Positions 1 to 64,000 of a stretch of DNA of 64,000 nt are shown in pieces. Each line of letters begins with the position of its first letter. The stretch's first letter is position 1. Source of the DNA: Planctomycetota bacterium (GTDB lineage Bacteria > Planctomycetota > Phycisphaerae > Phycisphaerales > SM1A02); assembly GCA_022574595.1 (NCBI GenBank), contig JACZRS010000021.1, positions 1-64,000 of the forward strand, in the 5' to 3' direction. Made by a program: the position numbers and the translations under genes. The notes beneath the pieces were generated by a model, which was given only the letters and a program-made list of their open reading frames with translations, was not told where the DNA came from and made no database searches.

Positions 1-923
1 CCGCTCTGGGTCGAGCCGAAGATCGTGTCAAAACCAACCGTGCCGGTGGATCCGCCATTGTCAACGACCCAGAGGCCCTTGGGCTTGTTGATCTTGGCTG
101 CGGTGGCCGACCCACCGTCGCCGTCATAGCTGGCCTGGCCGTTGCCCGCGACAGTGGTAATCGTTCCTCCGTCCGTGAACTTGCGTATCCGGTTATTGTT
201 GGTGTCGGCAACATAGATGTTGTCGGAGTCGTCGATGGAGATGCCGTGAGGAAACTTGACCTTAGCGTCCGTGGCAGGTCCGTCGTCGCCAGCGAAGCCG
301 CCCGCTCCGGTACCACCAATAGTGCTGATGGTGCCGCCGGGTGTTATCTTTCTGATGCGGTGATTGTTGGTGTCCGTGAAAATGACGTTTCCGCCAGAGT
401 CAATGTCGAGACCGTGTGGCTCGTCGAGCAGAGCGGCCGTGGCCGCGCCTCCATCACCACCGTAGCCTTGCACTCCTGTTCCGGCAATCGTGGATATGAG
501 TCCGGTGCCGATATCTACTTTGCGAATGCGATGATTGAACGTGTCAGCGATATAAATGTTGCCGGCACCATCGACCGCGACGTCATAGGGCATGTAAGTC
601 CACGCAGAGGTCGCAAGATTACCGTCCCCGGTTTGCAGGGTTCCGCCTCCCGCCACTGTTGAGATGTCACCTGTGGCATTGTCCACCTTGCGAATGACGT
701 TGTTATCGCGGTCTGCAAAGTAGACATCGCCATTGGCAGCGACTGCAACGCCGTAGGGTGTAAAGATCTGTGCGCTTGTAGCCGGCCCACCATCGCCTGT
801 GTAACCGGAAGTTCCCGTTCCCGCGAAGGTGTTGATGTTCTGGCCAACCACCGGCGAGACCATGCTCAGCAGCCCAATCACGAGCGCTAAACGAATCAAT
901 CGACAACTGTAAGGGGTAGTCAT
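1..923 (-). CDS. NHL-repeat exported protein (partial, 3' end outside window)
   Basis: An open frame runs from ATG at 923 to the window edge without a stop (about 307 codons), so the C-terminus is missing. Residues 1-28 look like a signal peptide (hydrophobic core LALVIGLLSMVSPVVG, cleavage near VVGQ). The rest consists of about five-and-a-half repeats of roughly 55 residues with the pattern 'ISTIAGTG..GYxGDGGPAT.A....P.G.ai D..GNiYiADt.NnrIRKv', the classic NHL beta-propeller blade. NHL propellers usually serve protein or ligand binding at the cell surface or periplasm; no catalytic domain is visible in the part present. It lies 10 bp after the PilX-like gene. A TAGGAC hexamer 7 nt before the ATG and no Shine-Dalgarno suggest its own leaderless transcript. 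Family is sure; role is unknown. Confidence 0.85.
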   Translation of the reverse strand, partial: MTTPYSCRLIRLALVIGLLSMVSPVVGQNINTFAGTGTSGYTGDGGPATSAQIFTPYGVAVAANGDVYFADRDNNVIRKVDNATGDISTVAGGGTLQTGDGNLATSAWTYMPYDVAVDGAGNIYIADTFNHRIRKVDIGTGLISTIAGTGVQGYGGDGGAATAALLDEPHGLDIDSGGNVIFTDTNNHRIRKITPGGTISTIGGTGAGGFAGDDGPATDAKVKFPHGISIDDSDNIYVADTNNNRIRKFTDGGTITTVAGNGQASYDGDGGSATAAKINKPKGLWVVDNGGSTGTVGFDTIFGSTQS

Positions 924-933
924 TGCTTGGGTC

Positions 934-1326
934 CTATTCGAGCACAGTTTCAACTTCTCGCCGCGCGTTACCAGACCGTCCTTTACTGCGTAGTGTCGTT
1001 GGAGGTCCTACAACGATGAAAGTAACTAGAACCTGAGCCTGGCCAAATGTTGGATCATTGGCATCATTGGCGTCGTCGGAAATTGTGCCTATGCCGCCGT
1101 CTCCATCCTCATCAGCATTGTTCATCATCTCACGAATAGCCATGTTCATGCCCGCTTCGGCTGCATAAAAAGACTGAATCGTCTCGATACGGCGAATTGT
1201 CAGATCATGATCACGTGCGCCACCTATCACCATCCCAACAATGATCAAGTCTAATAACATTAGAACCATAATCATTGATACCGCAGCAGTACCACGGCGA
1301 TTATTACTTGACCGTGAAAGATTCAT
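934..1326 (-). CDS. PilX-like minor pilin / pilus assembly protein
   Basis: 130 residues. The N-terminus has a short basic stretch followed by one hydrophobic segment (about residues 13-36) and then the motif FYAAEAGMNMAIREM. The 'AAEAG' just after a transmembrane helix is typical of PilX_N/GspK-type pilus assembly proteins that lack the classical G-FTLIE cleavage site. The C-terminal part is acidic and short. It is the last gene of the pseudopilin operon and overlaps the previous gene by 4 bp (ATGA type), so translation is probably coupled. Likely an inner-membrane or tip component of a type IV pilus or type II secretion pseudopilus. Family assignment is by motif only. Confidence 0.65.
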   Translation of the reverse strand: MNLSRSSNNRRGTAAVSMIMVLMLLDLIIVGMVIGGARDHDLTIRRIETIQSFYAAEAGMNMAIREMMNNADEDGDGGIGTISDDANDANDPTFGQAQVLVTFIVVGPPTTLRSKGRSGNARREVETVLE

Positions 1327-1877
1327 GTTCCACCCCCAATCATAGTTGGTCGAATGAATAATTTAGTGCGTAAAGTTGCGGTAGCGCCAGCTCGCTGCAA
1401 GGTTAAGTCAAGAGAAATACGTCTGATTGGATCGCAAGCTGCTCCTGTTAATGTAGCCGCAAGATCTGTGTTACTTTCATCGTACGTTTGTACTGAAAAT
1501 GCGGTTACATCATCAAGCAGATCAATTAGCGGGGGGCCTGCATTAGCAATTTGCAATTTGTTACCAACTAAAATTATTTGCGTGCCGGTCGCCAAAGTGA
1601 TAGATGTGTCGGTTACATCATCAATATCAGGCGCTATTCCAGCGGCTGCAGCATCTAAAGGTATTTTGCGCAGCTCGCGCACAATACGATCCATAGCAGT
1701 CGACGCTTCCATATGTAGCTGCGCTTCAGTTGCAGCATCTACGTACCCATCAACCGCATTAACAATAATCATCGAAGCCATTGACCCAATTATCGCAAGG
1801 ATAATGATAGTTGCGATCGACTCGATTAGAGTGAAGCCGCGCCTGGCATGCCTGAAATTTTTTTGCAACTTATTCAA
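1323..1877 (-). CDS. Type IV/type II prepilin-like protein (GspJ/PilW-like)
   Basis: 184 residues from a TTG start at 1877 whose last two bases form part of the stop TGA of the upstream pilin gene (TTGA overlap). A longer frame starting at 1943 would overlap the upstream gene by 70 bp and put 38 residues before the cleavage motif, so it was not chosen. Near the N-terminus is RRG-FTLIES followed by a hydrophobic helix, the prepilin peptidase site (cleavage after Gly, Glu at +5). The remainder resembles the beta-rich globular head of minor pseudopilins, without obvious motifs. By operon position and size it corresponds to GspJ/PilW, an initiation-complex minor pilin. Function in pilus or secretion is inferred from context. 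Confidence 0.75.
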   Translation of the reverse strand: MNKLQKNFRHARRGFTLIESIATIIILAIIGSMASMIIVNAVDGYVDAATEAQLHMEASTAMDRIVRELRKIPLDAAAAGIAPDIDDVTDTSITLATGTQIILVGNKLQIANAGPPLIDLLDDVTAFSVQTYDESNTDLAATLTGAACDPIRRISLDLTLQRAGATATLRTKLFIRPTMIGGGT

Positions 1878-2302
1878 GGTGCGTAATCCGTAAGTACAGT
1901 TGAGATATCGAGAGTTTGCGCCTGAGCTTCGCCATCTGTCCAACTGAGCTGGACTGTTACGTTCATATAGCCAGCACCAGCGGTTACTAGATCCGCAAGA
2001 GTTTCATTTAGTGATACGGTTCGAGAGAAACCTGCGAATCCAGCAACGGGATTTTCAGCTGGATAATTTCCTGGTATTAAATACGTATAGCCACGCGTTG
2101 TACTATGTCGATCCGCGATAACATCTTCGAGCTTTTCGATTGCTAACCAACGGGCAGTAGATGCTAGTGTGGGATTCACGCGATCTATGTGAGCTTCTCG
2201 TACAGTCCAGAGCATTCCCGGAACCGCAATCGACATTATAACAATAGCTACTATCGTTTCGATCAGTGAAAAGCCTCTTTTGTTTGAACGTTTTGTTTGC
2301 AT
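1874..2302 (-). CDS. Prepilin-type protein, GspI/PilV-like
   Basis: 142 residues. The N-terminus reads NKRG-FSLIETIVAIVIMSIAVPGML, a class III prepilin peptidase cleavage site followed by the helix that packs in the pilus core. The globular part contains WLAIEKLEDVIADR, close to the 'A..KaE.l' pattern of GspI/PilV proteins. It lies 12 bp downstream of the GspH-like gene and overlaps the next pilin gene through TTGA. Probably a minor pseudopilin of the same machine as its neighbours. The class is clear; the specific GspI equivalence is inferred from order and helix sequence. Confidence 0.75.
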   Translation of the reverse strand: MQTKRSNKRGFSLIETIVAIVIMSIAVPGMLWTVREAHIDRVNPTLASTARWLAIEKLEDVIADRHSTTRGYTYLIPGNYPAENPVAGFAGFSRTVSLNETLADLVTAGAGYMNVTVQLSWTDGEAQAQTLDISTVLTDYAP

Positions 2303-2314
2303 GAGTCTTGGTGA

Positions 2315-2866
2315 TTATGGCGGTGGTGTGAAAGTTACGTATCCGGTCTCAATTTGAACCTCTACTACATCATTTCCCGAAAGTGTTACAGAACCCAACG
2401 CAGCAAGTGCAGCTTCGGTGTCATTTAATGGTTGCCCTAACCAATCAAAGCCAACTTCGAGATTCCCATCGAAATCAACTATTACAAACTGCACGCCGGC
2501 AAACTCATTGACATCTAGTGTTTGAACGAAATCGTGCCCGGTTGCAGGATCCTGTATTACCGCAGCACCAGCACGGCCAGGCGCCAGGGGATCTTCCGCT
2601 AGAATTGTCCAAGTATGGGCTACGGTATCGAATACAACCCAACTTCGTGTTCCCGTTGCAACTGCGCGCTGCCTGGCAAAGCTTAGATCGCGCAGCAATT
2701 GCCGAGCTGCGATGGAGGATCTGTCTGCGCTTAATGTGGTTATAGTTGGAATAGCAACAAGCGCCATAATTGCTACTACAACCATTACTGCAAGCAGTTC
2801 AATAAAAGTAAACCCGCCGCTCCTGGGCAGGTGGCGAGTAAACGAAACATGTGTAGTAGCGATCAT
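2315..2866 (-). CDS. GspH/FimT-like pseudopilin
   Basis: 183 residues from ATG at 2866, 10 bp after the stop of the major pseudopilin; an ATG further upstream (2959) lies inside that gene and was rejected. The motif SGG-FTFIELLAVMVVVAIMALVAIPTI sits near residue 20, followed by DRSSIAARQLLRDLSFARQRAVATG, the characteristic 'L...L..AR..A' region of GspH/FimT pseudopilins, and a beta-rich C-terminus with VVFD. A decayed copy of the first part of this gene is found at 3353-3472, showing that a unit of major pilin plus the start of this gene was duplicated. Confidence 0.8.
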   Translation of the reverse strand: MIATTHVSFTRHLPRSGGFTFIELLAVMVVVAIMALVAIPTITTLSADRSSIAARQLLRDLSFARQRAVATGTRSWVVFDTVAHTWTILAEDPLAPGRAGAAVIQDPATGHDFVQTLDVNEFAGVQFVIVDFDGNLEVGFDWLGQPLNDTEAALAALGSVTLSGNDVVEVQIETGYVTFTPPP

Positions 2867-2876
2867 CCTGATCGAC

Positions 2877-3317
2877 TTACCAGTCGTTTTCACCAAGTGT
2901 GTTGGTATTGGCCCAGAATTTCCCGGCTGTCTCATCATATGCCCAACCTTCTCCGCCAACTACTACAACAGGCTGCACTACTGGAGGTCCAGCTACCCAT
3001 GTTCCATCTGCATCAAGAACACTGTTGTCATCGTTGTATGGGTTATCCGGCAATTGCTCTTGCATAACTGTACCAAGCGTTGTTAACTCAGCATATGTTG
3101 GATACGCAGCTGCACCTGAAATGGCAGCGTTAGCATAGAAGTTCGCAAGACCGGCGCGCACACCACCCAGTGTTCCTTTTGTGGATGACGTTTTTGCCTG
3201 CGCTGCATAATCAAAGTACTTTGGTAGTGCCACTCCCGCCAAGATCGCGAGAATTACTACAACAGCAATCAATTCGATCAACGTAAAACCACGTCGCAAT
3301 ACTGAAGCACGTTTCAT
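2877..3317 (-). CDS. gspG: Major pseudopilin, GspG-like (copy 2)
   Basis: 146 residues with MKRASVLRRG-FTLIELIAVVVILAILAGVALP, a complete prepilin peptidase signal and N-terminal helix, then a short globular domain ending NTLGENDW. It is a near-duplicate of the gene at 3483-3923: same length, the same N-terminus apart from conservative changes, and the same C-terminal ANTNTLGENDW. Differences cluster in the middle (ANFYANAAIS versus ANYFANGAIA). Major pseudopilins are inner-membrane proteins processed by PilD-type peptidase and assembled into a short fibre. The tandem copies may give different subunits or a higher dose. Confidence 0.85.
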   Translation of the reverse strand: MKRASVLRRGFTLIELIAVVVILAILAGVALPKYFDYAAQAKTSSTKGTLGGVRAGLANFYANAAISGAAAYPTYAELTTLGTVMQEQLPDNPYNDDNSVLDADGTWVAGPPVVQPVVVVGGEGWAYDETAGKFWANTNTLGENDW

Positions 3318-3352
3318 TGTCTTAATCCCTTAAAAAAACTATCCGTTCCCTG

Positions 3353-3472
3353 TTAATTACCCCAAGATTCACTTACTTTGGCAGCAACTATTACCGAAAG
3401 CAGCTCAATAAAAAGAAACCCGCCACCCCTCCGCAGGCGGCGGGTTAATGAAACATGTGCAATAGCGATCAA
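3353..3472 (-). pseudogene. Decayed GspH-like pseudopilin start (duplication remnant)
   Basis: The 40 residues readable from a TTG at 3472 (LIAIAHVSLTRRLRRGGGFLFIELLSVIVAA) match the first 30 or so residues of the intact GspH-like gene at 2866 (MIATTHVSFTRHLPRSGGFTFIELLAVMVVVA). The equivalent of the intact ATG is TTG. The match is lost after VAA and the frame ends at 3353 with SESWGN. It lies immediately after the second GspG-like gene, exactly where the intact gene lies after the first. The simplest reading is a tandem duplication of about 606 bp in which the second gene was cut short. A protein product is unlikely. Part of it now forms a terminator-like hairpin. Confidence 0.75.
3410..3444 (-). 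terminator. Terminator-like hairpin between tandem pseudopilins
   Basis: On the minus strand CCCGCC and GGCGGG (3444-3439 and 3424-3419) pair around a 14-nt loop, followed by TTTCTTTTTATT. This is a compact GC-rich stem with a U tract, as in intrinsic terminators. It lies 38 nt past the stop of the upstream pseudopilin and inside the decayed pseudopilin remnant. It could lower expression of the downstream pilin genes relative to the first pseudopilin. Seen in sequence; activity is inferred. Confidence 0.55.
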
Positions 3473-3482
3473 CCTAGCTGCT

Positions 3483-3923
3483 TTACCAGTCGTTTTCACC
3501 GAGCGTGTTGGTGTTGGCCCAGAATTTCCCGACTGCCGAGTCATATGCCCAACCTTCACCGCCAATTACTACAACAGGTTGCACTACAGGAGGTCCAGCT
3601 ACCCACGTACCAACGGCATCAAGAATGTTGTTGTCATCGTTGTATGGGTTATCCGGGAATGCTTCTTGCATAACCGTACCCACTGCAGTTAGCTGAGCAT
3701 ATGTGGGATATGCAGCTGCACCTGCAATTGCGCCGTTGGCAAAGTAATTTGCAACCCCAGCTCGCACGCCACCGAGTGTTCCCTTGGTGGATGAGTTTCT
3801 TGCCTGGGCGGCATAATCAAAATACCTGGGTAGTGCCACTCCCGCTAGGATCGCGAGAATTACTACTACTGCAATCAATTCGATTAATGTAAAACCACGT
3901 CGTATCACTGATGCACGTTTCAT
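3483..3923 (-). CDS. gspG: Major pseudopilin, GspG-like (copy 1)
   Basis: 146 residues from ATG at 3923 (a longer frame from 3959 adds a non-conserved leader and was rejected because the paralogue starts with the same MKRASV). RRG-FTLIELIAVVVILAILAGVALPRYFDYAAQA is a full class III prepilin signal. The body is short, rich in Gly/Val/Pro, and ends NTLGENDW like its twin. It is the first pilin after GspF in transcription order, so it is probably the most abundant subunit. It is followed by a terminator-like hairpin, which may set a dose difference from the remaining pilins. Confidence 0.85.
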   Translation of the reverse strand: MKRASVIRRGFTLIELIAVVVILAILAGVALPRYFDYAAQARNSSTKGTLGGVRAGVANYFANGAIAGAAAYPTYAQLTAVGTVMQEAFPDNPYNDDNNILDAVGTWVAGPPVVQPVVVIGGEGWAYDSAVGKFWANTNTLGENDW

Positions 3924-4014
3924 TGTCTTAATCCTTAAAATAAGAACTATCCGGTCCATTCCCTGTTAGTTGCCCCAAAGCTCACTTGCATTGGGATAGT
4001 TTGTTGTTGCTTTC

Positions 4015-5220
4015 TTACTTAAGCAACGCTCCCATACTCCACATGGGAAGGAATACTGCTAATGCGATTATCAGCACCACTGCTGCTAACCCTACCACTG
4101 CTATTGGTTCTATCATCGTTGATAGATTCTTAGTTAAATGTTCCACCTCTCGGTCATAGTGTTTAGCTACGATCCTGCACATTCGCGGCAGCTCTGCTGC
4201 CTCCTCGCCCGATGCAACCATCCGCTTGGCAAATCCTGGAAGATAGTCGCAGGCCAATAAAACTTCGGACAGCCTGCCTCCGTTCTTTACCTGATCGCGC
4301 ATTTTCCGAGAATCCGATTCCAATAAAGGCCTGCCAGATGACCTTCCAGATAGTTCCAGGGCTTCTATGAGTCCTATACCACTTTGTAGGGAAAGTCCTA
4401 GAACATGTGTAAACCTGCTCACCGCTAAGCCCACAAGTATGTCTCGTAAGCCTGGAATCTTGTGCAGCCAGATATCGATAGTAGCGCGAGACTTAGGATT
4501 ATTGCAAGCTTTTCGTACTCCAAATACAGCACCTATGCCTCCGGCAATTAGTAAGTACCAATAACTGCGCACAAAATGAGCGAAACCCATAAGTAACTGT
4601 GTAATCATTGGAAGTTCAACACCACGACTTCCATACATATCCGATAACCGTGGCAATACCACCGCCATCAAAAAGGTAACCGCAAGGCACATAACGCCCA
4701 CGACGCACATTGGATAAATCATTGCGCCACGAATGTTCTTTAAAGTTTCGTAGCGCTGATCCAGCATCTCAGCTAAGCGCGCCAGCACCTTAATCATGTT
4801 GCCACTAACTTCCGCAGCACGGATAGTCTCAATGTAGACATCCCCAAATAATTTACGATGTTTCGAGAGTGCATCAGTTACTGTGTTACCCGCTTCGATT
4901 TCTTTTGCAATTTCGATTAGTATCATCGCAAAGCGTTGGTTTTGTTCTTGCTCTGCTATTGAACGAAGACCATCTGCTATGGGAATACGCGCTTCCATTA
5001 GTACCGAAAACTGATAAGTAAACCGTGCCAGATCCTTTACGCTAGCTTTGCTACCTTTGCGACCAAATGTCATTGACCTGCGAAGCGCAAGTTTCACAGG
5101 TTTCATCCCAGAAGCTACGATCTGGTGATAAGCATCGTTACGGTCGGTTGCCTGTAATACACCTTTGCTCAGCACACCCGATTCATTAATCGCACGATAT
5201 TGGAAGGTTTGTTGATTCAT
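4015..5220 (-). CDS. gspF: Type II secretion / type IV pilus inner-membrane platform protein GspF/PilC
   Basis: 401 residues, the normal length of the family. Two T2SF domains are visible: an N-terminal one (about 60-185, with LARFTYQFSVLMEARIPIADGLRSIAEQ) and a C-terminal one (about 265-395, with VSRFTHVLGLSLQSGIGLIEALELS), each followed by hydrophobic segments; three membrane helices near 165-190, 215-235 and 370-395. This protein anchors the assembly ATPase to the pilin assembly site. The ATG overlaps the GspE stop (ATGA), indicating translational coupling. Confidence 0.92.
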   Translation of the reverse strand: MNQQTFQYRAINESGVLSKGVLQATDRNDAYHQIVASGMKPVKLALRRSMTFGRKGSKASVKDLARFTYQFSVLMEARIPIADGLRSIAEQEQNQRFAMILIEIAKEIEAGNTVTDALSKHRKLFGDVYIETIRAAEVSGNMIKVLARLAEMLDQRYETLKNIRGAMIYPMCVVGVMCLAVTFLMAVVLPRLSDMYGSRGVELPMITQLLMGFAHFVRSYWYLLIAGGIGAVFGVRKACNNPKSRATIDIWLHKIPGLRDILVGLAVSRFTHVLGLSLQSGIGLIEALELSGRSSGRPLLESDSRKMRDQVKNGGRLSEVLLACDYLPGFAKRMVASGEEAAELPRMCRIVAKHYDREVEHLTKNLSTMIEPIAVVGLAAVVLIIALAVFLPMWSMGALLK

Positions 5221-6911
5221 GCACTCATCTTCACTTGCGATTGTTCGCTACTAGTTGCAATAATTGCAGCAGCTTTGAGAACTTCTTCTAATGTGGTTTG
5301 TCCAAGAACCGCCTTTTCCAAACCATCGCGCCACATCAAACGCATTCCTGTCTCTTGCGCTTGCTCTTGGATTTGCCTGGTTGATCCGCCGGACTCGATG
5401 ACACTTTGGATTTGCGACGTAAAACGCAGTAATTCAAATATTCCAAGCCGACCTTTGTATCCAACTTGTGCGCAGCGACGACAACCATCCCCTTTAACGA
5501 AGCCTTTTGCATTTTTATCCAGCCCAAAGGCATGGCGCATTTGCTCATCTACCTTTGCAGGCGCGATGCAATCTTGACATACTTTGCGTACAAGACGTTG
5601 AGCTATTACTCCTAGCACTGCTGAGTTGATAACGAACGGTGGGAGACCGAAATCTCTCAAGCGCGCTACAGCTCCCGCTGCATCATTTGTGTGCAGGGAT
5701 GAAAGCACCATGTGACCGGTTAGTGCTGCCTGCAAAGCAATCGAAGCTGTTTCGGTATCGCGAATTTCGCCAACAAGCACTATATCCGGATCCTGCCTGA
5801 GCATAGAACCCAATGCAGTTGCAAAGGTTAAATCAATTTGATGATGAACCTGAATTTGGCGAACAAAGGGCAGGCGTATTTCAACCGGATCCTCAATGGT
5901 CATAATGTTCAGTGATGGATCGTTTATTCGCTGAAGTATCGAATAAAGAGTGGTCGTCTTTCCTGAACCAGTTGGGCCTGTAACCAACAACATCCCATAT
6001 GGCTTGGCAATCAGTTCCTCTACACCACTGGACAAATGAGCGGGAAATCCTAATCCTTTAAAATCAAGAATTGTTTGCGAACTTGCGAGCAGGCGCAAAA
6101 CCGCATTTTCCCCACAAACCGTAGGAACGACTGACATTCGAACTTCGACCGGGACATTTTCATGAGTAAATCTGAACTTGCCATCCTGAGGGCGTCTTGT
6201 CTGTGTCAAATCGAGATTCGCCATTACTTTTAAGCGCTGAACAATGCCCGCATGTAAGGAAAGCGCTGGAGCAGGTTGTTCGCGCAAGACACCGTCGATG
6301 CGATAACGAATATGAAGCACATCCTCATCAGGATTTATATGTATGTCACTTGCTCTTGCAGCAGCAGCATCTGCCAGCAATTGATTTACAATTACGATAA
6401 TAGGTTGTGATTTATCATCAGAATCCGAATCAGCAAGTTTCGCTGAATCGATAGCTAGGCCCGAATCCCCAGTATGCGAAAGACTGTACGCTCGATCTAT
6501 TAACTTAGTCAGTTTTTCGCGATCGCATATGACAGTATCAACTTCACATTTGGATACTTGACGCACTTGGTCAATCGCATCCAGGTTCAGCGGATCGTCA
6601 GCGGCCAGGGTTAATACGCCATCGATGATAAATAGCGGAAATACACAAAATCTTGCCGCAACAGTCTGGGGAACTATTTTTGTATTATCAAAGCAGATTT
6701 CATAATCCGACAGATCTACAAATGGTACCTCGCAAATATCAGATTTGATTAAAGCAAGTTCAGTACTTGTCACAGCCGATGTTGCTACCAGCGCATCTTC
6801 AAGATCCACCTGATTTTGACGCGCGTGCTGGCGTGCAGCATCTAGTTTGGTATCTGGTATACGTGCATCCTCTAGAAGAGCGCGCTCTAGAAACAAATCG
6901 CGCTCATGCAT
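5217..6911 (-). CDS. gspE: Assembly ATPase GspE/PilB
   Basis: 564 residues. An N-terminal T2SSE_N-like domain (about 1-145) is followed by the hexameric ATPase core: Walker A GPTGSGKT at 312-319, Asp box IMTIEDPVE near 337-344, Walker B DPDIVLVGEIRD near 374-385, His box LTGHMVLSSLHTND at 397-410. Two CxxC pairs (Cys445/448 and Cys477/480) form the zinc-binding subdomain of extension ATPases, so this is an assembly ATPase and not a PilT retraction motor. It powers pseudopilus or pilus polymerisation at the inner membrane. It overlaps the PilZ gene by 8 bp. No secretin or PilT gene lies in the window. Confidence 0.93.
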   Translation of the reverse strand: MHERDLFLERALLEDARIPDTKLDAARQHARQNQVDLEDALVATSAVTSTELALIKSDICEVPFVDLSDYEICFDNTKIVPQTVAARFCVFPLFIIDGVLTLAADDPLNLDAIDQVRQVSKCEVDTVICDREKLTKLIDRAYSLSHTGDSGLAIDSAKLADSDSDDKSQPIIVIVNQLLADAAAARASDIHINPDEDVLHIRYRIDGVLREQPAPALSLHAGIVQRLKVMANLDLTQTRRPQDGKFRFTHENVPVEVRMSVVPTVCGENAVLRLLASSQTILDFKGLGFPAHLSSGVEELIAKPYGMLLVTGPTGSGKTTTLYSILQRINDPSLNIMTIEDPVEIRLPFVRQIQVHHQIDLTFATALGSMLRQDPDIVLVGEIRDTETASIALQAALTGHMVLSSLHTNDAAGAVARLRDFGLPPFVINSAVLGVIAQRLVRKVCQDCIAPAKVDEQMRHAFGLDKNAKGFVKGDGCRRCAQVGYKGRLGIFELLRFTSQIQSVIESGGSTRQIQEQAQETGMRLMWRDGLEKAVLGQTTLEEVLKAAAIIATSSEQSQVKMSA

Positions 6912-7371
6912 GGTTTTCCCCTTTTGCTGTTTTAGCAGCAGGGAAACGATGCGCTATCGAGTCCTGAATTTCAGCAATCTTCATTTCGATTTCTAGATCA
7001 AGCTCAGCAAACGATAAACCAATTTTATAACTGGGTTGATGATCAAGAGTTCTAATGCGTTGAACTCTTGCTTGTCTTTCAAACAGCACCTGAAGAATCG
7101 GCTTGCCATCACCTTTGGTTGCTACAGGCGTTGGCGAAAAGACTCTTACAATACCTTCACAACGAAGGGGGAGGAATTGTCTACTGGCGAACGCAAGTCC
7201 ACCTGGGCTAATGTCAATAGTTTCGCCTTGGATTACGCTTTCAGATATAACGGATGCGCTTGAGCTGAATTTTACTTGCGCACCATGATCATCGCTGACT
7301 ACGAATTCTGCAGTCAGTTTGATATCCCATCTCTCGTGTTGTCGGACGCGCAGGCCTCGCGATGTCGACAT
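6904..7371 (-). CDS. PilZ-domain (c-di-GMP binding) protein
   Basis: 155 residues. The two c-di-GMP signatures are present: RxxxR as R10-QHE-R14 and D/NxSxxG as D53-I-S55-PG-G58. Residues 80-150 complete the beta-barrel and end in a charged helix. It is the first gene of the pilus/secretion operon, overlapping gspE by 8 bp, which suggests that it conveys c-di-GMP levels to the assembly ATPase. The flagellar fliA gene lies 222 bp upstream, so it could also act on motility. Binding is predicted from motifs; the partner is inferred. Confidence 0.85.
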   Translation of the reverse strand: MSTSRGLRVRQHERWDIKLTAEFVVSDDHGAQVKFSSSASVISESVIQGETIDISPGGLAFASRQFLPLRCEGIVRVFSPTPVATKGDGKPILQVLFERQARVQRIRTLDHQPSYKIGLSFAELDLEIEMKIAEIQDSIAHRFPAAKTAKGENHA

Positions 7372-7593
7372 CTTCTTCCCAACTCTCTAGACTTTGATAA
7401 CGCAGGCTTGATGTTTCAGGCAGTCTGTAGACAGACGTAAAGTTGATATCGGTTGTTTAGCTGGGCCTGTAAAGGTAGCAGACGCGCAAGAAACGCATAT
7501 ATTACCGAAACATAAAAAACAGATCACCAAAGTCCGAGAACTGGAATATAACCCGCGTTAAATTTGTTCACGTAAGAACAACGTGAGGCAGGC

Positions 7594-8430
7594 TTAGAAC
7601 TCTTTATCACGAAACTGCATTTGTGCCTGTAGTCGAGCAAGTATCGAACTGTGCATTTGGCTTACGCGCGATTCAGAAAGATCAAGCGTGATGCCGATCT
7701 CTTTCATTGTCATTTCCTCGTAGTAGTAGAGAACGACGATCAAGCGTTCAGCTCGGGATAGGCCCTTGGTTATAAGAAGCTTCAGATCGCGCCTCTGAAG
7801 TTCCGAGAGTGGATCTTCCTGTTTAGTATCCTGAATTACATCAATCTCTCGAATATCTTTGCTCGAATCGGTCTCAAACCACTTTCGATTCAGAGATACC
7901 ACACTTACAGGCTTGGAATCCTTTGAGAGCTTTTTAAACTCAGCTCCGGAAACTTCCAGGCGATCTGATAATTCCTTTTCCGTTGGTTTTCTGCCTAACT
8001 GCATCTCGAATTTCTTGCGAACACGATCAAGCTTCGCTGTTCGAGACCGAACCAGGCGCGGAACCCAGTCCATGGCGCGAAGCTCGTCGAAGATCGCACC
8101 TCGAATCCGTTGAGTGCAATATGTTTCAAACTTAACCCCACGCGATAGATCAAATGCATTGATCGCATCCATTAGTCCAAAGAGGCCTGCGGACATTAAG
8201 TCTTCAACATCCACCTCGCCCGGCAAGCGCATGTGCATTCTTTCCGCGGTGCTCTTGACAAGGTGCAGGTAATTTTCCATAAGGAAATTACGAAGCATTT
8301 CCGTTTTACCATCAGCGTACATCTGCCATACTTCTAGTATGGGCAAGTCGCCTAGAGGGGTGGGTAGTTTGGATTTTTTTGTTGTTTTACGTTTAGTAGC
8401 AGTCGCAGACTTCGTCTTCGTCTTTGGCAT
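7594..8430 (-). CDS. fliA: Flagellar sigma factor sigma-28 (FliA)
   Basis: 278 residues from ATG at 8430, preceded by GGAG at good spacing; the longer frame (8505) has no ribosome site. After a Lys/Thr-rich N-terminus come region 2 (YLHLVKSTAERMHMRLPGEVDVEDLMSAGLFGLMDAINAFDLSRG, then FETYCTQRIRGAIFDELRAMDWVPR), region 3 (RKPTEKELSDRLEVSGAEFKKL) and region 4 (EEMTMKEIGITLDLSESRVSQMHSSILARLQ). GAIFDELRxMDWVPR is diagnostic of the FliA/WhiG family. It drives late flagellar genes. It is the last gene of the flagellar operon. No FlgM is seen nearby. Confidence 0.93.
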   Translation of the reverse strand: MPKTKTKSATATKRKTTKKSKLPTPLGDLPILEVWQMYADGKTEMLRNFLMENYLHLVKSTAERMHMRLPGEVDVEDLMSAGLFGLMDAINAFDLSRGVKFETYCTQRIRGAIFDELRAMDWVPRLVRSRTAKLDRVRKKFEMQLGRKPTEKELSDRLEVSGAEFKKLSKDSKPVSVVSLNRKWFETDSSKDIREIDVIQDTKQEDPLSELQRRDLKLLITKGLSRAERLIVVLYYYEEMTMKEIGITLDLSESRVSQMHSSILARLQAQMQFRDKEF

Positions 8431-8532
8431 TGGTCGGCTCCTTGACCTTGCTTGTGTTAGCAACCCTGCCGTTCCGTGGCAGAAGACGCGATCAATATAT
8501 AGCACAACTTAGCAATACGGCAAGTCGGCTGT

Positions 8533-8838
8533 TCAAACAATAGGAACATCGCTAGGCTCCTCCTGCGAATTTGCATCATCAGATTGATCCGAATTCTCTG
8601 TTGAATTGGGCATAGTTATAGATGCTGCTTTTTGATGAGCATCAATGTGATCGAACATCAGGCGTTGACATATCAAACCAATGATCAATCCCACTGGATA
8701 ACACACAATCATTGCAATCAATGCACGAAATAAGATGGATGAAGCTGGGTTTTGAGCTGCTAAGCCTGCAACGACCGCAACTGCAAACGCAGAAAGTGCA
8801 AAACATCCAGCAATAGCAGAACTTGGTGTCTTACTCAT
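8533..8838 (-). CDS. Small two-helix membrane protein in the flagellar operon
   Basis: 101 residues. Two hydrophobic segments (about 9-28 and 36-58) are followed by a polar, acidic tail rich in Ser, Asp, Glu and Asn. No family is recognised. It lies between flhG and fliA, in the same orientation and with gaps of about 80-100 bp, so it is probably co-transcribed with motility genes. A small membrane protein between flhG and fliA is not a standard flagellar component; a role in motility is only suggested by position. Confidence 0.6.
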   Translation of the reverse strand: MSKTPSSAIAGCFALSAFAVAVVAGLAAQNPASSILFRALIAMIVCYPVGLIIGLICQRLMFDHIDAHQKAASITMPNSTENSDQSDDANSQEEPSDVPIV

Positions 8839-8921
8839 AGCAAACGGCTCAGGCCGATGGATGTTATCGGCATGTGAACAATAAAAATTAGCCTAAACCC
8901 CTGATATTTATGCATTTCGGT

Positions 8922-9938
8922 TTATCCTTGAGATCCTGTAAAACGTGTTTGTCGACTATCAGAACGACTCATCCAAGCCGCTAATCGTGTAAAAAAACCA
9001 CCTTGATGTTCTTCTAGAGATTTTGGTTGACCGATTCCTGCAATTCGATACGCCAATTTACGCATGGCAATACTTGCTGGGGCATCTGGAGCGTACAAAA
9101 CAAACGGCACGCGCTGACGGATAGCATCACGAACCTGATCATCCATAGGGATTTCCCCTGCATATCCCATGGATCGTCTTAAAAAAGTACTGGTAACTCG
9201 GTTGATTCTTGAATGAACGCCGGTGCCTTCACCATCTCTTGCAACCATATTTACAACGATATCAATTTTCGCATTGGGCGAAGGCGCAAGAATTGCCTTA
9301 ATCATTCCATAACCATCTGTAATTCCAGTTGGTTCTGGTGTTGTAATCACTATGACACGATTTGCAGCAGCGGCGAATGCCAAGACATTCATGCTAAGTC
9401 CTGCTGAGGTATCAACTAACACAATATCCGCAACTCGCTCCAGCACCGCTAATTGCTCAAGCAAGTGCCGCCGCCTATGGGCATCTAAGTTTGCCAGGCG
9501 TGATACACCGGAAGCTCCTGGAATTAACTGAAATCCCCCAGGTGCAAGGAGCATTGCTTCAGCAAGCCTGCATCGACCGCTAACGACATGCTCTAAAGTG
9601 AGCTTGGGACTTACATTGCACAAAACGTCAGCATTTGCCAAACCAAGATCAGCGTCAAGCAAGCAAACTTTTTTCCCTAACTTTGTTAGACAAACCGCCA
9701 AATTTACGGCAAGGTTTGTCTTTCCAACACCGCCCTTACCTGAAGTAATAGCTATTGCCCGCGCAAGACTTGGAGATCGTTGTGTGATGCGGCGAGAACG
9801 GCGATGGCGGCTTGGTTGCGGACGATAGCTGACCATTCCGCTGGGCACGCTTGGTGGAACATAGGAACTAATCACCGGCGATTGTGAAATCGTTGCAGTT
9901 TGCACTAATTCCCGAAGTTGAGTGGCCTGATCTGTCAT
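8922..9938 (-). CDS. flhG: Flagellar number regulator FlhG (MinD-like ATPase)
   Basis: 338 residues. The deviant Walker A SGKGGVGKT (66-74), then CLLDADLGLANADVLCNVSP and IVLVDTSAGLS define the MinD/ParA ATPase fold of FlhG (YlxH). The N-terminal 60 residues are a basic extension; the DQATQLRELV start matches the FlhF-activating helix seen in other FlhG proteins. The C-terminus is amphipathic and basic (FFTRLAAWMSRS), fitting a membrane-targeting sequence. FlhG limits flagellar number together with FlhF. It starts 2 bp after flhF ends, so the pair is translationally coupled. Confidence 0.92.
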   Translation of the reverse strand: MTDQATQLRELVQTATISQSPVISSYVPPSVPSGMVSYRPQPSRHRRSRRITQRSPSLARAIAITSGKGGVGKTNLAVNLAVCLTKLGKKVCLLDADLGLANADVLCNVSPKLTLEHVVSGRCRLAEAMLLAPGGFQLIPGASGVSRLANLDAHRRRHLLEQLAVLERVADIVLVDTSAGLSMNVLAFAAAANRVIVITTPEPTGITDGYGMIKAILAPSPNAKIDIVVNMVARDGEGTGVHSRINRVTSTFLRRSMGYAGEIPMDDQVRDAIRQRVPFVLYAPDAPASIAMRKLAYRIAGIGQPKSLEEHQGGFFTRLAAWMSRSDSRQTRFTGSQG

Positions 9939-9940
9939 TA

Positions 9941-11575
9941 TTAGCGAACCTCACCACCCAATACCAGTCCCGCAAGCCGTTGAGGACTTCCTACTTCAAT
10001 ATGATCTGGTACTTCTTGGCCGGTGGTGATATAGCTCAATTGCTTCCCAACTTTTATCATGACATTGACAAGAATCCCAAAGCTCACTGCTTCATCGAGT
10101 TTCGTAAGCAGCAACTTGTCAGCTCCAACTTCAGAAAACGCTTCCGCTTCCTGTAATAGAACTTTTTCACTTGAAGTACTTGATAGAACCAAATGCACCT
10201 CATGCGGATCCGCAGCTTCTAAGCAACTCTTTAACTCCATTAACTTGTTTGTATCTCTTTGCCCTCTGCCAGCAGTATCGATCAAAATCACATCACAATC
10301 GCTTAGTGAATTAACCGCTCTTTTCATTTGTGCTGGTGTTAGCGCAACCTCAAACGGCAAACCAATAATGTTTGCGTAAGTCCGAAGCTGATCCACCGCA
10401 GCTATTCGGTAAGTATCACAAGTGACCATTCCTACATTCAGGCCATGCTTCAATTTATATGAAGCAGCAAGTTTCGCCAACGTAGTGGTTTTCCCAACAC
10501 CTGTCGGGCCTATCAGCGCAATTGTAAGTGGCCTACCATCAGGACTTTTAGTAGCAATAGTAGAATTTGTTGTGGGGATATATTCAGTTAAGCAGCGCAA
10601 AACTGCTTCTCGCACAATTACTTCATTGTCTATTTGCTGCGAATCTAATTCACCGCGGACTTTTCCTAGAATTTGTTCCGCTAGTTCCTCAGATACTTCT
10701 TGCCCAAGAAGTGTCAGATACATGTCAAACAGCTTGGGAGGCATACTGGGAATTGCATTTGTTGGCGTTTGGGCTTGATGCTTTAGAACTTTCCCGACCA
10801 TTTGCTTAATTGCGCTTAGCTCTTCCTGCATTGGATGGTGATCCGCAGCTCTGCGCTCTCTATTTACAGGAGATTCATCATGCGCAATTGATTTTGACAT
10901 AGATTCTTTAGCGCTGACAACCATCCGATCTTGTTCATTTTCATCAGTGGATGTCAAGAGAAATCTCTTTGCGACTTTTTGAGAACCGCCTACATACTCG
11001 ATTTGCGGTTGAGGCGGGTCTGGTTTTTCTCTTACAGGAATTACTATTGGTGGTGGAGCTTTAGATATGACTTTCGAATGTGGCGGACCATGCGATATTG
11101 CTGATACTTGCGTGTTCGAATTACTAAATGCAGGAGTTTGGTCCGCAATTCTGTTGGTAGAAATTGAAGCTGCTGCGATTGTTTGACCTGCTTCTGCAGC
11201 CGTTTTCTGCCGCCTGCCATGTGCTTCCGCTAGAGCTTGTGCCAAGCGTCGAGTTCTAATTTGATCATCTGCATCAACTACAGTTATTGAAGACTGTTGA
11301 TCAATAGCCTTTGATGGTGATGCAATCTTTGAGTAAGCTTTTTGTGCTGCATTGCTTGTTATACGGTTTTTCTTAACAATCTTATTTGCGCGCGAAAGTT
11401 GAGCGCTGTCCGCTTCGGTTGCGGTTAATTCAAAGATTGTTTTCTTACCAAAACCAAGAATGCCTCCACGCTTAAACGATCTGGTCTCGAGGATAGTTGC
11501 CTCAGCGCCAAGATCGCGCTTAGCAGCATCAAGCGCTTCGCTCATGGTATATGCTTGATAGGTTTTCACGGCCAT
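9941..11575 (-). CDS. flhF: Flagellar placement GTPase FlhF
   Basis: 544 residues from ATG at 11575 with GGAG eight bases upstream; a GTG three codons earlier is less well placed. The N-terminal B domain (MAVKTYQAYTMSEALDAAKRDLGAEATIL) is standard for FlhF. A long low-complexity linker (about 60-255) precedes the SRP-type NG domain: G1 GPTGVGKT (356-363), DTYRIAAVDQLRTYA, DTAGRGQRD and TKLDEA. FlhF is an SRP-family GTPase marking the site of flagellum assembly at the pole. It sits upstream of flhG, as usual. The linker is longer than in many FlhF proteins, which accounts for the large size. Confidence 0.93.
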   Translation of the reverse strand: MAVKTYQAYTMSEALDAAKRDLGAEATILETRSFKRGGILGFGKKTIFELTATEADSAQLSRANKIVKKNRITSNAAQKAYSKIASPSKAIDQQSSITVVDADDQIRTRRLAQALAEAHGRRQKTAAEAGQTIAAASISTNRIADQTPAFSNSNTQVSAISHGPPHSKVISKAPPPIVIPVREKPDPPQPQIEYVGGSQKVAKRFLLTSTDENEQDRMVVSAKESMSKSIAHDESPVNRERRAADHHPMQEELSAIKQMVGKVLKHQAQTPTNAIPSMPPKLFDMYLTLLGQEVSEELAEQILGKVRGELDSQQIDNEVIVREAVLRCLTEYIPTTNSTIATKSPDGRPLTIALIGPTGVGKTTTLAKLAASYKLKHGLNVGMVTCDTYRIAAVDQLRTYANIIGLPFEVALTPAQMKRAVNSLSDCDVILIDTAGRGQRDTNKLMELKSCLEAADPHEVHLVLSSTSSEKVLLQEAEAFSEVGADKLLLTKLDEAVSFGILVNVMIKVGKQLSYITTGQEVPDHIEVGSPQRLAGLVLGGEVR

Positions 11576-11642
11576 TGACTGCACTCCATTGCCTCGGCCC
11601 TAGCGTTAATCCATTAACGCAAGAATAAGTTATCACGGCATC

Positions 11643-13763
11643 CTATGCCGCGCCAGCTTCAACTGGCTCTGTTAATTGTACCAGACCCATCGACTCTACG
11701 TCCAGTCCCTTTACAACTTCATTGTAGGCAAGCACAACAACCCCTGGCATATGGGGCTCAAGTATCTGCTTAAGTTGCGCTCTTACAGTTGGTGAAGCAA
11801 GCACCACCAGTTGATGCGCAGCTGCTACTAACTGCTCAGCTGTGTCATTTACAGCAGAAGCAATTCGATTTACAACCTGAGGCGGAACCGAAACCGTCGT
11901 ACCGCTCGGCCCCCTATCAATATACCCATTTAAAATGTCTTCAATTGCAGGGTCAAGCGTTACACAATACAGTTTCTGCTTGCCTTCATCATCAAGTTCC
12001 GCATATACATTGGAAAGCGTCCTCCTCAAGGTATTGCGTACATACTCAGTAAGAACATCAATATCTTTGGTATGCACCGACCAATCGCCTAGGGTTTCGA
12101 TAATCGCTTCCAGATCACGAATGGGTACGCGCTCGCGCAAAAGATTCTGCAGCACTTTTTGCAGCTCACCCGGTTTGATCAAGGTCGGAATCGTCTCTTC
12201 AACAAGCTTGGGCGAACTGGATTTGAGTTGCTCAATGAGATTATTGACTTCTTCTCGTGTTAAAAGCTCCTCTGCGTGATCTTTAACCAGCTCAGTAAGG
12301 TGAGTAGCAAGAACGCTAGTTGGATCCACAACGGTATAGTTCAATGTTTCCGCACGTTGCTTTAGTTGTTTTTCGATCCAGTGCGCATCAAGGCCAAACG
12401 CAGGTTCTTTTGCTGCAATACCATCGATTTCACCACTAGCAAGCCCAGAATCCATGGCCATAAGTAGATTCGGATATACAGTTCCTTCTCCAATAACAGC
12501 ACCGCGCAGCTTTACTCTATATGTATTGGAATCGAGTTGGACGTTGTCACGGATTCTTACCGGGGGTACGACAAGCCCGATTTCAGCAGCTAACTGCCTG
12601 CGAATCATAGAGATACGATCAAGCAAGTCGCCGCCACGCGAGGCATCTACGAGTTGTACAAGACCATAACCAACCTCGATTTCCAGAATGTCAACCTTTA
12701 ATAGATCCTCAACTGGCGATTCTTCAGCTGGACTACGAATTGCCTCAGCTCTGGCTTCTTCCTCAGACGCAATAGCTGTTTTCTTCTTAATATAGCCCAG
12801 AGCACCGGAAAGCAATCCTATACCAATAGCTGCAATCATCAACGGCATTGTGGGCAAAGGCGTAAATGCCAGGACCGTAAGAAAACCTGAGATCAGATAT
12901 AGCGCGACTGGTTGAGAGGTTAATTGCTTGGGAATTGCTTCGCCAATTGTTTCGCCATCACTTGTTCGCGCAACAATCAAAGCAGCTGCTATTGCGATAA
13001 CAAATGAAGGAATCTGACTGACAAGACCATCACCGATAGTCAGTTTGGTAAAGACTTGCAGCGACTCGGCCATGGTCCAGCCTTTGTCCAAGGCTCCAAT
13101 TGCAAATCCGCCAACGATGTTTATTATTGTGATGATGATTCCTGCGATTGCATCACCACGCACAAACTTGCTGGCACCATCCATGGCACCGTAGAAATCC
13201 GCTTCATTGGTGATTTCATCACGGCGAGCCCGAGCCTGCGCTTCATCAATCATTCCAGCAGAGAGATCAGCATCAATCGCCATCTGCTTGCCGGGCATCG
13301 CATCCAAGGTGAACCTGGCCGCCACCTCGGACATTCGCGTTGCCCCCTTTGTGACTACTATAAATTGCACCAATACCAGGATTGCAAAGATTATCACGCC
13401 AACGATCACCGAATCGCCTGCTACGAAATTTCCAAACGCCTCGATAACGTGGCCGGCCACTGCTGTTGCCTCGGCGGGCGTTGTTGCATCTGCGGACAGT
13501 ATCAATCGAGTCGAAGCAATATTCAGGACTAAGCGAAACAGCGTCGTCGCGAGCAGCAATGAGGGGAATACTGAAAAATCAAGCGGGCGGGCCATGTAAA
13601 TCGTTGTCATCAATATGACTACAGCAAGCGCAATATTGCCCGATATCATTAAGTCCATCATCCAAGGCGGCAATGGGATGATCAAAACGATAAGTAGCGA
13701 CAAGAACGACAGCGGCACCAATAGATGCTTAAATCTTGCAATCAAATGGAATGCTGCAGGCAA
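11643..13763 (-). CDS. flhA: Flagellar export gate protein FlhA
   Basis: 706 residues, the usual size. The N-terminal half has about eight membrane helices, including the FHIPEP signature region (FPSLLLATTLFRLVLNIASTRLIL) and the loop GATRMSEVAARFTLDAMPGKQMAIDADL. The C-terminal half is the cytoplasmic ring domain that docks export substrates (QKVLQNLLRERVPIRDLEAIIETLGDW). It is the main proton-driven export gate of the flagellar type III apparatus. The frame starts with TTG (13763); there is no obvious Shine-Dalgarno and no internal ATG before the first helix. It follows flhB after 72 bp. Confidence 0.95.
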   Translation of the reverse strand: MPAAFHLIARFKHLLVPLSFLSLLIVLIIPLPPWMMDLMISGNIALAVVILMTTIYMARPLDFSVFPSLLLATTLFRLVLNIASTRLILSADATTPAEATAVAGHVIEAFGNFVAGDSVIVGVIIFAILVLVQFIVVTKGATRMSEVAARFTLDAMPGKQMAIDADLSAGMIDEAQARARRDEITNEADFYGAMDGASKFVRGDAIAGIIITIINIVGGFAIGALDKGWTMAESLQVFTKLTIGDGLVSQIPSFVIAIAAALIVARTSDGETIGEAIPKQLTSQPVALYLISGFLTVLAFTPLPTMPLMIAAIGIGLLSGALGYIKKKTAIASEEEARAEAIRSPAEESPVEDLLKVDILEIEVGYGLVQLVDASRGGDLLDRISMIRRQLAAEIGLVVPPVRIRDNVQLDSNTYRVKLRGAVIGEGTVYPNLLMAMDSGLASGEIDGIAAKEPAFGLDAHWIEKQLKQRAETLNYTVVDPTSVLATHLTELVKDHAEELLTREEVNNLIEQLKSSSPKLVEETIPTLIKPGELQKVLQNLLRERVPIRDLEAIIETLGDWSVHTKDIDVLTEYVRNTLRRTLSNVYAELDDEGKQKLYCVTLDPAIEDILNGYIDRGPSGTTVSVPPQVVNRIASAVNDTAEQLVAAAHQLVVLASPTVRAQLKQILEPHMPGVVVLAYNEVVKGLDVESMGLVQLTEPVEAGAA

Positions 13764-13835
13764 TTTCAGATTGAGTTGAGGCTCAGCTATAAATCACCTC
13801 CCACAATGTCACCTTGCAAGTTTTAACTACTGCTA

Positions 13836-14906
13836 TCATCCAGCTTTCCTATTTTCCAGTCCATAGACATATGACAATACTTCCGCAACAGCCTTGAAGA
13901 AATCCGGAGGTATTTCACCTCCAACTGGAACTTGCTTGTAAAGCGCGCGCGCAAGGGGCGGCCTCTGAACTATGGGAATGCCGTTGTATAGTGCAATTTG
14001 TCTGATTCGCAATGCCAGGTAGTCTGCACCTTTTGCAATGACCTTGGGCGCGTTCATCTCCTGCGATTCATATCGAATAGCTACTGCAAAATGCTCCGGG
14101 TTAGTAACAATTACATCCGCCTTTGGTACCGAAGCAGAAATACGCTGCATTGCGATTTGTTGCTGCATGCGCATACGACGCTTCTTTACCTGGGGATCTC
14201 CTTCAGTCTGCTTCATTTCGTCCTTGACCTGTTGCTTAGTCATTTTCATATCTTCTTTGTTCTTCCACTTTTGGTATGTAAAATCAATAAGACCTAAAAT
14301 AATCAGTACAGCAACCAGCCTCATGGCTAAGTCAACCATCAACCAACCAACCTTCTGGAGAATCTGAATCGGCTCCAGAAATGGTAGAACAAGGATTGAA
14401 TCCAAGTATTGCCGAATCGTAAATACTGCAACCAGCACAACAACGATTACTTTCATTACATCCATGACCGCTTTAACTAACGCGGTTAAGCCAAAGAGTT
14501 TCTTGATCCCACTGATAGGATTCAGCTTGCTAAGGCTGGGCTGAATTGTCTTGGTTGTTAGTAGAAAACCAACCTGCGAAAAGCCAATCACGTAAGCAAT
14601 CACAAACATGGGCAACAAAATTGGAGCCGCTAAGCGCATAAGTGTTGAAACTGCATACGAAGCCACAATTACTGCGTCGTCTGGATTTACAGGATTACCC
14701 AACTCATCCCCATCCAAAACGGCTTGCATAAACAATTTGAATTGGCCTAGAGTTGGCATTAAGACAATGAACATTAAGATGGATGCGCCTAAGAGTATAA
14801 GTGCGGAAGACAAGTCCTGGCTCTTTGGGATATTGCCGGATTCCCTTGCTTGCTGTTTCTTCTTAGGAGTTGCGTCTTCTGTTTTTTCGCCCAGATCATC
14901 AGCCAT
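13836..14906 (-). CDS. flhB: Flagellar export switch protein FlhB
   Basis: 356 residues from ATG at 14906 (TTG four codons upstream is an alternative). Four hydrophobic segments precede a charged linker and the cytoplasmic autocleavage domain. The cleavage motif is NPEH (residues 269-272, codons at 14102-14091), not the usual NPTH; Asn and Pro of the scissile bond and the His are kept. The following FAVAIRYESQEMNAPKVIAKGADYLALRIRQIA is standard. FlhB switches export from hook to filament substrates. It is preceded by fliR after 32 bp. Confidence 0.93.
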   Translation of the reverse strand: MADDLGEKTEDATPKKKQQARESGNIPKSQDLSSALILLGASILMFIVLMPTLGQFKLFMQAVLDGDELGNPVNPDDAVIVASYAVSTLMRLAAPILLPMFVIAYVIGFSQVGFLLTTKTIQPSLSKLNPISGIKKLFGLTALVKAVMDVMKVIVVVLVAVFTIRQYLDSILVLPFLEPIQILQKVGWLMVDLAMRLVAVLIILGLIDFTYQKWKNKEDMKMTKQQVKDEMKQTEGDPQVKKRRMRMQQQIAMQRISASVPKADVIVTNPEHFAVAIRYESQEMNAPKVIAKGADYLALRIRQIALYNGIPIVQRPPLARALYKQVPVGGEIPPDFFKAVAEVLSYVYGLENRKAG

Positions 14907-14938
14907 ATTTGAGGTCAAACTCTCTTAGTAAAAAACAT

Positions 14939-15724
14939 CTAGTAATTTTCAACCCAATCAAGTGTCAATTGCAACACGTCTTCGATCCAAACCAGTAGCA
15001 CTTCATTTATCACTCCGATTGAGATCATGATGATGGTTAGTCCAGCAATAATTCGCATTGGAAAACCCAGGCTCAGGATGTTTAGCTGAGGGACGCTCTT
15101 TGAAATAAAACCTAACGAGATAGTTTGGAGATAAATCAGTGCCAGCAAAGGCGCTGCGATGCGCATGGCGATTTCGTACGCTGCTAAGACCACTCCTAAG
15201 AGCATTTCTAAAAGTGAGCCATCTGCGATGTTGGTACCTAAGGGCATGTGATGAAAAGTGTTTAATACTGCAAGCACTGTTGCATCGAGACCGCCAATTA
15301 AAAGAAATCCTGCCAGGGCCATGAAAAACAACATCTGCCCAATTATGTCTGCGCTGCTCCCCATTGTCGGATTGAAGATTTTCGCAAAGCCTAACCCCAT
15401 TTGCTGCCCCATCATTAACCCAGAAATCTGAACCGCTATCATTGGCAGACTTGCAATAAAACCAATAACCATTCCTATCAAGATTTCCAAAGCCAGTAGC
15501 GGTACTAACGTCCACATGTCCAGATGCACCGGAGCAGATACCAGATTCTCTACATAAAGGATTGGGTAAATAGCAAACCCCAAGACAATCGCAAACAATG
15601 CTCTTCCCTGAACTGCGATTATCTGAGAGCTAATAACCGGCGCATAGATGGCCAATCCTCCTATTCGAAAGATAACCAACAATGCTGCGGGAAAATGCTC
15701 CAAAAGAGCTGTGAATTGATTCAC
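14939..15724 (-). CDS. fliR: Flagellar export component FliR
   Basis: 261 residues with about six membrane segments, including FRIGGLAIYAPVISSQ, the GMVIGFIASLPMIAVQISGLMMGQQMGLGFAKIFNP region and LNILSLGFPMRIIAGLTIIMIS, all typical of FliR. FliR forms the helical core of the export gate with FliP and FliQ. The start is GTG at 15724 with a weak GGAT upstream. Gene order fliP-fliQ-fliR-flhB-flhA follows the common arrangement. Confidence 0.93.
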   Translation of the reverse strand: MNQFTALLEHFPAALLVIFRIGGLAIYAPVISSQIIAVQGRALFAIVLGFAIYPILYVENLVSAPVHLDMWTLVPLLALEILIGMVIGFIASLPMIAVQISGLMMGQQMGLGFAKIFNPTMGSSADIIGQMLFFMALAGFLLIGGLDATVLAVLNTFHHMPLGTNIADGSLLEMLLGVVLAAYEIAMRIAAPLLALIYLQTISLGFISKSVPQLNILSLGFPMRIIAGLTIIMISIGVINEVLLVWIEDVLQLTLDWVENY

Positions 15725-15799
15725 GACAATCCATCAAAAAGCAAATCAGTCAAGTCGTTACTCAGAATTCAAATTAAATTTAGAGAAATAATAAAACGG

Positions 15800-16051
15800 T
15801 CACAAGCCTGTAAACATTTCAAAAGCGAAGTCTCCCAAGCGCTGTGAGATCCACCCCAATAGCGCGATAGCAACCAGGATCATGACTACTATTTTGGGCA
15901 CGAAAGTAAGAGTTTGCTCCTGAATCTGTGTAACAGCTTGAAATAAACTGACACACAGACCAACAACTAAACCTGCTCCTAGAATAGGTAATGCAAGAAT
16001 AAGTGCTTGCATCAACGCAGTTTTCACAGTATCAACCGGGTCAATATCCAT
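15800..16051 (-). CDS. fliQ: Flagellar export component FliQ
   Basis: 83 residues, close to the standard size (about 89). Two hydrophobic hairpin helices are separated by the charged motif VSLFQAVTQIQEQTLTFVPKI, which is diagnostic of FliQ and its virulence homologue YscS. It wraps round the FliP-FliR core of the export gate in the inner membrane. It lies 75 bp upstream of fliR in transcription order and downstream of fliP. Confidence 0.93.
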   Translation of the reverse strand: MDIDPVDTVKTALMQALILALPILGAGLVVGLCVSLFQAVTQIQEQTLTFVPKIVVMILVAIALLGWISQRLGDFAFEMFTGL

Positions 16052-16123
16052 TACATGAACTCAACTTTTCTAACTGTTTACAATAATCACAAGAAACAAA
16101 ATTCTATAGCATCAAAAATTGCT

Positions 16124-17029
16124 CTAAGGCCCACCGGCCATGATGGTTGAAGTTATTTGCAATACATCATCAGGCTGAGCAACACTGCGCATAACCGAAC
16201 CGACAACTAACTGCCAGCCATCAACAAGCACAAAAAGCAGCAGCTTAAACGGGAGCGAAATAAGAACCGGGGGCAGCATAAGCATGCCCATGGAAATCAA
16301 CATGCTTGCGATAACCATGTCGATAACCAGGAAGGGCAAATACACACGAAACCCCATTAAAAACGCTACTTTTAGCTCACTTAAAATGTAGCCTGGTATT
16401 AAAGTGAGCATGTCTACATCTTTGCGTTGCAGGTTTTCAGGCTCAGAAACATCGACACCTCGGTATTCAAGAATCATATAAACACTTGACCAGTTGCCTG
16501 TCGCCTCCAGCTGCGCGAACATGAAATCTCTTAAAGGTTGCTTAGTATTTTGCCAGGTAAGTGCAGCGTCCTTCACCTCACCGGATGCGTAGGGCTGAAT
16601 CCCTTCATCGTACATCCTCTGGAATGTTGGGGCCATAACAACAAATGTTATAAATAGCGCAAGGCCTGTCATAATTTGCGCAGGTGGCAGACCTTGAGCG
16701 CCCATAGCCTGACGCATCAGTGACATGACAATTAGCACGCGTGTGAAACATGTGCAAAGTATGACTATAGCTGGCGCCAGACTAAGTACTGTTAACAACA
16801 GGAGAATATTAAGTGCGCTACTTAGTCCACCTTCAACACCAGGAAGCGCCTCCGATGCACCTTCTAAAACTAAAATTGGATTAAGATAGGAATCACTAGA
16901 TTGGCCTGAGGCTTGCTCTGCAAGTATCCAAGGAAGCGCAATAGCAACAGCTATAAATACAGGAGAGAGTCCTTTTCGAACTCGCCAAAGATTTTTTGCA
17001 AAACAAAGCAACTTGGCACATGCATTCAT
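16124..17029 (-). CDS. fliP: Flagellar export component FliP
   Basis: 301 residues. A signal-peptide-like first helix (SPVFIAVAIALPWILAEQASG) precedes the FliP domain: ALNILLLLTVLSLAPAIVILCTCFTRVLIVMSLMRQAMGAQGLPPAQIMTGLALFITF, the periplasmic loop, and the C-terminal FLVIDMVIASMLISMGMLMLPPVLISLPFKLLLFVLVDGW. FliP forms the pentameric core of the export pore. Its ATG overlaps the FliO-like stop (ATGA), so the two are coupled. Confidence 0.95.
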   Translation of the reverse strand: MNACAKLLCFAKNLWRVRKGLSPVFIAVAIALPWILAEQASGQSSDSYLNPILVLEGASEALPGVEGGLSSALNILLLLTVLSLAPAIVILCTCFTRVLIVMSLMRQAMGAQGLPPAQIMTGLALFITFVVMAPTFQRMYDEGIQPYASGEVKDAALTWQNTKQPLRDFMFAQLEATGNWSSVYMILEYRGVDVSEPENLQRKDVDMLTLIPGYILSELKVAFLMGFRVYLPFLVIDMVIASMLISMGMLMLPPVLISLPFKLLLFVLVDGWQLVVGSVMRSVAQPDDVLQITSTIMAGGP

Positions 17030-17841
17030 AATGCAACGCCTCGCTTACGATCGTCTGCACTAATACGTTTACGAGGCCGGCGCGTAAGGTCTATTACTTC
17101 ATTGCCGCCAAAGCCGACCTTCGCTGACCTGCCAAGCCTTACTTCATCCCATTGTCCCTTCGATTCCTCCGAAGTAATGCCTCTAAGTATTGATTGGAAT
17201 TTTCCGCTGCGTGTTTGGCGCGATCCTGCTTCAATTCTCGCAAGTAAATCCGCAACTTCATCTGCATCTGATATTTCGCTCAGAAGCGACATTGATCCCT
17301 TTGTTTGGTATGCAAGAACAATGCGCCTTCCCAGCTTCAAGAGAACAAGATGCTGACCTCGTCCTGCTGGGAATCTGCTTATTACCTCAAGTACACCCGA
17401 AGGCCTACCACCGGTTAATGGCCCGCCAAACCGCCGCAATCCAGCACGCAATCCTAATAGCAAAAACATCACAATACCTAGCGCTAAGATGGCGCGGGTT
17501 ATATCATTTTCCCTTGGATCCAACGCTGTAAGCGGATTTGTCTTTGATTGGTCAGTTTCAGAAGTTGGGCGCGAGCTGAATACGCTGTTGGGTTTACCTA
17601 GCGATGCGGATTCTCTGCCAGGTAGAACTATTGAAGCAGGAGGAGAATCTGCATTTTCATCTTTAGGTTTTTCGATTGGCGCAGGCGGCTGCACAGGTTG
17701 AGCGATTAACTCATCAGTGCTAAGCATAGCTTTCTTATTAGCTACAAGACCGCCGTTGTCTTGGGCTGCATATGCAAATCTCTGTCCACAAACGACAGAG
17801 AATATAGCTGCTGCGAACAGCAGATTAAACCGAATAGACAT
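17026..17841 (-). CDS. fliO: FliO-like flagellar protein
   Basis: 271 residues from ATG at 17841 with AAGGA upstream; the longer frame from 17904 has no ribosome site. Residues 1-25 resemble a signal peptide (LLFAAAIFSVVCGQRFAYA), followed by a Pro/Ser-rich periplasmic region, one helix near 120-135 (ITRAILALGIVMFLLLGLRAGL) and the domain LEVISRFPAGRGQHLVLLKLGRRIVLAYQTKGSMSLLSEI, which fits the FliO pattern. A polar basic tail follows. FliO is a chaperone for FliP pore assembly; the gene lies directly upstream of fliP, supporting the call. Confidence 0.8.
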   Translation of the reverse strand: MSIRFNLLFAAAIFSVVCGQRFAYAAQDNGGLVANKKAMLSTDELIAQPVQPPAPIEKPKDENADSPPASIVLPGRESASLGKPNSVFSSRPTSETDQSKTNPLTALDPRENDITRAILALGIVMFLLLGLRAGLRRFGGPLTGGRPSGVLEVISRFPAGRGQHLVLLKLGRRIVLAYQTKGSMSLLSEISDADEVADLLARIEAGSRQTRSGKFQSILRGITSEESKGQWDEVRLGRSAKVGFGGNEVIDLTRRPRKRISADDRKRGVAL

Positions 17842-17931
17842 TTCGCCAATCCTTGGCAAGTACCGCCGGATCCTCCGACGAGCGTCCGCATCCTGCAGGC
17901 GCAATTAGTTAGTTGGGCTTACGGCCCTTGA

Positions 17932-18453
17932 TTAGTCTCCAGCTTCAGCGGGCTGAATTATCTCGCTGATGCGTACACAAAAATTTTCATTAAGCACTAA
18001 AACTTCACCGCGCGCAACATGACGACCGTTTACGTACACATCAACAGGATCGCCAGCTGCTTTATCCAATTCGATTACTGAGTTCTCGTTAAGCCTGAGC
18101 ACATCCTCTACATACATGCGCGTACGACCTAGTTCAATTTTGACATTGAGATCTACATCGTGCAGCAACCCCAAACTTGAACTGATATCTTCACTATCTT
18201 CATCAGGCGCTTCAAAGTCCGGCAACTTTACAGCTTCGGTGTCGGGATCCAATTCCGCAGTTTCAGTAGCGATAGATTCGGCTGCTTGCTGCGCCTTGTC
18301 GATCGCCTCTTCAGCTGCTTCCCCAGCTGGTGTTTCAGATGAAGTTGTTTCATCTTCTACAGATGTTGGCTTCTCAGCTTCTGGTGTTTCGGATGAAGTA
18401 ATTTCATCTTCAGCAGATGTTGGTTGATCAGTTTCTGGTGTTTCGTCAGCCAT
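17932..18453 (-). CDS. fliN: Flagellar switch protein FliN with repetitive acidic N-terminus
   Basis: 173 residues. The C-terminal 80 residues are a SpoA domain ([67 protein letters not shown]), diagnostic of FliN. The N-terminal 90 residues are low-complexity Glu/Ser/Thr/Ala and include two imperfect 18-residue repeats ([17 protein letters not shown] and [14 protein letters not shown]) encoded by DNA direct repeats near 18335-18440. FliN is part of the C-ring and cargo docking. ATG is preceded by GAGAG. FliM, its usual partner, is not in the window. Confidence 0.92.
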
Positions 18454-18579
18454 CCGTGGCTCTCAAATTCAATGTATTGACTTAAAAACATACAACAGCG
18501 CATCACCAACCGATGAGCGCTTCAATACAAGTCGGTTGTTTGAGTCATCTTTCTACACAGTGAAGATGATGCGCAATAG

Positions 18580-19104
18580 TTACCCGTCTATGCGGAAACC
18601 TGGCTGCATGACTATCAAACTTTTTGTAACGAATGGTTGACCTAGTTCAGGATCAATACCAAACCGTGCATCAATCAAGGCGTTAACTTTGCGCGTTAGA
18701 TTTTCAAGTTTGGGTTCCTTGAAGTGTTTTGGATCACTAGTGCGCCAAATTGCTGTAACTTCAGCAGTAATTTCATTTCGATGACGATCAAGTACATCGT
18801 TAACCTGATCAGCGTATCGTTGCTTGCACTGAAGCCAGACCTGCGTATCGTACAAGTAGGTTACACCAGCCTTGTTATTGGGAAGACGCGCATCAATGAC
18901 ACGAAGCTCGACGATCTTGTCGAGTTCGTCTACTACAATCACAGCACCACCACTCTGTGCGGCCGAAACAAGGTCTGGTTCGGTTATCTTAAAGAAACCA
19001 ATAATAGCCACGGCCTCTATGACAACGATGCCAAATACAAGGATCAAAGTTTTTACTGGAGACTTCTTTTTAGTAGTCTCCGGAGCTGGTGTTTCTTCGG
19101 GCAT
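18580..19104 (-). CDS. fliL: FliL-like stator-associated membrane protein
   Basis: 174 residues: a short cytoplasmic Pro/Thr/Lys-rich start, one membrane helix (TLILVFGIVVIEAVAIIGFF) and a periplasmic domain with TYLYDTQVWLQCKQRYADQVNDVLDRHRNEITAEVTAIW, matching the order of FliL. GGGGAG lies eight bases before the ATG. FliL surrounds the stator and supports torque. It follows motB by three bases, the classic motA-motB-fliL position. Sequence similarity is moderate; position and topology carry the call. Confidence 0.75.
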   Translation of the reverse strand: MPEETPAPETTKKKSPVKTLILVFGIVVIEAVAIIGFFKITEPDLVSAAQSGGAVIVVDELDKIVELRVIDARLPNNKAGVTYLYDTQVWLQCKQRYADQVNDVLDRHRNEITAEVTAIWRTSDPKHFKEPKLENLTRKVNALIDARFGIDPELGQPFVTKSLIVMQPGFRIDG

Positions 19105-19107
19105 GAG

Positions 19108-19869
19108 CTATTCTCCCCGGGCGAGATCTTGGTTGGTATAGTTCGAGTCAGTATTGTTTTCCTCGACCAACTGTTCGGTCAAGATAATTTCAACTCGGCG
19201 ATTTTCAGCAGCAAAAGTGGGATCTATGGCCCTTGGGCGTACAGGCTCACGTGTCCCCACCGCTTCTATCCTGAAAACTCGGTCCTCAAGACCAAGCTCG
19301 ACAAGCAAATTTTTCACGTTCTTGGCACGGGCATAGGACAAATCATCTAAATCCTTAAAAGCTGATGAATCTTTTAGATATTTCGAAGCTGCATGCCCTC
19401 TGATTTCAATCTTGTTATTTCTGCCAGCAAGCAGTACTGAAAGCTTCTTAAGCTCCTTATAAGCTGATGGTTTTATCTCAGCGGAAAACTCATCAAACAT
19501 AGCTGGGCCGCCAATTGTAAATACCACACCTTCTCTTAGCTTCCGCACTCTCATGCGCGTACCATCTATGCTATTAGTATTAGACTGGCTTCTTGCATCT
19601 TCTTTTTCTTGCATTGCAACCATCATTTCTTCAAGCTTCTCAATGATGGATGTCACAGGCGGATCGTCGATCGGCAACACACCAACACCACCTGAATATC
19701 CGAAGGCTTCTTTGATTGCAGTGATGACCCGTTGATACTCATGATCTCTCTTAATCTCGGAAAACATTTGCAGCAGGATGAAAAAGCAAAGAAGTAGTGA
19801 CATCATGTCGCCAAACGTAACCACCCATTCGGGAACACCACGTGCTGCTTTCTTCTTGCGCTTAGCCAT
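19108..19869 (-). CDS. motB: Flagellar stator protein MotB
   Basis: 253 residues. A single membrane helix near 18-40 carries the ion-binding Asp in VVTFGDMMSLLLCFFILL. The C-terminal OmpA-like peptidoglycan-binding domain has EIRGHAAS, LSYARAKNVKNLLVELG and the AENRRVEIILTE end motif. Together with MotA it forms the torque-generating stator anchored to peptidoglycan. The helix is closer to PomB/MotS (sodium type, which also have LMCFF/LLCFF after the Asp) than to enteric MotB; this is suggestive only. It lies 2 bp after motA. Confidence 0.93.
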   Translation of the reverse strand: MAKRKKKAARGVPEWVVTFGDMMSLLLCFFILLQMFSEIKRDHEYQRVITAIKEAFGYSGGVGVLPIDDPPVTSIIEKLEEMMVAMQEKEDARSQSNTNSIDGTRMRVRKLREGVVFTIGGPAMFDEFSAEIKPSAYKELKKLSVLLAGRNNKIEIRGHAASKYLKDSSAFKDLDDLSYARAKNVKNLLVELGLEDRVFRIEAVGTREPVRPRAIDPTFAAENRRVEIILTEQLVEENNTDSNYTNQDLARGE

Positions 19870-19871
19870 GA

Positions 19872-20645
19872 TTAGGCCGCCTGCTCTTCTTCCTTGGGAC
19901 GTTCAGCAGGTGGCAGGAAGGTCATAAGCTTGGACTCAACCGCACGTGGGTTGTCACCCGATTGAATAGTCATAACGCCTTGAATTACAATTGTTTTTGT
20001 TAGCGCTTCTTCTGCGGAACGTATAGCAAGTTTGTCCGCTAGGGGTAGGAAGAGAATGTTTGCAAGTAGCGCACCGTAAAGAGTGGTTAATAGTGCAGCC
20101 GCCATGCCCGCACCGATCTTAGATGGATCATCCATATTGCTAAGCATTGCAACCAGGCCGATGAGGGTTCCGATCATTCCAAAAGCGGGCGCGTATCTTC
20201 CTAATGCATCGAACATGCTCTTGCCAACTTCGTGACGCTCTAAAAGATTCTCAAGCTCAGTTTCCATAATGGTTTGAATGATCTCGGGATCAGTTCCATC
20301 AACAGCCATTTGTATGCCACTGACTAGAAAATCATCATCCATATCTTCAACCATGCCTTCAAGAGCGAGAATGCCATCGCGGCGAGCAACTTCTGCAAGC
20401 TCCACAATCTGACGAATTAGAGTGAGAGTGTCCGTTGTCTTTGAGAAAAGAGTCTTCTTGAGAACGTTGGGCATCTGGAGGAATTTTTTAAGTGGCGTTG
20501 AGGCCATGGTGGCAGCAAATCCTCCACCAATCACGATCAATACAGAAGGGATATTGACGTAGGCCATCAAATCACCACCCAAAAGAATAGCCATAAGCAC
20601 CAATGCGGCGCCAAGAACCAGCCCTATTAGTGTGGCAATGTCCAC
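19872..20645 (-). CDS. motA: Flagellar stator protein MotA
   Basis: 257 residues from GTG at 20645, with GGGGAG six bases upstream; a TTG at 20678 lies before this ribosome site and is less likely. The DIATLIGLVLGAALVLMAILLGGDL start, two central helices and the GRYAPAFGMIGTLIGLVAMLSNMDDPSKIGAGMAAALLTTLYGALLANILFLPLADKL block are typical of the shorter MotA/PomA branch. MotA forms the outer stator ring and moves ions with MotB. It is the first gene of the motility operon; a TATATA sequence lies near 20750 on the minus strand, possibly its -10 region. Confidence 0.93.
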   Translation of the reverse strand: MDIATLIGLVLGAALVLMAILLGGDLMAYVNIPSVLIVIGGGFAATMASTPLKKFLQMPNVLKKTLFSKTTDTLTLIRQIVELAEVARRDGILALEGMVEDMDDDFLVSGIQMAVDGTDPEIIQTIMETELENLLERHEVGKSMFDALGRYAPAFGMIGTLIGLVAMLSNMDDPSKIGAGMAAALLTTLYGALLANILFLPLADKLAIRSAEEALTKTIVIQGVMTIQSGDNPRAVESKLMTFLPPAERPKEEEQAA

Positions 20646-20794
20646 TTTGATCTCCCCTGGCGCAAAAAACGCCTCCAACCCGAGAAAAGGGTTCCCCAGT
20701 GGTCATCGGAGTGTGCTTTGGTGGACTTAAGGGTCCCCGCTACGTGGTCCATATATACAGCTACTAAGTTCCGCTCATAAGCGATGGGGTATTT

Positions 20795-21688
20795 CTAAGG
20801 AACAAGAACCGGCAAGACCGCTTCCAATACCTTTATTTCTAGTTGTGTAGTTGCAACAGTTTCTGAGTTATCAGCCACGGAAGGAGGATCGCCATCAAGC
20901 TGATAAAGCTCAGGCTCCTGGCAAGAAATCTCGACATGCTTACCCTTGCACTGAATCAGCCTGCTATCTTTTAAGTGACTGCCACGCCTGCACTTAACTA
21001 GCCAAGTCACTAACTGAAGTTTGTTCTTGATGGGAAGAATAACTACATCAAGCTGACCGTCCGATATGTCCGCATAAGGTGCTGGATTGAGTCTTGCCGC
21101 GTATTGGCATGAGTTAGCCACAATAATCATGGCAGGATCGCTTATTGGTATCTCCTTCCCATCGACCTTGACTCTAAGCCTCGGCGGCTTCCACGCTAGA
21201 AACTGCCTCGCCATGGGCATTAGGTATGTCATATGGCTAATAGAAGAGCCGCGGTGCTGTGACAAATCGTGGACAACATTGGCATCATATCCAATTGAAG
21301 CCATCAATAGGAAAGATTGCCCGTTAGCATTGCCCATATCGATCATGCGCGGTTGGTTACGTTCAACAGCTTTTAGCAGCGTTTCATGCTCTTGATCCAT
21401 TGCGAAGTTGCGTGAAAACAAGTTCTCCGTTCCATACGGAAAGTGATAAATCGGAGTTTGGTTTCGCTTTGCAGGCTCCGCAGCAAGCCTAACTGCTCCA
21501 TCACCTCCGACAACTACAAGCGCGCCAGCATCTTTAAGCTCATCATTTAGCCAATCTGAACCAGGTTTGATGCAAGTTTGGGCCAATTGCGGCTCATGCC
21601 CAGCGCTAGAAAGAGTTTGGCAAAGCTCTTTGGCAGCTTCTGCGGCCTTGCCCGCTCCAGCGATCGGGTTATAAAGGATGATGATTCG
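20795..21688 (-). CDS. Diacylglycerol/sphingosine-kinase-like lipid kinase
   Basis: 297 residues if GTG at 21688 is used (a TTG at 21730 is further away). The N-terminus reads IIILYNPIAGAGKA, then VVVGGDGAVRLAAEPA, PIYHFPYGTENLFSRNF and MIDMGNANGQSFLLMASIGYDANVVHDLS, the order of the YegS/DAGK fold. The canonical GGDGT is GGDGA here and PLGTGND is PYGTENL. These affect the ATP/substrate loop, so it could be a variant lipid kinase or a non-canonical member. It is encoded upstream of the motility operon but 149 bp from it. Real gene; exact substrate unknown. Confidence 0.8.
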   Translation of the reverse strand, partial: RIIILYNPIAGAGKAAEAAKELCQTLSSAGHEPQLAQTCIKPGSDWLNDELKDAGALVVVGGDGAVRLAAEPAKRNQTPIYHFPYGTENLFSRNFAMDQEHETLLKAVERNQPRMIDMGNANGQSFLLMASIGYDANVVHDLSQHRGSSISHMTYLMPMARQFLAWKPPRLRVKVDGKEIPISDPAMIIVANSCQYAARLNPAPYADISDGQLDVVILPIKNKLQLVTWLVKCRRGSHLKDSRLIQCKGKHVEISCQEPELYQLDGDPPSVADNSETVATTQLEIKVLEAVLPVLVP

Positions 21689-21832
21689 CACTTGTTTACA
21701 GTTTATTACAACTACAAAATTATGTCCCAAGTACTCTTTTTCTACCTCTAACTAGGCTTTCTCGCAGGATCATAGCTAAAAGGCATGATTAGCCACGTTG
21801 AGCGTTGACTAACTTAACCGTACTATCTGTAC

Positions 21833-22915
21833 ATGATTATGATTCGTGGCAAAAGGCGATTCGCCGTTGCTGTTATTCTGCTCAGTACAACAAGTCCGCC
21901 ATTACTTGGCCAGGATCAGTACATTCTTTCCGCACAGGACAAATGGGAGAACACAAAGGAAACTGATCCGACAACTCCTCAAGGGCAGCTAGCAGTCGCT
22001 CGACGCACATTAGCTGAAGGTGATTTCGAGCGAGCTGAGCATCTTGCAAGCATCTGGATCGAACACAACAAAGCAGACCCACATATACCTGATGCATATC
22101 TCATTCGCGCCGATGCATTAAAAAGTCAAGAAAGCTATTACGAAGCATTATTTGACTATGAGTTTGTCGCAAGAGGCTTTCCAGGCAGTGAAGCCTTTGT
22201 TGCTGCACTACAACGGGAATTTGAGATCGCAAGAATTTTTGCGCGGGGGAAAAAACGCAAATTGTGGGGGATGCGCATTCTCGACGCATCTGATGAAGCT
22301 GAGGAATTATTAATTCGAGTACAAGAGCGTTTGCCGGGCAGTCGACTAGCTGAACAAGCTGCCATGGAGCTTGCGGACTTTTATTATTCGCGCAGACAGA
22401 TGGCCCTTGCAGTAGATATGTATTCTATCTTTATCGAAAACTATCCGGATTCACGCTGGCTTACCAAGGCTCGTGTACGACTCATTGGCGCGCATCTAGC
22501 AACATTCAAAGGTCCGGAATTTGATATTTCAGGCTTGCGAAAAGCGCGTGCCAAGCTTACTGAACTTCAAGCAATTGAACCTGCAACTGCACGAGAGATT
22601 GGCGCAGAGGGAATTATTAACCGAATTGACGAATCAAATGCCAGCAAGCTATTGCAAAACGCACAGTGGTACTGGAAGGTTAATGATCCGATAGCTGCTG
22701 AAATAACTATTCGCAGGCTCATAAAGAAATATCCACGTTCACAATCAGCCATCAAAGGCATCAATCTGATGCGTGAGATTCTCCCAAGTTTGCCACAAAG
22801 TATTAGAGATCAAGCCCCGGACTATGAAGCATTTTATAAGAGTGATAAATCACAAATGTCTAGCGAGAAGGAAGAATCCAGCAAGACAGTCCTAGCCAAT
22901 GGTGAAGAGAAATGA
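21833..22915 (+). CDS. BamD/YfiO-like TPR outer-membrane assembly protein
   Basis: 360 residues. After a signal-peptide-like start (FAVAVILLSTTSPPLLGQ, no lipobox Cys) come TPR-like repeats: LAVARRTLAEGDFERAEHLASIWI, IPDAYLIRADALKSQESYYEALFDYEFVARGFPGS, EQAAMELADFYYSRRQMALAVDMYSIFIENYPDS, and AQWYWKVNDPIAAEITIRRLIKKYPRS. The tandem 'eAi.ey..fi..yP.S' pattern resembles BamD, but the missing lipid anchor is unusual for that family. Its stop overlaps the LptE-like start (ATGA). TACTAT lies six bases before the ATG and TTGAGC 17 bases further up, so transcription probably begins at the start codon. A Bam role is inferred. Confidence 0.7.
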   Translation: MIMIRGKRRFAVAVILLSTTSPPLLGQDQYILSAQDKWENTKETDPTTPQGQLAVARRTLAEGDFERAEHLASIWIEHNKADPHIPDAYLIRADALKSQESYYEALFDYEFVARGFPGSEAFVAALQREFEIARIFARGKKRKLWGMRILDASDEAEELLIRVQERLPGSRLAEQAAMELADFYYSRRQMALAVDMYSIFIENYPDSRWLTKARVRLIGAHLATFKGPEFDISGLRKARAKLTELQAIEPATAREIGAEGIINRIDESNASKLLQNAQWYWKVNDPIAAEITIRRLIKKYPRSQSAIKGINLMREILPSLPQSIRDQAPDYEAFYKSDKSQMSSEKEESSKTVLANGEEK

Positions 22916-23439
22916 ACCGCTTTGCCCGACTAATCGTACTTATATTGCTTATGAATATGCTTTTAATTGCAGGATGTGCCAGCGATCCAACGCAGGGATA
23001 TGCACCTGTTTCTGTGTATCCTGACAATATCTCAACCGTGGCAGTGAATATATTCAAGAATAACTCATTTTCGCGTGAAATAGAGTTTGAACTTGCAGAT
23101 GCATTAGTGAAAGAAATAGAGGCAAGAAGCCCATATAAGGTGACCTCCTCATCTCGTGCGGATACTATTCTTACCGGAACAGTCCGCAATGTTCAGAGAG
23201 ATCAACTCTCAAAATCACGACTGACCGGTTTGTCTGAAGAGGTCCTACTTTCTGTGACGATCGACTTTAAGTGGACTGATCAGCGTACCGGCCGATCACT
23301 GGTAGAAAGAAAGTCATTTACGGGACACGCTCCATTCTTCCCATCCAGACCGACCGGGGAACTGATAGAACTTGGCGAATTTGCCGTGGTTCAACTCCTA
23401 GCTCGGGACATAGTCAACGAGATGCAGGCAAACTGGTAA
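22912..23439 (+). CDS. lptE: LPS-assembly lipoprotein LptE-like
   Basis: 175 residues. Signal peptide with lipobox IAGC (Cys22), then GYAPVSVYPDNISTVAVNIFKNNSFSREIEFELADALVKEIEARSPYKV, TSSSRADTILTGTVRN and the C-terminal ELGEFAVVQLLARDIVNEM. This layout (lipobox; 'vav..f.N.s......e..lt.al...i....') is that of LptE (LPS-assembly) proteins. LptE plugs the LptD barrel that inserts LPS in the outer membrane. It overlaps the BamD-like gene by ATGA; FtsH follows 27 bp later. No LptD is seen nearby. Confidence 0.7.
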   Translation: MNRFARLIVLILLMNMLLIAGCASDPTQGYAPVSVYPDNISTVAVNIFKNNSFSREIEFELADALVKEIEARSPYKVTSSSRADTILTGTVRNVQRDQLSKSRLTGLSEEVLLSVTIDFKWTDQRTGRSLVERKSFTGHAPFFPSRPTGELIELGEFAVVQLLARDIVNEMQANW

Positions 23440-23466
23440 GACCTGCAAAAGATCATTACCAAAGTT

Positions 23467-25557
23467 ATGCCTAAAGACGAAAAGCAATCTGAAAACAAGC
23501 CTTCTGACTCTCCGGACTCCGGTGGCTCAGAGCCATCACAGAAAAAAGATGGCAAGAGTGGTCCAACACCCCCACCACCCGCGAAGCTAAGCCGGGGGCT
23601 TATGAGCTGGGTCATGATCTTGGCGGTGCTGATCATGTTGTTCGTACTGCTGAGCGGCACAAAAGGACGAGGCGTAGAAATTAGTACTTGGAGTGATTTT
23701 ACTCACTATATCGAAAACGATAGCTTCGTCTCTGATAAACCGCTGACTATTTTCGACGGCCGAATCACTGGTATTATTAAGGAAGACACACCGGGATTCC
23801 CACAGGCCAAAAAAGAAGGTGCTGCGGTTTGGGTAAAAATAGATGCACAAAATCGGGAATTCTATCTGAATCAGCTGCTTTTGCTCGACGCTAAATGGGA
23901 AGATGACACCGGCTCAAGTGTATGGGTACAACTGCTGATTGCTGTAGCACCTTTCCTAATATTAATACTGATCATCTGGTTCTTCATCGCGCGATCTATG
24001 CGCTCCGCAGGTGCAGGCCCCGGGGGGATGCTCGGCAGCTTTGGTAAATCAAGACACCGCATCTCAACCAAAGAAAATATAAATGTAAACTTCGACGATG
24101 TTCAAGGCATTCAAGAAGCCAAAGAAGAACTCGAAGAAATCGTCGAGTTTCTCAAGAACCCCAAGAAGTTCCAACGACTGGGAGGAAGAATTCCGCGCGG
24201 TGTCTTACTGATCGGCCCTCCCGGTTGCGGCAAGACTTTACTAGCCAAAGCTATTGCTGGCGAAGCGGATGTGCCGTTCTTTTCAATCTCCGGCTCGGAC
24301 TTTGTGGAAATGTTCGTGGGCGTAGGTGCCAGCCGCGTGCGAGACTTATTCAAGCAAGCTAAGGATAATTCACCCTGCATTATCTTCCTTGATGAAATTG
24401 ATGCGGTTGGTCGCCGTCGAGGAGGTGGATTTAGTACCGGCGGACACGATGAGCGTGAACAAACCCTAAATGCCATTCTAGTTGAAATGGATGGTTTTGA
24501 GGCAAATGACCAGATCATTGTTATCTCCGCCACAAACCGAGCGGATATTTTGGACCCTGCACTGACACGCCCCGGTCGTTTTGATCGGCAAGTTGTGGTG
24601 CCGTTACCTGATCTGGTTGGCCGCAAGAAGATTCTCGAAGTTCACGCCAAGAAGATAAAATTAAGCCCTGACATGGACTTGGAGCGTATCGCGCGGGGAA
24701 CGCCGATGTTCTCAGGTGCTGATCTGGAAGCAATCGTCAACGAAGCAGCAATCATTGCCACCATGGCTGAAAAAGACTATGTGGAAATAAGTGATCTGGA
24801 AGAAGCGCGTGATAAGGTTCGCTTCGGCCGGGCCCAGAAAAGCCGAAGAATAGAAGAAGATGAACGCGTAGCGACCGCCTACCACGAGGCCGGCCATGCG
24901 GTCATTCAAGCTACTATAGAACATGCCGATCCACTGCATAAGGTAACAATCATTCCACGGGGTCAGGCCTTAGGCGCAACATTCAGCCTGCCGGAAAAAG
25001 ATCGTTACGGCATGGGCCGCAAATTCTTGCTGGCAACCATGCGAGTTCTATGTGGCGGACGTATAGCTGAGAAACGCAAGACAAACGACATATCTTCCGG
25101 TGCTGCGATGGATATCAAGCAATCCACGCAATTTGCTCGTCACATGATTCTGGAATGGGGTATGTCCGAGAAGCTCGGTTTCGTAAATTATAGCGGAAAC
25201 GATACTCGCGAAATGTACATACAAGAGCGAGAATACTCTGAAGAAACAGCTCGAATCATTGATGAAGAAGTCAAACGCATAATCGATGATGCTTATGCAG
25301 ATGCGAAGCGAATGATAACAGAAGGTTGGGATCAAATCGTTGCTGTGGCTGAAGCGCTGCTGGTTTATGAAACATTGCAAGCTGATGAAGTAAAGCTACT
25401 CATGCGCGGCAAAAGGCTGGATAAACCAACGGTCGCGCAGCTACTTGAAGCAGAAGCAGCAAAGAAGACCACAGATACCAAGCCTCCGGTTGAACCCGCC
25501 AAGGAAGATACCCGAGGCGATGAGGCAACCCGCGACGTTATGCCAAGCCCTGCTTAA
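23467..25557 (+). CDS. ftsH: ATP-dependent zinc metalloprotease FtsH
   Basis: 696 residues. After a charged, Pro-rich cytoplasmic start there are two membrane helices (about 47-64 and 155-174), the AAA+ ATPase (Walker A GPPGCGKT 250-257, Walker [13 protein letters not shown] region [14 protein letters not shown]) and the metallopeptidase with HEAGH at 473-477. It is a membrane-bound protease for quality control of inner-membrane and cytoplasmic proteins. The C-terminus is longer than average with a Thr/Lys/Pro-rich tail. Its last 20 bp overlap the convergent YggU-like gene. Confidence 0.97.
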
Positions 25558-25891
25558 CCGTTTCAATATTGATTTCAGAGATACGAACTATCTTCTGGGG
25601 ATTGGTATGCCCCGATTCGATGCTGACTTGATTGGCTTTAACCTTTAGAGCCTTGGCGATGAGTTTGCAGATGGCTTTGTTAGCCTTGCTGGCTTCGGGC
25701 GCAGCACTGATTCGCACTTTTAGCCGATCCCCAACAACTGCCGCAATATCATCGTGCGAAGCACCCGGCACAGCTTTGATCCAGATGCGAACATCATCAC
25801 CAGATTGTTCGATGCGTAAATCGATAATATCCTCAAATCGTAACAAGATTTGTAGCAAAGAGAGTATAATAATTACGTGAACGATACGCAC
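25538..25891 (-). CDS. yggU: YggU/DUF167 family protein
   Basis: 117 residues in the longest form (GTG at 25891). The recognised part begins near DLRIEQSGDDVRIWIKAVPGASHDDIAAVVGDRLKVRISAAPEASKANKAICKLIAKALKVKANQVSIESGHTNPQKIVRI, the usual DUF167 pattern ('V.P.A....i.g.....v.i.apP..GkAN..l...la..l'). Biochemical role unknown; family is conserved in many bacteria. The start is uncertain: TTG at 25846 or 25858 would avoid overlap with the divergent gene at 25877. The 3' end overlaps ftsH by 20 bp. Confidence 0.8.
   Translation of the reverse strand: MRIVHVIIILSLLQILLRFEDIIDLRIEQSGDDVRIWIKAVPGASHDDIAAVVGDRLKVRISAAPEASKANKAICKLIAKALKVKANQVSIESGHTNPQKIVRISEINIETVKQGLA
25865..25870 (+). promoter_or_regulatory. 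-10 box, leaderless promoter of the small protein
   Basis: TATAAT lies exactly six bases before the GTG at 25877. With a normal -10 to +1 distance the transcript would start at or next to the GTG. No Shine-Dalgarno can be seen. It is the clearest of several such sites in the window. The promoter sits inside the 5' part of the divergent yggU frame. Confidence 0.6.
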
Positions 25892-26122
25892 CCAGAAATG
25901 CAGCGCGTACAGATTAAATTACTCCGTCAAGCCGGACCTGATCGCCGCGGACAGCTTGCATCGCAGATGAGCAACCAGGCACACTGGCGTGCAATGCAGG
26001 CAATAGCAAAAGCAAATCCAGAGTTGTCCAAACTAGAACAGAAAATACTTTTCATTGAAGTCCGGTGCGGGCGAGATCTCTCCCAGAGAGTTCGAGCATA
26101 TCTGCTAAATCAATCACATTAG
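25877..26122 (+). CDS. Small hypothetical protein (81 aa)
   Basis: 81 residues: MQRVQIKLLRQAGPDRRGQLASQMSNQAHWRAMQAIAKANPELSKLEQKILFIEVRCGRDLSQRVRAYL after a short start. It is a helical protein; the 'Q...LR..GP..R..la..ms....w....aia.anP..s..e....f.e...G..ls.r.r.yl' pattern is known from uncharacterised proteins of planctomycetes and other bacteria. No function can be assigned. GTG at 25877 is favoured over ATG at 25898 because a TATAAT lies six bases before it. It is followed at once by a strong hairpin (26124-26145). Confidence 0.65.
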   Translation: MNDTHPEMQRVQIKLLRQAGPDRRGQLASQMSNQAHWRAMQAIAKANPELSKLEQKILFIEVRCGRDLSQRVRAYLLNQSH

Positions 26123-26123
26123 G

Positions 26124-26145
26124 CGTGGTCACTTCAGTGACCACG
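26124..26145 (+). terminator. Strong hairpin after the small gene; possible bidirectional terminator
   Basis: CGTGGTCACT and AGTGACCACG form a perfect ten-base inverted repeat (inner pairs are probably open, giving a CUUCAG loop). It starts one base after the stop of the small gene and ends 29 bp before the convergent uvrC stop. There is only a weak T-run, so Rho-independent termination is plausible but not certain. It lies next to one copy of a dispersed repeat (see findings). Confidence 0.5.
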
Positions 26146-26174
26146 TTCGTAGGGTCAAGCCCATACGGCTAAAC

Positions 26175-27533
26175 CTATTCATCCAACGTAGCTTTTCTAC
26201 GCAGTATATGATGATAATGCTGGGCGAACCGGTGAGCTTCATCGCGCATTGCCTGGCATAATTTTAATCCCGCGTTCTCCCTGCCTAGCTTGATCGGCTT
26301 GCTCCTTTGCTGCACGTAGATCAGCTCTTCCTTTTTCGCAAGACTAATCACCATGGGCGGTTTCATTTCAAGTTGCTCAAACGCTTCTAATGCAGCGTGC
26401 AATTGTCCAAGCCCGCCATCAATAAGAATCACATCGGGATATAACTCGTTGCCATCGCCTGCATCACGATAGCGCCGACTTACAACTTCACGGATAGCCA
26501 TGTAATCATCGCTGGCGGAAGCTGTCTTGATTTTGTAGCGGCGATAGCCATCCTTAAACGGACGCCCATCGATAAAGCACACTTTTGATCCAACAGTTTC
26601 CCCACCTTGAAGATGCGCAATATCAATAGCTTCCAGGCAACGAATTGCTTCATCGATACCAAGTATTTTTTGTAATGATTGCAAGCCCTCACTTGGATCC
26701 GCAGCAAAGACTGTGACCTCCGGTTGCCACTTGCTATCAATTCTCGCTTTCTTATCGCGATCATCAAGCTTTTCTATAGCTTTGATCTGATCGCGCAGCA
26801 CCGCAGCCCGTTCATACTGACGAATTTCAGATGCTTCATCCATTTCCTTTCTCATCTCACGCAGCATCACACTACGTTTAGAATTTAGAAAGCGTGTGAA
26901 ATCTTTTATATCCCTTCGATAATCATCCTTTGTGATCTTGTTGGCACAGGGAGCAGTACATTGATTAATCGCATGCAATAAACAAGGCCGAAACGAGTAG
27001 TTTTTCGGATCCTCCGCTTTGATATCCAGCGTACAAGTGCGGTATTTGTAAACCCGCTGCAATAGCTGCACTGATTCACGCATTGCAGTGACAGAAGTGA
27101 ATGGGCCGAATACCTTTGCACCTTTATATTGAGGATCGCCAGGTGTGCGGGTAATGAACACCCCGGGAAAATCATCGCGCATGGTTATGGCTAAATATGG
27201 AAAGGTTCGATCATCGAGCATCATTGCGTTAAAGCGAGGCCTCAGATCCTTGATTAGTCTTGCTTCGGTAAGCAAAGCTTCCCACTCACTTTCACATTCA
27301 ATTACATCGAAATCGACGATATGTTTGAGCATGGGCTGCTTTCGTGGGCCCAGATCAACGGAAGGCACAAAATATGAACCCACCCGATTTTTCAATGAGT
27401 TAGCCTTACCTATATAAAGGACTACATCTTTGTCATCCTTCAACAAATAGACGCCAGGCGTGGTTGGAAGAGCCCTAGCCTGGGCAGCCAAATTGGCGAT
27501 ATTTTCAAAAATTTGGTCAGATGGAGAACTCAT
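26175..27533 (-). CDS. uvrC: Excinuclease subunit UvrC, C-terminally short
   Basis: 452 residues; UvrC is usually about 600. Present: GIY-YIG nuclease (GVYLLKDDKDVVLYIGKA near 27-44, with catalytic Glu in EALLTEARLIKDLRPRFN), the UVR domain (REMRKEMDEASEIRQYERAAVLRDQI near 222-247), and the RNase H-like second nuclease (IDIAHLQGG, VILIDGGLGQLHAAL, RDEAHRFA: the Asp-Asp-His residues). It ends LRRKATLDE, just where other UvrC proteins continue into the (HhH)2 DNA-binding domain, which is missing. It makes both incisions in nucleotide excision repair. The stop is followed by a hairpin, so the end is real in this sequence. TAGGAT lies eight bases before the ATG. Confidence 0.92.
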   Translation of the reverse strand: MSSPSDQIFENIANLAAQARALPTTPGVYLLKDDKDVVLYIGKANSLKNRVGSYFVPSVDLGPRKQPMLKHIVDFDVIECESEWEALLTEARLIKDLRPRFNAMMLDDRTFPYLAITMRDDFPGVFITRTPGDPQYKGAKVFGPFTSVTAMRESVQLLQRVYKYRTCTLDIKAEDPKNYSFRPCLLHAINQCTAPCANKITKDDYRRDIKDFTRFLNSKRSVMLREMRKEMDEASEIRQYERAAVLRDQIKAIEKLDDRDKKARIDSKWQPEVTVFAADPSEGLQSLQKILGIDEAIRCLEAIDIAHLQGGETVGSKVCFIDGRPFKDGYRRYKIKTASASDDYMAIREVVSRRYRDAGDGNELYPDVILIDGGLGQLHAALEAFEQLEMKPPMVISLAKKEELIYVQQRSKPIKLGRENAGLKLCQAMRDEAHRFAQHYHHILRRKATLDE

Positions 27534-27795
27534 GCGGGTTGATCCTAGCAGTCCAATTGATCAATTTTCATCAGATGGATGGGATATATGCTGAATTCGC
27601 GGTGGCCAATTCTCCAAATATTGCTCGATATATCCAAAAATGATGTAAAATTCACAATTGTTAATGAAATACATCGAGCATAATTAGCGTTTGCTTTGTA
27701 GGATCAATGACAGTTCAGAGTAATATCAATGCACCCATATGGTATCAAAAGGTGCACTTTTCTAAAAAACCGAATTCAAAACGGAGGTACGCACG
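27534..27795. other. Intergenic region before the cysteine-rich gene
   Basis: 262 bp between divergent genes, AT-rich. It carries the minus-strand TAGGAT box of uvrC (27542-27547), a hairpin TGCACC/GGTGCA at 27730-27756 followed by CTTTT (possible attenuator of the downstream gene) and GGAGG at 27783-27787. Candidate plus-strand promoter: TTGTAG (27695-27700) and a poor AGTAAT 17 bases later. No gene or RNA is recognised. Confidence 0.4.
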
Positions 27796-28830
27796 GTGCT
27801 AAAACGAACAATTTCCAGTCTGGTGCTTGTCTGTTGTGTAATTGCCCTTTCACAATCAGCAGGTGCATTTGCCCCTTGTGATGGTAAGAAGCAATGCAAG
27901 TACAGCCAGACCAAGGTTGCCCAGGTGACCTCTGATAAGACGTCAGCCTGCTGTGCTGCCGCTAAGGCTGCTCAAGTGGCACAAGTCAAATCAGTCAAGC
28001 AATCACAATGCTGTGCTTCCGCCGCAAAGGCTGCTCAGGTTGCACAGGTTAAATCTGATGCTGCACCACAATGCTCTGCAACAGCTATAGCCGCTCGAGT
28101 CGCTCAGATAAAGAGCCAGGATTGTGCAGCAAAGTATGCCGCTGCCAAGGCTGCTCAAGTTGCACAAGTCAAATCAGTCAAGCAATCACAATGCTGTGCT
28201 ACTGCTAAAAAGGCTGCTCAGGTTGCACAGGTTAAATCTGATTCTGCACCACAATGTTCTGCAACTGCAAAGGCTGCTCAAGTCGCTCAGGTAAAGAGCC
28301 AGGAATGTGCAGCAAGATGTGCTGCCAAGGCCGCTCAAGTTGCACAAGTAAAAAGTAAAGAATGTGCTGCCAAGTGTGCCGCCGCTGCTAAAGTTGCACA
28401 AGTTAAATCTGATGCTGCACCACAATGCTCGGCAACCGCTAAAGCTGCTCGTGTCGCTCAGATAAAAAGCCGAGATTGTGCTGCAAAGTGTGCTGCTGCC
28501 AAGGCCGCTCAAGTTGCACAGATAAAGAGCACATCAGTAAATGCAAAGTACGTCGCATTCGGTTGCAATAAAGCCGATAAACTAGTCCGCAAAGCAGCTA
28601 TGACATACCTAAAAGCTGTAACCGAATTGCAAAAAGCCTCCGGTGCTTCAGGCTGTTCTCTTGATACTGCAAGCAAGACCCTTGCTGTCGTCATCAATGA
28701 AATGATGGCCAATTACCAAACCGAAACCGCAAACGCCATTATCAAAACCAAGCCCGTCGCCACGACCATCAGCCTTGGCTCGATCAGCGGGTGTGGACCC
28801 GATTGCACTAAGGCGTGCTGCACCAACTAA
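27796..28830 (+). CDS. Exported Ala/Lys/Cys repeat protein of unknown function
   Basis: 344 residues from GTG at 27796, with GGAGGT eight bases upstream, the strongest ribosome site in this region. Residues 1-24 are a signal peptide (LVLVCCVIALSQSAGAFA). Residues 38-250 hold eleven copies of VAQ[VI][KT]S, each joined by a Cys-bearing spacer: VKQSQCC, D(A/S)APQC or (Q/K/R)(D/E)CAA(K/R). Three units form a supra-repeat of 61 residues (183 bp), clear also in DNA (ctgctcaagt at 27968 and 28151). About 24 Cys in the mature part; many Ala and Lys. The C-terminal 90 residues are non-repetitive and end GCGPDCTKACCTN. It could be a disulfide-linked or metal-binding wall/periplasmic protein, but nothing proves it. 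No family recognised. Confidence 0.85.
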   Translation: MLKRTISSLVLVCCVIALSQSAGAFAPCDGKKQCKYSQTKVAQVTSDKTSACCAAAKAAQVAQVKSVKQSQCCASAAKAAQVAQVKSDAAPQCSATAIAARVAQIKSQDCAAKYAAAKAAQVAQVKSVKQSQCCATAKKAAQVAQVKSDSAPQCSATAKAAQVAQVKSQECAARCAAKAAQVAQVKSKECAAKCAAAAKVAQVKSDAAPQCSATAKAARVAQIKSRDCAAKCAAAKAAQVAQIKSTSVNAKYVAFGCNKADKLVRKAAMTYLKAVTELQKASGASGCSLDTASKTLAVVINEMMANYQTETANAIIKTKPVATTISLGSISGCGPDCTKACCTN

Positions 28831-28856
28831 TAGCCGCCTCAACTAAGATTCATACA

Positions 28857-28897
28857 CATCGCCCATCGTGATTTCACGGTGGGCGATGTTCGTTTTT
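28857..28897 (+). terminator. Rho-independent terminator of the cysteine-rich gene
   Basis: CATCGCCCA pairs perfectly with TGGGCGATG (28857-28865 with 28880-28888), with a second inner stem CGTGA/TCACG, followed by TTCGTTTTT. It lies 26 bp after the stop codon. Very strong sequence evidence. Confidence 0.9.
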
Positions 28898-28953
28898 GGG
28901 CTATTTATGCCTTGCCTATGCTGGACGATCAACCAATGCTACAATCGCCGCGA

Positions 28954-30261
28954 ATGTCGGATATCTTCATCCAAGGCGGCCGAGTAATCGACCCAGAGAG
29001 CGGCTTTGATCAGACAGCAGATGTCCTGATCAGTAATGGCGTGGTCGCTCAAATAGGGCGCATATCAAAGCCTGCTAATGCTAAACACATTGATGCAGAG
29101 GGATGCATAGTCTGCCCCGGGCTTATAGATATACATGTACATATAAGAGAGCCTGATCCCAATCACGATGAAACTGTGAAGTCGGGTACCGCAGCCGCAA
29201 TCCAAGGCGGATTCACCACCATCTGCTGCATGCCTAATACTAATCCCCCCTTAGATACCCCAAGCATGGTTAAGTTTGTTCAAACCCAAGCTCAACAAGC
29301 GAATGCTGCACGGGTATTTGTGGTCGGCTGCGCTACCCAAGGCAGGCTCGGCCAACAACTGGCAGAAATAAAAGCCATGGCCGACGCTGGCGCTATCGCC
29401 TTTTCCGATGATGGTGATTGCGTTGCGGATTCCGCAATTATGCGAAAAGTACTTCAGACAGTAAAAGAAGTAGATGGCTGCTTTATGCAACATTGCCAAG
29501 ACCCTGCACTTACAGTTGATGCTGTTATGAATGCGGGAGTAATGGCTACTAAGTTAGCCCTCATAGGTTGGCCCAGTATTGCAGAAGAAGGCATAATCGA
29601 ACGCGATATTAGACTTAACTCAGCAATCGGCTGCCGCTACCATGCACAACACCTATCAAGTGGCGGCTCGGTTGACATTATTCGCAAAGCAAGAGCTAGC
29701 AATCAATGCGTAACAGCGGAGGTTAGTCCCCATCATCTCCTACTTACCCAAGACTTGTGTGATGATTACAACACCATGGCGAAGATGAACCCGCCACTTC
29801 GCAGTAAGACTGATATTAATTTGCTAAAACAAGGCGTGGCAGATGGCACAATTACCATTCTCGGCACAGACCATGCGCCTCATCCATTGCACCGCAAACA
29901 AACCACTTTCGCAAATGCTGCTTTCGGAATCGTCGGCCTCGAGTGCGCTCTTCCTCTCTACCTTAAGGCTCTGATCGAGGATAACGTGATCGATTGGCCA
30001 GCGATGTTAGGGATGATGACCATAAATCCTGCCCGATTAGTAGGTTTAAACAGGCTTGGGTTAGGCTCATTATCAGTTGGCGGGCCAGGTGATGTGACGG
30101 TCATCGATCCACAGCTTAAATGGACGATTATCAGCCAGGAATTCGCCTCTAAAGGCCAAAACTGCCCATTTGATGGTTGGGAGATAACGGGAAAAGCCAT
30201 AGCCACGATAGTCTCAGGGCGAGGCCAGCTCTTACCAGAATCAGAGCATATCCGAGCCTAG
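28954..30261 (+). CDS. pyrC: Dihydroorotase PyrC
   Basis: 435 residues from ATG at 28954; earlier in-frame starts (28879, 28936) precede the conserved part and the first lies inside the terminator of the previous gene. N-terminal beta domain IFIQGGRVIDPESG, metal site DIHVHIREPDPNHDETVKSG, then GGFTTICCMPNTNPP, HLSSGGSVDIIRKAR, EVSPHHLLLT and GTDHAPH (catalytic Asp). This is the class I dihydroorotase fold, third step of pyrimidine synthesis. TACAAT lies eight bases before ATG with no Shine-Dalgarno, as expected for a leaderless gene. All metal ligands appear present, so it is probably active rather than a PyrC' subunit. Confidence 0.93.
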   Translation: MSDIFIQGGRVIDPESGFDQTADVLISNGVVAQIGRISKPANAKHIDAEGCIVCPGLIDIHVHIREPDPNHDETVKSGTAAAIQGGFTTICCMPNTNPPLDTPSMVKFVQTQAQQANAARVFVVGCATQGRLGQQLAEIKAMADAGAIAFSDDGDCVADSAIMRKVLQTVKEVDGCFMQHCQDPALTVDAVMNAGVMATKLALIGWPSIAEEGIIERDIRLNSAIGCRYHAQHLSSGGSVDIIRKARASNQCVTAEVSPHHLLLTQDLCDDYNTMAKMNPPLRSKTDINLLKQGVADGTITILGTDHAPHPLHRKQTTFANAAFGIVGLECALPLYLKALIEDNVIDWPAMLGMMTINPARLVGLNRLGLGSLSVGGPGDVTVIDPQLKWTIISQEFASKGQNCPFDGWEITGKAIATIVSGRGQLLPESEHIRA

Positions 30262-30288
30262 AAGAACAATTTTTCTCTTTCTATCTGC

Positions 30289-30324
30289 AATTGTTGACAA
30301 TTCGCCTTACATCCTTGGTATAAT
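30289..30324 (+). promoter_or_regulatory. Promoter with palindrome over the -35 box
   Basis: TTGACA (30294-30299) and TATAAT (30319-30324) match the sigma-70 consensus at both boxes, with a 19-base spacer, longer than the optimal 17. The -35 lies inside the perfect palindrome AATTGT-TG-ACAATT (30289-30302), which could be an operator. About 100 bp upstream of the prepilin gene at 30423. Confidence 0.7.
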
Positions 30325-30422
30325 GATCACATCAAATCTAGGCCGGTTGGGGCAACTGGCTACCTAATGCATTACCTTTGCTTTTGCGTCGAGCGGGTCG
30401 TCGCAGGAAGGAACGGTCACTT

Positions 30423-31580
30423 ATGAAGCAATACAAATCAAGTAGGGGCTTTACAATTGTCGAATTATTGGTGGTGGTTTCGATCATCGCGCTGCTCATC
30501 GGCATCCTCTTACCGGCAATCGGCAAAGCACGAGACAAAGCACGAACCAGTACATCCATAAGCAATCTACGACAACTCGGGGTTGCGCATAACGCTTATG
30601 CCGGTGACTGGGAAGATTCACAGATGTCGTTGTGTAGATACAACATCTCAGCCTATGGCAATGTGCATGCATACGGGATAGCGATTGGAATGCCAGCAAG
30701 TGGCGAATTTAATTACATAGAAGGCCATCCACCCCAAATAGCTGGTTGGGGTGTAGACCACGGCGATGATGGTTTTGACGATGACGAAGCACGCATGTTC
30801 AGGTATTGGCCAAATAGAGGTGGTTATGAATGGTGTGTAGAACCGATTGGTTTTCCAAATAGTCATGGCGTTGATGGTTTCGGCTGGTTCCGTTACCCCA
30901 ATGTCAAACATTTGAGTTCCTATGTAAACAGCCGCTTTTACGATGACATCTTCTACGCACCTAAAGATCCATCTCGACATGTGGTTGAACCGTGCATGGA
31001 TGAGCCAGGTGAGTTTTCTGATCTGTGTAATCCCCCAATCTGGCCAACATATTGCCTATCCCCGGCTGCGCTGTTTTCGCCAGCAGTAATGCGCGCTGAA
31101 AATCCCGGCGACCCACAAGATCACAACGCTGGTTGGCAGGAACCATGGTCTATCCCAGCCGGCCACCGCACACCCAAGATGGGTTCAATTCGTTACCCAA
31201 CGCTTAAGACTCACATGCTCGAGCATCCGTGGTTACAGAATGTACGAACAATCTGCAATCCTTCATTCACTTCGCCCTGGGGCAATGCCTGTGAGCCTTA
31301 TTGGTTCAATCACGGCTTTGAATCAGCACCTGCCACACTGTTTTACGATTCTTCAGCAAGGCTGATGGGTACACAAGAAGCCATGAATGCCAATCGTAGA
31401 GTGTTTGGCAACACGGAAGTCGGCCTCTGGAGCAGAGACACCCCATTTAACGGCAGTTACGCACCTGGATCTGGTGATGGTTATTACTCCTCTTACGGCT
31501 ACGACTTTACATCGACCAGCTATCACATCCTCACAACGGATGGAGCTCTTGGTCGAGATACGCTGGGCAGCGAGCAATAG
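30423..31580 (+). CDS. Prepilin-type N-terminal cleavage / DUF1559-class protein
   Basis: 385 residues from ATG at 30423 (AAGGAA upstream); the upstream ATG at 30378 has no ribosome site. [63 protein letters not shown] is the long N-terminal helix and 'nLrQlg.a...Ya.d' motif of the planctomycete type II secretion-like pilins (DUF1559 group). The 320-residue head is Trp/Gly/Pro/His-rich and ends [19 protein letters not shown], near but not equal to the H-X9-DG motif. Such proteins are multiplied in planctomycetes and thought to be surface or fibre subunits. Monocistronic: own promoter, own terminator. Confidence 0.8.
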
Positions 31581-31619
31581 TTCTAGCCGGTCAATTTCAC
31601 TTATTTGTAACTATATAAT

Positions 31620-31649
31620 GGCTGCGTCCAAAAAGGACGCAGCCCTTTT
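31620..31649 (+). terminator. Rho-independent terminator of the prepilin gene
   Basis: GGCTGCGTCC and GGACGCAGCC form a perfect ten-base stem with an AAAAA loop, followed by CTTTT. It lies 40 bp after the prepilin stop and 27 bp before the next start. Confidence 0.9.
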
Positions 31650-31675
31650 CATTTCGGGCCGCTATTATCTTGGCT

Positions 31676-32893
31676 ATGGCAACACAATTAATTGAAACAG
31701 AATTGCAACTAGCATCTTTGGTGATCCATGGCGGACAGAAGCCGGACCCTACAACAGGTGCGGTCATACCGCCAATTTCTTTAGCTAGCACATATGTTCA
31801 AGAATCACCAGGTGTTCATCAAGGATTTGAATATTCACGCAGCCACAACCCTACGCGTTATGCCTTCGAACGCTGCATCGCTCGATTAGAAGGATCCACT
31901 CTAAGCGAATCTGAAGACGTTACATTCGGCGGATTCGCCTTTGCATCAGGACTTGCTTCAACATCAACAACCCTTGAACTATTGGATTGTTGCGACGAAA
32001 TCATCGCCATGGATGATCTTTATGGCGGCACCTATCGCTTACTAACCAATGTTCGCAAGCGTACACAGGGATTAAGTGTTAAATACGTCAACATGACCGA
32101 CCTTGATGCGCTAAGTAGTGCGATCACAACTGGTAAGACAAAAATGATCTGGGTGGAATCACCAACCAATCCGCTAATGAAGATTGTTGATCTTGCAGGT
32201 GTTTGTGAACTGGCAAAGAAGCACGACATTTTAACGGTTTGCGATAACACCTTTGCAACACCAATTCTTCAACGGCCCTTGGAGTTTGGATTTGATATTG
32301 TCATGCACTCAGCCACTAAGTACTTAGGTGGGCACAGTGATGGGGTTGGTGGTGTTTTAGTTACAGGCGATTTAGGACTTGCAGAACGATTGCGATTTTT
32401 ACAAAACGCGATCGGCTCAGTCTTAGGGCCTTTCGATTCCTATATGTTCTTAAGAGGAATAAAAACTCTTGCAGTACGAATGAAGCAGCACTGTGAAAAC
32501 GCCGAGCGCATTGCTACTTGGCTAGATGATCATCCAAAAATCCAAAGTATTATCTATCCAGGACTTGCTAGTCATCCGCAGCACTCCATATCTCAGCAGC
32601 AAATGAAACTTGGCAAATCCCCCACCGGCGGCGGGATGGTAACAGCCTTTATCAAGGGTGGTATTGATGAATCGCGAAGATTTTTAGAAAGTCTCAGCCT
32701 GTTCACACTAGCAGAATCATTAGGAGGAGTGGAATCACTAATTGAACATCCCGCAATAATGACACATGCATCCGTACCACTGCAGCAGCGAGAAGCGCTT
32801 GGGATATCAGACAATCTTGTGCGGATTTCTGTGGGTATAGAAGACTGTGATGATCTGATTGCGGATTTGGATCGAGCATTGGACACTGTTTGA
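31676..32893 (+). CDS. Cys/Met metabolism PLP enzyme (cystathionine gamma-synthase/lyase family)
   Basis: 405 residues from ATG at 31676 (TATTAT seven bases upstream, no Shine-Dalgarno; the TTG two codons earlier falls in the putative -10/+1 region). LASLVIHGGQKPDPTTGAVIPPISLASTY, EYSRSHNPTR, FASGLAST and the PLP-binding SATKYLGGHSDGVGG (Lys215) are all typical. It acts in transsulfuration or methionine synthesis: cystathionine gamma-synthase, beta/gamma-lyase or methionine gamma-lyase; sequence does not decide. It stands alone upstream of pgi, in no amino-acid operon. Confidence 0.88.
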   Translation: MATQLIETELQLASLVIHGGQKPDPTTGAVIPPISLASTYVQESPGVHQGFEYSRSHNPTRYAFERCIARLEGSTLSESEDVTFGGFAFASGLASTSTTLELLDCCDEIIAMDDLYGGTYRLLTNVRKRTQGLSVKYVNMTDLDALSSAITTGKTKMIWVESPTNPLMKIVDLAGVCELAKKHDILTVCDNTFATPILQRPLEFGFDIVMHSATKYLGGHSDGVGGVLVTGDLGLAERLRFLQNAIGSVLGPFDSYMFLRGIKTLAVRMKQHCENAERIATWLDDHPKIQSIIYPGLASHPQHSISQQQMKLGKSPTGGGMVTAFIKGGIDESRRFLESLSLFTLAESLGGVESLIEHPAIMTHASVPLQQREALGISDNLVRISVGIEDCDDLIADLDRALDTV

Positions 32894-32935
32894 CCAAAAT
32901 AAGCGAGGACGGCATGCTTCGGATACGCTGGGGCA

Positions 32936-34348
32936 ATGAGCGAACTAAGACTTGACTACGCTAACTGTTTAAGCGACCGCGTCGGTAAACATGGCATAGA
33001 ACCTGATGTACTAGATGCTGCCCAGTCCAATATGGCTGAGCTTACAACAAAGCTCAACCAAACTAAGGGGACCGGCTGGGAGCGCTGGCGTTCGCTGCCA
33101 TTCGACCCCATGCGCTGCGAACATGTTGATGCGGTAAACAAACTCGTCAGTAAGTTACGCAACAATACCGAACATCTAATTGTCCTAGGTATTGGCGGAA
33201 GCGCACTGGGAAATATAGCGCTGCATTCAGCCCTTAATGCGCACAATTACAACTTACTTGATCGATCAGAACGAAACGGCCCCCGACTTTACGTTTTGGA
33301 TAACGTTGATCCACTACTAGTTGGACAAACGCTGGATTTCGTGCGCAAAGACGATCCGTCATTTAAGCGCACAGTCGTTAACGTAGTCAGTAAATCTGGT
33401 GAAACAGCAGAAACCGCAGCACTGTTTATGATATTTCGCTCAATGCTCAAGGCTGCATTGGGTGATGCACATAAGGACAAAATAGTCGCTGTTACAGATC
33501 CCCTTAAAGGTACTATGCGCGAGATTTGCGATAATGAGGGATATGCGACATTACCTGTACCCGATGGTGTGGGAGGAAGATTTAGTGTTCTTTCACCCGT
33601 TGGCTTATTTAGTGCTGCAATGTGTGGGATTGATATTAACGGTTTGCTTGATGGTGCCGCGGCAATGGATAAGCGTTGCTGTAATGATCAATTAACGAAA
33701 AATCCTGCGGCAATGCTGGCATGGCTTCTGATGCAGCTGACCCAACAAGGCAAGATCAATCATGTGTTAATGCCTTATTGCAATTCTCTATATCTCCTGG
33801 CAGATTGGTTCAGGCAGTTGTGGGCGGAATCGCTAGGGAAGCGCGTGGATATAAACGGCAACGAAATCTTTGCCGGTGCTACTCCAATAAAAGCACTCGG
33901 AACAACCGATCAGCACAGCCAGGTTCAACTTTACCGCGAAGGCCCTAATGATAAAGTCATTGGCTTTGTGGATGTACTGAACTTTGAAAATGATGTCCAA
34001 ATACCCTCGGATCTTCAAGCGGAGAATCTCAGTTACCTACGAGGCATAAAGTTAAGCCAGCTTCTTGCAGCGGAAAAAACCGCAACAGAATTTGCCCTGG
34101 TAGAATCGCAGCGACCCAACTTCACGATCACCTTCCCCAAACTAAACGCATACCATGTTGGGGAGTTCATCACACTATGGGAGATTGCAACTTCTTACGC
34201 AGGCTTATTACTTAATATCGATGCCTATGATCAGCCCGCGGTTGAAACCGGTAAGGCAGCAACGTTCGGCTTAATGGGACGCGCTGGTTACGAAGAATGG
34301 AAAACCAAGGTAGCAGAACGCCTGGGTCAAACGGATCGAGTTATATAA
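32936..34348 (+). CDS. pgi: Glucose-6-phosphate isomerase
   Basis: 470 residues. LIVLGIGGSALGNIALHSAL (phosphosugar site), VVNVVSKSGETAETAALFMIF, GGRFSVLSPVGLFSAAMCG and GATPIKALGTTDQHSQVQLYREGPNDKVIGFVDV are typical of Pgi; the Gln/Lys and His active residues appear in the expected order. It interconverts glucose- and fructose-6-phosphate. The start is ATG at 32936, with a weak TACGCT six bases upstream and no clear ribosome site. It converges on the GT9 gene with 2 bp between the stops. Confidence 0.93.
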   Translation: MSELRLDYANCLSDRVGKHGIEPDVLDAAQSNMAELTTKLNQTKGTGWERWRSLPFDPMRCEHVDAVNKLVSKLRNNTEHLIVLGIGGSALGNIALHSALNAHNYNLLDRSERNGPRLYVLDNVDPLLVGQTLDFVRKDDPSFKRTVVNVVSKSGETAETAALFMIFRSMLKAALGDAHKDKIVAVTDPLKGTMREICDNEGYATLPVPDGVGGRFSVLSPVGLFSAAMCGIDINGLLDGAAAMDKRCCNDQLTKNPAAMLAWLLMQLTQQGKINHVLMPYCNSLYLLADWFRQLWAESLGKRVDINGNEIFAGATPIKALGTTDQHSQVQLYREGPNDKVIGFVDVLNFENDVQIPSDLQAENLSYLRGIKLSQLLAAEKTATEFALVESQRPNFTITFPKLNAYHVGEFITLWEIATSYAGLLLNIDAYDQPAVETGKAATFGLMGRAGYEEWKTKVAERLGQTDRVI

Positions 34349-34350
34349 CG

Positions 34351-35469
34351 CTAACTATTAATCTCTAGAGTGCTGACAAATGCGCGACCGGCATCTTTTT
34401 GTGCGCCAAACTCAATGCCCTGTTCCGTTAGCTGCTCCAATACTGCATCAATCACAAGTTGTGGTTTAACAGATTCATTTTCCCAAGCTACGCAGCGATC
34501 AAATCCTTTTGGACATATATCTGTTGTTTCGTGACAAGGCGCACAGTCGGCTTTGCTTTGTAAACTTATAAGACTTCCATAAAGCTTTGCGTTCACTCCA
34601 TTAGTCGGTGCGAACAGTGATATGGTCGGCTTGCCGAATGAACCTGCTAGGTACATAGCCAATGAATCGTGTGCTACTATCACATTTGCTGCTCTTAGCC
34701 ACACAGCCATTTGAAGTATGCTGGATGTTCTTCCACGGAGATCTGTAATAAACGGTGGCGCTTCTGGAATCACCCAATTTGGATCTCTTTGGCCTAGTAA
34801 AACACAAGCGATGCTTTGTTCTGCAAGCGAACTGACTACTTGGCGCAGCAAGGCCGCAGGATAGGCACGAAGCGATTTTCCTTCGCCTACAGATAACGCA
34901 ACCAAAGGCGTGCTACCATCATGCGTTATCTCCTTTTCCAACTCATCCGGCAATTTGAGTTCAAACGATCGCTTACCCAACTCGATCCCAAGCGCCTTTG
35001 CCAATGCTTCAGGCATAGATAGACCAGATTGCAATGCAACCTTCGACAATACCTCCATAGTTATAAAATGATCGTATTGGCTCCAAGCCTCAACTTTAAG
35101 TGGATATGGCCGAACATAGGCAAGTTGTGGTGCAAGAGAAAATAGCTCCGCAGGTCCGGGCGTACTTGATAATTCAATACTAAGGTCCGGGTTGTATTGG
35201 TGAATGCTTGCAAGGACAGGTAACAATGCAAAGGCACTACTCATTTCACCTATAAAAGGAATGATCAATCGACCGGTGAGATTGCCCGGCCCTACAAACC
35301 CTGTGGGACGGTCTGGTAGGTCTTTGACGGTTTTCCAAACCCCAGCTGCTTGTCCGCTTGCAACTTCTTCATCGTGCATCACATAGCGACGCCCAGCTTC
35401 GAGCTTGATTTGACTTCGTCCATAATCAATTGGGACGGTTAAGGTTTTGCGTACGGCCACAACTTGCAT
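34351..35469 (-). CDS. GT9-type glycosyltransferase (ADP-heptose:LPS heptosyltransferase family)
   Basis: 372 residues from ATG at 35469 (GGAG seven bases upstream; GTG one codon earlier is less likely). The N-terminal ~60 residues are specific to this protein; from GRLIIPFIGEMSSAFALLPVLASIHQYNPDLSIEL onward the GT9 layout is seen, with ALSVGEGKSLRAYPAALLRQVVSSL, DLRGRTSSILQMAVWLRAANVIVAHDSLAMYLAGSFGKPTISLFAPTN, and a Cys-rich motif (CAPCHETTDICPKGFDRCVAWENESV) resembling the 'C.PC........CP......C' end of heptosyltransferases. It likely transfers a sugar to LPS or to flagellin. It lies downstream of the flagellin terminator and is transcribed from its own or read-through promoter. Confidence 0.82.
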   Translation of the reverse strand: MQVVAVRKTLTVPIDYGRSQIKLEAGRRYVMHDEEVASGQAAGVWKTVKDLPDRPTGFVGPGNLTGRLIIPFIGEMSSAFALLPVLASIHQYNPDLSIELSSTPGPAELFSLAPQLAYVRPYPLKVEAWSQYDHFITMEVLSKVALQSGLSMPEALAKALGIELGKRSFELKLPDELEKEITHDGSTPLVALSVGEGKSLRAYPAALLRQVVSSLAEQSIACVLLGQRDPNWVIPEAPPFITDLRGRTSSILQMAVWLRAANVIVAHDSLAMYLAGSFGKPTISLFAPTNGVNAKLYGSLISLQSKADCAPCHETTDICPKGFDRCVAWENESVKPQLVIDAVLEQLTEQGIEFGAQKDAGRAFVSTLEINS

Positions 35470-35572
35470 CACTTGGCTCCGCGCGTAATTAATAAACTTG
35501 CATTTGCTTTAAGAACCGGAATATCACATTATCGGCGGATTAATTGAAGGGCGTGAAAGACATAACAAGCGC

Positions 35573-35611
35573 AAAAAGGAAGCGGCGACCGGGGAAAACC
35601 GGCCACCGCTT
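35573..35611 (-). terminator. Rho-independent terminator of flagellin 1
   Basis: On the minus strand AAGCGG..CCGG and CCGG..CCGCTT pair around a TTTTCC-type loop (35611-35580), followed by CCTTTTT. It begins 29 bp past the flagellin stop and lies between it and the GT9 gene. Confidence 0.85.
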
Positions 35612-35640
35612 GAAGTATCAGGATGGTATCTCAGTTACTA

Positions 35641-37116
35641 TTAACCGAGAAGTGCCAACACCGACTGTGGCTGTGCATTGGCGATCTGTAAGGTCGTCGA
35701 TGCTGCTTGTGCCAGAATCTGTCTTCGTGTGAGTTCCGCTGTTTCTACAGCGAAGTCAGTATCACGGATTGAAGATTCAGCCGCTGCTGTATTCTCCAGA
35801 GCATTACCGAGGTTGGCAATTGTGGATCCGATGGTATTTGCCTGGAAGGCACCCAATCGACCACGAAGGCTGGAGATCTGCTTAATACCTTCGCTTACGA
35901 TCTTCTGAGCAGTTGTCAGATTACCGTTGACGACGTTGGCATCACCACCGGACTTCAGGGCTGAAAGGAAGCCAATGGAGGCCTTACCAATGTTACCCGT
36001 GGTCACAGTCTCAATGCCGATGGAAACCTTACCTGCCAAGTTCACTTCAGGCGAAAGGCTGAAGTTGGCACCACCACCGGTAATTGTGAATTCTTCAGTT
36101 CCGTTGGTCTTGTTCAGATTGCTGGTTCCAACAAGAGTGACCTCTATATCAAATCCACCGCTTGAAACCCCAGCTTCAAGGCCGTCCGTAGTGGCCTGGA
36201 TACCGTTGATCAGGACTGTGGCGTCCCGACCCTTGTCTTTAAGGTCAGTTACTGCAGAACCTCCCGTTTCAACATCGAATATGAAATCGCTGCCATCGGG
36301 GCCGTCCAGTTCTTTAACACGGACAAAGGCGTTTGAGCCATACCCTAGTGAATGTATCTCCACTCTAGAGGTGTTAGCGGTGTTTTGAATGGCGGACACA
36401 CCGATCGAATCCTTAAAGGAGTTGATGGCTGTAATAATACTGGCCTGGGAAGTACCAGAAGCAAATGTGAACTGCTGCACACCGTCGTTACCAGTGATTT
36501 CAATTGTCAATGCGCCACCACCCGAGGGTCCACCAGTATAAGTGCCAGTAGTTGACAAGTAGACTGCGCCGGTTTGTGCTGAAGTAAGTGTCGTTACCGA
36601 AACCGTCAAATTCGCATCTTTTGCAAGCTTAACCGAATTGATAGACACATCACTGAGCAGCGATGCGTTAACACCGGATGTGGTGTAGTCAAAGTTACCG
36701 TTAAGCAGCTTAATGCCTTGGAAGCTAGCGGAACCAGCCAAACGGTCAATGGTTTGCAGAATCGAGTTGATCTGCAACTGATTCGCGTCTTTTTCTTCCT
36801 TGGAAATACCTGCTTCGTTTGCTGACTGTCCTACCAAGGACTGCAAGTCAACGAGCAGGTTACTGATTTCCTGAAGACCACCTTCCGCAACATTGATTAC
36901 CTGCTCAGCACGCTGAGCGTTCTTGATCGCTGCGCCGATGGCGTTCATGCCTGCTCTAAGGTTTTCTGAAGCGATTAGACCGGCTGGATCATCCTTACCG
37001 CGATTAATTCGCAGACCGGTACTTAGCCGTTCCAAACTAGTTGTCAGCGCGTGGTTCTGAAATCTCAAAACGCGCTGAGCGAGCATTGATGGTACATTCG
37101 TGTTTATTGATGTCAT
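35641..37116 (-). CDS. fliC: Flagellin 1
   Basis: 491 residues. N-terminal D0/D1 (MTSINTNVPSMLAQRVLRFQNHALTTSLERLSTGLRINRGKDDPAGLIASENLRAGM...) and C-terminal D1/D0 (SIRDTDFAVETAELTRRQILAQAASTTLQIANAQPQSVLALLG) are typical of flagellins; a flagellin IN-type segment (VQQFTFASGTSQASIITAINSFKDSIGV) lies near 230. The central region forms the surface domain. The main filament subunit, exported by the gate in the other block. ATG is preceded by AAGGAGGACGCA, and a long structured leader (see 37117-37394). It and flagellin 2 differ strongly in the centre. Confidence 0.96.
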   Translation of the reverse strand: MTSINTNVPSMLAQRVLRFQNHALTTSLERLSTGLRINRGKDDPAGLIASENLRAGMNAIGAAIKNAQRAEQVINVAEGGLQEISNLLVDLQSLVGQSANEAGISKEEKDANQLQINSILQTIDRLAGSASFQGIKLLNGNFDYTTSGVNASLLSDVSINSVKLAKDANLTVSVTTLTSAQTGAVYLSTTGTYTGGPSGGGALTIEITGNDGVQQFTFASGTSQASIITAINSFKDSIGVSAIQNTANTSRVEIHSLGYGSNAFVRVKELDGPDGSDFIFDVETGGSAVTDLKDKGRDATVLINGIQATTDGLEAGVSSGGFDIEVTLVGTSNLNKTNGTEEFTITGGGANFSLSPEVNLAGKVSIGIETVTTGNIGKASIGFLSALKSGGDANVVNGNLTTAQKIVSEGIKQISSLRGRLGAFQANTIGSTIANLGNALENTAAAESSIRDTDFAVETAELTRRQILAQAASTTLQIANAQPQSVLALLG

Positions 37117-37394
37117 TGCGTCCTCCTTAGATTCGATTCACGTCAAACATGGTCGCTTACCGAATCCGACTTGCCCCATCCTGATATAGGGCGCAACCTT
37201 TTTTTAAGTTGCTGCCGCTTAATTGCGGCCTCTTGTAAAAATCCAATCCCCGGATCTGGCGCGTTGCGCCAACCTGGTCCGGTTCGATGGTTCAGTATCG
37301 TCGTACAAACAGGGCAACTTCATTCCCCTTAACAAAACAAATAAAAATTGCTTGACAACGCTGTAGTTGTATTAGAGCTTCATCGCGCAAAAAA
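37117..37394 (-). promoter_or_regulatory. Structured leader of flagellin 1 with two candidate CsrA sites
   Basis: 278 bases without a gene between the terminator of flagellin 2 and the flagellin 1 start. On the minus strand, GCCC...GGGC (37192-37173) closes a loop holding TCAGGATG, near the CsrA consensus (ACARGGAUG). The second AAGGA is at the ribosome site (37133-37121). Further stems: GCCGC/GCGGC around AATTAA (about 37228-37211) and TGGCGC/GCGCCA near 37270-37257. The two-site layout, one upstream and one on the Shine-Dalgarno, resembles the hag leader of Bacillus. No sigma-28 box was found with confidence. Confidence 0.5.
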
Positions 37395-37419
37395 AGCCCT
37401 CGATGGCAAATCGGGGGCT
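37388..37419 (-). terminator. Rho-independent terminator of flagellin 2
   Basis: On the minus strand AGCCCCCGAT and ATCGAGGGCT (37419-37395) form a stem around TTGCC, followed by TTTTTTT (37394-37388). It lies 56 bp after the flagellin 2 stop. Confidence 0.88.
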
Positions 37420-37474
37420 GTGTATCCTTATATATAGCGAACTTAGCTAGAATTTTGAAGTATATCGGACGTAC

Positions 37475-38953
37475 TTATCCCAGTAGTTGTAAAACATTCT
37501 GGGACGATAAATTTGCTGTTGCAAGCACCGAAGTACCCGCTTGAGTGAGAATCTGCGCCCGAGTAAGGGCAGCAGTTTCAGCAGCAAAGTCAGCATCACG
37601 AATCACAGATTCACTGGCGGTGATATTCTCCAAGCCAACCTGCAATGCACGAATGTTTGTTTGAACGGTATTCCTCTCAAAGGCACCGAGCCTACCTCTA
37701 AGGACCGATAAGTCGGTGATGGCGCTCTTTAGAATCTCTGCTGCCTGGAAAGTTCGCCCATTAATCAATGAGTTAGCTCCACCAGATTTTACAGAGTCCA
37801 GGAAGAAGCGCGTACCACTTAAGGTTGTGCCTCCAACCCTACTAGCCGCGACTGATTGAACACCAAATCCTGCCTGCTGTGAAGCTGATATATCAGGCCC
37901 TAGCTGGAAGTTGGCGCCACCACCTGTAATTACAAATGCCTTGGCTACGCCTGTGATTTGTGAATAAGAGGCAGTCAGCTCTAATTTCAAACTTAGAGTT
38001 GGGGTGTTAAGTGTAATATCCAGACCGTTACCTACCGCCAAAGCACCATTTATGATGGCCTTGACATCCCTACCCTCATCGCGCTTAATTATGTTGCCAT
38101 CTTGCTCATCCGCTACACTGAAGAAACTGCCACCTAAGCCAATTTTGTTGACCGAAACAAATTCATCCGAACCATACCCAATAGAATTGAATGTCAATCC
38201 ACTGGTCTGGTCGCCAGCACTTACTAGTACTGCGCTAACTCCCGTAGAATCACGAAGAGTGTTCACAGCCGCTACTACTGAGCTTAAATTGGTGCCGGAC
38301 ACAAACGAAAGCGTTTGAACGCCTAGCGATCCGGCAACTTCGATGGTTACTGAGCTAAGAATCTCACCAGAGGCCCCTGTTACATTACCGGACAAGAACA
38401 AAGTAGCAGTCTGTGCAGAGCTGACTACCTCTACATTGACGTTAATGGTGGTATTGTTGCCGAATTGAGCGCTAAAGATGTCAACGCCGGCAATTGCACT
38501 TGCAGCGACACCCGAAGTCAAATACTCCATTGAGCCATTTAGAAGCTGAAGCCCTGCGAAGCTGGCAGTATTTGAAATCCGTGTGATTGATTCAATCGCA
38601 CTATCTACCTGCAATTGGTTAGCTTCAATTTCCTCTTTGCTGACAGCGCCAGTGTTGGCTGCACCTACGATCAGTGACCTGATCGAGGTAAGAAGGTCTG
38701 CAACTTCAGCTAGATATCCTTCAGTCGTTGCAATAACCAAACTAGCACGTTCAGAGTTTTTAACCGCTTGGGTTATTCCCTGTATCTCGCTGCGCAAGCG
38801 CTCTGAAACGATCAAACCAGCTGGATCATCAGCACCGCGATTGATGCGCAATCCTGTGGATAATCTGCGCAATCTCAGCGCCAGATCATCGCTGGATCTT
38901 GCTAGGTTAGTTTGTGCGATCAATGAAGAAATATTCGTGTTAATTCGAGCCAT
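37475..38953 (-). CDS. fliC: Flagellin 2
   Basis: 492 residues. Flagellin D0/D1 ends: N-terminal MARINTNISSLIAQTNLARSSDDLALRLRRLSTGLRINRGADDPAGLIVSERLRSEI, C-terminal SVIRDADFAAETAALTRAQILTQAGTSVLATANLSSQNVLQLLG, and an IN segment (LGVQTLSFVSGTNLSSVVAAVNTLRDSTGV). A paralogue of flagellin 1 with the same length and the same conserved ends but different core. ATG follows a strong AAGGAGGATTGCC which is held in the loop of a stem (see 38954-38974). Both may be co-filament subunits. Confidence 0.96.
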   Translation of the reverse strand: MARINTNISSLIAQTNLARSSDDLALRLRRLSTGLRINRGADDPAGLIVSERLRSEIQGITQAVKNSERASLVIATTEGYLAEVADLLTSIRSLIVGAANTGAVSKEEIEANQLQVDSAIESITRISNTASFAGLQLLNGSMEYLTSGVAASAIAGVDIFSAQFGNNTTINVNVEVVSSAQTATLFLSGNVTGASGEILSSVTIEVAGSLGVQTLSFVSGTNLSSVVAAVNTLRDSTGVSAVLVSAGDQTSGLTFNSIGYGSDEFVSVNKIGLGGSFFSVADEQDGNIIKRDEGRDVKAIINGALAVGNGLDITLNTPTLSLKLELTASYSQITGVAKAFVITGGGANFQLGPDISASQQAGFGVQSVAASRVGGTTLSGTRFFLDSVKSGGANSLINGRTFQAAEILKSAITDLSVLRGRLGAFERNTVQTNIRALQVGLENITASESVIRDADFAAETAALTRAQILTQAGTSVLATANLSSQNVLQLLG

Positions 38954-38974
38954 GGCAATCCTCCTTGATTGACC
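38954..38974 (-). promoter_or_regulatory. CsrA-type hairpin over the flagellin 2 ribosome site
   Basis: On the minus strand CAATC-AAGGAG-GATTG (38971-38956), extended by GG/CC, puts AAGGAG, the Shine-Dalgarno, in a six-base loop. A GGA in a hairpin loop on the ribosome site is the hallmark of CsrA translational repression. The gene for CsrA is the next one upstream (39054-39356). Confidence 0.65.
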
Positions 38975-39053
38975 TTGGTTTTCTAAATGGGCTTACGTTT
39001 GTAAACAACGTTGAAATCAGCTCGCAAAAGCGTGATATTCTCAGGCTGTATCT

Positions 39054-39356
39054 CTAGGCGCTTGCCCTTTCTTGTGAAGATCCCGGACGATTCAATTTCG
39101 CAACGGGAACAGCTATTGATACGATATTTTTTGGTTGTATTGCTTGGCGAAACGCTTCGACTTCACCTTCAACAAGGTGGGAAGCCTGTTCGTTTTCGCG
39201 CTTAATTGCGTCGTATATTTCTTTGCGATGTACGACGATATTTGGAGGGGCCTTTATACCAAGGCGTACCTTGTCACCCCTAATATCTACGACGGTCAAC
39301 TCAATGTCGTCGCCGATCATTATCGTTTCGTCGCGCTGACGTGAGAGCACCAACAC
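39054..39356 (-). CDS. csrA: Translational regulator CsrA, with C-terminal extension
   Basis: 100 residues from GTG at 39356, chosen because AAGGAG lies seven bases upstream and the product then begins [10 protein letters not shown], the CsrA start. Key RNA-binding residues Leu4, Arg6 and Arg44 (VVHRKE) are in place; beta strands [23 protein letters not shown] follow. The core is about 60 residues; the extra 40 are helical and polar and resemble the FliW-interacting extension in flagellated Gram-positives. CsrA represses flagellin translation by binding GGA hairpins; FliW relieves it. It lies 153 bp after fliW and 101 bp before flagellin 2. Confidence 0.95.
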
Positions 39357-39508
39357 GTGCAGGCTCCTTCCTGACTGTGGAACTGCAATAACTGCTATTA
39401 CAGATCCCGCCCGAGCCATCCATGACTCGAAGGTGTTCGCTCTAAACCACCACCTTTAGCACGCTATAAAGCGAACCTAGGGTGACACAGGGAAATCTTG
39501 CCCGCTCA

Positions 39509-39955
39509 CTATGCGGACACCACTTTCGCCGGTTCGCTAAGCTGAACGATTTCATGCCGGGTCGTCCATCGTTTGTCTGCCAATACAAGTTGCATGGCAT
39601 TTCGACTTACGATGTTGATCACCAGCGGACCTTGGAGATTGCCCGTTAATGTGCGATCATGTTTGTTTAGAATCACAAACACCTGCGCATTTTCGAGTTT
39701 GTCCAGGCCCAATTCGTCCATCTGCTCGCGGCGAATGGGAACTTGATAATCGCGTACCCACAAACTCGGGTCAGTTACCACGAACGCCAACTCAGGCGCA
39801 TCAATACATTGCAGCCAAAAGAAAGCTGCGTCCTCGTCCGGTTGGAGCAAGGCATACCTCGTGAAACTCGAAAACCCGAGCAAGCCGGTCGGAAATGTGA
39901 TAATGCGGTTTTCATCCACATCTACCACGCCAAAGCGGGTTGTCTCGACGTTCAT
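39509..39955 (-). CDS. fliW: Flagellar assembly factor FliW
   Basis: 148 residues: RFGVVDVDENRIITFPTGLLGFSSFTRYALLQPDEDAAFFWLQCIDAPELAFVVTDPSLWVRDYQVPI, the FliW signature ('f..GlpGF.....f.l........f..lQs.d.p.laF.v.dP......Y'). FliW binds flagellin and CsrA in turn; when flagellin is exported it frees FliW to inhibit CsrA, giving flagellin homeostasis. GGAG lies seven bases before ATG. The 129-bp region upstream contains several stem-loops (see next entry). Confidence 0.95.
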   Translation of the reverse strand: MNVETTRFGVVDVDENRIITFPTGLLGFSSFTRYALLQPDEDAAFFWLQCIDAPELAFVVTDPSLWVRDYQVPIRREQMDELGLDKLENAQVFVILNKHDRTLTGNLQGPLVINIVSRNAMQLVLADKRWTTRHEIVQLSEPAKVVSA

Positions 39956-40084
39956 TAGAACGCTCCGATTCCTGCGGCCAACCAGATGTCTGGTCTTACG
40001 CCACTCTCAACTCCAAGAGAGGCTGGACCTCCTGTCCAAGCGATGATCTGGCCGGAAGATCAACGCCCGCAATTTTGTCTGCTA
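39956..40084 (-). promoter_or_regulatory. fliW leader: tandem stem-loops with GGA in the loops
   Basis: 129 bp between flgL and fliW, on the minus strand: GATCT-TCCGGCC-AGATC (about 40061-40045), GGAC-AGGAG-GTCC (40037-40025), CTCTC-TTGGAGTT-GAGAG (40021-40004) and CCAG-ACAT-CTGG (about 39992-39981), then GGAG before ATG. Two loops contain GGA, a CsrA target. The GGACAGGAGGTCC element is repeated exactly before flgI. It could be a CsrA-bound leader, a small sponge RNA, or a folded spacer. It shows no ORF. Confidence 0.5.
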
Positions 40085-42061
40085 TTACAGAAAATCAAGC
40101 AGACTCAACGAAAACGCCCGACTCGTAGTAATAAGCCCGGCTTGTAACTGTTGCTGTAAATTAGAGAAGCGAATTGCTGCACTTGTGAAATCTAAATCTT
40201 GTACTTGGCTTCTCAATGATAAATCCTGTATCTGTAAATCTTCTTCACGGATGATTGCATCAGCCACCCGACGATTGCGGACACCGGCTTTGGCACGCGC
40301 CTCAGCCAACCGACTGATGTCATCTTCAAGTTTTCCTGTCGCAATAGTTATGCCAATCTCATCATCATTCAATAACGCATCGCGAAGGGCGATCATGTGT
40401 GAGAACAAGCTCTCAACCGCAACTGTTGCGCGATCTTCTCCCGTTAAAGTTGCGCCTGTCGTAGTTCCAAGTATTCCTAGATCGCCTGCTGCGTATGAAC
40501 CATTAAGAGCAGTAACGGTGGTATCTACCCCGGCAGTGCTGTCGGTGAATTCGATACCATTGCCATCTGCTGCCAGGGCTGCGTTAAAGTCCGCAGGAAC
40601 CGCAATCCCCGCTGCTGTGGCTGCTGCGTTTATCGCTGCAAGAACATCAGCGACCGTTAACGAGCCTACCAGATCAACATCAAAGCTAGACCCATCCTTT
40701 AGCGTCACATTAAAATCAAGATCTGCAGCTGGATCAGGTAGCCCTGTTATTGGATCCACACTACCACTTCTGATTTGAATTCCCTTGCCATGGTTGAAAT
40801 CAGATAGATCCGTCCATGTTGCTAAGGAACGAACGCCTAACTCAGTTGCGGTGCTGCCTCCACCAACTTCCGCAATGGCCATATTGCTGCCAGATAGCTC
40901 ATTTATGAAATTGAGGCGATCACCAGTGTCCGCGATCTCAACACGAACGCCAATATTTAATCCTTCAATGGCATTGATAATGCCCTGAACATTATTAACA
41001 CCTGAAAGATCAACATCACGAGTTTGCCCACCATTTATGATGCGGATTGTTCCCATAGGAACAGTGATGCCGGTCAGATTTGCCACTGCTGTAAGCTCTG
41101 TGAGCTTAGGATCTACATCTGCACCATTGATGGTAACGCCATCAAATGCCAGGTCGATACCAAGATCAGCAGCTGTACTCTGGCCTCCCGGATCAGAGAA
41201 GGTTATGGTAACTCCACCACTGGGAACGATGGAAAATGCATTACCACCTGCGCTGATAGCAACTGTTGCGCCCGCGTCTACTGTTTGAATTTCAGTTTGC
41301 AATGTGTCAATGACATCTTGCACTGAGTGAGCAGTTGATAAGTCTATTGTTATTACTGTGCCGTTAATATCTGCACTAAGAGAACCGGAAGTAATCCCCA
41401 GACCTCTTGCACCATTAAGATCAAGAAGCCGCGTATTACCAACCATAGTTGGGTCTAAGTCTAATTGTCCCTCTACGCGGGCGCTTAACGCTCCAAACGC
41501 ATCTTCACCGGACATAGTAATAGGAATTTTACCCGCTTGCCCCAAATCATTGATCATGCCCTCGCCTTGGCCGTTGTATCTAAGTCCCCCAAGCAACTCC
41601 TGTATGGGAGCTTCCGCTGTCTTATTCCCACCAAAGAAGAACAATTCCTGGAATTGACGATTACTGATCAGCACTAACTGATTCAGCATCGCGTTTATCA
41701 CTTGAGATTGATTGGCTCGAGTTTCCGCGTCACTTCCAAATCCGATTTGACTTGCGCCTACACCCTTGGCTTCTAATACTAAATCCGATGCATCTCCGAT
41801 CGATGCATCGATATTGTTAACTACCGCATCTGCATGCGAAAGATTGCGCAAACGCTGCTCATGCTGTTCTATTACATCATCAAGTACACTAATGGAACTT
41901 GTGGCAATCGGATCATCGGACGGCCTATTGACCGCTTTTCCAGATGCAAGCTGTATCTGTAATCGTAGAATATCCTGCTGAGTTCGACTAATCGAAGCCT
42001 GTAATATATTTGCGCCGAGCAGAGTCGGGATACGCGTCAAATTGGAAGGAATGCTACTCAT
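40085..42061 (-). CDS. flgL: Flagellar hook-filament junction protein FlgL (enlarged)
   Basis: 658 residues; enteric FlgL has about 317. Ends are normal: N-terminal SNLTRIPTLLGANILQASISRTQQDILRLQIQLASGKAVNRPSDDPIATSSISVLDDVI, C-terminal VQDLDFTSAAIRFSNLQQQLQAGLITTSRAFSLSLLDFL. The centre (about 190-530) holds at least three inserted segments of the flagellin IN type: 'VQDVIDTLQTEI', 'VQGIINAIEGLNIGVRVEI' and 'VADVLAAINAAATAAG'. FlgL joins hook to filament. It follows flgK with 30 bp and comes before the fliW leader. Confidence 0.93.
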   Translation of the reverse strand: MSSIPSNLTRIPTLLGANILQASISRTQQDILRLQIQLASGKAVNRPSDDPIATSSISVLDDVIEQHEQRLRNLSHADAVVNNIDASIGDASDLVLEAKGVGASQIGFGSDAETRANQSQVINAMLNQLVLISNRQFQELFFFGGNKTAEAPIQELLGGLRYNGQGEGMINDLGQAGKIPITMSGEDAFGALSARVEGQLDLDPTMVGNTRLLDLNGARGLGITSGSLSADINGTVITIDLSTAHSVQDVIDTLQTEIQTVDAGATVAISAGGNAFSIVPSGGVTITFSDPGGQSTAADLGIDLAFDGVTINGADVDPKLTELTAVANLTGITVPMGTIRIINGGQTRDVDLSGVNNVQGIINAIEGLNIGVRVEIADTGDRLNFINELSGSNMAIAEVGGGSTATELGVRSLATWTDLSDFNHGKGIQIRSGSVDPITGLPDPAADLDFNVTLKDGSSFDVDLVGSLTVADVLAAINAAATAAGIAVPADFNAALAADGNGIEFTDSTAGVDTTVTALNGSYAAGDLGILGTTTGATLTGEDRATVAVESLFSHMIALRDALLNDDEIGITIATGKLEDDISRLAEARAKAGVRNRRVADAIIREEDLQIQDLSLRSQVQDLDFTSAAIRFSNLQQQLQAGLITTSRAFSLSLLDFL

Positions 42062-42091
42062 GGAATGAACTAAACACTAAAAATAAATAAG

Positions 42092-43786
42092 TTAAATAAT
42101 TGATAAGAGAGTTTGTAAAGTTTCATCTATTACTGCAATGAACCGAGCCGCAGCTTGAAACTGTCTCTGATAAGTTAAAAGGTTGATAGCTTCTTCATCC
42201 AACGAAACTCCAGATGACGCTTGCACCTGGGCATCTAAACTGCCACGAACTAAATTTGACGATGAAACAGCAGAGTTTGCAGCACTAGTTTTTACAGCCA
42301 ACTGTGTAACTGAATCTTGCCAAAACTGACGGATACTTTTGTTACTTAGATTCGTCTGCTGATCATCCTCTAAGCCCGCTAACGCCAAGGCTGTATCGTT
42401 TGATCCAGCAATGTGTCCTGCTCCCACAGCTACAAAATTAGGATCATTTTCAACAACTGAATTTATTTTTATGGTTCCTGCATCCGCACCATCAAAGAAG
42501 GTATTGATACCCAATGATGCTAGAGCGCCGCTTGTATCATCAGAAAAACTAATTTCATACCCACTATTAGCAGCAAGACTAAGAGTATTGGCTACACCTA
42601 CACTTGCTGTAACATTCGGAACCCCGACTGTTACATTAATCTCGTTTATTAGATCATTTAGTGAATCTGTTGAACCATCAACATTAATTTGATAGGTTGT
42701 TCTAATTCCAGATTCTTTATTTGTTACATGTATGAAAAAGCTACCGTTATCCGTGTCAAAATCAAGCCCTGCGTTTGTTGAGTTAAGCGCAGCCGTTACA
42801 TCATCAACCCCATATGAACCTGTAACAGAATCAAATCCAAACTTACCCTGGCCCTGTGAGTGAGTACGATTAATCTGGTAGATCAGCTCTGAAGCTAGTA
42901 GATCCAGATCATCAATGGCTGGTTGGACAGAATCCTCGCGTTGGCGCATTAATCCGCCGATTCTGCCTGAATTCACATTCAAAAGAGTCCCATCATCCTT
43001 GACACGAATTGATACTTCAATTTGCCCGTTGACAGATTCTGTTCGTAATTCCACGCCCCGCGATGAGCCTCCAAAGACAATAGGTACGGAGTTTACGAAT
43101 ATGTCGATTGCGCCATTGCCTTGTTCGATCACACTAATATCCAGCTGCTCAGACAATTGATTGATTAACAGATCTCTTTGATCACGCAGTGCTGCTGCTT
43201 CACCAACCCCTTGTTCGGTTTGTGTGATTTGAGTATTTAATAGCGAGATTCTATCCAGAATATCATTGACTTCAGTTACAGATGCCCCAAGCTCACGATC
43301 AATTTGCTTAATAACTCCGGAGTAACTTTCACGCAAAGAGCTTATCTTGTTGGCTAAAGTTAATCCCTCTTGCACAACCAGCGAGCGAATTGCATGGTCC
43401 TCAGGGTTATTGGCTAATTCAGAAAACGCGTTAAAAAATTCGCTAAGTGAGCTTGAAAGATCTTGATCAGTCAGCTCGTTTTGCAGCGTTTCAATTGTTG
43501 TTAAGAATCGTTGATCGACTAACGATGTGCTTTCCTGACTAATTGCATCACGCAAGCGCGACTGCAATGCTGTATCCACCTCGCGGCGAATAGACTGCAA
43601 CTGCACACCCTGGCCCACAAAAGCATTTCGACCAATTATTTCATCGCCCGCAGCTGCTAAATGTATAGTTCGCCTATGAAAACCTACAGTCGCAGCATTT
43701 GCCATGTTGTTGCCCGCAACCTGCATTGCCGCCTGGCTTGCAGCTAATGCTGATCTTCCAATTTGTAATGCGCCTGCAATACTCAT
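42092..43786 (-). CDS. flgK: Flagellar hook-associated protein FlgK
   Basis: 564 residues. N-terminal LQIGRSALAASQAAMQVAGNNMANAATVGFHRRTIHLAA and C-terminal SSGVSLDEEAINLLTYQRQFQAAARFIAVIDETLQTLL are the axial-protein ends. An IN-like segment and beta-rich central domains lie between. FlgK forms the first junction ring at the hook tip; it follows flgN after 7 bp. Good size and order for a flgN-flgK-flgL set. Confidence 0.95.
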   Translation of the reverse strand: MSIAGALQIGRSALAASQAAMQVAGNNMANAATVGFHRRTIHLAAAGDEIIGRNAFVGQGVQLQSIRREVDTALQSRLRDAISQESTSLVDQRFLTTIETLQNELTDQDLSSSLSEFFNAFSELANNPEDHAIRSLVVQEGLTLANKISSLRESYSGVIKQIDRELGASVTEVNDILDRISLLNTQITQTEQGVGEAAALRDQRDLLINQLSEQLDISVIEQGNGAIDIFVNSVPIVFGGSSRGVELRTESVNGQIEVSIRVKDDGTLLNVNSGRIGGLMRQREDSVQPAIDDLDLLASELIYQINRTHSQGQGKFGFDSVTGSYGVDDVTAALNSTNAGLDFDTDNGSFFIHVTNKESGIRTTYQINVDGSTDSLNDLINEINVTVGVPNVTASVGVANTLSLAANSGYEISFSDDTSGALASLGINTFFDGADAGTIKINSVVENDPNFVAVGAGHIAGSNDTALALAGLEDDQQTNLSNKSIRQFWQDSVTQLAVKTSAANSAVSSSNLVRGSLDAQVQASSGVSLDEEAINLLTYQRQFQAAARFIAVIDETLQTLLSII

Positions 43787-43793
43787 GATTCAA

Positions 43794-44336
43794 TTAGCTC
43801 TTTAAATCCAGGCAATATTGACTTTGGGTAACCACCGATATCCGTCCTTTTTGGCTGTAAACCTGTGCTTTACTCAAAACCGATTGCATAGTTTGCAGTA
43901 ACCCACCCATGTGAGCTGAAAGAACATCTGCAGCTTTACGCACAATAGAACTTGCCTGCCTGACCTCTTTTACGGTTTGTTTCAGCTGTGTTGCAAGCTC
44001 CAAGATACGCTGACGATCCGGGTCTTTAAGCACCTCAGCAATCTGAGATACCGTCAAAGGTTCACTGGCATTTGGCTGCAATTTAGAAGTTAATTCACCT
44101 GTAAGCAATAGCCGCTGCTTTTCAAGCTGAGTTGCATGTTGCGCAACCACATGCTCATCCTGGCAAATACCTGTTATTTCCTGCATATTGGCATTGCGGA
44201 TGGCTTCTTGTTTGAGTTCTATGAAATTTGCTATTTTCTTATAATCCTCATGCTGAGCCCGTAATATTTTTTCTAATACCTTAACAAGCTCGACAATTTC
44301 AGGTGTTGCAACTTGCGTTTTATCATGCTGTGACAT
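43794..44336 (-). CDS. flgN: FlgN-like export chaperone
   Basis: 180 residues from ATG at 44336 (GGAGG six bases upstream; the frame from 44366 has a weaker context). A helical protein: LVKVLEKILRAQHEDYKKIANFIELKQEAIRNANMQEITGICQDEHVVAQHATQLEKQRLLL, followed by further helices; the first 90 residues resemble FlgN ('L..lL..q...y..L......k..al......e.l..i...e..l...l..le..r'). FlgN binds the C-termini of FlgK/FlgL before export. It overlaps the flgJ-like gene by 14 bp. Confidence 0.78.
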   Translation of the reverse strand: MSQHDKTQVATPEIVELVKVLEKILRAQHEDYKKIANFIELKQEAIRNANMQEITGICQDEHVVAQHATQLEKQRLLLTGELTSKLQPNASEPLTVSQIAEVLKDPDRQRILELATQLKQTVKEVRQASSIVRKAADVLSAHMGGLLQTMQSVLSKAQVYSQKGRISVVTQSQYCLDLKS

Positions 44337-44748
44337 CGACTGCCTCCTTCTTGGGAGATTTATCATCCTCAGGCTTTTCCTTATCAGATACTTCAGGCCC
44401 GACTAAACGATTCACCAGCGCTTCAACAAGCGGGAAATTTGAGGCAATAGCAATGCTGTCAGCAATTCGCTGATTTAGCAGTGGTGCAAAGCGTTTTTCT
44501 ACCGTATTAGCTGCAAACATCTCCGCGCGGAAAAAACCTTCCTGCATATCTTCCAATATCGGGAGAATAAATGCAGTTGAAACCAACTGAGTTGCCGCTT
44601 CAGTTGCTTTTTGCCTTCGCTCAGTAGGATCAAGCTTTGCAAGCGCTTCCTGAAAAGCTTTAGTAGTAGACCCCGATGCACCTATGCCTGTCGCTTTAGG
44701 TGCAGCTAGGATTTCTTGAGCTTCTATATTTATTGGCATTGGCATCAT
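44323..44748 (-). CDS. flgJ: FlgJ-like rod-binding protein (no muramidase domain)
   Basis: 141 residues. QKATEAATQLVSTAFILPILEDMQEGFFRAEMFAANTVEKRFAPLLNQRIADSIAIASNFPLVEALVNRL resembles the Rod-binding domain of FlgJ, with 'A..F...l..pml..mr......' spacing; there is no peptidoglycan hydrolase domain. It is a cap or scaffold for rod assembly. The start codon overlaps the flgI stop as ATGA. The C-terminal 35 residues are charged and low-complexity. Confidence 0.75.
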   Translation of the reverse strand: MMPMPINIEAQEILAAPKATGIGASGSTTKAFQEALAKLDPTERRQKATEAATQLVSTAFILPILEDMQEGFFRAEMFAANTVEKRFAPLLNQRIADSIAIASNFPLVEALVNRLVGPEVSDKEKPEDDKSPKKEAVDVTA

Positions 44749-45851
44749 TGGGTTATGATCTCCGCATGTAATGCCCCGGTCTTTTTCATCTCAAATATAA
44801 TGGCAATCTGATCCTCGACTGGCACTTTAAGCTGATCAAAAGCTGCTAATAAGTCTTGAAGCCGAGTCGATGTCCTTGAAGTACCATCAGATGTATCCAT
44901 CCCTACATACCGAGACTCTTGATAAATTGGGGCAGCAATAGTCGCTGCGGGAACAGGCGTGATGGTGGTTATGGACAAACCCCTGTGCGCAATACCTATG
45001 GGTGAAATCGCAACATTGCCTGATATGGCAATTATCCCCTGTCTCTCATTTATAACTATGCGGGCTTTGGATTGTATTAACGATGGGTCAACCTGAATTG
45101 TAAGCAGCGTAGCTATGAAATTTGCTGGAATCTGCCTTTCACCGGGAGGCAACAAAATCTTGACGTTCTTGGCATCTTCCGCTACCGCTACATCGGGGTA
45201 ACCATCTAAGGCAAATTCTTCATTAATAGCATTTGCGATCATCGTAGAATTGGGGTAGCCCGCATAATGATCGTTTAGCACCAATCCCATCACACCATTT
45301 GAGGAAACTGGATGAGTGCGAATATCAACCAGCATTTTCCCGCCCGAACGAATCTTTCCACTTCGCGGGTTGCTTCCCTCAATAACAACGGGCCCGTTGG
45401 CTATTGCTAATACCTGCAAACCCTCAGAATCAGGTAGAGGCAGGCGTAAAGGCGACATGAACAAACGTCCGCCTTCGAGACTCTCAGCATTGAACATAGT
45501 ATCAACCGAAACATCCAGTTGATCACCTTCGCGAACGCCAGTGGCTGGAATCACCATGGTCACCGTAACCAGCGCGAAAGAGTCCGCCTTGGCAAGCTCT
45601 TCTAAACTGCTAACAGGATTGCCCAGATTTCTAAGAAGCTGAGCGTATGGCCGAGCTGCTATAAGCGATTTCTTTGACTCATCACCCGTACCGTCAAGGC
45701 CTATTACTATCCCTAAGCCTGTCAGCACGTTCTTTTCATGACCCTTAATCCTTATCAGGTCTTGAATACTTGTTGCCTGAGCGTAGTTTGCGCCTAGCGC
45801 AATAACCGCGCAGGTAATTACTGCTGTTAAACACTGTCTTGCCACCGCCAT
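44745..45851 (-). CDS. flgI: Flagellar P-ring protein FlgI
   Basis: 368 residues from ATG at 45851 (AGGAGGT five bases upstream; the frame from 45869 starts before the ribosome site). Signal peptide (ARQCLTAVITCAVIALGANYAQA), then SIQDLIRIKGHEKNVLTGLGIVIGLDGTGD and further FlgI blocks to the ...DLLAAFDQLKVPVEDQIAIIFEMKKTGALHAEII end. The P-ring sits in the peptidoglycan of Gram-negative cells; its presence supports an outer membrane. It is the first gene of the flagellar block 2 operon. The ribosome site lies in the loop of a hairpin. Confidence 0.95.
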   Translation of the reverse strand: MAVARQCLTAVITCAVIALGANYAQATSIQDLIRIKGHEKNVLTGLGIVIGLDGTGDESKKSLIAARPYAQLLRNLGNPVSSLEELAKADSFALVTVTMVIPATGVREGDQLDVSVDTMFNAESLEGGRLFMSPLRLPLPDSEGLQVLAIANGPVVIEGSNPRSGKIRSGGKMLVDIRTHPVSSNGVMGLVLNDHYAGYPNSTMIANAINEEFALDGYPDVAVAEDAKNVKILLPPGERQIPANFIATLLTIQVDPSLIQSKARIVINERQGIIAISGNVAISPIGIAHRGLSITTITPVPAATIAAPIYQESRYVGMDTSDGTSRTSTRLQDLLAAFDQLKVPVEDQIAIIFEMKKTGALHAEIITQ

Positions 45852-45854
45852 AGG

Positions 45855-45867
45855 GGACCTCCTGTCC
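45855..45867 (-). promoter_or_regulatory. CsrA-type hairpin over the flgI ribosome site
   Basis: GGACAGGAGGTCC folds as GGAC-AGGAG-GTCC with GGA in the loop and includes the Shine-Dalgarno; the stem ends three bases before the ATG. The same 13-mer is found in the fliW leader (40025-40037). The ACAGGA core fits CsrA selection consensus. Confidence 0.6.
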
Positions 45868-45945
45868 ATTGGCTATATCCTTGCTAGTCAATAAGCAAAT
45901 AGCGGGCCAGCACTTGCTGCGGCTCAACTGCGATACAATCATCAC

Positions 45946-47997
45946 GTGCCAACTGCTGCTTCAAACAACAAATCTGCCCTCCACTTGGCCCCCCTAGCGA
46001 TAGGGCTCCTCGCTCTAGTTGCCTTCATTGCACTTTTCTCAGGATGGACAGGCGCTGGCCAAGTTAGTGCTGCGAAAGATACGCTTTGGGTTCTGCTGAC
46101 CTCCGGCCCTTGGGCGCTGGCATGGATAGTTGCAGCCACAGGCTTAGGTTGGCCACTACAAAGCTGGCTTACCCCTGACGCTGAAGATAAATTTTCACTT
46201 CAAGTCGGCCTGGGCGTTGCGGCAATGCTCACCGCCGATGCAGGCCTGGGAGCAATCGGAGCATTTCAGTGGGGTGGATCAATTGGCGGGTGGGTGTTGC
46301 TTGCGATTGGAATAGCTCTGGCAATAACGCAAACGCTGATAACAAAACCAAAGGATAATTCAAAGCCAAGTAAGAACGTGTGGTTGATTTGCGCAATCAC
46401 GCCGGCAATTGCCATATTACTTCTGGCTGCCTGCTCTGCACCCGGTTGGTTGTGGGCATCTGAATTTGGCGGTTACGATGCGCTGAGCTATCACCTGCAA
46501 TTGCCCAAGGAGTGGTTAGCACTAGGTCAATTTCAGCCATTAGAGCACAATGTCTATAGCTATCTGCCTGGTTACGTAGAAGCAGCATTTTATCACATTG
46601 CGGTCCTTACTGGTGAAGGCGTTAATTCAGCTTACGCAAACCAATTGCTACATGCGGGGCTAACTTTGTTAACCGCATTAGTTGTAGGCAGAACTGCAAC
46701 AAGGCTTGGCGGAACCCTGGCAGGGATTATTGCAGCAGCGCTATTGCTGGGCACGCCTTGGATCATTGTCGTAGGCTCGCTTGGCTATAACGAAATGGCC
46801 GTGGCCTTGCTATTTGCCTGTGGATTAAGTCTTTTGCTTCAAAGCCACGAAATAACCTGGCGTGAAGGAGCAGCTTTAGGCTTGCTGATATCTGCTGCCT
46901 GCGGCTCCAAGCTTACCGCTGTGGGTCTTGTAGCAGCACCGCTTATTGCAATTGCGCTAATCATAGTCCCCCCTAAACGCTGGATAAGCTTATTACTCTC
47001 GGTTGGTATTGCAAGCTTACTTATCTTGCTCCCCTACTTTTTACGAAATTGGATATACTCAGGCAATCCCATATTCCCGTTTGCTGCTGATATACTAGGA
47101 TCAGCGCACTGGACGGCTGAACAAGCGCAGATTTTCAGCAATGGACATGCTCCGCCAAAATCATTGGGCTTACGATTAAGTGAATTGTGGCACCAACTAA
47201 TGCGCTATGGAATTGGCAGTAATCCCTATACCGATGAACCTTGGCGGGCCCAATGGTCGATCCTTCCCTGGCTTACCATATTCAGCCTCATATTACTTGC
47301 CGCAATAAAACCTTGGCGAAAATTGGCTTTGCGTTTAACAATAACGATATTAATCGGCATCTTATTTTGGCTTTCCTTCACGCACATTAAATCACGCTTT
47401 GTGCTTCCTGTTGCCATCCCTGCGGTTTTAGCTGTAAGCATGGCTATTACCTTATCCTTAAAGCATTTTAGTGTAGCTATTGCTCGGCTTGTTCTTGTTA
47501 TAGTGTTGCTATTGTGGTCAATTCAAACTGCATTTATCTTCGCAGATGAAGGCATGAAAGCGCCCGCACAACGGATAGGAAGAATAGACATAATTACAGG
47601 CGATGCGCTAACCCCAACACTGCGAACTGAACTCGCCAGCAACTCGCCAACTATCACAGTAAATCATTTACTTCCCGATAGCGCAAAAGTGCTGTTTCTT
47701 GGTGAAGCTGCGCCGTTTTACTATAAAGCAAACATTACTTACCAAACCACGTGGGATCGCGGTCCTCTATCTGAAATAATACGCCTAAACCCAGATCAAC
47801 CAACCACTTGGATAGCACAACTCCGTGAACTTGGGTTTACACATATACTGATTAATCATATAATGATTCAGCGTTGGGAAGAAGCTCAGTGGAATGATCC
47901 ACTAATTAATACAGCAAATATGGATTTGCTCACAAAGCAGCTAGCTGTGGAAGGCCATTGGAATCATCTTGGTTTAGCGCTATATCGTTTGCAATAA
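45946..47997 (+). CDS. Polytopic membrane glycosyltransferase, GT-C/PMT-like
   Basis: 683 residues with a dozen or more hydrophobic segments. The extracytoplasmic loop EFGGYDALSYHLQLPKEWLALGQFQPLEHNVYSYLPGYVEAAFYHIAV carries the acidic-residue motif seen in GT-C enzymes (PMT/ArnT-like 'D...Y'). The C-terminal 150 residues are a soluble domain (DSAKVLFLGEAAPFYYKANITYQTTWDRGPL). It probably transfers sugar from a lipid-linked donor. Start GTG at 45946: TACAAT lies six bases before it, no Shine-Dalgarno. It is divergent from flgI. Substrate unknown. Confidence 0.75.
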   Translation: MPTAASNNKSALHLAPLAIGLLALVAFIALFSGWTGAGQVSAAKDTLWVLLTSGPWALAWIVAATGLGWPLQSWLTPDAEDKFSLQVGLGVAAMLTADAGLGAIGAFQWGGSIGGWVLLAIGIALAITQTLITKPKDNSKPSKNVWLICAITPAIAILLLAACSAPGWLWASEFGGYDALSYHLQLPKEWLALGQFQPLEHNVYSYLPGYVEAAFYHIAVLTGEGVNSAYANQLLHAGLTLLTALVVGRTATRLGGTLAGIIAAALLLGTPWIIVVGSLGYNEMAVALLFACGLSLLLQSHEITWREGAALGLLISAACGSKLTAVGLVAAPLIAIALIIVPPKRWISLLLSVGIASLLILLPYFLRNWIYSGNPIFPFAADILGSAHWTAEQAQIFSNGHAPPKSLGLRLSELWHQLMRYGIGSNPYTDEPWRAQWSILPWLTIFSLILLAAIKPWRKLALRLTITILIGILFWLSFTHIKSRFVLPVAIPAVLAVSMAITLSLKHFSVAIARLVLVIVLLLWSIQTAFIFADEGMKAPAQRIGRIDIITGDALTPTLRTELASNSPTITVNHLLPDSAKVLFLGEAAPFYYKANITYQTTWDRGPLSEIIRLNPDQPTTWIAQLRELGFTHILINHIMIQRWEEAQWNDPLINTANMDLLTKQLAVEGHWNHLGLALYRLQ

Positions 47998-48124
47998 AGG
48001 ATATGACATGCTCTGCAAAACCCCCTATATTCAGCGTTTGCTTGAAGCCAGGAAAAGAAAAGGAAAAAAGTATGCTCCGTAGAAAACTTCTCGACAATCA
48101 GTATCAGCAAAAAGGATATTTATG

Positions 48125-48853
48125 TTATGGGTGATTGATCTTCACCACACTATCACATTCGGCTCGCTGCCAGCCACATTCAGGACAACCGGTTGCGAAA
48201 TCACTTCGTAAATTGTAGCAGCAGATCGGGCACTTGCCTTTTTGGATTCGCCACCGTCTTCGAGCGCTTTTTACTACGATTAGACCTAACAAGAATAACA
48301 GCGCGAAGAAAATAACATCTCCTACAAAACCCCAAACAATAATCTTGGTAGGAAGATTCAAATTTCCAAGAGTACCAGAAGTGCGCTGCGAAATTACCGT
48401 ACCTGTTTGCCAGTCTCGTTTAGCGTCCTTAGAGTACCACATGCTGAGCATTGGCCAACCATACGCATAATCAATCACGATCGGCATGGGCTCTCCCTGT
48501 CGGTAGGCAGGCAGGAATCTGACCCTGCTCCATCTCGGCACATCGCTATCGAGGAGTTCGATGGCGTCCGACGATTTTCCAGAGATCATAGCGCTAACGG
48601 TAACCGCGCCTGTTCGATGCCATATATCGACACTCCAACTATTAAGATGGCTCACCGGCAAGAGTGCTTTAGGTGTACTTCTATTCGCTACCATTAAGTC
48701 CGCAAATCCCCAAGCCACTACTATCGTAGTGATCAGGCCCAAGAAAACCGAGACGAGAACTCGGAGAAGTGCTCGTCTTGTCAGCCAGTGCATTAGTATT
48801 TGCATTGTCTTAGACAGGATCGCTTTAGCCTTTTGTTTCACTATATGCGACAT
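48125..48853 (-). CDS. Membrane protein with C-terminal zinc ribbon
   Basis: 242 residues. Helices near 30-52 and 175-200; the C-terminus is KGKCPICCYNLRSDFATGCPECGWQRAECDS, a rubredoxin-like four-Cys ribbon (CxxC...CxxC) common in planctomycetes. Function unknown. TACTAT lies eight bases before the ATG. A second gene with the same ribbon is at 54043-54507. Confidence 0.7.
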   Translation of the reverse strand: MSHIVKQKAKAILSKTMQILMHWLTRRALLRVLVSVFLGLITTIVVAWGFADLMVANRSTPKALLPVSHLNSWSVDIWHRTGAVTVSAMISGKSSDAIELLDSDVPRWSRVRFLPAYRQGEPMPIVIDYAYGWPMLSMWYSKDAKRDWQTGTVISQRTSGTLGNLNLPTKIIVWGFVGDVIFFALLFLLGLIVVKSARRRWRIQKGKCPICCYNLRSDFATGCPECGWQRAECDSVVKINHP

Positions 48854-48870
48854 ATAGCAGCATAGTATTC

Positions 48871-49590
48871 TTAGCTGCCTGCCTGCTGCTCGCAGAGAGC
48901 TCTAAGTTCCTGGATCAGTTCCTCAGCTTGTTCTATTTCGTCCGGGTGATCTCGAATCGCAGCGTCCAGGCGAACAAGACACTCAGGGGAACTGGCTAGC
49001 TCAAGCACTCGCATCAAGATCAGAACACGAACCTTAAGCCACAAGGCAACTTCCTCAACAAGCACGCCTTCGCAGACGGGCAAGACTTCCGGTTGTAGGG
49101 GAAGATAGGATTTTACTTTCCATTTTGAGGTTATTTTCTCGGCAGCTTCGTCTCGGATGCCCCATGGCATGTTGTTGTCTTGCAGTATTGCCACATACCG
49201 CGAACCAACGAACTCAATATCGTAGTACTCATACACGACGATCGTATCGAAGCGCAAGCCAGACCAGCGAGCTTCCAGTAAATCACATATCCTCAGATAG
49301 TCACTTCGTGCTTCCCGCCGCGCAAATTCTGTAAGACCTACTGTAAGAGCCACTGCTTCGTGATTTGAGAAGGTTCCTACATTGCGTTCTATTACATGTA
49401 TATGCTCTTTGAGAGACGCTATACGATCATAGAATTCCTCACGCCTTGGCCCGTCTTGTTGGGCTGCCTGCTGGGTATCTACTAGTTGCCTCAACCACTG
49501 CGGATAGCTACCGGTTTCTTCCCTGTTGTCACAACTAGGTAAAAACAAGCTCGACATAATCAAAGCGAATACGATGCAACTCTTGAACAT
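48871..49590 (-). CDS. Predicted lipoprotein, unknown function
   Basis: 239 residues from ATG at 49590 (TATTAT eight bases upstream; the TTG three codons before lies in the supposed -10 to +1 interval). Signal with lipobox (MSSLFLPSC), then a helical, acidic body: YPQWLRQLVDTQQAAQQDGPRREEFYDRIASLKEHIHVIERNVGTF and a Leu/Glu-rich end. No family recognised. It lies upstream of the zinc-ribbon membrane protein in the same direction, 17 bp apart, and may be linked to it. Confidence 0.6.
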   Translation of the reverse strand: MFKSCIVFALIMSSLFLPSCDNREETGSYPQWLRQLVDTQQAAQQDGPRREEFYDRIASLKEHIHVIERNVGTFSNHEAVALTVGLTEFARREARSDYLRICDLLEARWSGLRFDTIVVYEYYDIEFVGSRYVAILQDNNMPWGIRDEAAEKITSKWKVKSYLPLQPEVLPVCEGVLVEEVALWLKVRVLILMRVLELASSPECLVRLDAAIRDHPDEIEQAEELIQELRALCEQQAGS

Positions 49591-49886
49591 TGACTCCAAT
49601 AATAGCTTCCACTCGAAAAGAAAGCGAACGGCGGAATTGTGATTGGATCGGATAAGAAACTATGAAAGCCGGGTCTCCGAGTACAATCACCCCGAAACAT
49701 ACTTAACCATTTGGTTAAATGAGAATAATCTACCCACTGATGCGTCTACTTGATGCGGCTAGCTGTTGTCATACAAGGGCCTTTTCTTTTTCTCTTACCC
49801 CTGACTCCTGGCTCCTGAAGCCTGAAGCCTGTTCCACCCAAACGCTCCCCTATCGGGTCGCGGCTAAACATGGGAACATAAATAGA
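49591..49886. other. Intergenic region without recognised gene
   Basis: 296 bp, with the minus-strand TATTAT of the lipoprotein at 49599-49604, and a low-complexity stretch of repeated CCTGA/CCTGAAG units (49798-49831). No tRNA, ORF or clear terminator seen. Confidence 0.4.
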
Positions 49887-51155
49887 CTAATTCCCATCAT
49901 CGATTTCAGGGTCTAAAAATTCCCCTACTTCCAATCGCTCTAATTCCCTTTCCGCTGTTTGCAACAGTTCTTTAAAACCTGCTGGTATTGATTCTTGCTT
50001 AGCTGTGACATCAATCGATTTAAGAATTTCTATCGCTGCTTTGTAATCCTCAATGCGCGCTTGAGCTGAGCGCTCCTGCAACTGAGCCAGCTCAATTAAC
50101 TTTAGTGCTTCATCGTAATTTTCTTTTAGTTCCTGCTGCATCACATCAATTGGTAGCTCAATTTCCTCTGGCAATGCAGGTTCTACTGCTGCATCGTCCT
50201 CCAAAACAGGAATTTCATTATCAGCAATACTTGCGCTCGGATTTGTAACAGCTTCATCTTTTACTGAGGTATCAACGGATTTAGTGGCAGCTTCTTCAAT
50301 CTTTTCATCATTGCTATTCACAGAAGTTAAAACGATGGCTGCGGATCCTAATACTATTGCCACGACAGCTATAGCTAACATTGTTATCGTGCGCTTTTGA
50401 TGCACTACCTGCCTTTGCAAAGAGCGAGCTTGTGCAGTTAAAGTATGTTCATCAAATACGCTGGTTGATGCGCCTGAAGGGTTAATTAATCTCTCAGCTT
50501 CACTAACAGCGGATCCTTGCGGAGAAGCTACAGCTGTATCACCCTCAGTTGACGGTCTAATGCCTCGGCTTCCTCCTGCATGAGCTGATCCGCGGCCTGG
50601 ATGACTAGAGCCTCTTAGCTCATCATCGCTGGCGAAACTGGAGATACCCGAAGCGCTTGGCGGCGTTCGACTCCAATGCGAAGCTGGATCGACAAATTGC
50701 GATGCTTCATCAGCATCAACCTGAGCCTCCCAGGGAAGTGATCGTATGTCAGGAAGCCCCATGTAATTGCGATCAAGATATGCGCCAAATGGTACGCCAC
50801 ATAAATGACAGCCATGATCTTCCGGATCAACTGAAGCGTCACAGTTGTGGCAATATCCCAGTAAATGCGCCAGGCCGGGCACGCGCTTGGCAACTGTCCA
50901 GAATTGCTTGGTTGTTGGGCCACGAACGATGGTGTATTTATCGACTTTGCCTCGCTCGATAAGCCTGAGCAGTGTCTCGTAGCTACAGCCGGGCTGAAAC
51001 GGCTGATCTGCTTCACGAACGAACCAAGGTCCCATAGCGTTATGAGTTGCCTGCCTGCTTAACGGCTCAAAAAAACCTCCACAGTTGCGACAACTCTCTG
51101 CCTGAGGCTGCGTTTGGCCACAATAAGGGCATATAAGTATCTTTGTCTTGGCCAT
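49887..51155 (-). CDS. Zinc-ribbon/GYF_2-like membrane protein
   Basis: 422 residues. N-terminal ribbon CPYCGQTQPQAESCRNCGG, then GPWFVREADQPFQPGCSYETLLRLIERGKVDKYTIVRGPTTKQFWTVAKRVPGLAHLLG, which resembles a GYF_2/DUF4339 module, a second ribbon (CHNCDASVDPEDHGCHLCG), a Ser/Gly-rich linker, a membrane helix (MLAIAVVAIVLGSAAIVLTSV near 270) and an acidic, helical C-terminal domain. This combination is common in planctomycetes. Possibly a sensing or scaffold protein; function unknown. Divergent from the PPIase gene. Confidence 0.72.
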   Translation of the reverse strand: MAKTKILICPYCGQTQPQAESCRNCGGFFEPLSRQATHNAMGPWFVREADQPFQPGCSYETLLRLIERGKVDKYTIVRGPTTKQFWTVAKRVPGLAHLLGYCHNCDASVDPEDHGCHLCGVPFGAYLDRNYMGLPDIRSLPWEAQVDADEASQFVDPASHWSRTPPSASGISSFASDDELRGSSHPGRGSAHAGGSRGIRPSTEGDTAVASPQGSAVSEAERLINPSGASTSVFDEHTLTAQARSLQRQVVHQKRTITMLAIAVVAIVLGSAAIVLTSVNSNDEKIEEAATKSVDTSVKDEAVTNPSASIADNEIPVLEDDAAVEPALPEEIELPIDVMQQELKENYDEALKLIELAQLQERSAQARIEDYKAAIEILKSIDVTAKQESIPAGFKELLQTAERELERLEVGEFLDPEIDDGN

Positions 51156-51196
51156 GAGTTTGACAATCAGAGCATTTGGGGGTCGTCTAAGCAGTT

Positions 51197-52216
51197 ATGA
51201 AAGAATATTCAGCACCATATATCAAGGTATATCTGCTTCTAGCAGTAGTTTCCTGCCTTTTATTCGCATGCAAGACCACTTCGGATTCTAAAACCTTTGC
51301 CAGGCCTCTGGGTATTTCAGCACCTGAACCGGTCCAAAACAGGCGTTTGCCGCTGGGAACTGAGCCGGTAGCAACATTCATAGACGCCAGGCCTGTTGCG
51401 ATCATCAATGGTCATGTGCTGGAATGGGGGGAATTACGTCCCTTGTTAAATGAAGCTGCGGGGGCAACCGTCCTCCAGGAAGTGATCCTGGACAGAATGA
51501 CCTATAGAGCCCTGGCCAAGGCGGGTAAATTCATTTCCCAGGATGATATTCAAAGAGAGCTAAAACTTTTTCATGATTCGCTGAGTTTGGATCCCGATAC
51601 GGCTCTTCGTCTATCAAGTGAAGTCCGAGCCCGCCAGGGGTTAGGACCAATTCGCTTCAAACATTTGCTCAGACGTAATGCCACATTGCGCGCCTTAGTA
51701 AGTAATGAAGTTAAAGTAAACGAATCATCAATTCGAAGAACTTTCGAAGTACTGTATGGCCCACGAAGGCAAGCAAGATTAATCATGCTGCCCTCACTGC
51801 GAAGTGCACAAGAGGCTGTTAGCAGAATTCGCAGCGGTGAATCCTTTAGCGATATTGCTGTGGAGATTTCTACAGATGTTAGCGCAGCCCGTGGTGGTCT
51901 GCTCGAACCCATAAGCAGAGGCGATCTGAGCTACCCGCAAGCCCTGCGTGATGCTCTTTGGGATTTGGGACCAATGGGATTGTCCGCACCGATACTTATG
52001 GAAAACGGGTATGCGCTACTGCTATTTGAAAAACAATTTGATGGCACAGATGTAGATATTGAAGAGGTTAGGCCTGAGCTTCAGCGCATAGCGAGAATTG
52101 ATCGCGAACGCTTGTTAATGGACCAGCTTGCCAGGCAAATGCTCTTTCAAGCAAGCGTTACAATATATGATAAAGAGCTAAATGATAATTGGCGGCGGAG
52201 TCGCTTCATCCAATAG
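51197..52216 (+). CDS. Parvulin/SurA-like peptidyl-prolyl isomerase lipoprotein
   Basis: 339 residues. Signal with lipobox (LLFAC), then VAIINGHVLEWGELRPLLNEAAG (SurA_N-like), a helical stretch to about 190, and a rotamase-type domain with RSAQEAVSRIRSGESFSDIAVEISTDVSAARGGLLEPISRGDLSYPQALRDALWDLGPMGLSAPILMENGYALLLFEKQFDGT. The 'GE.F..iA...S.D..a..GG.l.......l......' pattern is parvulin. A chaperone for outer-membrane proteins on the periplasmic side. 41 bp from the divergent zinc-ribbon gene. Confidence 0.82.
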   Translation: MKEYSAPYIKVYLLLAVVSCLLFACKTTSDSKTFARPLGISAPEPVQNRRLPLGTEPVATFIDARPVAIINGHVLEWGELRPLLNEAAGATVLQEVILDRMTYRALAKAGKFISQDDIQRELKLFHDSLSLDPDTALRLSSEVRARQGLGPIRFKHLLRRNATLRALVSNEVKVNESSIRRTFEVLYGPRRQARLIMLPSLRSAQEAVSRIRSGESFSDIAVEISTDVSAARGGLLEPISRGDLSYPQALRDALWDLGPMGLSAPILMENGYALLLFEKQFDGTDVDIEEVRPELQRIARIDRERLLMDQLARQMLFQASVTIYDKELNDNWRRSRFIQ

Positions 52217-52289
52217 AAACAGTCCACAAAATGACAGGCATAAATTCTATTTAGTTTATATTTGCATAAATCGGTATGATATTGCGCTA

Positions 52290-53276
52290 ATGGCTGGCTC
52301 TGATTCAATCTTGACAACTCCAATCGCGCAAGGCTTAACAATAAGCGGCGTGTCGTTCGCTTATCCCGCAAGACGTAAACAACCCAAGCGCCAAGCACTC
52401 GACAATATCAATTTACAAATATTGCCCGGGCAAAGAGTAGCGCTGCTTGGGCCAAATGGCTGTGGTAAGTCCACGCTTATGAAGAATATCTGCGGGCTAT
52501 TGCGCCCTGACAAAGGAACTATTGAAGTTTTTTCCAAGACTAGGCTTGTAGATATTCGTCCAATTATAAGTGTTGTATTCCAAACACCCGGGCTGGATCG
52601 TCATCTGAGTGTTTATGAAAATCTGCGTGACCAGGCTAGTTTGTATGGGATTACTAAAAGTGATGCACAAGAGCGCATAAAGCACCAACTTGAGCAAGGC
52701 AACTTAACCGATCGCAAATCTGATCTTGTTAAAACGCTTTCAACAGGTTTAACTCGTCGAGTAGATTTAGCCCGCGCAATGCTTAATGATCCATACATGT
52801 TGATACTTGATGAGCCAACCGTTGGGCTGGATCCAATTGCGCGCCAAGGGTTTCTAAAACTTATAGAGAAGCAACAGGAAGAAAATCCTGATCGGATAGT
52901 GCTGTTAAGTACTCACCTTGTAGATGAAGCGGATCGCTGCGATCGTGTATTGTTGATGCACAAGGGTCGCATTATCGCGGACGGTCAGCCTGGAGTTTTG
53001 CGAGAAACCCTGGGGCAGCGAAGAATTACGGTTTTTACTCATAACAAGCAGGATCAGCCGAACATTGCGGATCTGAATTGGGAAAAATCCTCCACCGGTT
53101 GGTCGGCCCCATTAGATATTGATGAGCAGCAAGTCGAAAACGTCGTATCCCAGCTTACGCGCTTGGGATGTTCGTTTTCTGTTGCGCCCCCTACTCTTGC
53201 GGATGTGTTTGAACATTCTACTGGCAGGCAACTAGATTTGGATGACCAAATCGATATTGAGGAGTCAGCGACATGA
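52290..53276 (+). CDS. ABC transporter ATP-binding protein (exporter type)
   Basis: 328 residues from ATG at 52290 (an upstream frame from 52182 runs through the end of the previous gene). TATGAT nine bases before it suggests a leaderless or short-leader mRNA. Walker A GPNGCGKST (54-62), signature LSTGLTRRVDLARAML (variant of LSGGQ), Walker B MLILDEPTVGLDP, D-loop and H-loop LLSTHLVDEADR. The C-terminal 80 residues resemble the DrrA/NatA type extension. Forms an efflux ABC pair with the permease that overlaps it by ATGA. Confidence 0.92.
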   Translation: MAGSDSILTTPIAQGLTISGVSFAYPARRKQPKRQALDNINLQILPGQRVALLGPNGCGKSTLMKNICGLLRPDKGTIEVFSKTRLVDIRPIISVVFQTPGLDRHLSVYENLRDQASLYGITKSDAQERIKHQLEQGNLTDRKSDLVKTLSTGLTRRVDLARAMLNDPYMLILDEPTVGLDPIARQGFLKLIEKQQEENPDRIVLLSTHLVDEADRCDRVLLMHKGRIIADGQPGVLRETLGQRRITVFTHNKQDQPNIADLNWEKSSTGWSAPLDIDEQQVENVVSQLTRLGCSFSVAPPTLADVFEHSTGRQLDLDDQIDIEESAT

Positions 53277-54046
53277 CTCCATCATCATCACCAGGTTGGT
53301 TAGTTACTTTAGTGATTGTTCGCAGAGAACTTATCTTGTTTGTGCGTCAACCGGCGCGCATAGCCGCCGCAATCGGCACCCCATGCCTATTTTGGCTTTT
53401 TATGGCTAGTGGTTTTGCGCAATCATTAAAACCCGAACATCTCGGTGATACAAGCTATGGCACATATCTATTGCCGGGAATGATGACGTTGGTAGCTGTA
53501 TTTGCTGCAATTTTTTCCAGCATCTCCATCATTGAAGATCGACGCGAAGGGTGGTTGCAAGCGGTGCTGGTCTCGCCCGCACCTCGTTGGTCGATCGCCT
53601 TAGGGAAAATCCTCGGCGGAACAGTAGTCGCATGGACCCAAGCTGCACTACTACTCGCAGCTGCACCATTACTTGATATACAGTTGAGCTTAACTACGAT
53701 AGTTCTTTCATTAATTGGTGTTGGCGTAACCAGCTTTGCCATGACCGCAGTCGGAGTTGCCTTTGCCTGGCGCACCGAAACCACCGCAGCCTTTCACGCA
53801 ATTATGAATATCGTATTTATGCCCGCATGGCTACTATCCGGCTCACTCTTCCCGCCAACCGGATCATCAGCCTGGCTCGGCTGGTTAGTTAAACTAAACC
53901 CACTTTCCTGGTGCACCCAATCAATACGCGGCCCACTAATGGGAGACACATCCATCATCCCCTTACTAGCTGCACTCGCCTTCGCTGGCGCTTCTTTAGC
54001 CGTCGCAACGTGGATCGTATCTTCACAATCTAAACGTATAGCTTAA
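53273..54046 (+). CDS. ABC-2 type transporter permease
   Basis: 257 residues with about six membrane helices. VRRELILFVRQPARIAAAIGTPCLFWLFMASGFAQSL, SISIIEDRREGWLQAVLVSPAPRWSIALGKILGGTVVAWTQAALLLAAAPLLDI, and the WLSGSLFPPTGSSAWLGWLVKLNPLSWCTQSIRG block are typical of DrrB/NodJ-type permeases (export of lipids, drugs or polysaccharide). Substrate unknown. Starts inside the stop of the ATP-binding gene. Confidence 0.92.
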   Translation: MTPSSSPGWLVTLVIVRRELILFVRQPARIAAAIGTPCLFWLFMASGFAQSLKPEHLGDTSYGTYLLPGMMTLVAVFAAIFSSISIIEDRREGWLQAVLVSPAPRWSIALGKILGGTVVAWTQAALLLAAAPLLDIQLSLTTIVLSLIGVGVTSFAMTAVGVAFAWRTETTAAFHAIMNIVFMPAWLLSGSLFPPTGSSAWLGWLVKLNPLSWCTQSIRGPLMGDTSIIPLLAALAFAGASLAVATWIVSSQSKRIA

Positions 54047-54507
54047 GTCTTACGCTCCCACCCACATTCCGGACAGCCTCGACTTTTTAACCCACGCAAA
54101 TCGTAGCCACAATCCGGGCAAATCATGTTCTGTTGATACTTTTCTATTGGTGCATATATAATGCCTGCAATATTTGCTGCAGCCGCGCTAAAGCACAACA
54201 ACGACACGGCAGGATCGTCAGACATAATCATCTGGAAGGCTAAAAAGATAAACAGTGCGTTGCCAACAATTGCAATGCGGCGCACAATTATGAGAAACCT
54301 ACTACTGCGTACAACTGTGACCGCAATCAGGTTTAAGATGGCAACTATGATGAATAGAATTGTTTCAATGAGTCTTGGCGCAGCTACAAAACTTACAAAA
54401 GTAAAAATTAACATCGCTATAGAGAGTACAATGACCACACTATTGAGAAACACCACAAAGGCTATTCCTAACACCGAGCCAAGAGATGGTTCACTCTGCT
54501 TGTTCAC
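54043..54507 (-). CDS. Membrane protein with C-terminal zinc ribbon
   Basis: 154 residues; four hydrophobic segments and the C-terminus CPDCGYDLRGLKSRGCPECGWERKT, the same planctomycete ribbon as in 48125-48853. Its end overlaps the convergent permease gene by 4 bp; its start is adjacent to the stop of the LptG-like gene, so it may be the last gene of that operon. Function unknown. Confidence 0.7.
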   Translation of the reverse strand: MNKQSEPSLGSVLGIAFVVFLNSVVIVLSIAMLIFTFVSFVAAPRLIETILFIIVAILNLIAVTVVRSSRFLIIVRRIAIVGNALFIFLAFQMIMSDDPAVSLLCFSAAAANIAGIIYAPIEKYQQNMICPDCGYDLRGLKSRGCPECGWERKT

Positions 54508-55635
54508 TCATGTGCGGATCAATGTGATTTGAAACATTGCGATGGGAATCAGCACTAAGCCGGGCAGAAAGACTTCTACAGCCGGCTCAATTCCCGGCAA
54601 ATCCACCGTCAACCCAATCAGCGCCCCAAGCATCACCGGTATCGCGGTAGAAGCACACAAGAAACTCTGCCTGAGCAAATTCGCTGGCTCGCGCAGTAAA
54701 AAGAAGGGCAAGGTTATAACCAACAAAAGCATGTTAACTACCACAGAAGTAAATCGAGCAAGCCAAAACCGAACTAAAATATCCGTATCTTCCTGCTGTC
54801 CCGACTCCATTAACTGCCCGATTTCGCGCATACTGAGCATGGCTGCATATTGGCGATGCTGCCTCATGGTTAATACATCAGGCGATAAATCGGTATGAAA
54901 CACTTCATTTGCTGGTTGCATAAATGATGATGATGTCGCGCCATCTTTCCCATGGGCGCTGGGTGTTATGACCTGCCCATCCGTGAATCTCCATCCTTCT
55001 TCCTGTTCATCCCATACTGCCTCCTTCGCACTAATTCGTTGTATGGTGCGCCCACTTTCATCCCGCAATAGAATCGTAGGATACTCTAGTGTTTGAGCTT
55101 GAGCATTAAACCCCGGCGACTGAATCAGATTCCCCTTGCTATCCGCAGAAAACGGTATGGCAAATGAGCTAATGCCTGACTTACCAATATCCCCATGATT
55201 TCGAATTAACAGCGGCGCCAGCTTAGGCAAGATAAATTCCTGGTTTATCAGTTGTAATAAGTTTAAGGCAAACACTGCACAAATTATTGGGACTGCAATG
55301 CGATGGAGCCTGACGCCAGATGCCAGGACCGCGACCAGTTCTTTGTGCCGATGCATTTGCGCTAAGGTAAATCCCATTGCCCCGATTGACAAAAGTCCAA
55401 GCATGTAAGCATAAAACTGAAAAATGCGCGGGCCATGAAAATTCAATACTACTTTGATAAGTATTATTGTTCGCGTAAACCAACCAGCATCTTCTGCTTT
55501 TAAATTAACCACTTCCACAAAGCGATCCAATTGCAAAAGTAAATCTATGGCTGCAGCAAATATAAATAGCATCAGGAACAGAATCACGAAGTTCGTGAGA
55601 AACCGAGTAATGATGTATCTATCTATTAGTGACAT
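54508..55635 (-). CDS. LptF/LptG-family permease (short member)
   Basis: 375 residues with five or six helices. MSLIDRYIITRFLTNFVILFLMLFIFAAAIDLLLQLDRFVEV, GFTLAQMHRHKELVAVLASGVRLHRIAVPI and the C-terminal MLLLVITLPFFLLREPANLLRQSFLCASTAIPVMLGALIGLTVDLPGIEP are the YjgP/YjgQ pattern. LptF and LptG extract LPS from the inner membrane with LptB. It follows the longer member by 10 bp. Which is LptF or LptG cannot be told. Confidence 0.85.
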   Translation of the reverse strand: MSLIDRYIITRFLTNFVILFLMLFIFAAAIDLLLQLDRFVEVVNLKAEDAGWFTRTIILIKVVLNFHGPRIFQFYAYMLGLLSIGAMGFTLAQMHRHKELVAVLASGVRLHRIAVPIICAVFALNLLQLINQEFILPKLAPLLIRNHGDIGKSGISSFAIPFSADSKGNLIQSPGFNAQAQTLEYPTILLRDESGRTIQRISAKEAVWDEQEEGWRFTDGQVITPSAHGKDGATSSSFMQPANEVFHTDLSPDVLTMRQHRQYAAMLSMREIGQLMESGQQEDTDILVRFWLARFTSVVVNMLLLVITLPFFLLREPANLLRQSFLCASTAIPVMLGALIGLTVDLPGIEPAVEVFLPGLVLIPIAMFQITLIRT

Positions 55636-55645
55636 CTTTAATTAG

Positions 55646-57247
55646 TTAGTTCCGCATCACACGGCGAAGTGTGCCGATTATCATTGCAATAAGCAATACA
55701 TTGCCTGACCAAAGCACAATCGTACCTGAGACTACGCTTCCATCGCGTACCATATGTCCGCCACCGGAAATCATAATTATATCTAAAATCGAAGGTGCGA
55801 ATGCACAAGCGTAAATCACCAAGGGCAGCGCTTGGCGCAGCATCATGGCTAAGGTTGCGCCTAAAAGCAGCAACAAAATTGCAGTCCCGGATAGTGCATA
55901 CCTTCTTTGTATCTTACTATTTATTTGTAAAAGCAGCTCATCAACTCTTTGGTTAAGAATTTCCGCTTTGGCAACGACATTCCCGTTAGCTCCTAGAGCT
56001 TCTTTAAGAAGATAACGGTACGACTGTGCTGCAAGCTTCGTCTCTTTCAGATCATCTACTTCAAGCGCGCCATATTCTGCAAGAACGCGTTGGTTAACTA
56101 CTTCGCCTGTACTTACATCGAGTATATCACAGTCTTCTAGAACTAATTCAAAGCTTGGAAGGGCAAGAGAAGATCCATCATCAGATGCAATAGATACTTC
56201 TTTGGCCGAAAAAAGCACAACCACGCCCGATTGTTCGGTAACTTGAACAGTAATCGGTTCATTTTCAGGATTTGAAAATACACCTTTTATAACTTCATGC
56301 GCTTTAACCGTGATTGTGCGCAGCTCACCAATTAATTTAATCTGCCCTTGAGTTCTTAATTTTTCTCGAATTTGCTGCCAAACTTCTATTTCTCGCAGGG
56401 CCTTGGCTAACTCGTTTTTGGCCTTGATCACCTCGCTAAATTGACCTGGATCATCTTGTAGATCATGCATCTCAGAAAGAGTCATAAACTCGGGATCATC
56501 ATGCGCAATGCTGGGAATGAGAATAGGTTCAATGGGCATAACCGGCGCCTCCAACAACTCTCCTTTCTTGGGGATATACGCCACAGTATCGCGCAGCTCG
56601 AGCTGAATATATCTGTGATTCCCTTGGAGATGAAAATCCACTATCGCCGTGCTTGCAGTTACATCAGTTGTAATACGCCCCAAATCATCAAGCTCCGCAG
56701 CCGCAACACCTATAAGAATCAACCGTGTTTGAGCGCCGGTTTCCGGATTAGGCTGCTCATAGATCTTATCTGCGTATATCTGAATGTCACCGATTTGAAA
56801 AGGAATTCCTTTTTCAATCGTTTTTCGAAACAGCCGAGTAACGTCCACAGATAAACTCTGTTCCATCTTGGCCAAGAATTGTGGAATGACGTATTGGGTC
56901 AGCCCTACCATAATCGCAACTAGTGTAATCCCCAATAAAAATATGGGCATTAGAATTCGCTGGTAGCTGATGCCGCTGGCAGATGCAGCCTGAATTTCGT
57001 TGTCCTTTGTCAGCCGATGAAAAACTATAGTCGCAGCAAACCCCGCAGCAAATGGCAGAGCAAACTGAAGCATTGGTATTGTGGCAAATGCAATGAACTT
57101 TGCTGTCTGGGCCGGACCAAAAAGATCATCAGCTGCAAGAGGCTTAATCGCAGCCCCGAATGCGATGACCGTGACCAACACTGCGCCAGATAGCAGGAAG
57201 ACACGCAGGAGTTCGCCCAAGATGTAACGATAGAGGAGCCAAGGCAT
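55646..57247 (-). CDS. LptF/LptG-family permease (long member)
   Basis: 533 residues, longer than usual (about 360) because the periplasmic domain has an insertion (about 260-430) that includes a coiled stretch (QFSEVIKAKNELAKALREIEVWQQIREKL). N-terminal YILGELLRVFLLSGAVLVTVIAFGAAIKPL and TKDNEIQAASASGISYQRILMPI, plus the C-terminal helices, mark YjgP/YjgQ. CATAAT lies eight bases before the ATG. Partners LptB/LptC are not in the window. Confidence 0.83.
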   Translation of the reverse strand: MPWLLYRYILGELLRVFLLSGAVLVTVIAFGAAIKPLAADDLFGPAQTAKFIAFATIPMLQFALPFAAGFAATIVFHRLTKDNEIQAASASGISYQRILMPIFLLGITLVAIMVGLTQYVIPQFLAKMEQSLSVDVTRLFRKTIEKGIPFQIGDIQIYADKIYEQPNPETGAQTRLILIGVAAAELDDLGRITTDVTASTAIVDFHLQGNHRYIQLELRDTVAYIPKKGELLEAPVMPIEPILIPSIAHDDPEFMTLSEMHDLQDDPGQFSEVIKAKNELAKALREIEVWQQIREKLRTQGQIKLIGELRTITVKAHEVIKGVFSNPENEPITVQVTEQSGVVVLFSAKEVSIASDDGSSLALPSFELVLEDCDILDVSTGEVVNQRVLAEYGALEVDDLKETKLAAQSYRYLLKEALGANGNVVAKAEILNQRVDELLLQINSKIQRRYALSGTAILLLLLGATLAMMLRQALPLVIYACAFAPSILDIIMISGGGHMVRDGSVVSGTIVLWSGNVLLIAMIIGTLRRVMRN

Positions 57248-57381
57248 ATTGATTCATTATGGCCGGTATTGGCCAAATAAACCACCCCATCAATAAATGA
57301 TGCCCCTTTTCTGCCTATGACGCATGAAAACTGTGCTAAATGCAGATGCGCTTCTTTACTATTACCAAATGACTAGCCCAC

Positions 57382-58020
57382 TTATCGCTTACGTCTGCGA
57401 TGAGCTAAAGCGCCAAGACCAAGTAGTGCGATTGCTCCAGGTGCTGGTAAAGCTGGAACTTTATCTGAGCCACCATTTTCAAATCCACGGAATCTCACGA
57501 GGAAATTAAAATCATAAGGCCCTTGGAGAAAACTGCCCGCAGTAAGCAGCCCAGCATCAGTAGCAGTAATGTCAAAGTTAAATGTTCCACTCTCACTGAC
57601 ACCAATACCTAAGCTAGGGTCACGACCCCCTAACCAATCACCTCCAAGTGCTGCCCCACCCATAAATGGATCACCATAAGGCGCACCACTTTTCCCAGGA
57701 GCATTATCAAATGGGTATGTTGCATCAGCAAGATCCGCAGTAGCATTTTCATCGCTAGTTGCGAAGTTGAAAATAATTCCAGTGATCCAGCCGCCGTTGG
57801 CCTCATCGGAAGTATTGTTTATAATTAACGTGAGCAGCCCCATATCCCCCATCTGATAATCATATTGCAATGTACCGGAAAAATCGCCTAACCCTTCAGT
57901 GCTGTTATTAGTATCAGCAACGATATTTATGATGTCTGCCCTTGCGGAATTACCCATCCCCATAGCCAATGCTATACCCAACACTAACCCCACAGGTGTT
58001 TTGATTAGATAGCCTCGCAT
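57382..58020 (-). CDS. PEP-CTERM-like exported protein
   Basis: 212 residues from ATG at 58020 (GAGAG five bases upstream; a frame from 58077 lacks a ribosome site). Signal peptide (GLVLGIALAMGMGNSARA); the end VPALPAPGAIALLGLGALAHRRRKR is the planctomycete/proteobacterial PEP-CTERM sorting type: P-x-P near-motif, hydrophobic helix, Arg cluster. The body is beta-rich, with 'GTLQYDYQMGDMGLLTLIINNTSD' and no known catalytic site. Anchored/sorted by exosortase; role unknown. Confidence 0.75.
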   Translation of the reverse strand: MRGYLIKTPVGLVLGIALAMGMGNSARADIINIVADTNNSTEGLGDFSGTLQYDYQMGDMGLLTLIINNTSDEANGGWITGIIFNFATSDENATADLADATYPFDNAPGKSGAPYGDPFMGGAALGGDWLGGRDPSLGIGVSESGTFNFDITATDAGLLTAGSFLQGPYDFNFLVRFRGFENGGSDKVPALPAPGAIALLGLGALAHRRRKR

Positions 58021-58273
58021 GTTCGCTCTCTTTGCTGGCGCCTCAGCCATGAATCTCTTGGCTACCACATAGCGCAATCTGTTCAGATGATGCTAGCGCA
58101 ATAGCACTTACTTAAGCTTACATCAGAGTCGTTGCTTTGCCACTATAATAAAGGTATTTGTCAATTACCCAAACCAAGCATGTGGACTTTGCCTAAGTTA
58201 ACTAATGATATTCGATCACAACGACAAAAGCCGCTTAATTATCAATCAGGCTAGTTTTTGGACATGGTTAAAG

Positions 58274-59656
58274 TTATCGGATGCCATACTCGCGGAGCTT
58301 CCGGTATAGCGTCCTTTCACCTATTCCCAGCAAGTTTGCAGTCTGCTCTCGATTGCCACCTGTCATGGCCAGGGTTTGGCGAATCGCTTCTTTTTCCAAC
58401 CGATCAAGCCCCACGCCGGCTAAACTACCAATTCCTGTTGATGTATCTGCCTGATCAGCCTTGATATCTTCAGGCACATCACGGACATCCACCACATCTG
58501 AACTAGACATCACAATCATTTTTTGAATCACATTAAGTAGTTCACGCACATTGCCCGGCCAGGAATAGCTCACTAACCGCATCATCGCCGGCTGGGTAAT
58601 GCTTGGAATTGCCCTGCCCATTTCCTTGGCAAATCGCCCTACCAAGTGATTTACAAGCAGTGGAATATCCTCACGTCGATCTCGCAAAGGTGGTATGAGA
58701 ATCTCTGCCCCTTTTATGCGAAAGTACAAATCTTCCCTGAATATCCCCTGGGAAATTGCAACTTTAAGATCACGATTTGTTGCGCTAACAATGCGAACAT
58801 CAACTTTGCGCTTATCGTTGGCACCGAGTCTAACTATTTCGCCGGTTTCCAGGACGCGAAGTAGCTTTGCCTGCATAGGTAGGGGCATATCTCCGATTTC
58901 ATCGAGAAACAAAGTGGCGCCATCTGCGTATTCGAAGACACCCTCTCGGTCCCGATCCGCACCGGTATATGCGCCTCGTACATGTCCAAACAACTGATCC
59001 TCAAGCAGCGTTTCGCTTTGCGATGCTGCATCGAAAGTAACATAACGCTTAGATGCACGCTTGGAATGTTTGTGAATGGCTGCTGCTATCAGTTCCTTTC
59101 CCGTTCCTGATTCACCTATAATTAAAACAGGTATATCGCTAATTGCTACCTGCTTGATAGTGCTGATGATCTTACGGATTGCTGATGATTCGCCGATGAT
59201 CCCTTCAAAGCCGTACGCTGCTTCAACTTGACCTTGAAGTCGCACGTTTTTGTGACGCAGCAATACTGTTTCTGCTGCGCGGTTTACTAGATTGCGGAAC
59301 ACATCCAGATCCAGTGGCTTTTCTATAAAGTCGTAGGCGCCGCCTTGCAAAGCTGCCTTGGCGGTCGGCACATCGCCATGGGCTGTGACCATGATTGTTT
59401 CCGCATCCGTTTGATGCTCTTGCGCCAGTTTTAAGACCTTAAGCCCCGTCGTATCATCCTCCATCACCAGGTCCGTAACTATGACATCAAAAGATCCGTG
59501 CAGAAGCTCATCCTCAGCGTCTGCGTAAGTGCTAACAATCGTGCAAACATGCCCAGGCTTTCTAAGAGCCTCAGCCATCGCATCTGCGTGATCAACCTCA
59601 TCATCAACGATCAGTACCTGGGCGTGTAGATTGTCTGGTTTTTCCTGCTGGTCCAT
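58274..59656 (-). CDS. Sigma-54-dependent response regulator (NtrC family)
   Basis: 460 residues. Receiver (phospho-Asp62 in VIVTDLVMED), AAA+ domain (Walker A GESGTGKE 181-188; GAYTGA at 228-233; LFLDEIGDMPLPMQAKLLRVLE; SWPGNVRELLN) and a Fis-type HTH (LEKEAIRQTLAMTGGNREQTANLLGIGERTLYRKLREYGI). The loop contacting sigma-54 is GAYTGA instead of GAFTGA. No histidine kinase is adjacent. TAAGAT lies nine bases before ATG. The target genes are unknown; RpoN-type promoters were not identified with confidence in the window. Confidence 0.92.
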   Translation of the reverse strand: MDQQEKPDNLHAQVLIVDDEVDHADAMAEALRKPGHVCTIVSTYADAEDELLHGSFDVIVTDLVMEDDTTGLKVLKLAQEHQTDAETIMVTAHGDVPTAKAALQGGAYDFIEKPLDLDVFRNLVNRAAETVLLRHKNVRLQGQVEAAYGFEGIIGESSAIRKIISTIKQVAISDIPVLIIGESGTGKELIAAAIHKHSKRASKRYVTFDAASQSETLLEDQLFGHVRGAYTGADRDREGVFEYADGATLFLDEIGDMPLPMQAKLLRVLETGEIVRLGANDKRKVDVRIVSATNRDLKVAISQGIFREDLYFRIKGAEILIPPLRDRREDIPLLVNHLVGRFAKEMGRAIPSITQPAMMRLVSYSWPGNVRELLNVIQKMIVMSSSDVVDVRDVPEDIKADQADTSTGIGSLAGVGLDRLEKEAIRQTLAMTGGNREQTANLLGIGERTLYRKLREYGIR

Positions 59657-59832
59657 AAGGCTGGAATCTTATCTCACGCTAGGTATCGAGGGCAAATCCG
59701 CTCAAAATGGCCTCAAACCCAGCAAAATCACTCCTTGTGACGGTTTCTACGACACATTTTGCTCGATTAAGCATCCTATCGTCTGGTAGCTTATAGGTAT
59801 CAGTAGATTATTACCGCAAGGAGATTTCCAGG

Positions 59833-61479
59833 ATGTTTAAGTTCCAAGCTCGAACACCAATCACATCAGTACTACATTGCGTAATAGCAGCAGGCCTGGC
59901 AGCAGTTCTCGCAGCCCCCGCCCTGGCGCAGAACATGTCATTTACAACATCAAGCTCATCAGTTCGAATGATGTCACCTGGATCTTTTCGAAATCTCATG
60001 CGGCCGGACTACTCTCGCCGTGATCTAAAATTGATGTTTAGCGGGCTGGATATCGATCAGAATCAACGCTACGTCTTGGAAATTCTCATGGATGGATACA
60101 CCAATCAGTTCAATGAAATGGTTGAAGAATTCAAGGATGTTCGTGATCGATATGAATGGCCTCGAATGAGTTCATTCGGCCATAATCATGCAGAAAACTT
60201 TACCGAGGATATTCTTCATAATCTTGATAATGCTCAGGTCATTCAATTAGAGGGTGATGGGATACATATGGTTGGCCTGGCAACCACCACAATAGATATT
60301 GGCGACGCCCAAACAGGTGTATTCATTTCAGGGCAATCTGGGGCAGCCCAAGCAGCAGGCGGAACTTTGCATTCTATTGTAATGATAGGGACACCAGATG
60401 GCGAAGCTGAGGGAGAAAATATACTACACACAATTCCCCCGGAAGTTCTAGAGAAACTCAAAGAAAATTTGCGTAATCGCCTTGAGGTTCTTCTAGAAAA
60501 GTATAAAACAGAATCGCAAACGCTTAAAGACAAGCAAAAACAAGAGGATGATAATGAGGAGGATGTGGAAAAAGCTACTGCAGATGAAGTAGCCCAAGCT
60601 GCTAGAAAACTGCGAGATGAAAAGGCTCTACTGGCGCTATCATTTATAAGCGACCTGGAACTATTGCTTTCAGAATCGCAGTTAAATGCCTGGCCGGCCA
60701 CCGATCGAACACTTAGGCGCGTAAACACCATCCCCCATGGTGAGTTTGCCGGCGAAAAACTTGATCTTGTTAGGTTCGTCACTGATTACCCAGATAAACC
60801 AAGTTCAGATCAAAAGATAGATTCCATACTTAATCAGTACAAACTGCAACTGGACATTGCGCTAAAAGAACGAAACGATTATCTCAGCGATTCGGAGATC
60901 GAGAACTTCATTGCCTTCACCCAAGAGGACAATGATGAAATTCTCGATATTATGCGCAAGGAATCCGATCTTCGTGTTGCGGTCCGTACCGTCAACGATG
61001 ACTACTTGCAGAATATCGCATCTCTACTTGATGATGAAAAAGCAGCGGAGTTTCAAGCAAAGGCTAAAAAAGAAGCTCACAAGTTTCTCTACAGGCCAAC
61101 CCGTACCCAACGACTCTATAGTAAGGCTGCCGAGCTAGAAGATCTCGATGAAACCCTGCTCGAAGCTATTGAAACACTAAGTCAGCGATATCTCCAGGAG
61201 CTTGAGATCGCAAATGATCGCCTCGCCGATGCCATACACATGGAGGAGCCTAAGCAGAAAATGCAGATGGCTGAGATGATGGCCAATTTCAAAGCCGGCG
61301 AAGGCAAATTCATGCGACCGCCAACTAGTCCTATGCATGAAGGTTACAAACAGCGAATTGAACTAGGAAAACGCTATAAGGATCAGCTCAAATCAATCCT
61401 CTCTGATGAGCAGTTTGAAGCCATTTCTCCAAAGTTTCAATTTTCGTTCACAAGGCCCACAAAGCAAGACTCTAAATAG
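59833..61479 (+). CDS. Large coiled exported protein, unknown function
   Basis: 548 residues. Signal peptide 1-32 (GLAAVLAAPALA, cleavage before QN). The mature part has two charged helical regions: residues 200-300 (PPEVLEKLKENLRNRLEVLLEKYKTES... EDDNEEDVEKATADEVAQAARKLRDEKALLALSFISDLELLLSESQLNAW) and 330-540, rich in Glu, Lys, Leu and Gln, with no known domain. LLLSESQLNAWPATDRTLRR and ILSDEQFEAISPKF resemble the 'L...Q...w......' segment found in other planctomycete exported proteins. AAGGAG lies nine bases upstream of ATG. No neighbour suggests a role. Confidence 0.7.
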   Translation: MFKFQARTPITSVLHCVIAAGLAAVLAAPALAQNMSFTTSSSSVRMMSPGSFRNLMRPDYSRRDLKLMFSGLDIDQNQRYVLEILMDGYTNQFNEMVEEFKDVRDRYEWPRMSSFGHNHAENFTEDILHNLDNAQVIQLEGDGIHMVGLATTTIDIGDAQTGVFISGQSGAAQAAGGTLHSIVMIGTPDGEAEGENILHTIPPEVLEKLKENLRNRLEVLLEKYKTESQTLKDKQKQEDDNEEDVEKATADEVAQAARKLRDEKALLALSFISDLELLLSESQLNAWPATDRTLRRVNTIPHGEFAGEKLDLVRFVTDYPDKPSSDQKIDSILNQYKLQLDIALKERNDYLSDSEIENFIAFTQEDNDEILDIMRKESDLRVAVRTVNDDYLQNIASLLDDEKAAEFQAKAKKEAHKFLYRPTRTQRLYSKAAELEDLDETLLEAIETLSQRYLQELEIANDRLADAIHMEEPKQKMQMAEMMANFKAGEGKFMRPPTSPMHEGYKQRIELGKRYKDQLKSILSDEQFEAISPKFQFSFTRPTKQDSK

Positions 61480-61573
61480 AATAACCGCGCAAAGCCTGCT
61501 CTCAACTCGTCCAAATACATAAACAGTGACGAATCTAATCAGCTTGCACTGCACACGCCGATAGAATGCGTTG

Positions 61574-63064
61574 ATGGCAACCGCTTCAACACAAGTAGTA
61601 CAAACACGCCAAAATTCACCGGCGACGTCCGATCCCACAATTACATTTGTAGGTAAAGCTATACACTTCGTGGGTATAGGCGGATGTGGTCTAAGCGGCC
61701 TGGCCAAGATGCTAAAGGAGCAAGGTGCGATATGTAGCGGCTCTGACTGCACACCTTCTGATCTCACCAAGGCAATGCAGGCTCAAGGCATCAGCATAAG
61801 CAAGAAGCAGACCGCAAAATCCCTGCCAACGAACTGCGATCTTGTAATAGCTTCAGCGGCCATCGAGCCGGAGCATCCTGAACTTGTCTCTGCCAAGCAA
61901 CGAGGCATCCAAGTTCTGACCTACGCCCAAGCTCTAGGTATGGCTCAAACCACTCATACCGGAGTCTCAATTGCCGGAACCCACGGCAAAAGCACCACAG
62001 CAGCAATGCTCTGTCACGCCCTGCTGGTGTGTGATCTCGATCCTAGCTTTATAATTGGTGCAGACTGCCAACAAATCGGGGGTGGGAGCAGATATGGCTC
62101 AAAAACAGTCCCACAAAACGGCCCCTACGCAGGCAAACCCGGCCTGCTAATAGCTGAAGCTTGCGAGTTCAACCGATCATTTCACCACCACCGACCAGTC
62201 ATCGGACTAATAAATAACCTCGAAGAAGACCACTTAGATACTTATGGCAACCTGCAAGCAATCATCGAAGCCTTCGCAGATTTTGCAAAGTTGCTCCCGC
62301 CAGCCAAACAAGGCGGCCTTTTGCTTATCTCTCATAACGATGCACACCGCGAACAAGTCACCAACAACCTTGACTGCGAAGTTAAAACCTTCGGCTTCAG
62401 CCTGAAGGCGGACTATCACATAAACTTCCAACCCGAAACTTGCAAAGTTGAAGTACGCGAACAAGGGACAGTCGTTGCATCGTGGTTCAACAAAACCATG
62501 CCCGGCGAACATAACGCCCTAAACAGTGCAGCTGCAGCAATCCTAGCAAACACACTCGGCGGAGATTGGGAAGTGATCGCCAATGCCCTCGGAAAATTCC
62601 AAGGCGTAACTCGCCGAATGCAGAGACTTGGCGAGCGAAAAACTGATAACGATGGAAAAGTAATTGTCTACGATGACTATGGCCACCACCCCACCGAAAT
62701 CGATGCCACACTTAATGCCCTTCGCGAAACCGAACATCCCAAACGCTTAATCTGTGTGTTTCAACCGCACCAACACAGCCGAACTCGATTTCTGCTTGAG
62801 GATTTCGCTAAGAGTTTTTCCAGTGCGGATATCGTTATCGTGCCGCATATCTACTTCGTCCGCGATAGCGAAATTGAAAAGCACAAAGTCCGAGCATCCG
62901 ACCTCGTCGATCGACTCAGAAAGCGTGGCGTGGCGGCAATGCACCTATACCCGTTTGATGCCATCGTCGAGCAACTACAGGTAATCTGCCGCGATGGCGA
63001 CCTGGTAGTAATAATGGGAGCCGGCCCAGTCTGGCAGGTCGCACGAGATTTCCTGAAAGACTAA
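61574..63064 (+). CDS. murC: UDP-N-acetylmuramate-L-alanine ligase MurC
   Basis: 496 residues from ATG at 61574. VGIGGCGLSGLAKML (UDP-binding), GTHGKSTTAAML (P-loop), NNLEEDHLDTYG, GEHNALNSAAA, and YDDYGHHPTEI are MurC motifs. It adds L-Ala to UDP-MurNAc in peptidoglycan synthesis; confirms a murein wall. TAGAAT lies six bases before the ATG, no Shine-Dalgarno. MurB follows after a 215-bp gap. Confidence 0.95.
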   Translation: MATASTQVVQTRQNSPATSDPTITFVGKAIHFVGIGGCGLSGLAKMLKEQGAICSGSDCTPSDLTKAMQAQGISISKKQTAKSLPTNCDLVIASAAIEPEHPELVSAKQRGIQVLTYAQALGMAQTTHTGVSIAGTHGKSTTAAMLCHALLVCDLDPSFIIGADCQQIGGGSRYGSKTVPQNGPYAGKPGLLIAEACEFNRSFHHHRPVIGLINNLEEDHLDTYGNLQAIIEAFADFAKLLPPAKQGGLLLISHNDAHREQVTNNLDCEVKTFGFSLKADYHINFQPETCKVEVREQGTVVASWFNKTMPGEHNALNSAAAAILANTLGGDWEVIANALGKFQGVTRRMQRLGERKTDNDGKVIVYDDYGHHPTEIDATLNALRETEHPKRLICVFQPHQHSRTRFLLEDFAKSFSSADIVIVPHIYFVRDSEIEKHKVRASDLVDRLRKRGVAAMHLYPFDAIVEQLQVICRDGDLVVIMGAGPVWQVARDFLKD

Positions 63065-63279
63065 ACTACTTAAGTATTTGAACCACAGAGACACAGAGAC
63101 ACGGAGTTTCTTTCTTTTCCTCCATCTGATCCCCTCTCCCCCTGGGAGAGGGCTAGGGTGAGGGTCTTCTCTTTCTTAACATGCCTAGTGCCTTCTCACA
63201 AACCACGTAGGGTCAAGCCCTACGGCTAAACTCGATGCCTTGATGCCTTGATACCTCGATGCCAAGATGCCTTCTTCCC
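63065..63279. repeat. Repeat-filled intergenic region between murC and murB
   Basis: Contains ACAGAGACACAGAGACACGGAG (63088-63109; tandem GAGACAC), a CCCCTCTCCCCCTGGGAGAGGG palindrome (63131-63152) followed by GCTAGGGTGAGGG, one copy of a dispersed element (63202-63231) and TGATGCC-like tandem units (63234-63272). No gene or promoter is clear. Confidence 0.55.
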
Positions 63280-64000
63280 ATGCCTGCCGCACTATTCAGC
63301 GATCTTGACGTTCAAGCAACCACCGATGCACCGCTAGGCGCAACAACCTGGTACGGCATAGGCGGCCGAGCTGATCTGCTAATTAAACCAAATACAATCG
63401 AAGATCTCACAACACTAGTTAAGCGTTGCGACCGATCTGGAACACCACTAAGAGTCCTAGGCGGAGGCGCAAATCTCCTGGTTGCAGATGAAGGAGTAGA
63501 TGGCATAGTAATCAGCCTCGATTCGCCTGTATTTCGTGAAATCAAATACAACCGTCAAGGCGAGATCAACACCATGCGCGCCTACGCCGGTGCGGATATG
63601 CCTAAGACTCTCATGGATGTTACGCGCCAGGGTCTAGCAGGCATTAGCCAATTAGCCGGCATACCGGGCCAGGTCGGCGGAATAATTAAAATGAACGCAG
63701 GCGGAACCTATGGCTGCGTAGGTGATGCAGTAGCATCCGTGACCTGCATAACCAAACGAGGCGAATTAGTAACCTACCCCGCATCCGAACTACGTTTCGA
63801 ATATAGAAAAACCAATATCCCCGATCCGGTTATAGTTGCTGCAACTTTTAATTTAGAGCCAACTGATCCAATTGCACTTCGTGATAAAGTCAAGGAAATC
63901 TTTGCTTTCAAGAAAAGCACACAACCCTTAGCCGACAGCTCCGCCGGCTGCACATTCAAGAACCCCATAAACCCAGTAACCGAAGAGCGCGTCCCCGCCG
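63280..64000 (+). CDS. murB: UDP-N-acetylenolpyruvoylglucosamine reductase MurB (partial)
   Basis: Open from ATG at 63280 to the window edge (240 codons), so the C-terminus is missing. TTWYGIGGRADLLIKP, RVLGGGANLLVADEGV, LAGIPGQVGGIIKMNAGGTYG and SSAGCTFKNP are FAD-binding and active-site blocks of MurB. It reduces the enolpyruvyl group of UDP-GlcNAc-enolpyruvate to MurNAc. The start has no Shine-Dalgarno and no clear -10. Confidence 0.92.
   Translation, partial: MPAALFSDLDVQATTDAPLGATTWYGIGGRADLLIKPNTIEDLTTLVKRCDRSGTPLRVLGGGANLLVADEGVDGIVISLDSPVFREIKYNRQGEINTMRAYAGADMPKTLMDVTRQGLAGISQLAGIPGQVGGIIKMNAGGTYGCVGDAVASVTCITKRGELVTYPASELRFEYRKTNIPDPVIVAATFNLEPTDPIALRDKVKEIFAFKKSTQPLADSSAGCTFKNPINPVTEERVPA

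Follow-up and report, generated by a model that had tools for sequence, protein, structure and literature searches.

A conserved pseudoknotted hairpin array upstream of fliW in the Phycisphaerales, a candidate CsrA-bound leader

Introduction

What occupies the intergenic gap ahead of fliW in a Phycisphaerales flagellar locus, and might it place synthesis of the CsrA antagonist FliW under the control of CsrA itself? The question arises in a 64-kb window (the whole stretch of DNA that we analysed), where flgI, flgN, flgK, flgL, fliW, csrA and two flagellin genes follow one another in this order on the minus strand. The flgL-fliW gap (40084-39956) measures 129 nt, from the flgL stop at 40085 to the fliW ATG at 39955. 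Downstream of it lie fliW itself (39509-39955; PF02623, E 6.4e-35) and csrA (39054-39356; PF02599, E 6.5e-24), which encodes 100 amino acids and probably starts at GTG 39356 (MLVLSR...); we prefer this start and have dropped ATG 39419, which would give the longest ORF. The CsrA encoded next to fliW keeps R44, an RNA-binding residue, as well as N55, and its closest PDB match is 5dmb_D (E 1.1e-18), the CsrA chain of the FliW-CsrA complex 5DMB.

The original prediction for this gap was an array of stem-loops, two of them exposing GGA, that would serve as a CsrA leader or a CsrA sponge and so give the FliW-CsrA pair a loop of control not described in the hag-type system. There is precedent for such sites in flagellar mRNAs, as the flagellin and flgI leaders of C. 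jejuni are proven CsrA targets in which the motif AAGGA sits in a hairpin loop (PMC4894983). The CsrA consensus obtained by SELEX is RUACARGGAUGU (PMC7652899).

Results

Four hairpins, P1 to P4, and a pseudoknot, all on the minus strand, make up a conserved RNA structure in the flgL-fliW gap. P1 (40040-40066) has a stem of 40066-40058 with 40048-40040, which contains one U-U mismatch in the window, and a loop of UUCCGGCCA; the predicted GATCT/AGATC stem is its inner portion. P2 (40025-40037) is GGAC-AGGAG-GUCC with its loop at 40033-40029, and is the primary candidate CsrA site. P3 (40000-40023; stem 40023-40015/40008-40000) corresponds to the predicted CTCTC-TTGGAGTT-GAGAG stem, which is indeed present, but comparison with relatives places the conserved pairing two bases away and makes the loop GGAGUU. 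All three stems named in the original prediction are thus found in a gap whose coordinates were exact, and the two GGA-exposing loops are those of P2 and P3. Two features go beyond it: the fourth hairpin, P4 (39981-39994; ACCAG-ACAU-CUGGU), and the pseudoknot, in which CGGCC (40054-40050) inside the P1 loop pairs with GGCCG (39979-39975) just 5' of the fliW Shine-Dalgarno sequence. The latter, GGAG at 39966-39963, is preceded by AGGA at 39973-39970, and the spacing to the ATG is conserved.

Most of the Phycisphaerales relatives that we fetched have a gap of similar length with the same order of elements. First comes P1, whose stem varies and whose loop is of the CCGGCC type; GGACAGGANGUCC makes up P2, UUGGAGUU lies within another variable stem as P3 and ACCAAGGAUUGGU makes up P4, and GGCCG, AGGA, the Shine-Dalgarno GGAG and ATG follow. 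In some members of one clade (L053, L058, L061, L064, L065) the pseudoknot helix seems to reach 8-9 pairs (CACCGACC with GGUCGGUG).

Folding of the 129-nt RNA recovered the named stems and both GGA loops, but with modest stability (z = -1.98; 6 of 200 shuffled sequences were as stable), which is too weak to rest on; the decisive evidence is covariation. The minimum free energy fold of the window sequence also contains a closing stem, GCGGGC/GGCCGC, which we rejected; it competes with the pseudoknot and, by eye, the pairing is not seen in relatives.

The original prediction had suggested related genomes as the place to look for covarying stems, and these are what we find. A first covariance model (R1), seeded with five relatives and with the window left out, gave the window 95.1 bits (E 3.5e-29) and also detected most other fliW leaders, with matches that stop at the start codon of fliW. 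With a second model (R2) the window scored 88 bits and was the sole match in its own 4.09-Mb genome at E<=1. The model match in the window spans 39953-40072. In the alignment of 34 leaders, 93.4% of cells are paired, and compensatory changes affect 9/9 pairs of P1, 3/4 of P2, 9/9 of P3 and 3/4 of P4. The covariation score for these leaders is 0.568, compared with 0.146 for shuffled and at most 0.092 for slid alignments, and for 21 matches outside the R2 seed it is 0.594 against 0.154 shuffled; the alignments were fitted to the modelled structure, which somewhat favours that structure. The pseudoknot provides an independent test, because its pairing was no part of the model: the two strands (CGGYC with GRCCG) are paired in 98% of cells and three of the five pairs change on both sides, giving combinations such as GACCG/CGGUC and GGUCG/CGACC.

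The GGA of the loops is retained to different extents. In P2 it is found in 34/34 aligned leaders while the stem varies, and sister loci swap the entire stem and keep the GGA, as in UCCGC-AGGAG-GCGGA (L033) and CCCGA-UGGAA-UCGGG (L035). The P3 loop has GGA in 23/34 leaders, and several loci of the L053-L068 clade carry P3 in the classical hexaloop form, CGCCGG-ACGGAU-CCGGCG. For P4 the count is 32/34, with AGGAN in most relatives, but in the window the GGA is lost. The window leader therefore presents two GGA loops plus the Shine-Dalgarno GGA, and many relatives have three GGA loops. One form of P2, GGACAGGAUGUCC, resembles the SELEX consensus RUACARGGAUGU (PMC7652899).

R2 matches occur in at least 78 of the 251 genomes of the order, a lower bound because scoring was confined to the best candidates from each genome; FliW is encoded in 222 of the 251. 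Of 81 matches, 77 lie at a fliW start (65 at listed fliW starts and 12 in fetched loci), and two lie between fliN and fliO in a single genus. A weak match outside flagellar loci (L093) was discarded as coding sequence. Another weak match, L106 1681-1777, contains the hairpin CGACGACAGGAUGUCGUC ahead of an ORF beginning MIGKNAALVRELASGLDRTDRLMVALRYTE. When a sample of the phylum was searched, matches were confined to members of the order, except for one weak match (G384, L094), which proved to be coding sequence. Some fliW-bearing members of the order, genus g38 for example, have no recognisable element. By eye, more diverged arrays can be seen in one of the order's other families (L110-L114, L129) and, beyond the order, in a single genome from another order of the same class (L133).

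This distribution bears on the two roles that the original prediction had left side by side. The leader half of the proposal is well supported by the conserved GGA, the covarying stems, the likeness of the loops to known CsrA hairpins and the 77/81 placement at fliW. The other half, a separate RNA of the CsrB/RsmZ type that arises directly or by processing and titrates CsrA in trans, gains something from the presence of several GGA hairpins within about 120 nt and from the C. jejuni flaA mRNA, which titrates CsrA (PMC4894983). However, we found no terminator-like site anywhere in 38900-40300, and the separate sponge is disfavoured because none lies between the array and fliW; in addition, model matches stop at the fliW start, no free-standing copy was seen, the window's own genome has its single match here, and the two GGA loops of the window may be few beside the multiple sites of RNAs of the CsrB type. 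We consider a separate sponge quite improbable. CsrA may nevertheless be titrated by the fliW mRNA itself.

If the fliW leader is a CsrA target, do other flagellar leaders carry similar sites? We defined a strict hairpin as a loop of AGGAN or ANGGAN on a stem of at least 4 pairs, a rule that agrees with the published CsrA consensus. The minus strand of the window contains 18 strict hairpins, and the plus strand 2. Ten fall in 19 flagellar leaders, compared with 0.25 in shuffled leaders (maximum 3 in 1000); there were none in 12 non-flagellar minus-strand leaders of the window and none antisense. These 10 are distributed over flgI, fliW, csrA (two), flagellin 1, fliN, fliO (three) and flhF.

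The flgI hairpin, GGAC-AGGAG-GUCC (45855-45867, minus strand), has the same stem and loop as P2, and flgI probably starts just downstream of it and not at 45869. In the one genome-wide motif count made, GGACAGGANGTCC occurred twice in the 4.09 Mb, upstream of fliW and of flgI. The csrA leader has CGAGUC-AUGGAU-GGCUCG (39412-39429, minus strand), an ANGGAN hexaloop whose stems vary in relatives, and a second hairpin, CAGG-AAGGAG-CCUG (39360-39373, minus strand), at the Shine-Dalgarno sequence. The flagellin Shine-Dalgarno sequence lies in CAAUC-AAGGAG-GAUUG (38956-38971, minus strand), which ends 2 nt ahead of the ATG. The csrA-leader and flagellin loops in this genome have six bases and the AGGAN loop has five. 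Three consecutive AGGAU pentaloop hairpins (17843-17898, minus strand) take up the gap between fliN and fliO, the last just short of the fliO ATG, and in relatives their stems vary and their loops are kept. AGCC-ACGGAU-GGCU (18448-18461, minus strand) spans the fliN start codon, and GCGUUA-AUGGAU-UAACGC (11603-11620, minus strand) lies upstream of flhF. A second GGA hairpin (GGCAUAGGAUGCC) is found upstream of the flhF hairpin, at 11655-11635 on the minus strand. Looser GGA hairpins, CUGCC-ACGGAAC-GGCAG and GGUC-AAGGAGCC-GACC, are present in the leader of a FliA-like sigma factor gene (8483-8431, minus strand), whose ATG is likely to be near 8430; they are perhaps further CsrA sites.

Since the loop rule was set after several of these sites had first been seen, relatives are the fairer test. 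There we counted 55 strict hairpins in 59 csrA leaders (0.8 shuffled), 37 in 73 flagellin leaders (0.9 shuffled), 66 in 59 fliW leaders (1.45 shuffled) and 25 in 30 fliN-fliO gaps (0.5 shuffled), and 13 of 29 flgI leaders had one (0.5 shuffled). Strict hairpins were absent from the fliW leaders sampled in other classes.

These data also speak to the idea that the gap is an intercistronic element for some other ligand, protein or metabolite, or for mRNA processing, acting independently of CsrA. P1 and the pseudoknot are conserved like the GGA hairpins yet have no CsrA motif, which is what such an element might look like. Against it, the GGA of P2 is constant as the stem changes, the same hairpins recur before csrA, flagellin, flgI and fliO, and the leader matched no relevant family in Rfam 15 at gathering or permissive thresholds; we regard a CsrA-independent role as very improbable indeed.

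Discussion

We favor the possibility that the fliW leader is a cis-acting element bound by CsrA, which would thereby control translation of its own antagonist, and from the sequence we give this reading a probability of roughly 0.72. The leader has GGA in short hairpin loops near a start codon, as is expected of a CsrA-bound mRNA leader, and csrA is present in the same genome. In our working model CsrA dimers would connect the GGAs in the loops of P2 and P3 (and of P4 where it has one) with those of the Shine-Dalgarno region, and this bridging would lower FliW translation. The pseudoknot made by the P1 loop would keep the array compact and would either position or free the strand beside the Shine-Dalgarno sequence. 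By stripping CsrA from the RNA, FliW would boost its own synthesis. CsrA as the ligand, repression over activation and the FliW feedback are what we infer; sequence alone does not give the sign of the effect. Some features sit less well with this reading: the AGGAN loop is one base shorter than the csrA-leader and flagellin loops, the window's P4 has no GGA, and the element is not recognisable in part of the order's fliW carriers.

The opposite sign, in which bound CsrA activates or stabilises fliW mRNA and the resulting negative feedback serves homeostasis, is possible if unlikely. A distance of 45-65 nt separates the main sites, P2 and P3, from the Shine-Dalgarno sequence downstream, and a possible small hairpin, P5 (39977-39965, minus strand), exclusive with the pseudoknot, would pair CCG of the pseudoknot strand with the CGG (Y-GG in general) of the fliW Shine-Dalgarno sequence, such that a held pseudoknot would free it. 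Consistent with this idea, the base preceding GGAG is C or T in 39/49 fliW leaders, compared with A in 54/57 csrA leaders. However, P5 shows weak covariation (p about 0.02 for a single pair and none for the remaining pairs), and we keep it as a weakly supported candidate; moreover, a GGA within the Shine-Dalgarno sequence is the usual layout for repression. A more elaborate scheme, which we consider doubtful, is that the leader works as a CsrA-sensing switch in which the pseudoknot and a Shine-Dalgarno-sequestering hairpin alternate to gate FliW synthesis while the RNA also titrates CsrA, making the operon a bistable flagellar checkpoint. If this were true, RNA and protein antagonism of CsrA would be joined in one transcript.

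Returning to the repressing CsrA-bound leader, the hairpin code that fliW shares with csrA, flagellin, flgI, fliO, fliN and flhF would define a single CsrA-FliW flagellar regulon, of which the fliW leader would be the most elaborate site. The arrangement resembles the Hag-FliW-CsrA system of B. subtilis in that fliW adjoins csrA and flagellin, a predicted CsrA-type hairpin covers the flagellin Shine-Dalgarno sequence (38971-38956), and CsrA has N55 and finds its closest structural match in the CsrA chain of 5DMB. It differs in having a pseudoknotted, multi-site leader on fliW and sites at csrA, flgI, fliO, fliN and flhF as well. The C. jejuni CsrA-FliW network, in which CsrA binds many flagellar 5'UTRs and FliW is the antagonist (Dugar et al. 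2016, PMC4894983), resembles the one proposed here, but no structured fliW leader is reported there (the term 'fliW mRNA' is absent) and the regulon described here is a prediction. Like the CsrB, CsrC and RsmZ sponges the leader has an array of GGA hairpin loops; unlike them it is not free-standing, has no recognised terminator, seems to offer few sites and is fixed beside fliW. TwoAYGGAY RNA (RF01731), a candidate CsrA sRNA (PMC4333381), likewise has paired hairpins with GGA loops, but the leader does not match its Rfam model, folds differently, has a pseudoknot and is linked to fliW.

The original prediction's claim of a control loop not described in the hag-type system fits the papers that we searched, none of which joins 'fliW mRNA' with CsrA. 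A search lying mostly outside subscription journals likewise turned up neither a paper on a CsrA-bound fliW leader nor an experimental CsrA study in Planctomycetota, and no title or abstract among structured-RNA surveys and the CsrA and pseudoknot literature describes such a leader. Neither CsrA-bound leaders nor the FliW-CsrA pair is novel; as far as we have seen, a conserved pseudoknotted leader with CsrA-type sites on fliW is new. With it, Planctomycetota gain a new family of structured RNA and a flagellar regulon predicted to be under CsrA, and it would offer one mechanism by which the stoichiometry of FliW to CsrA may be set.
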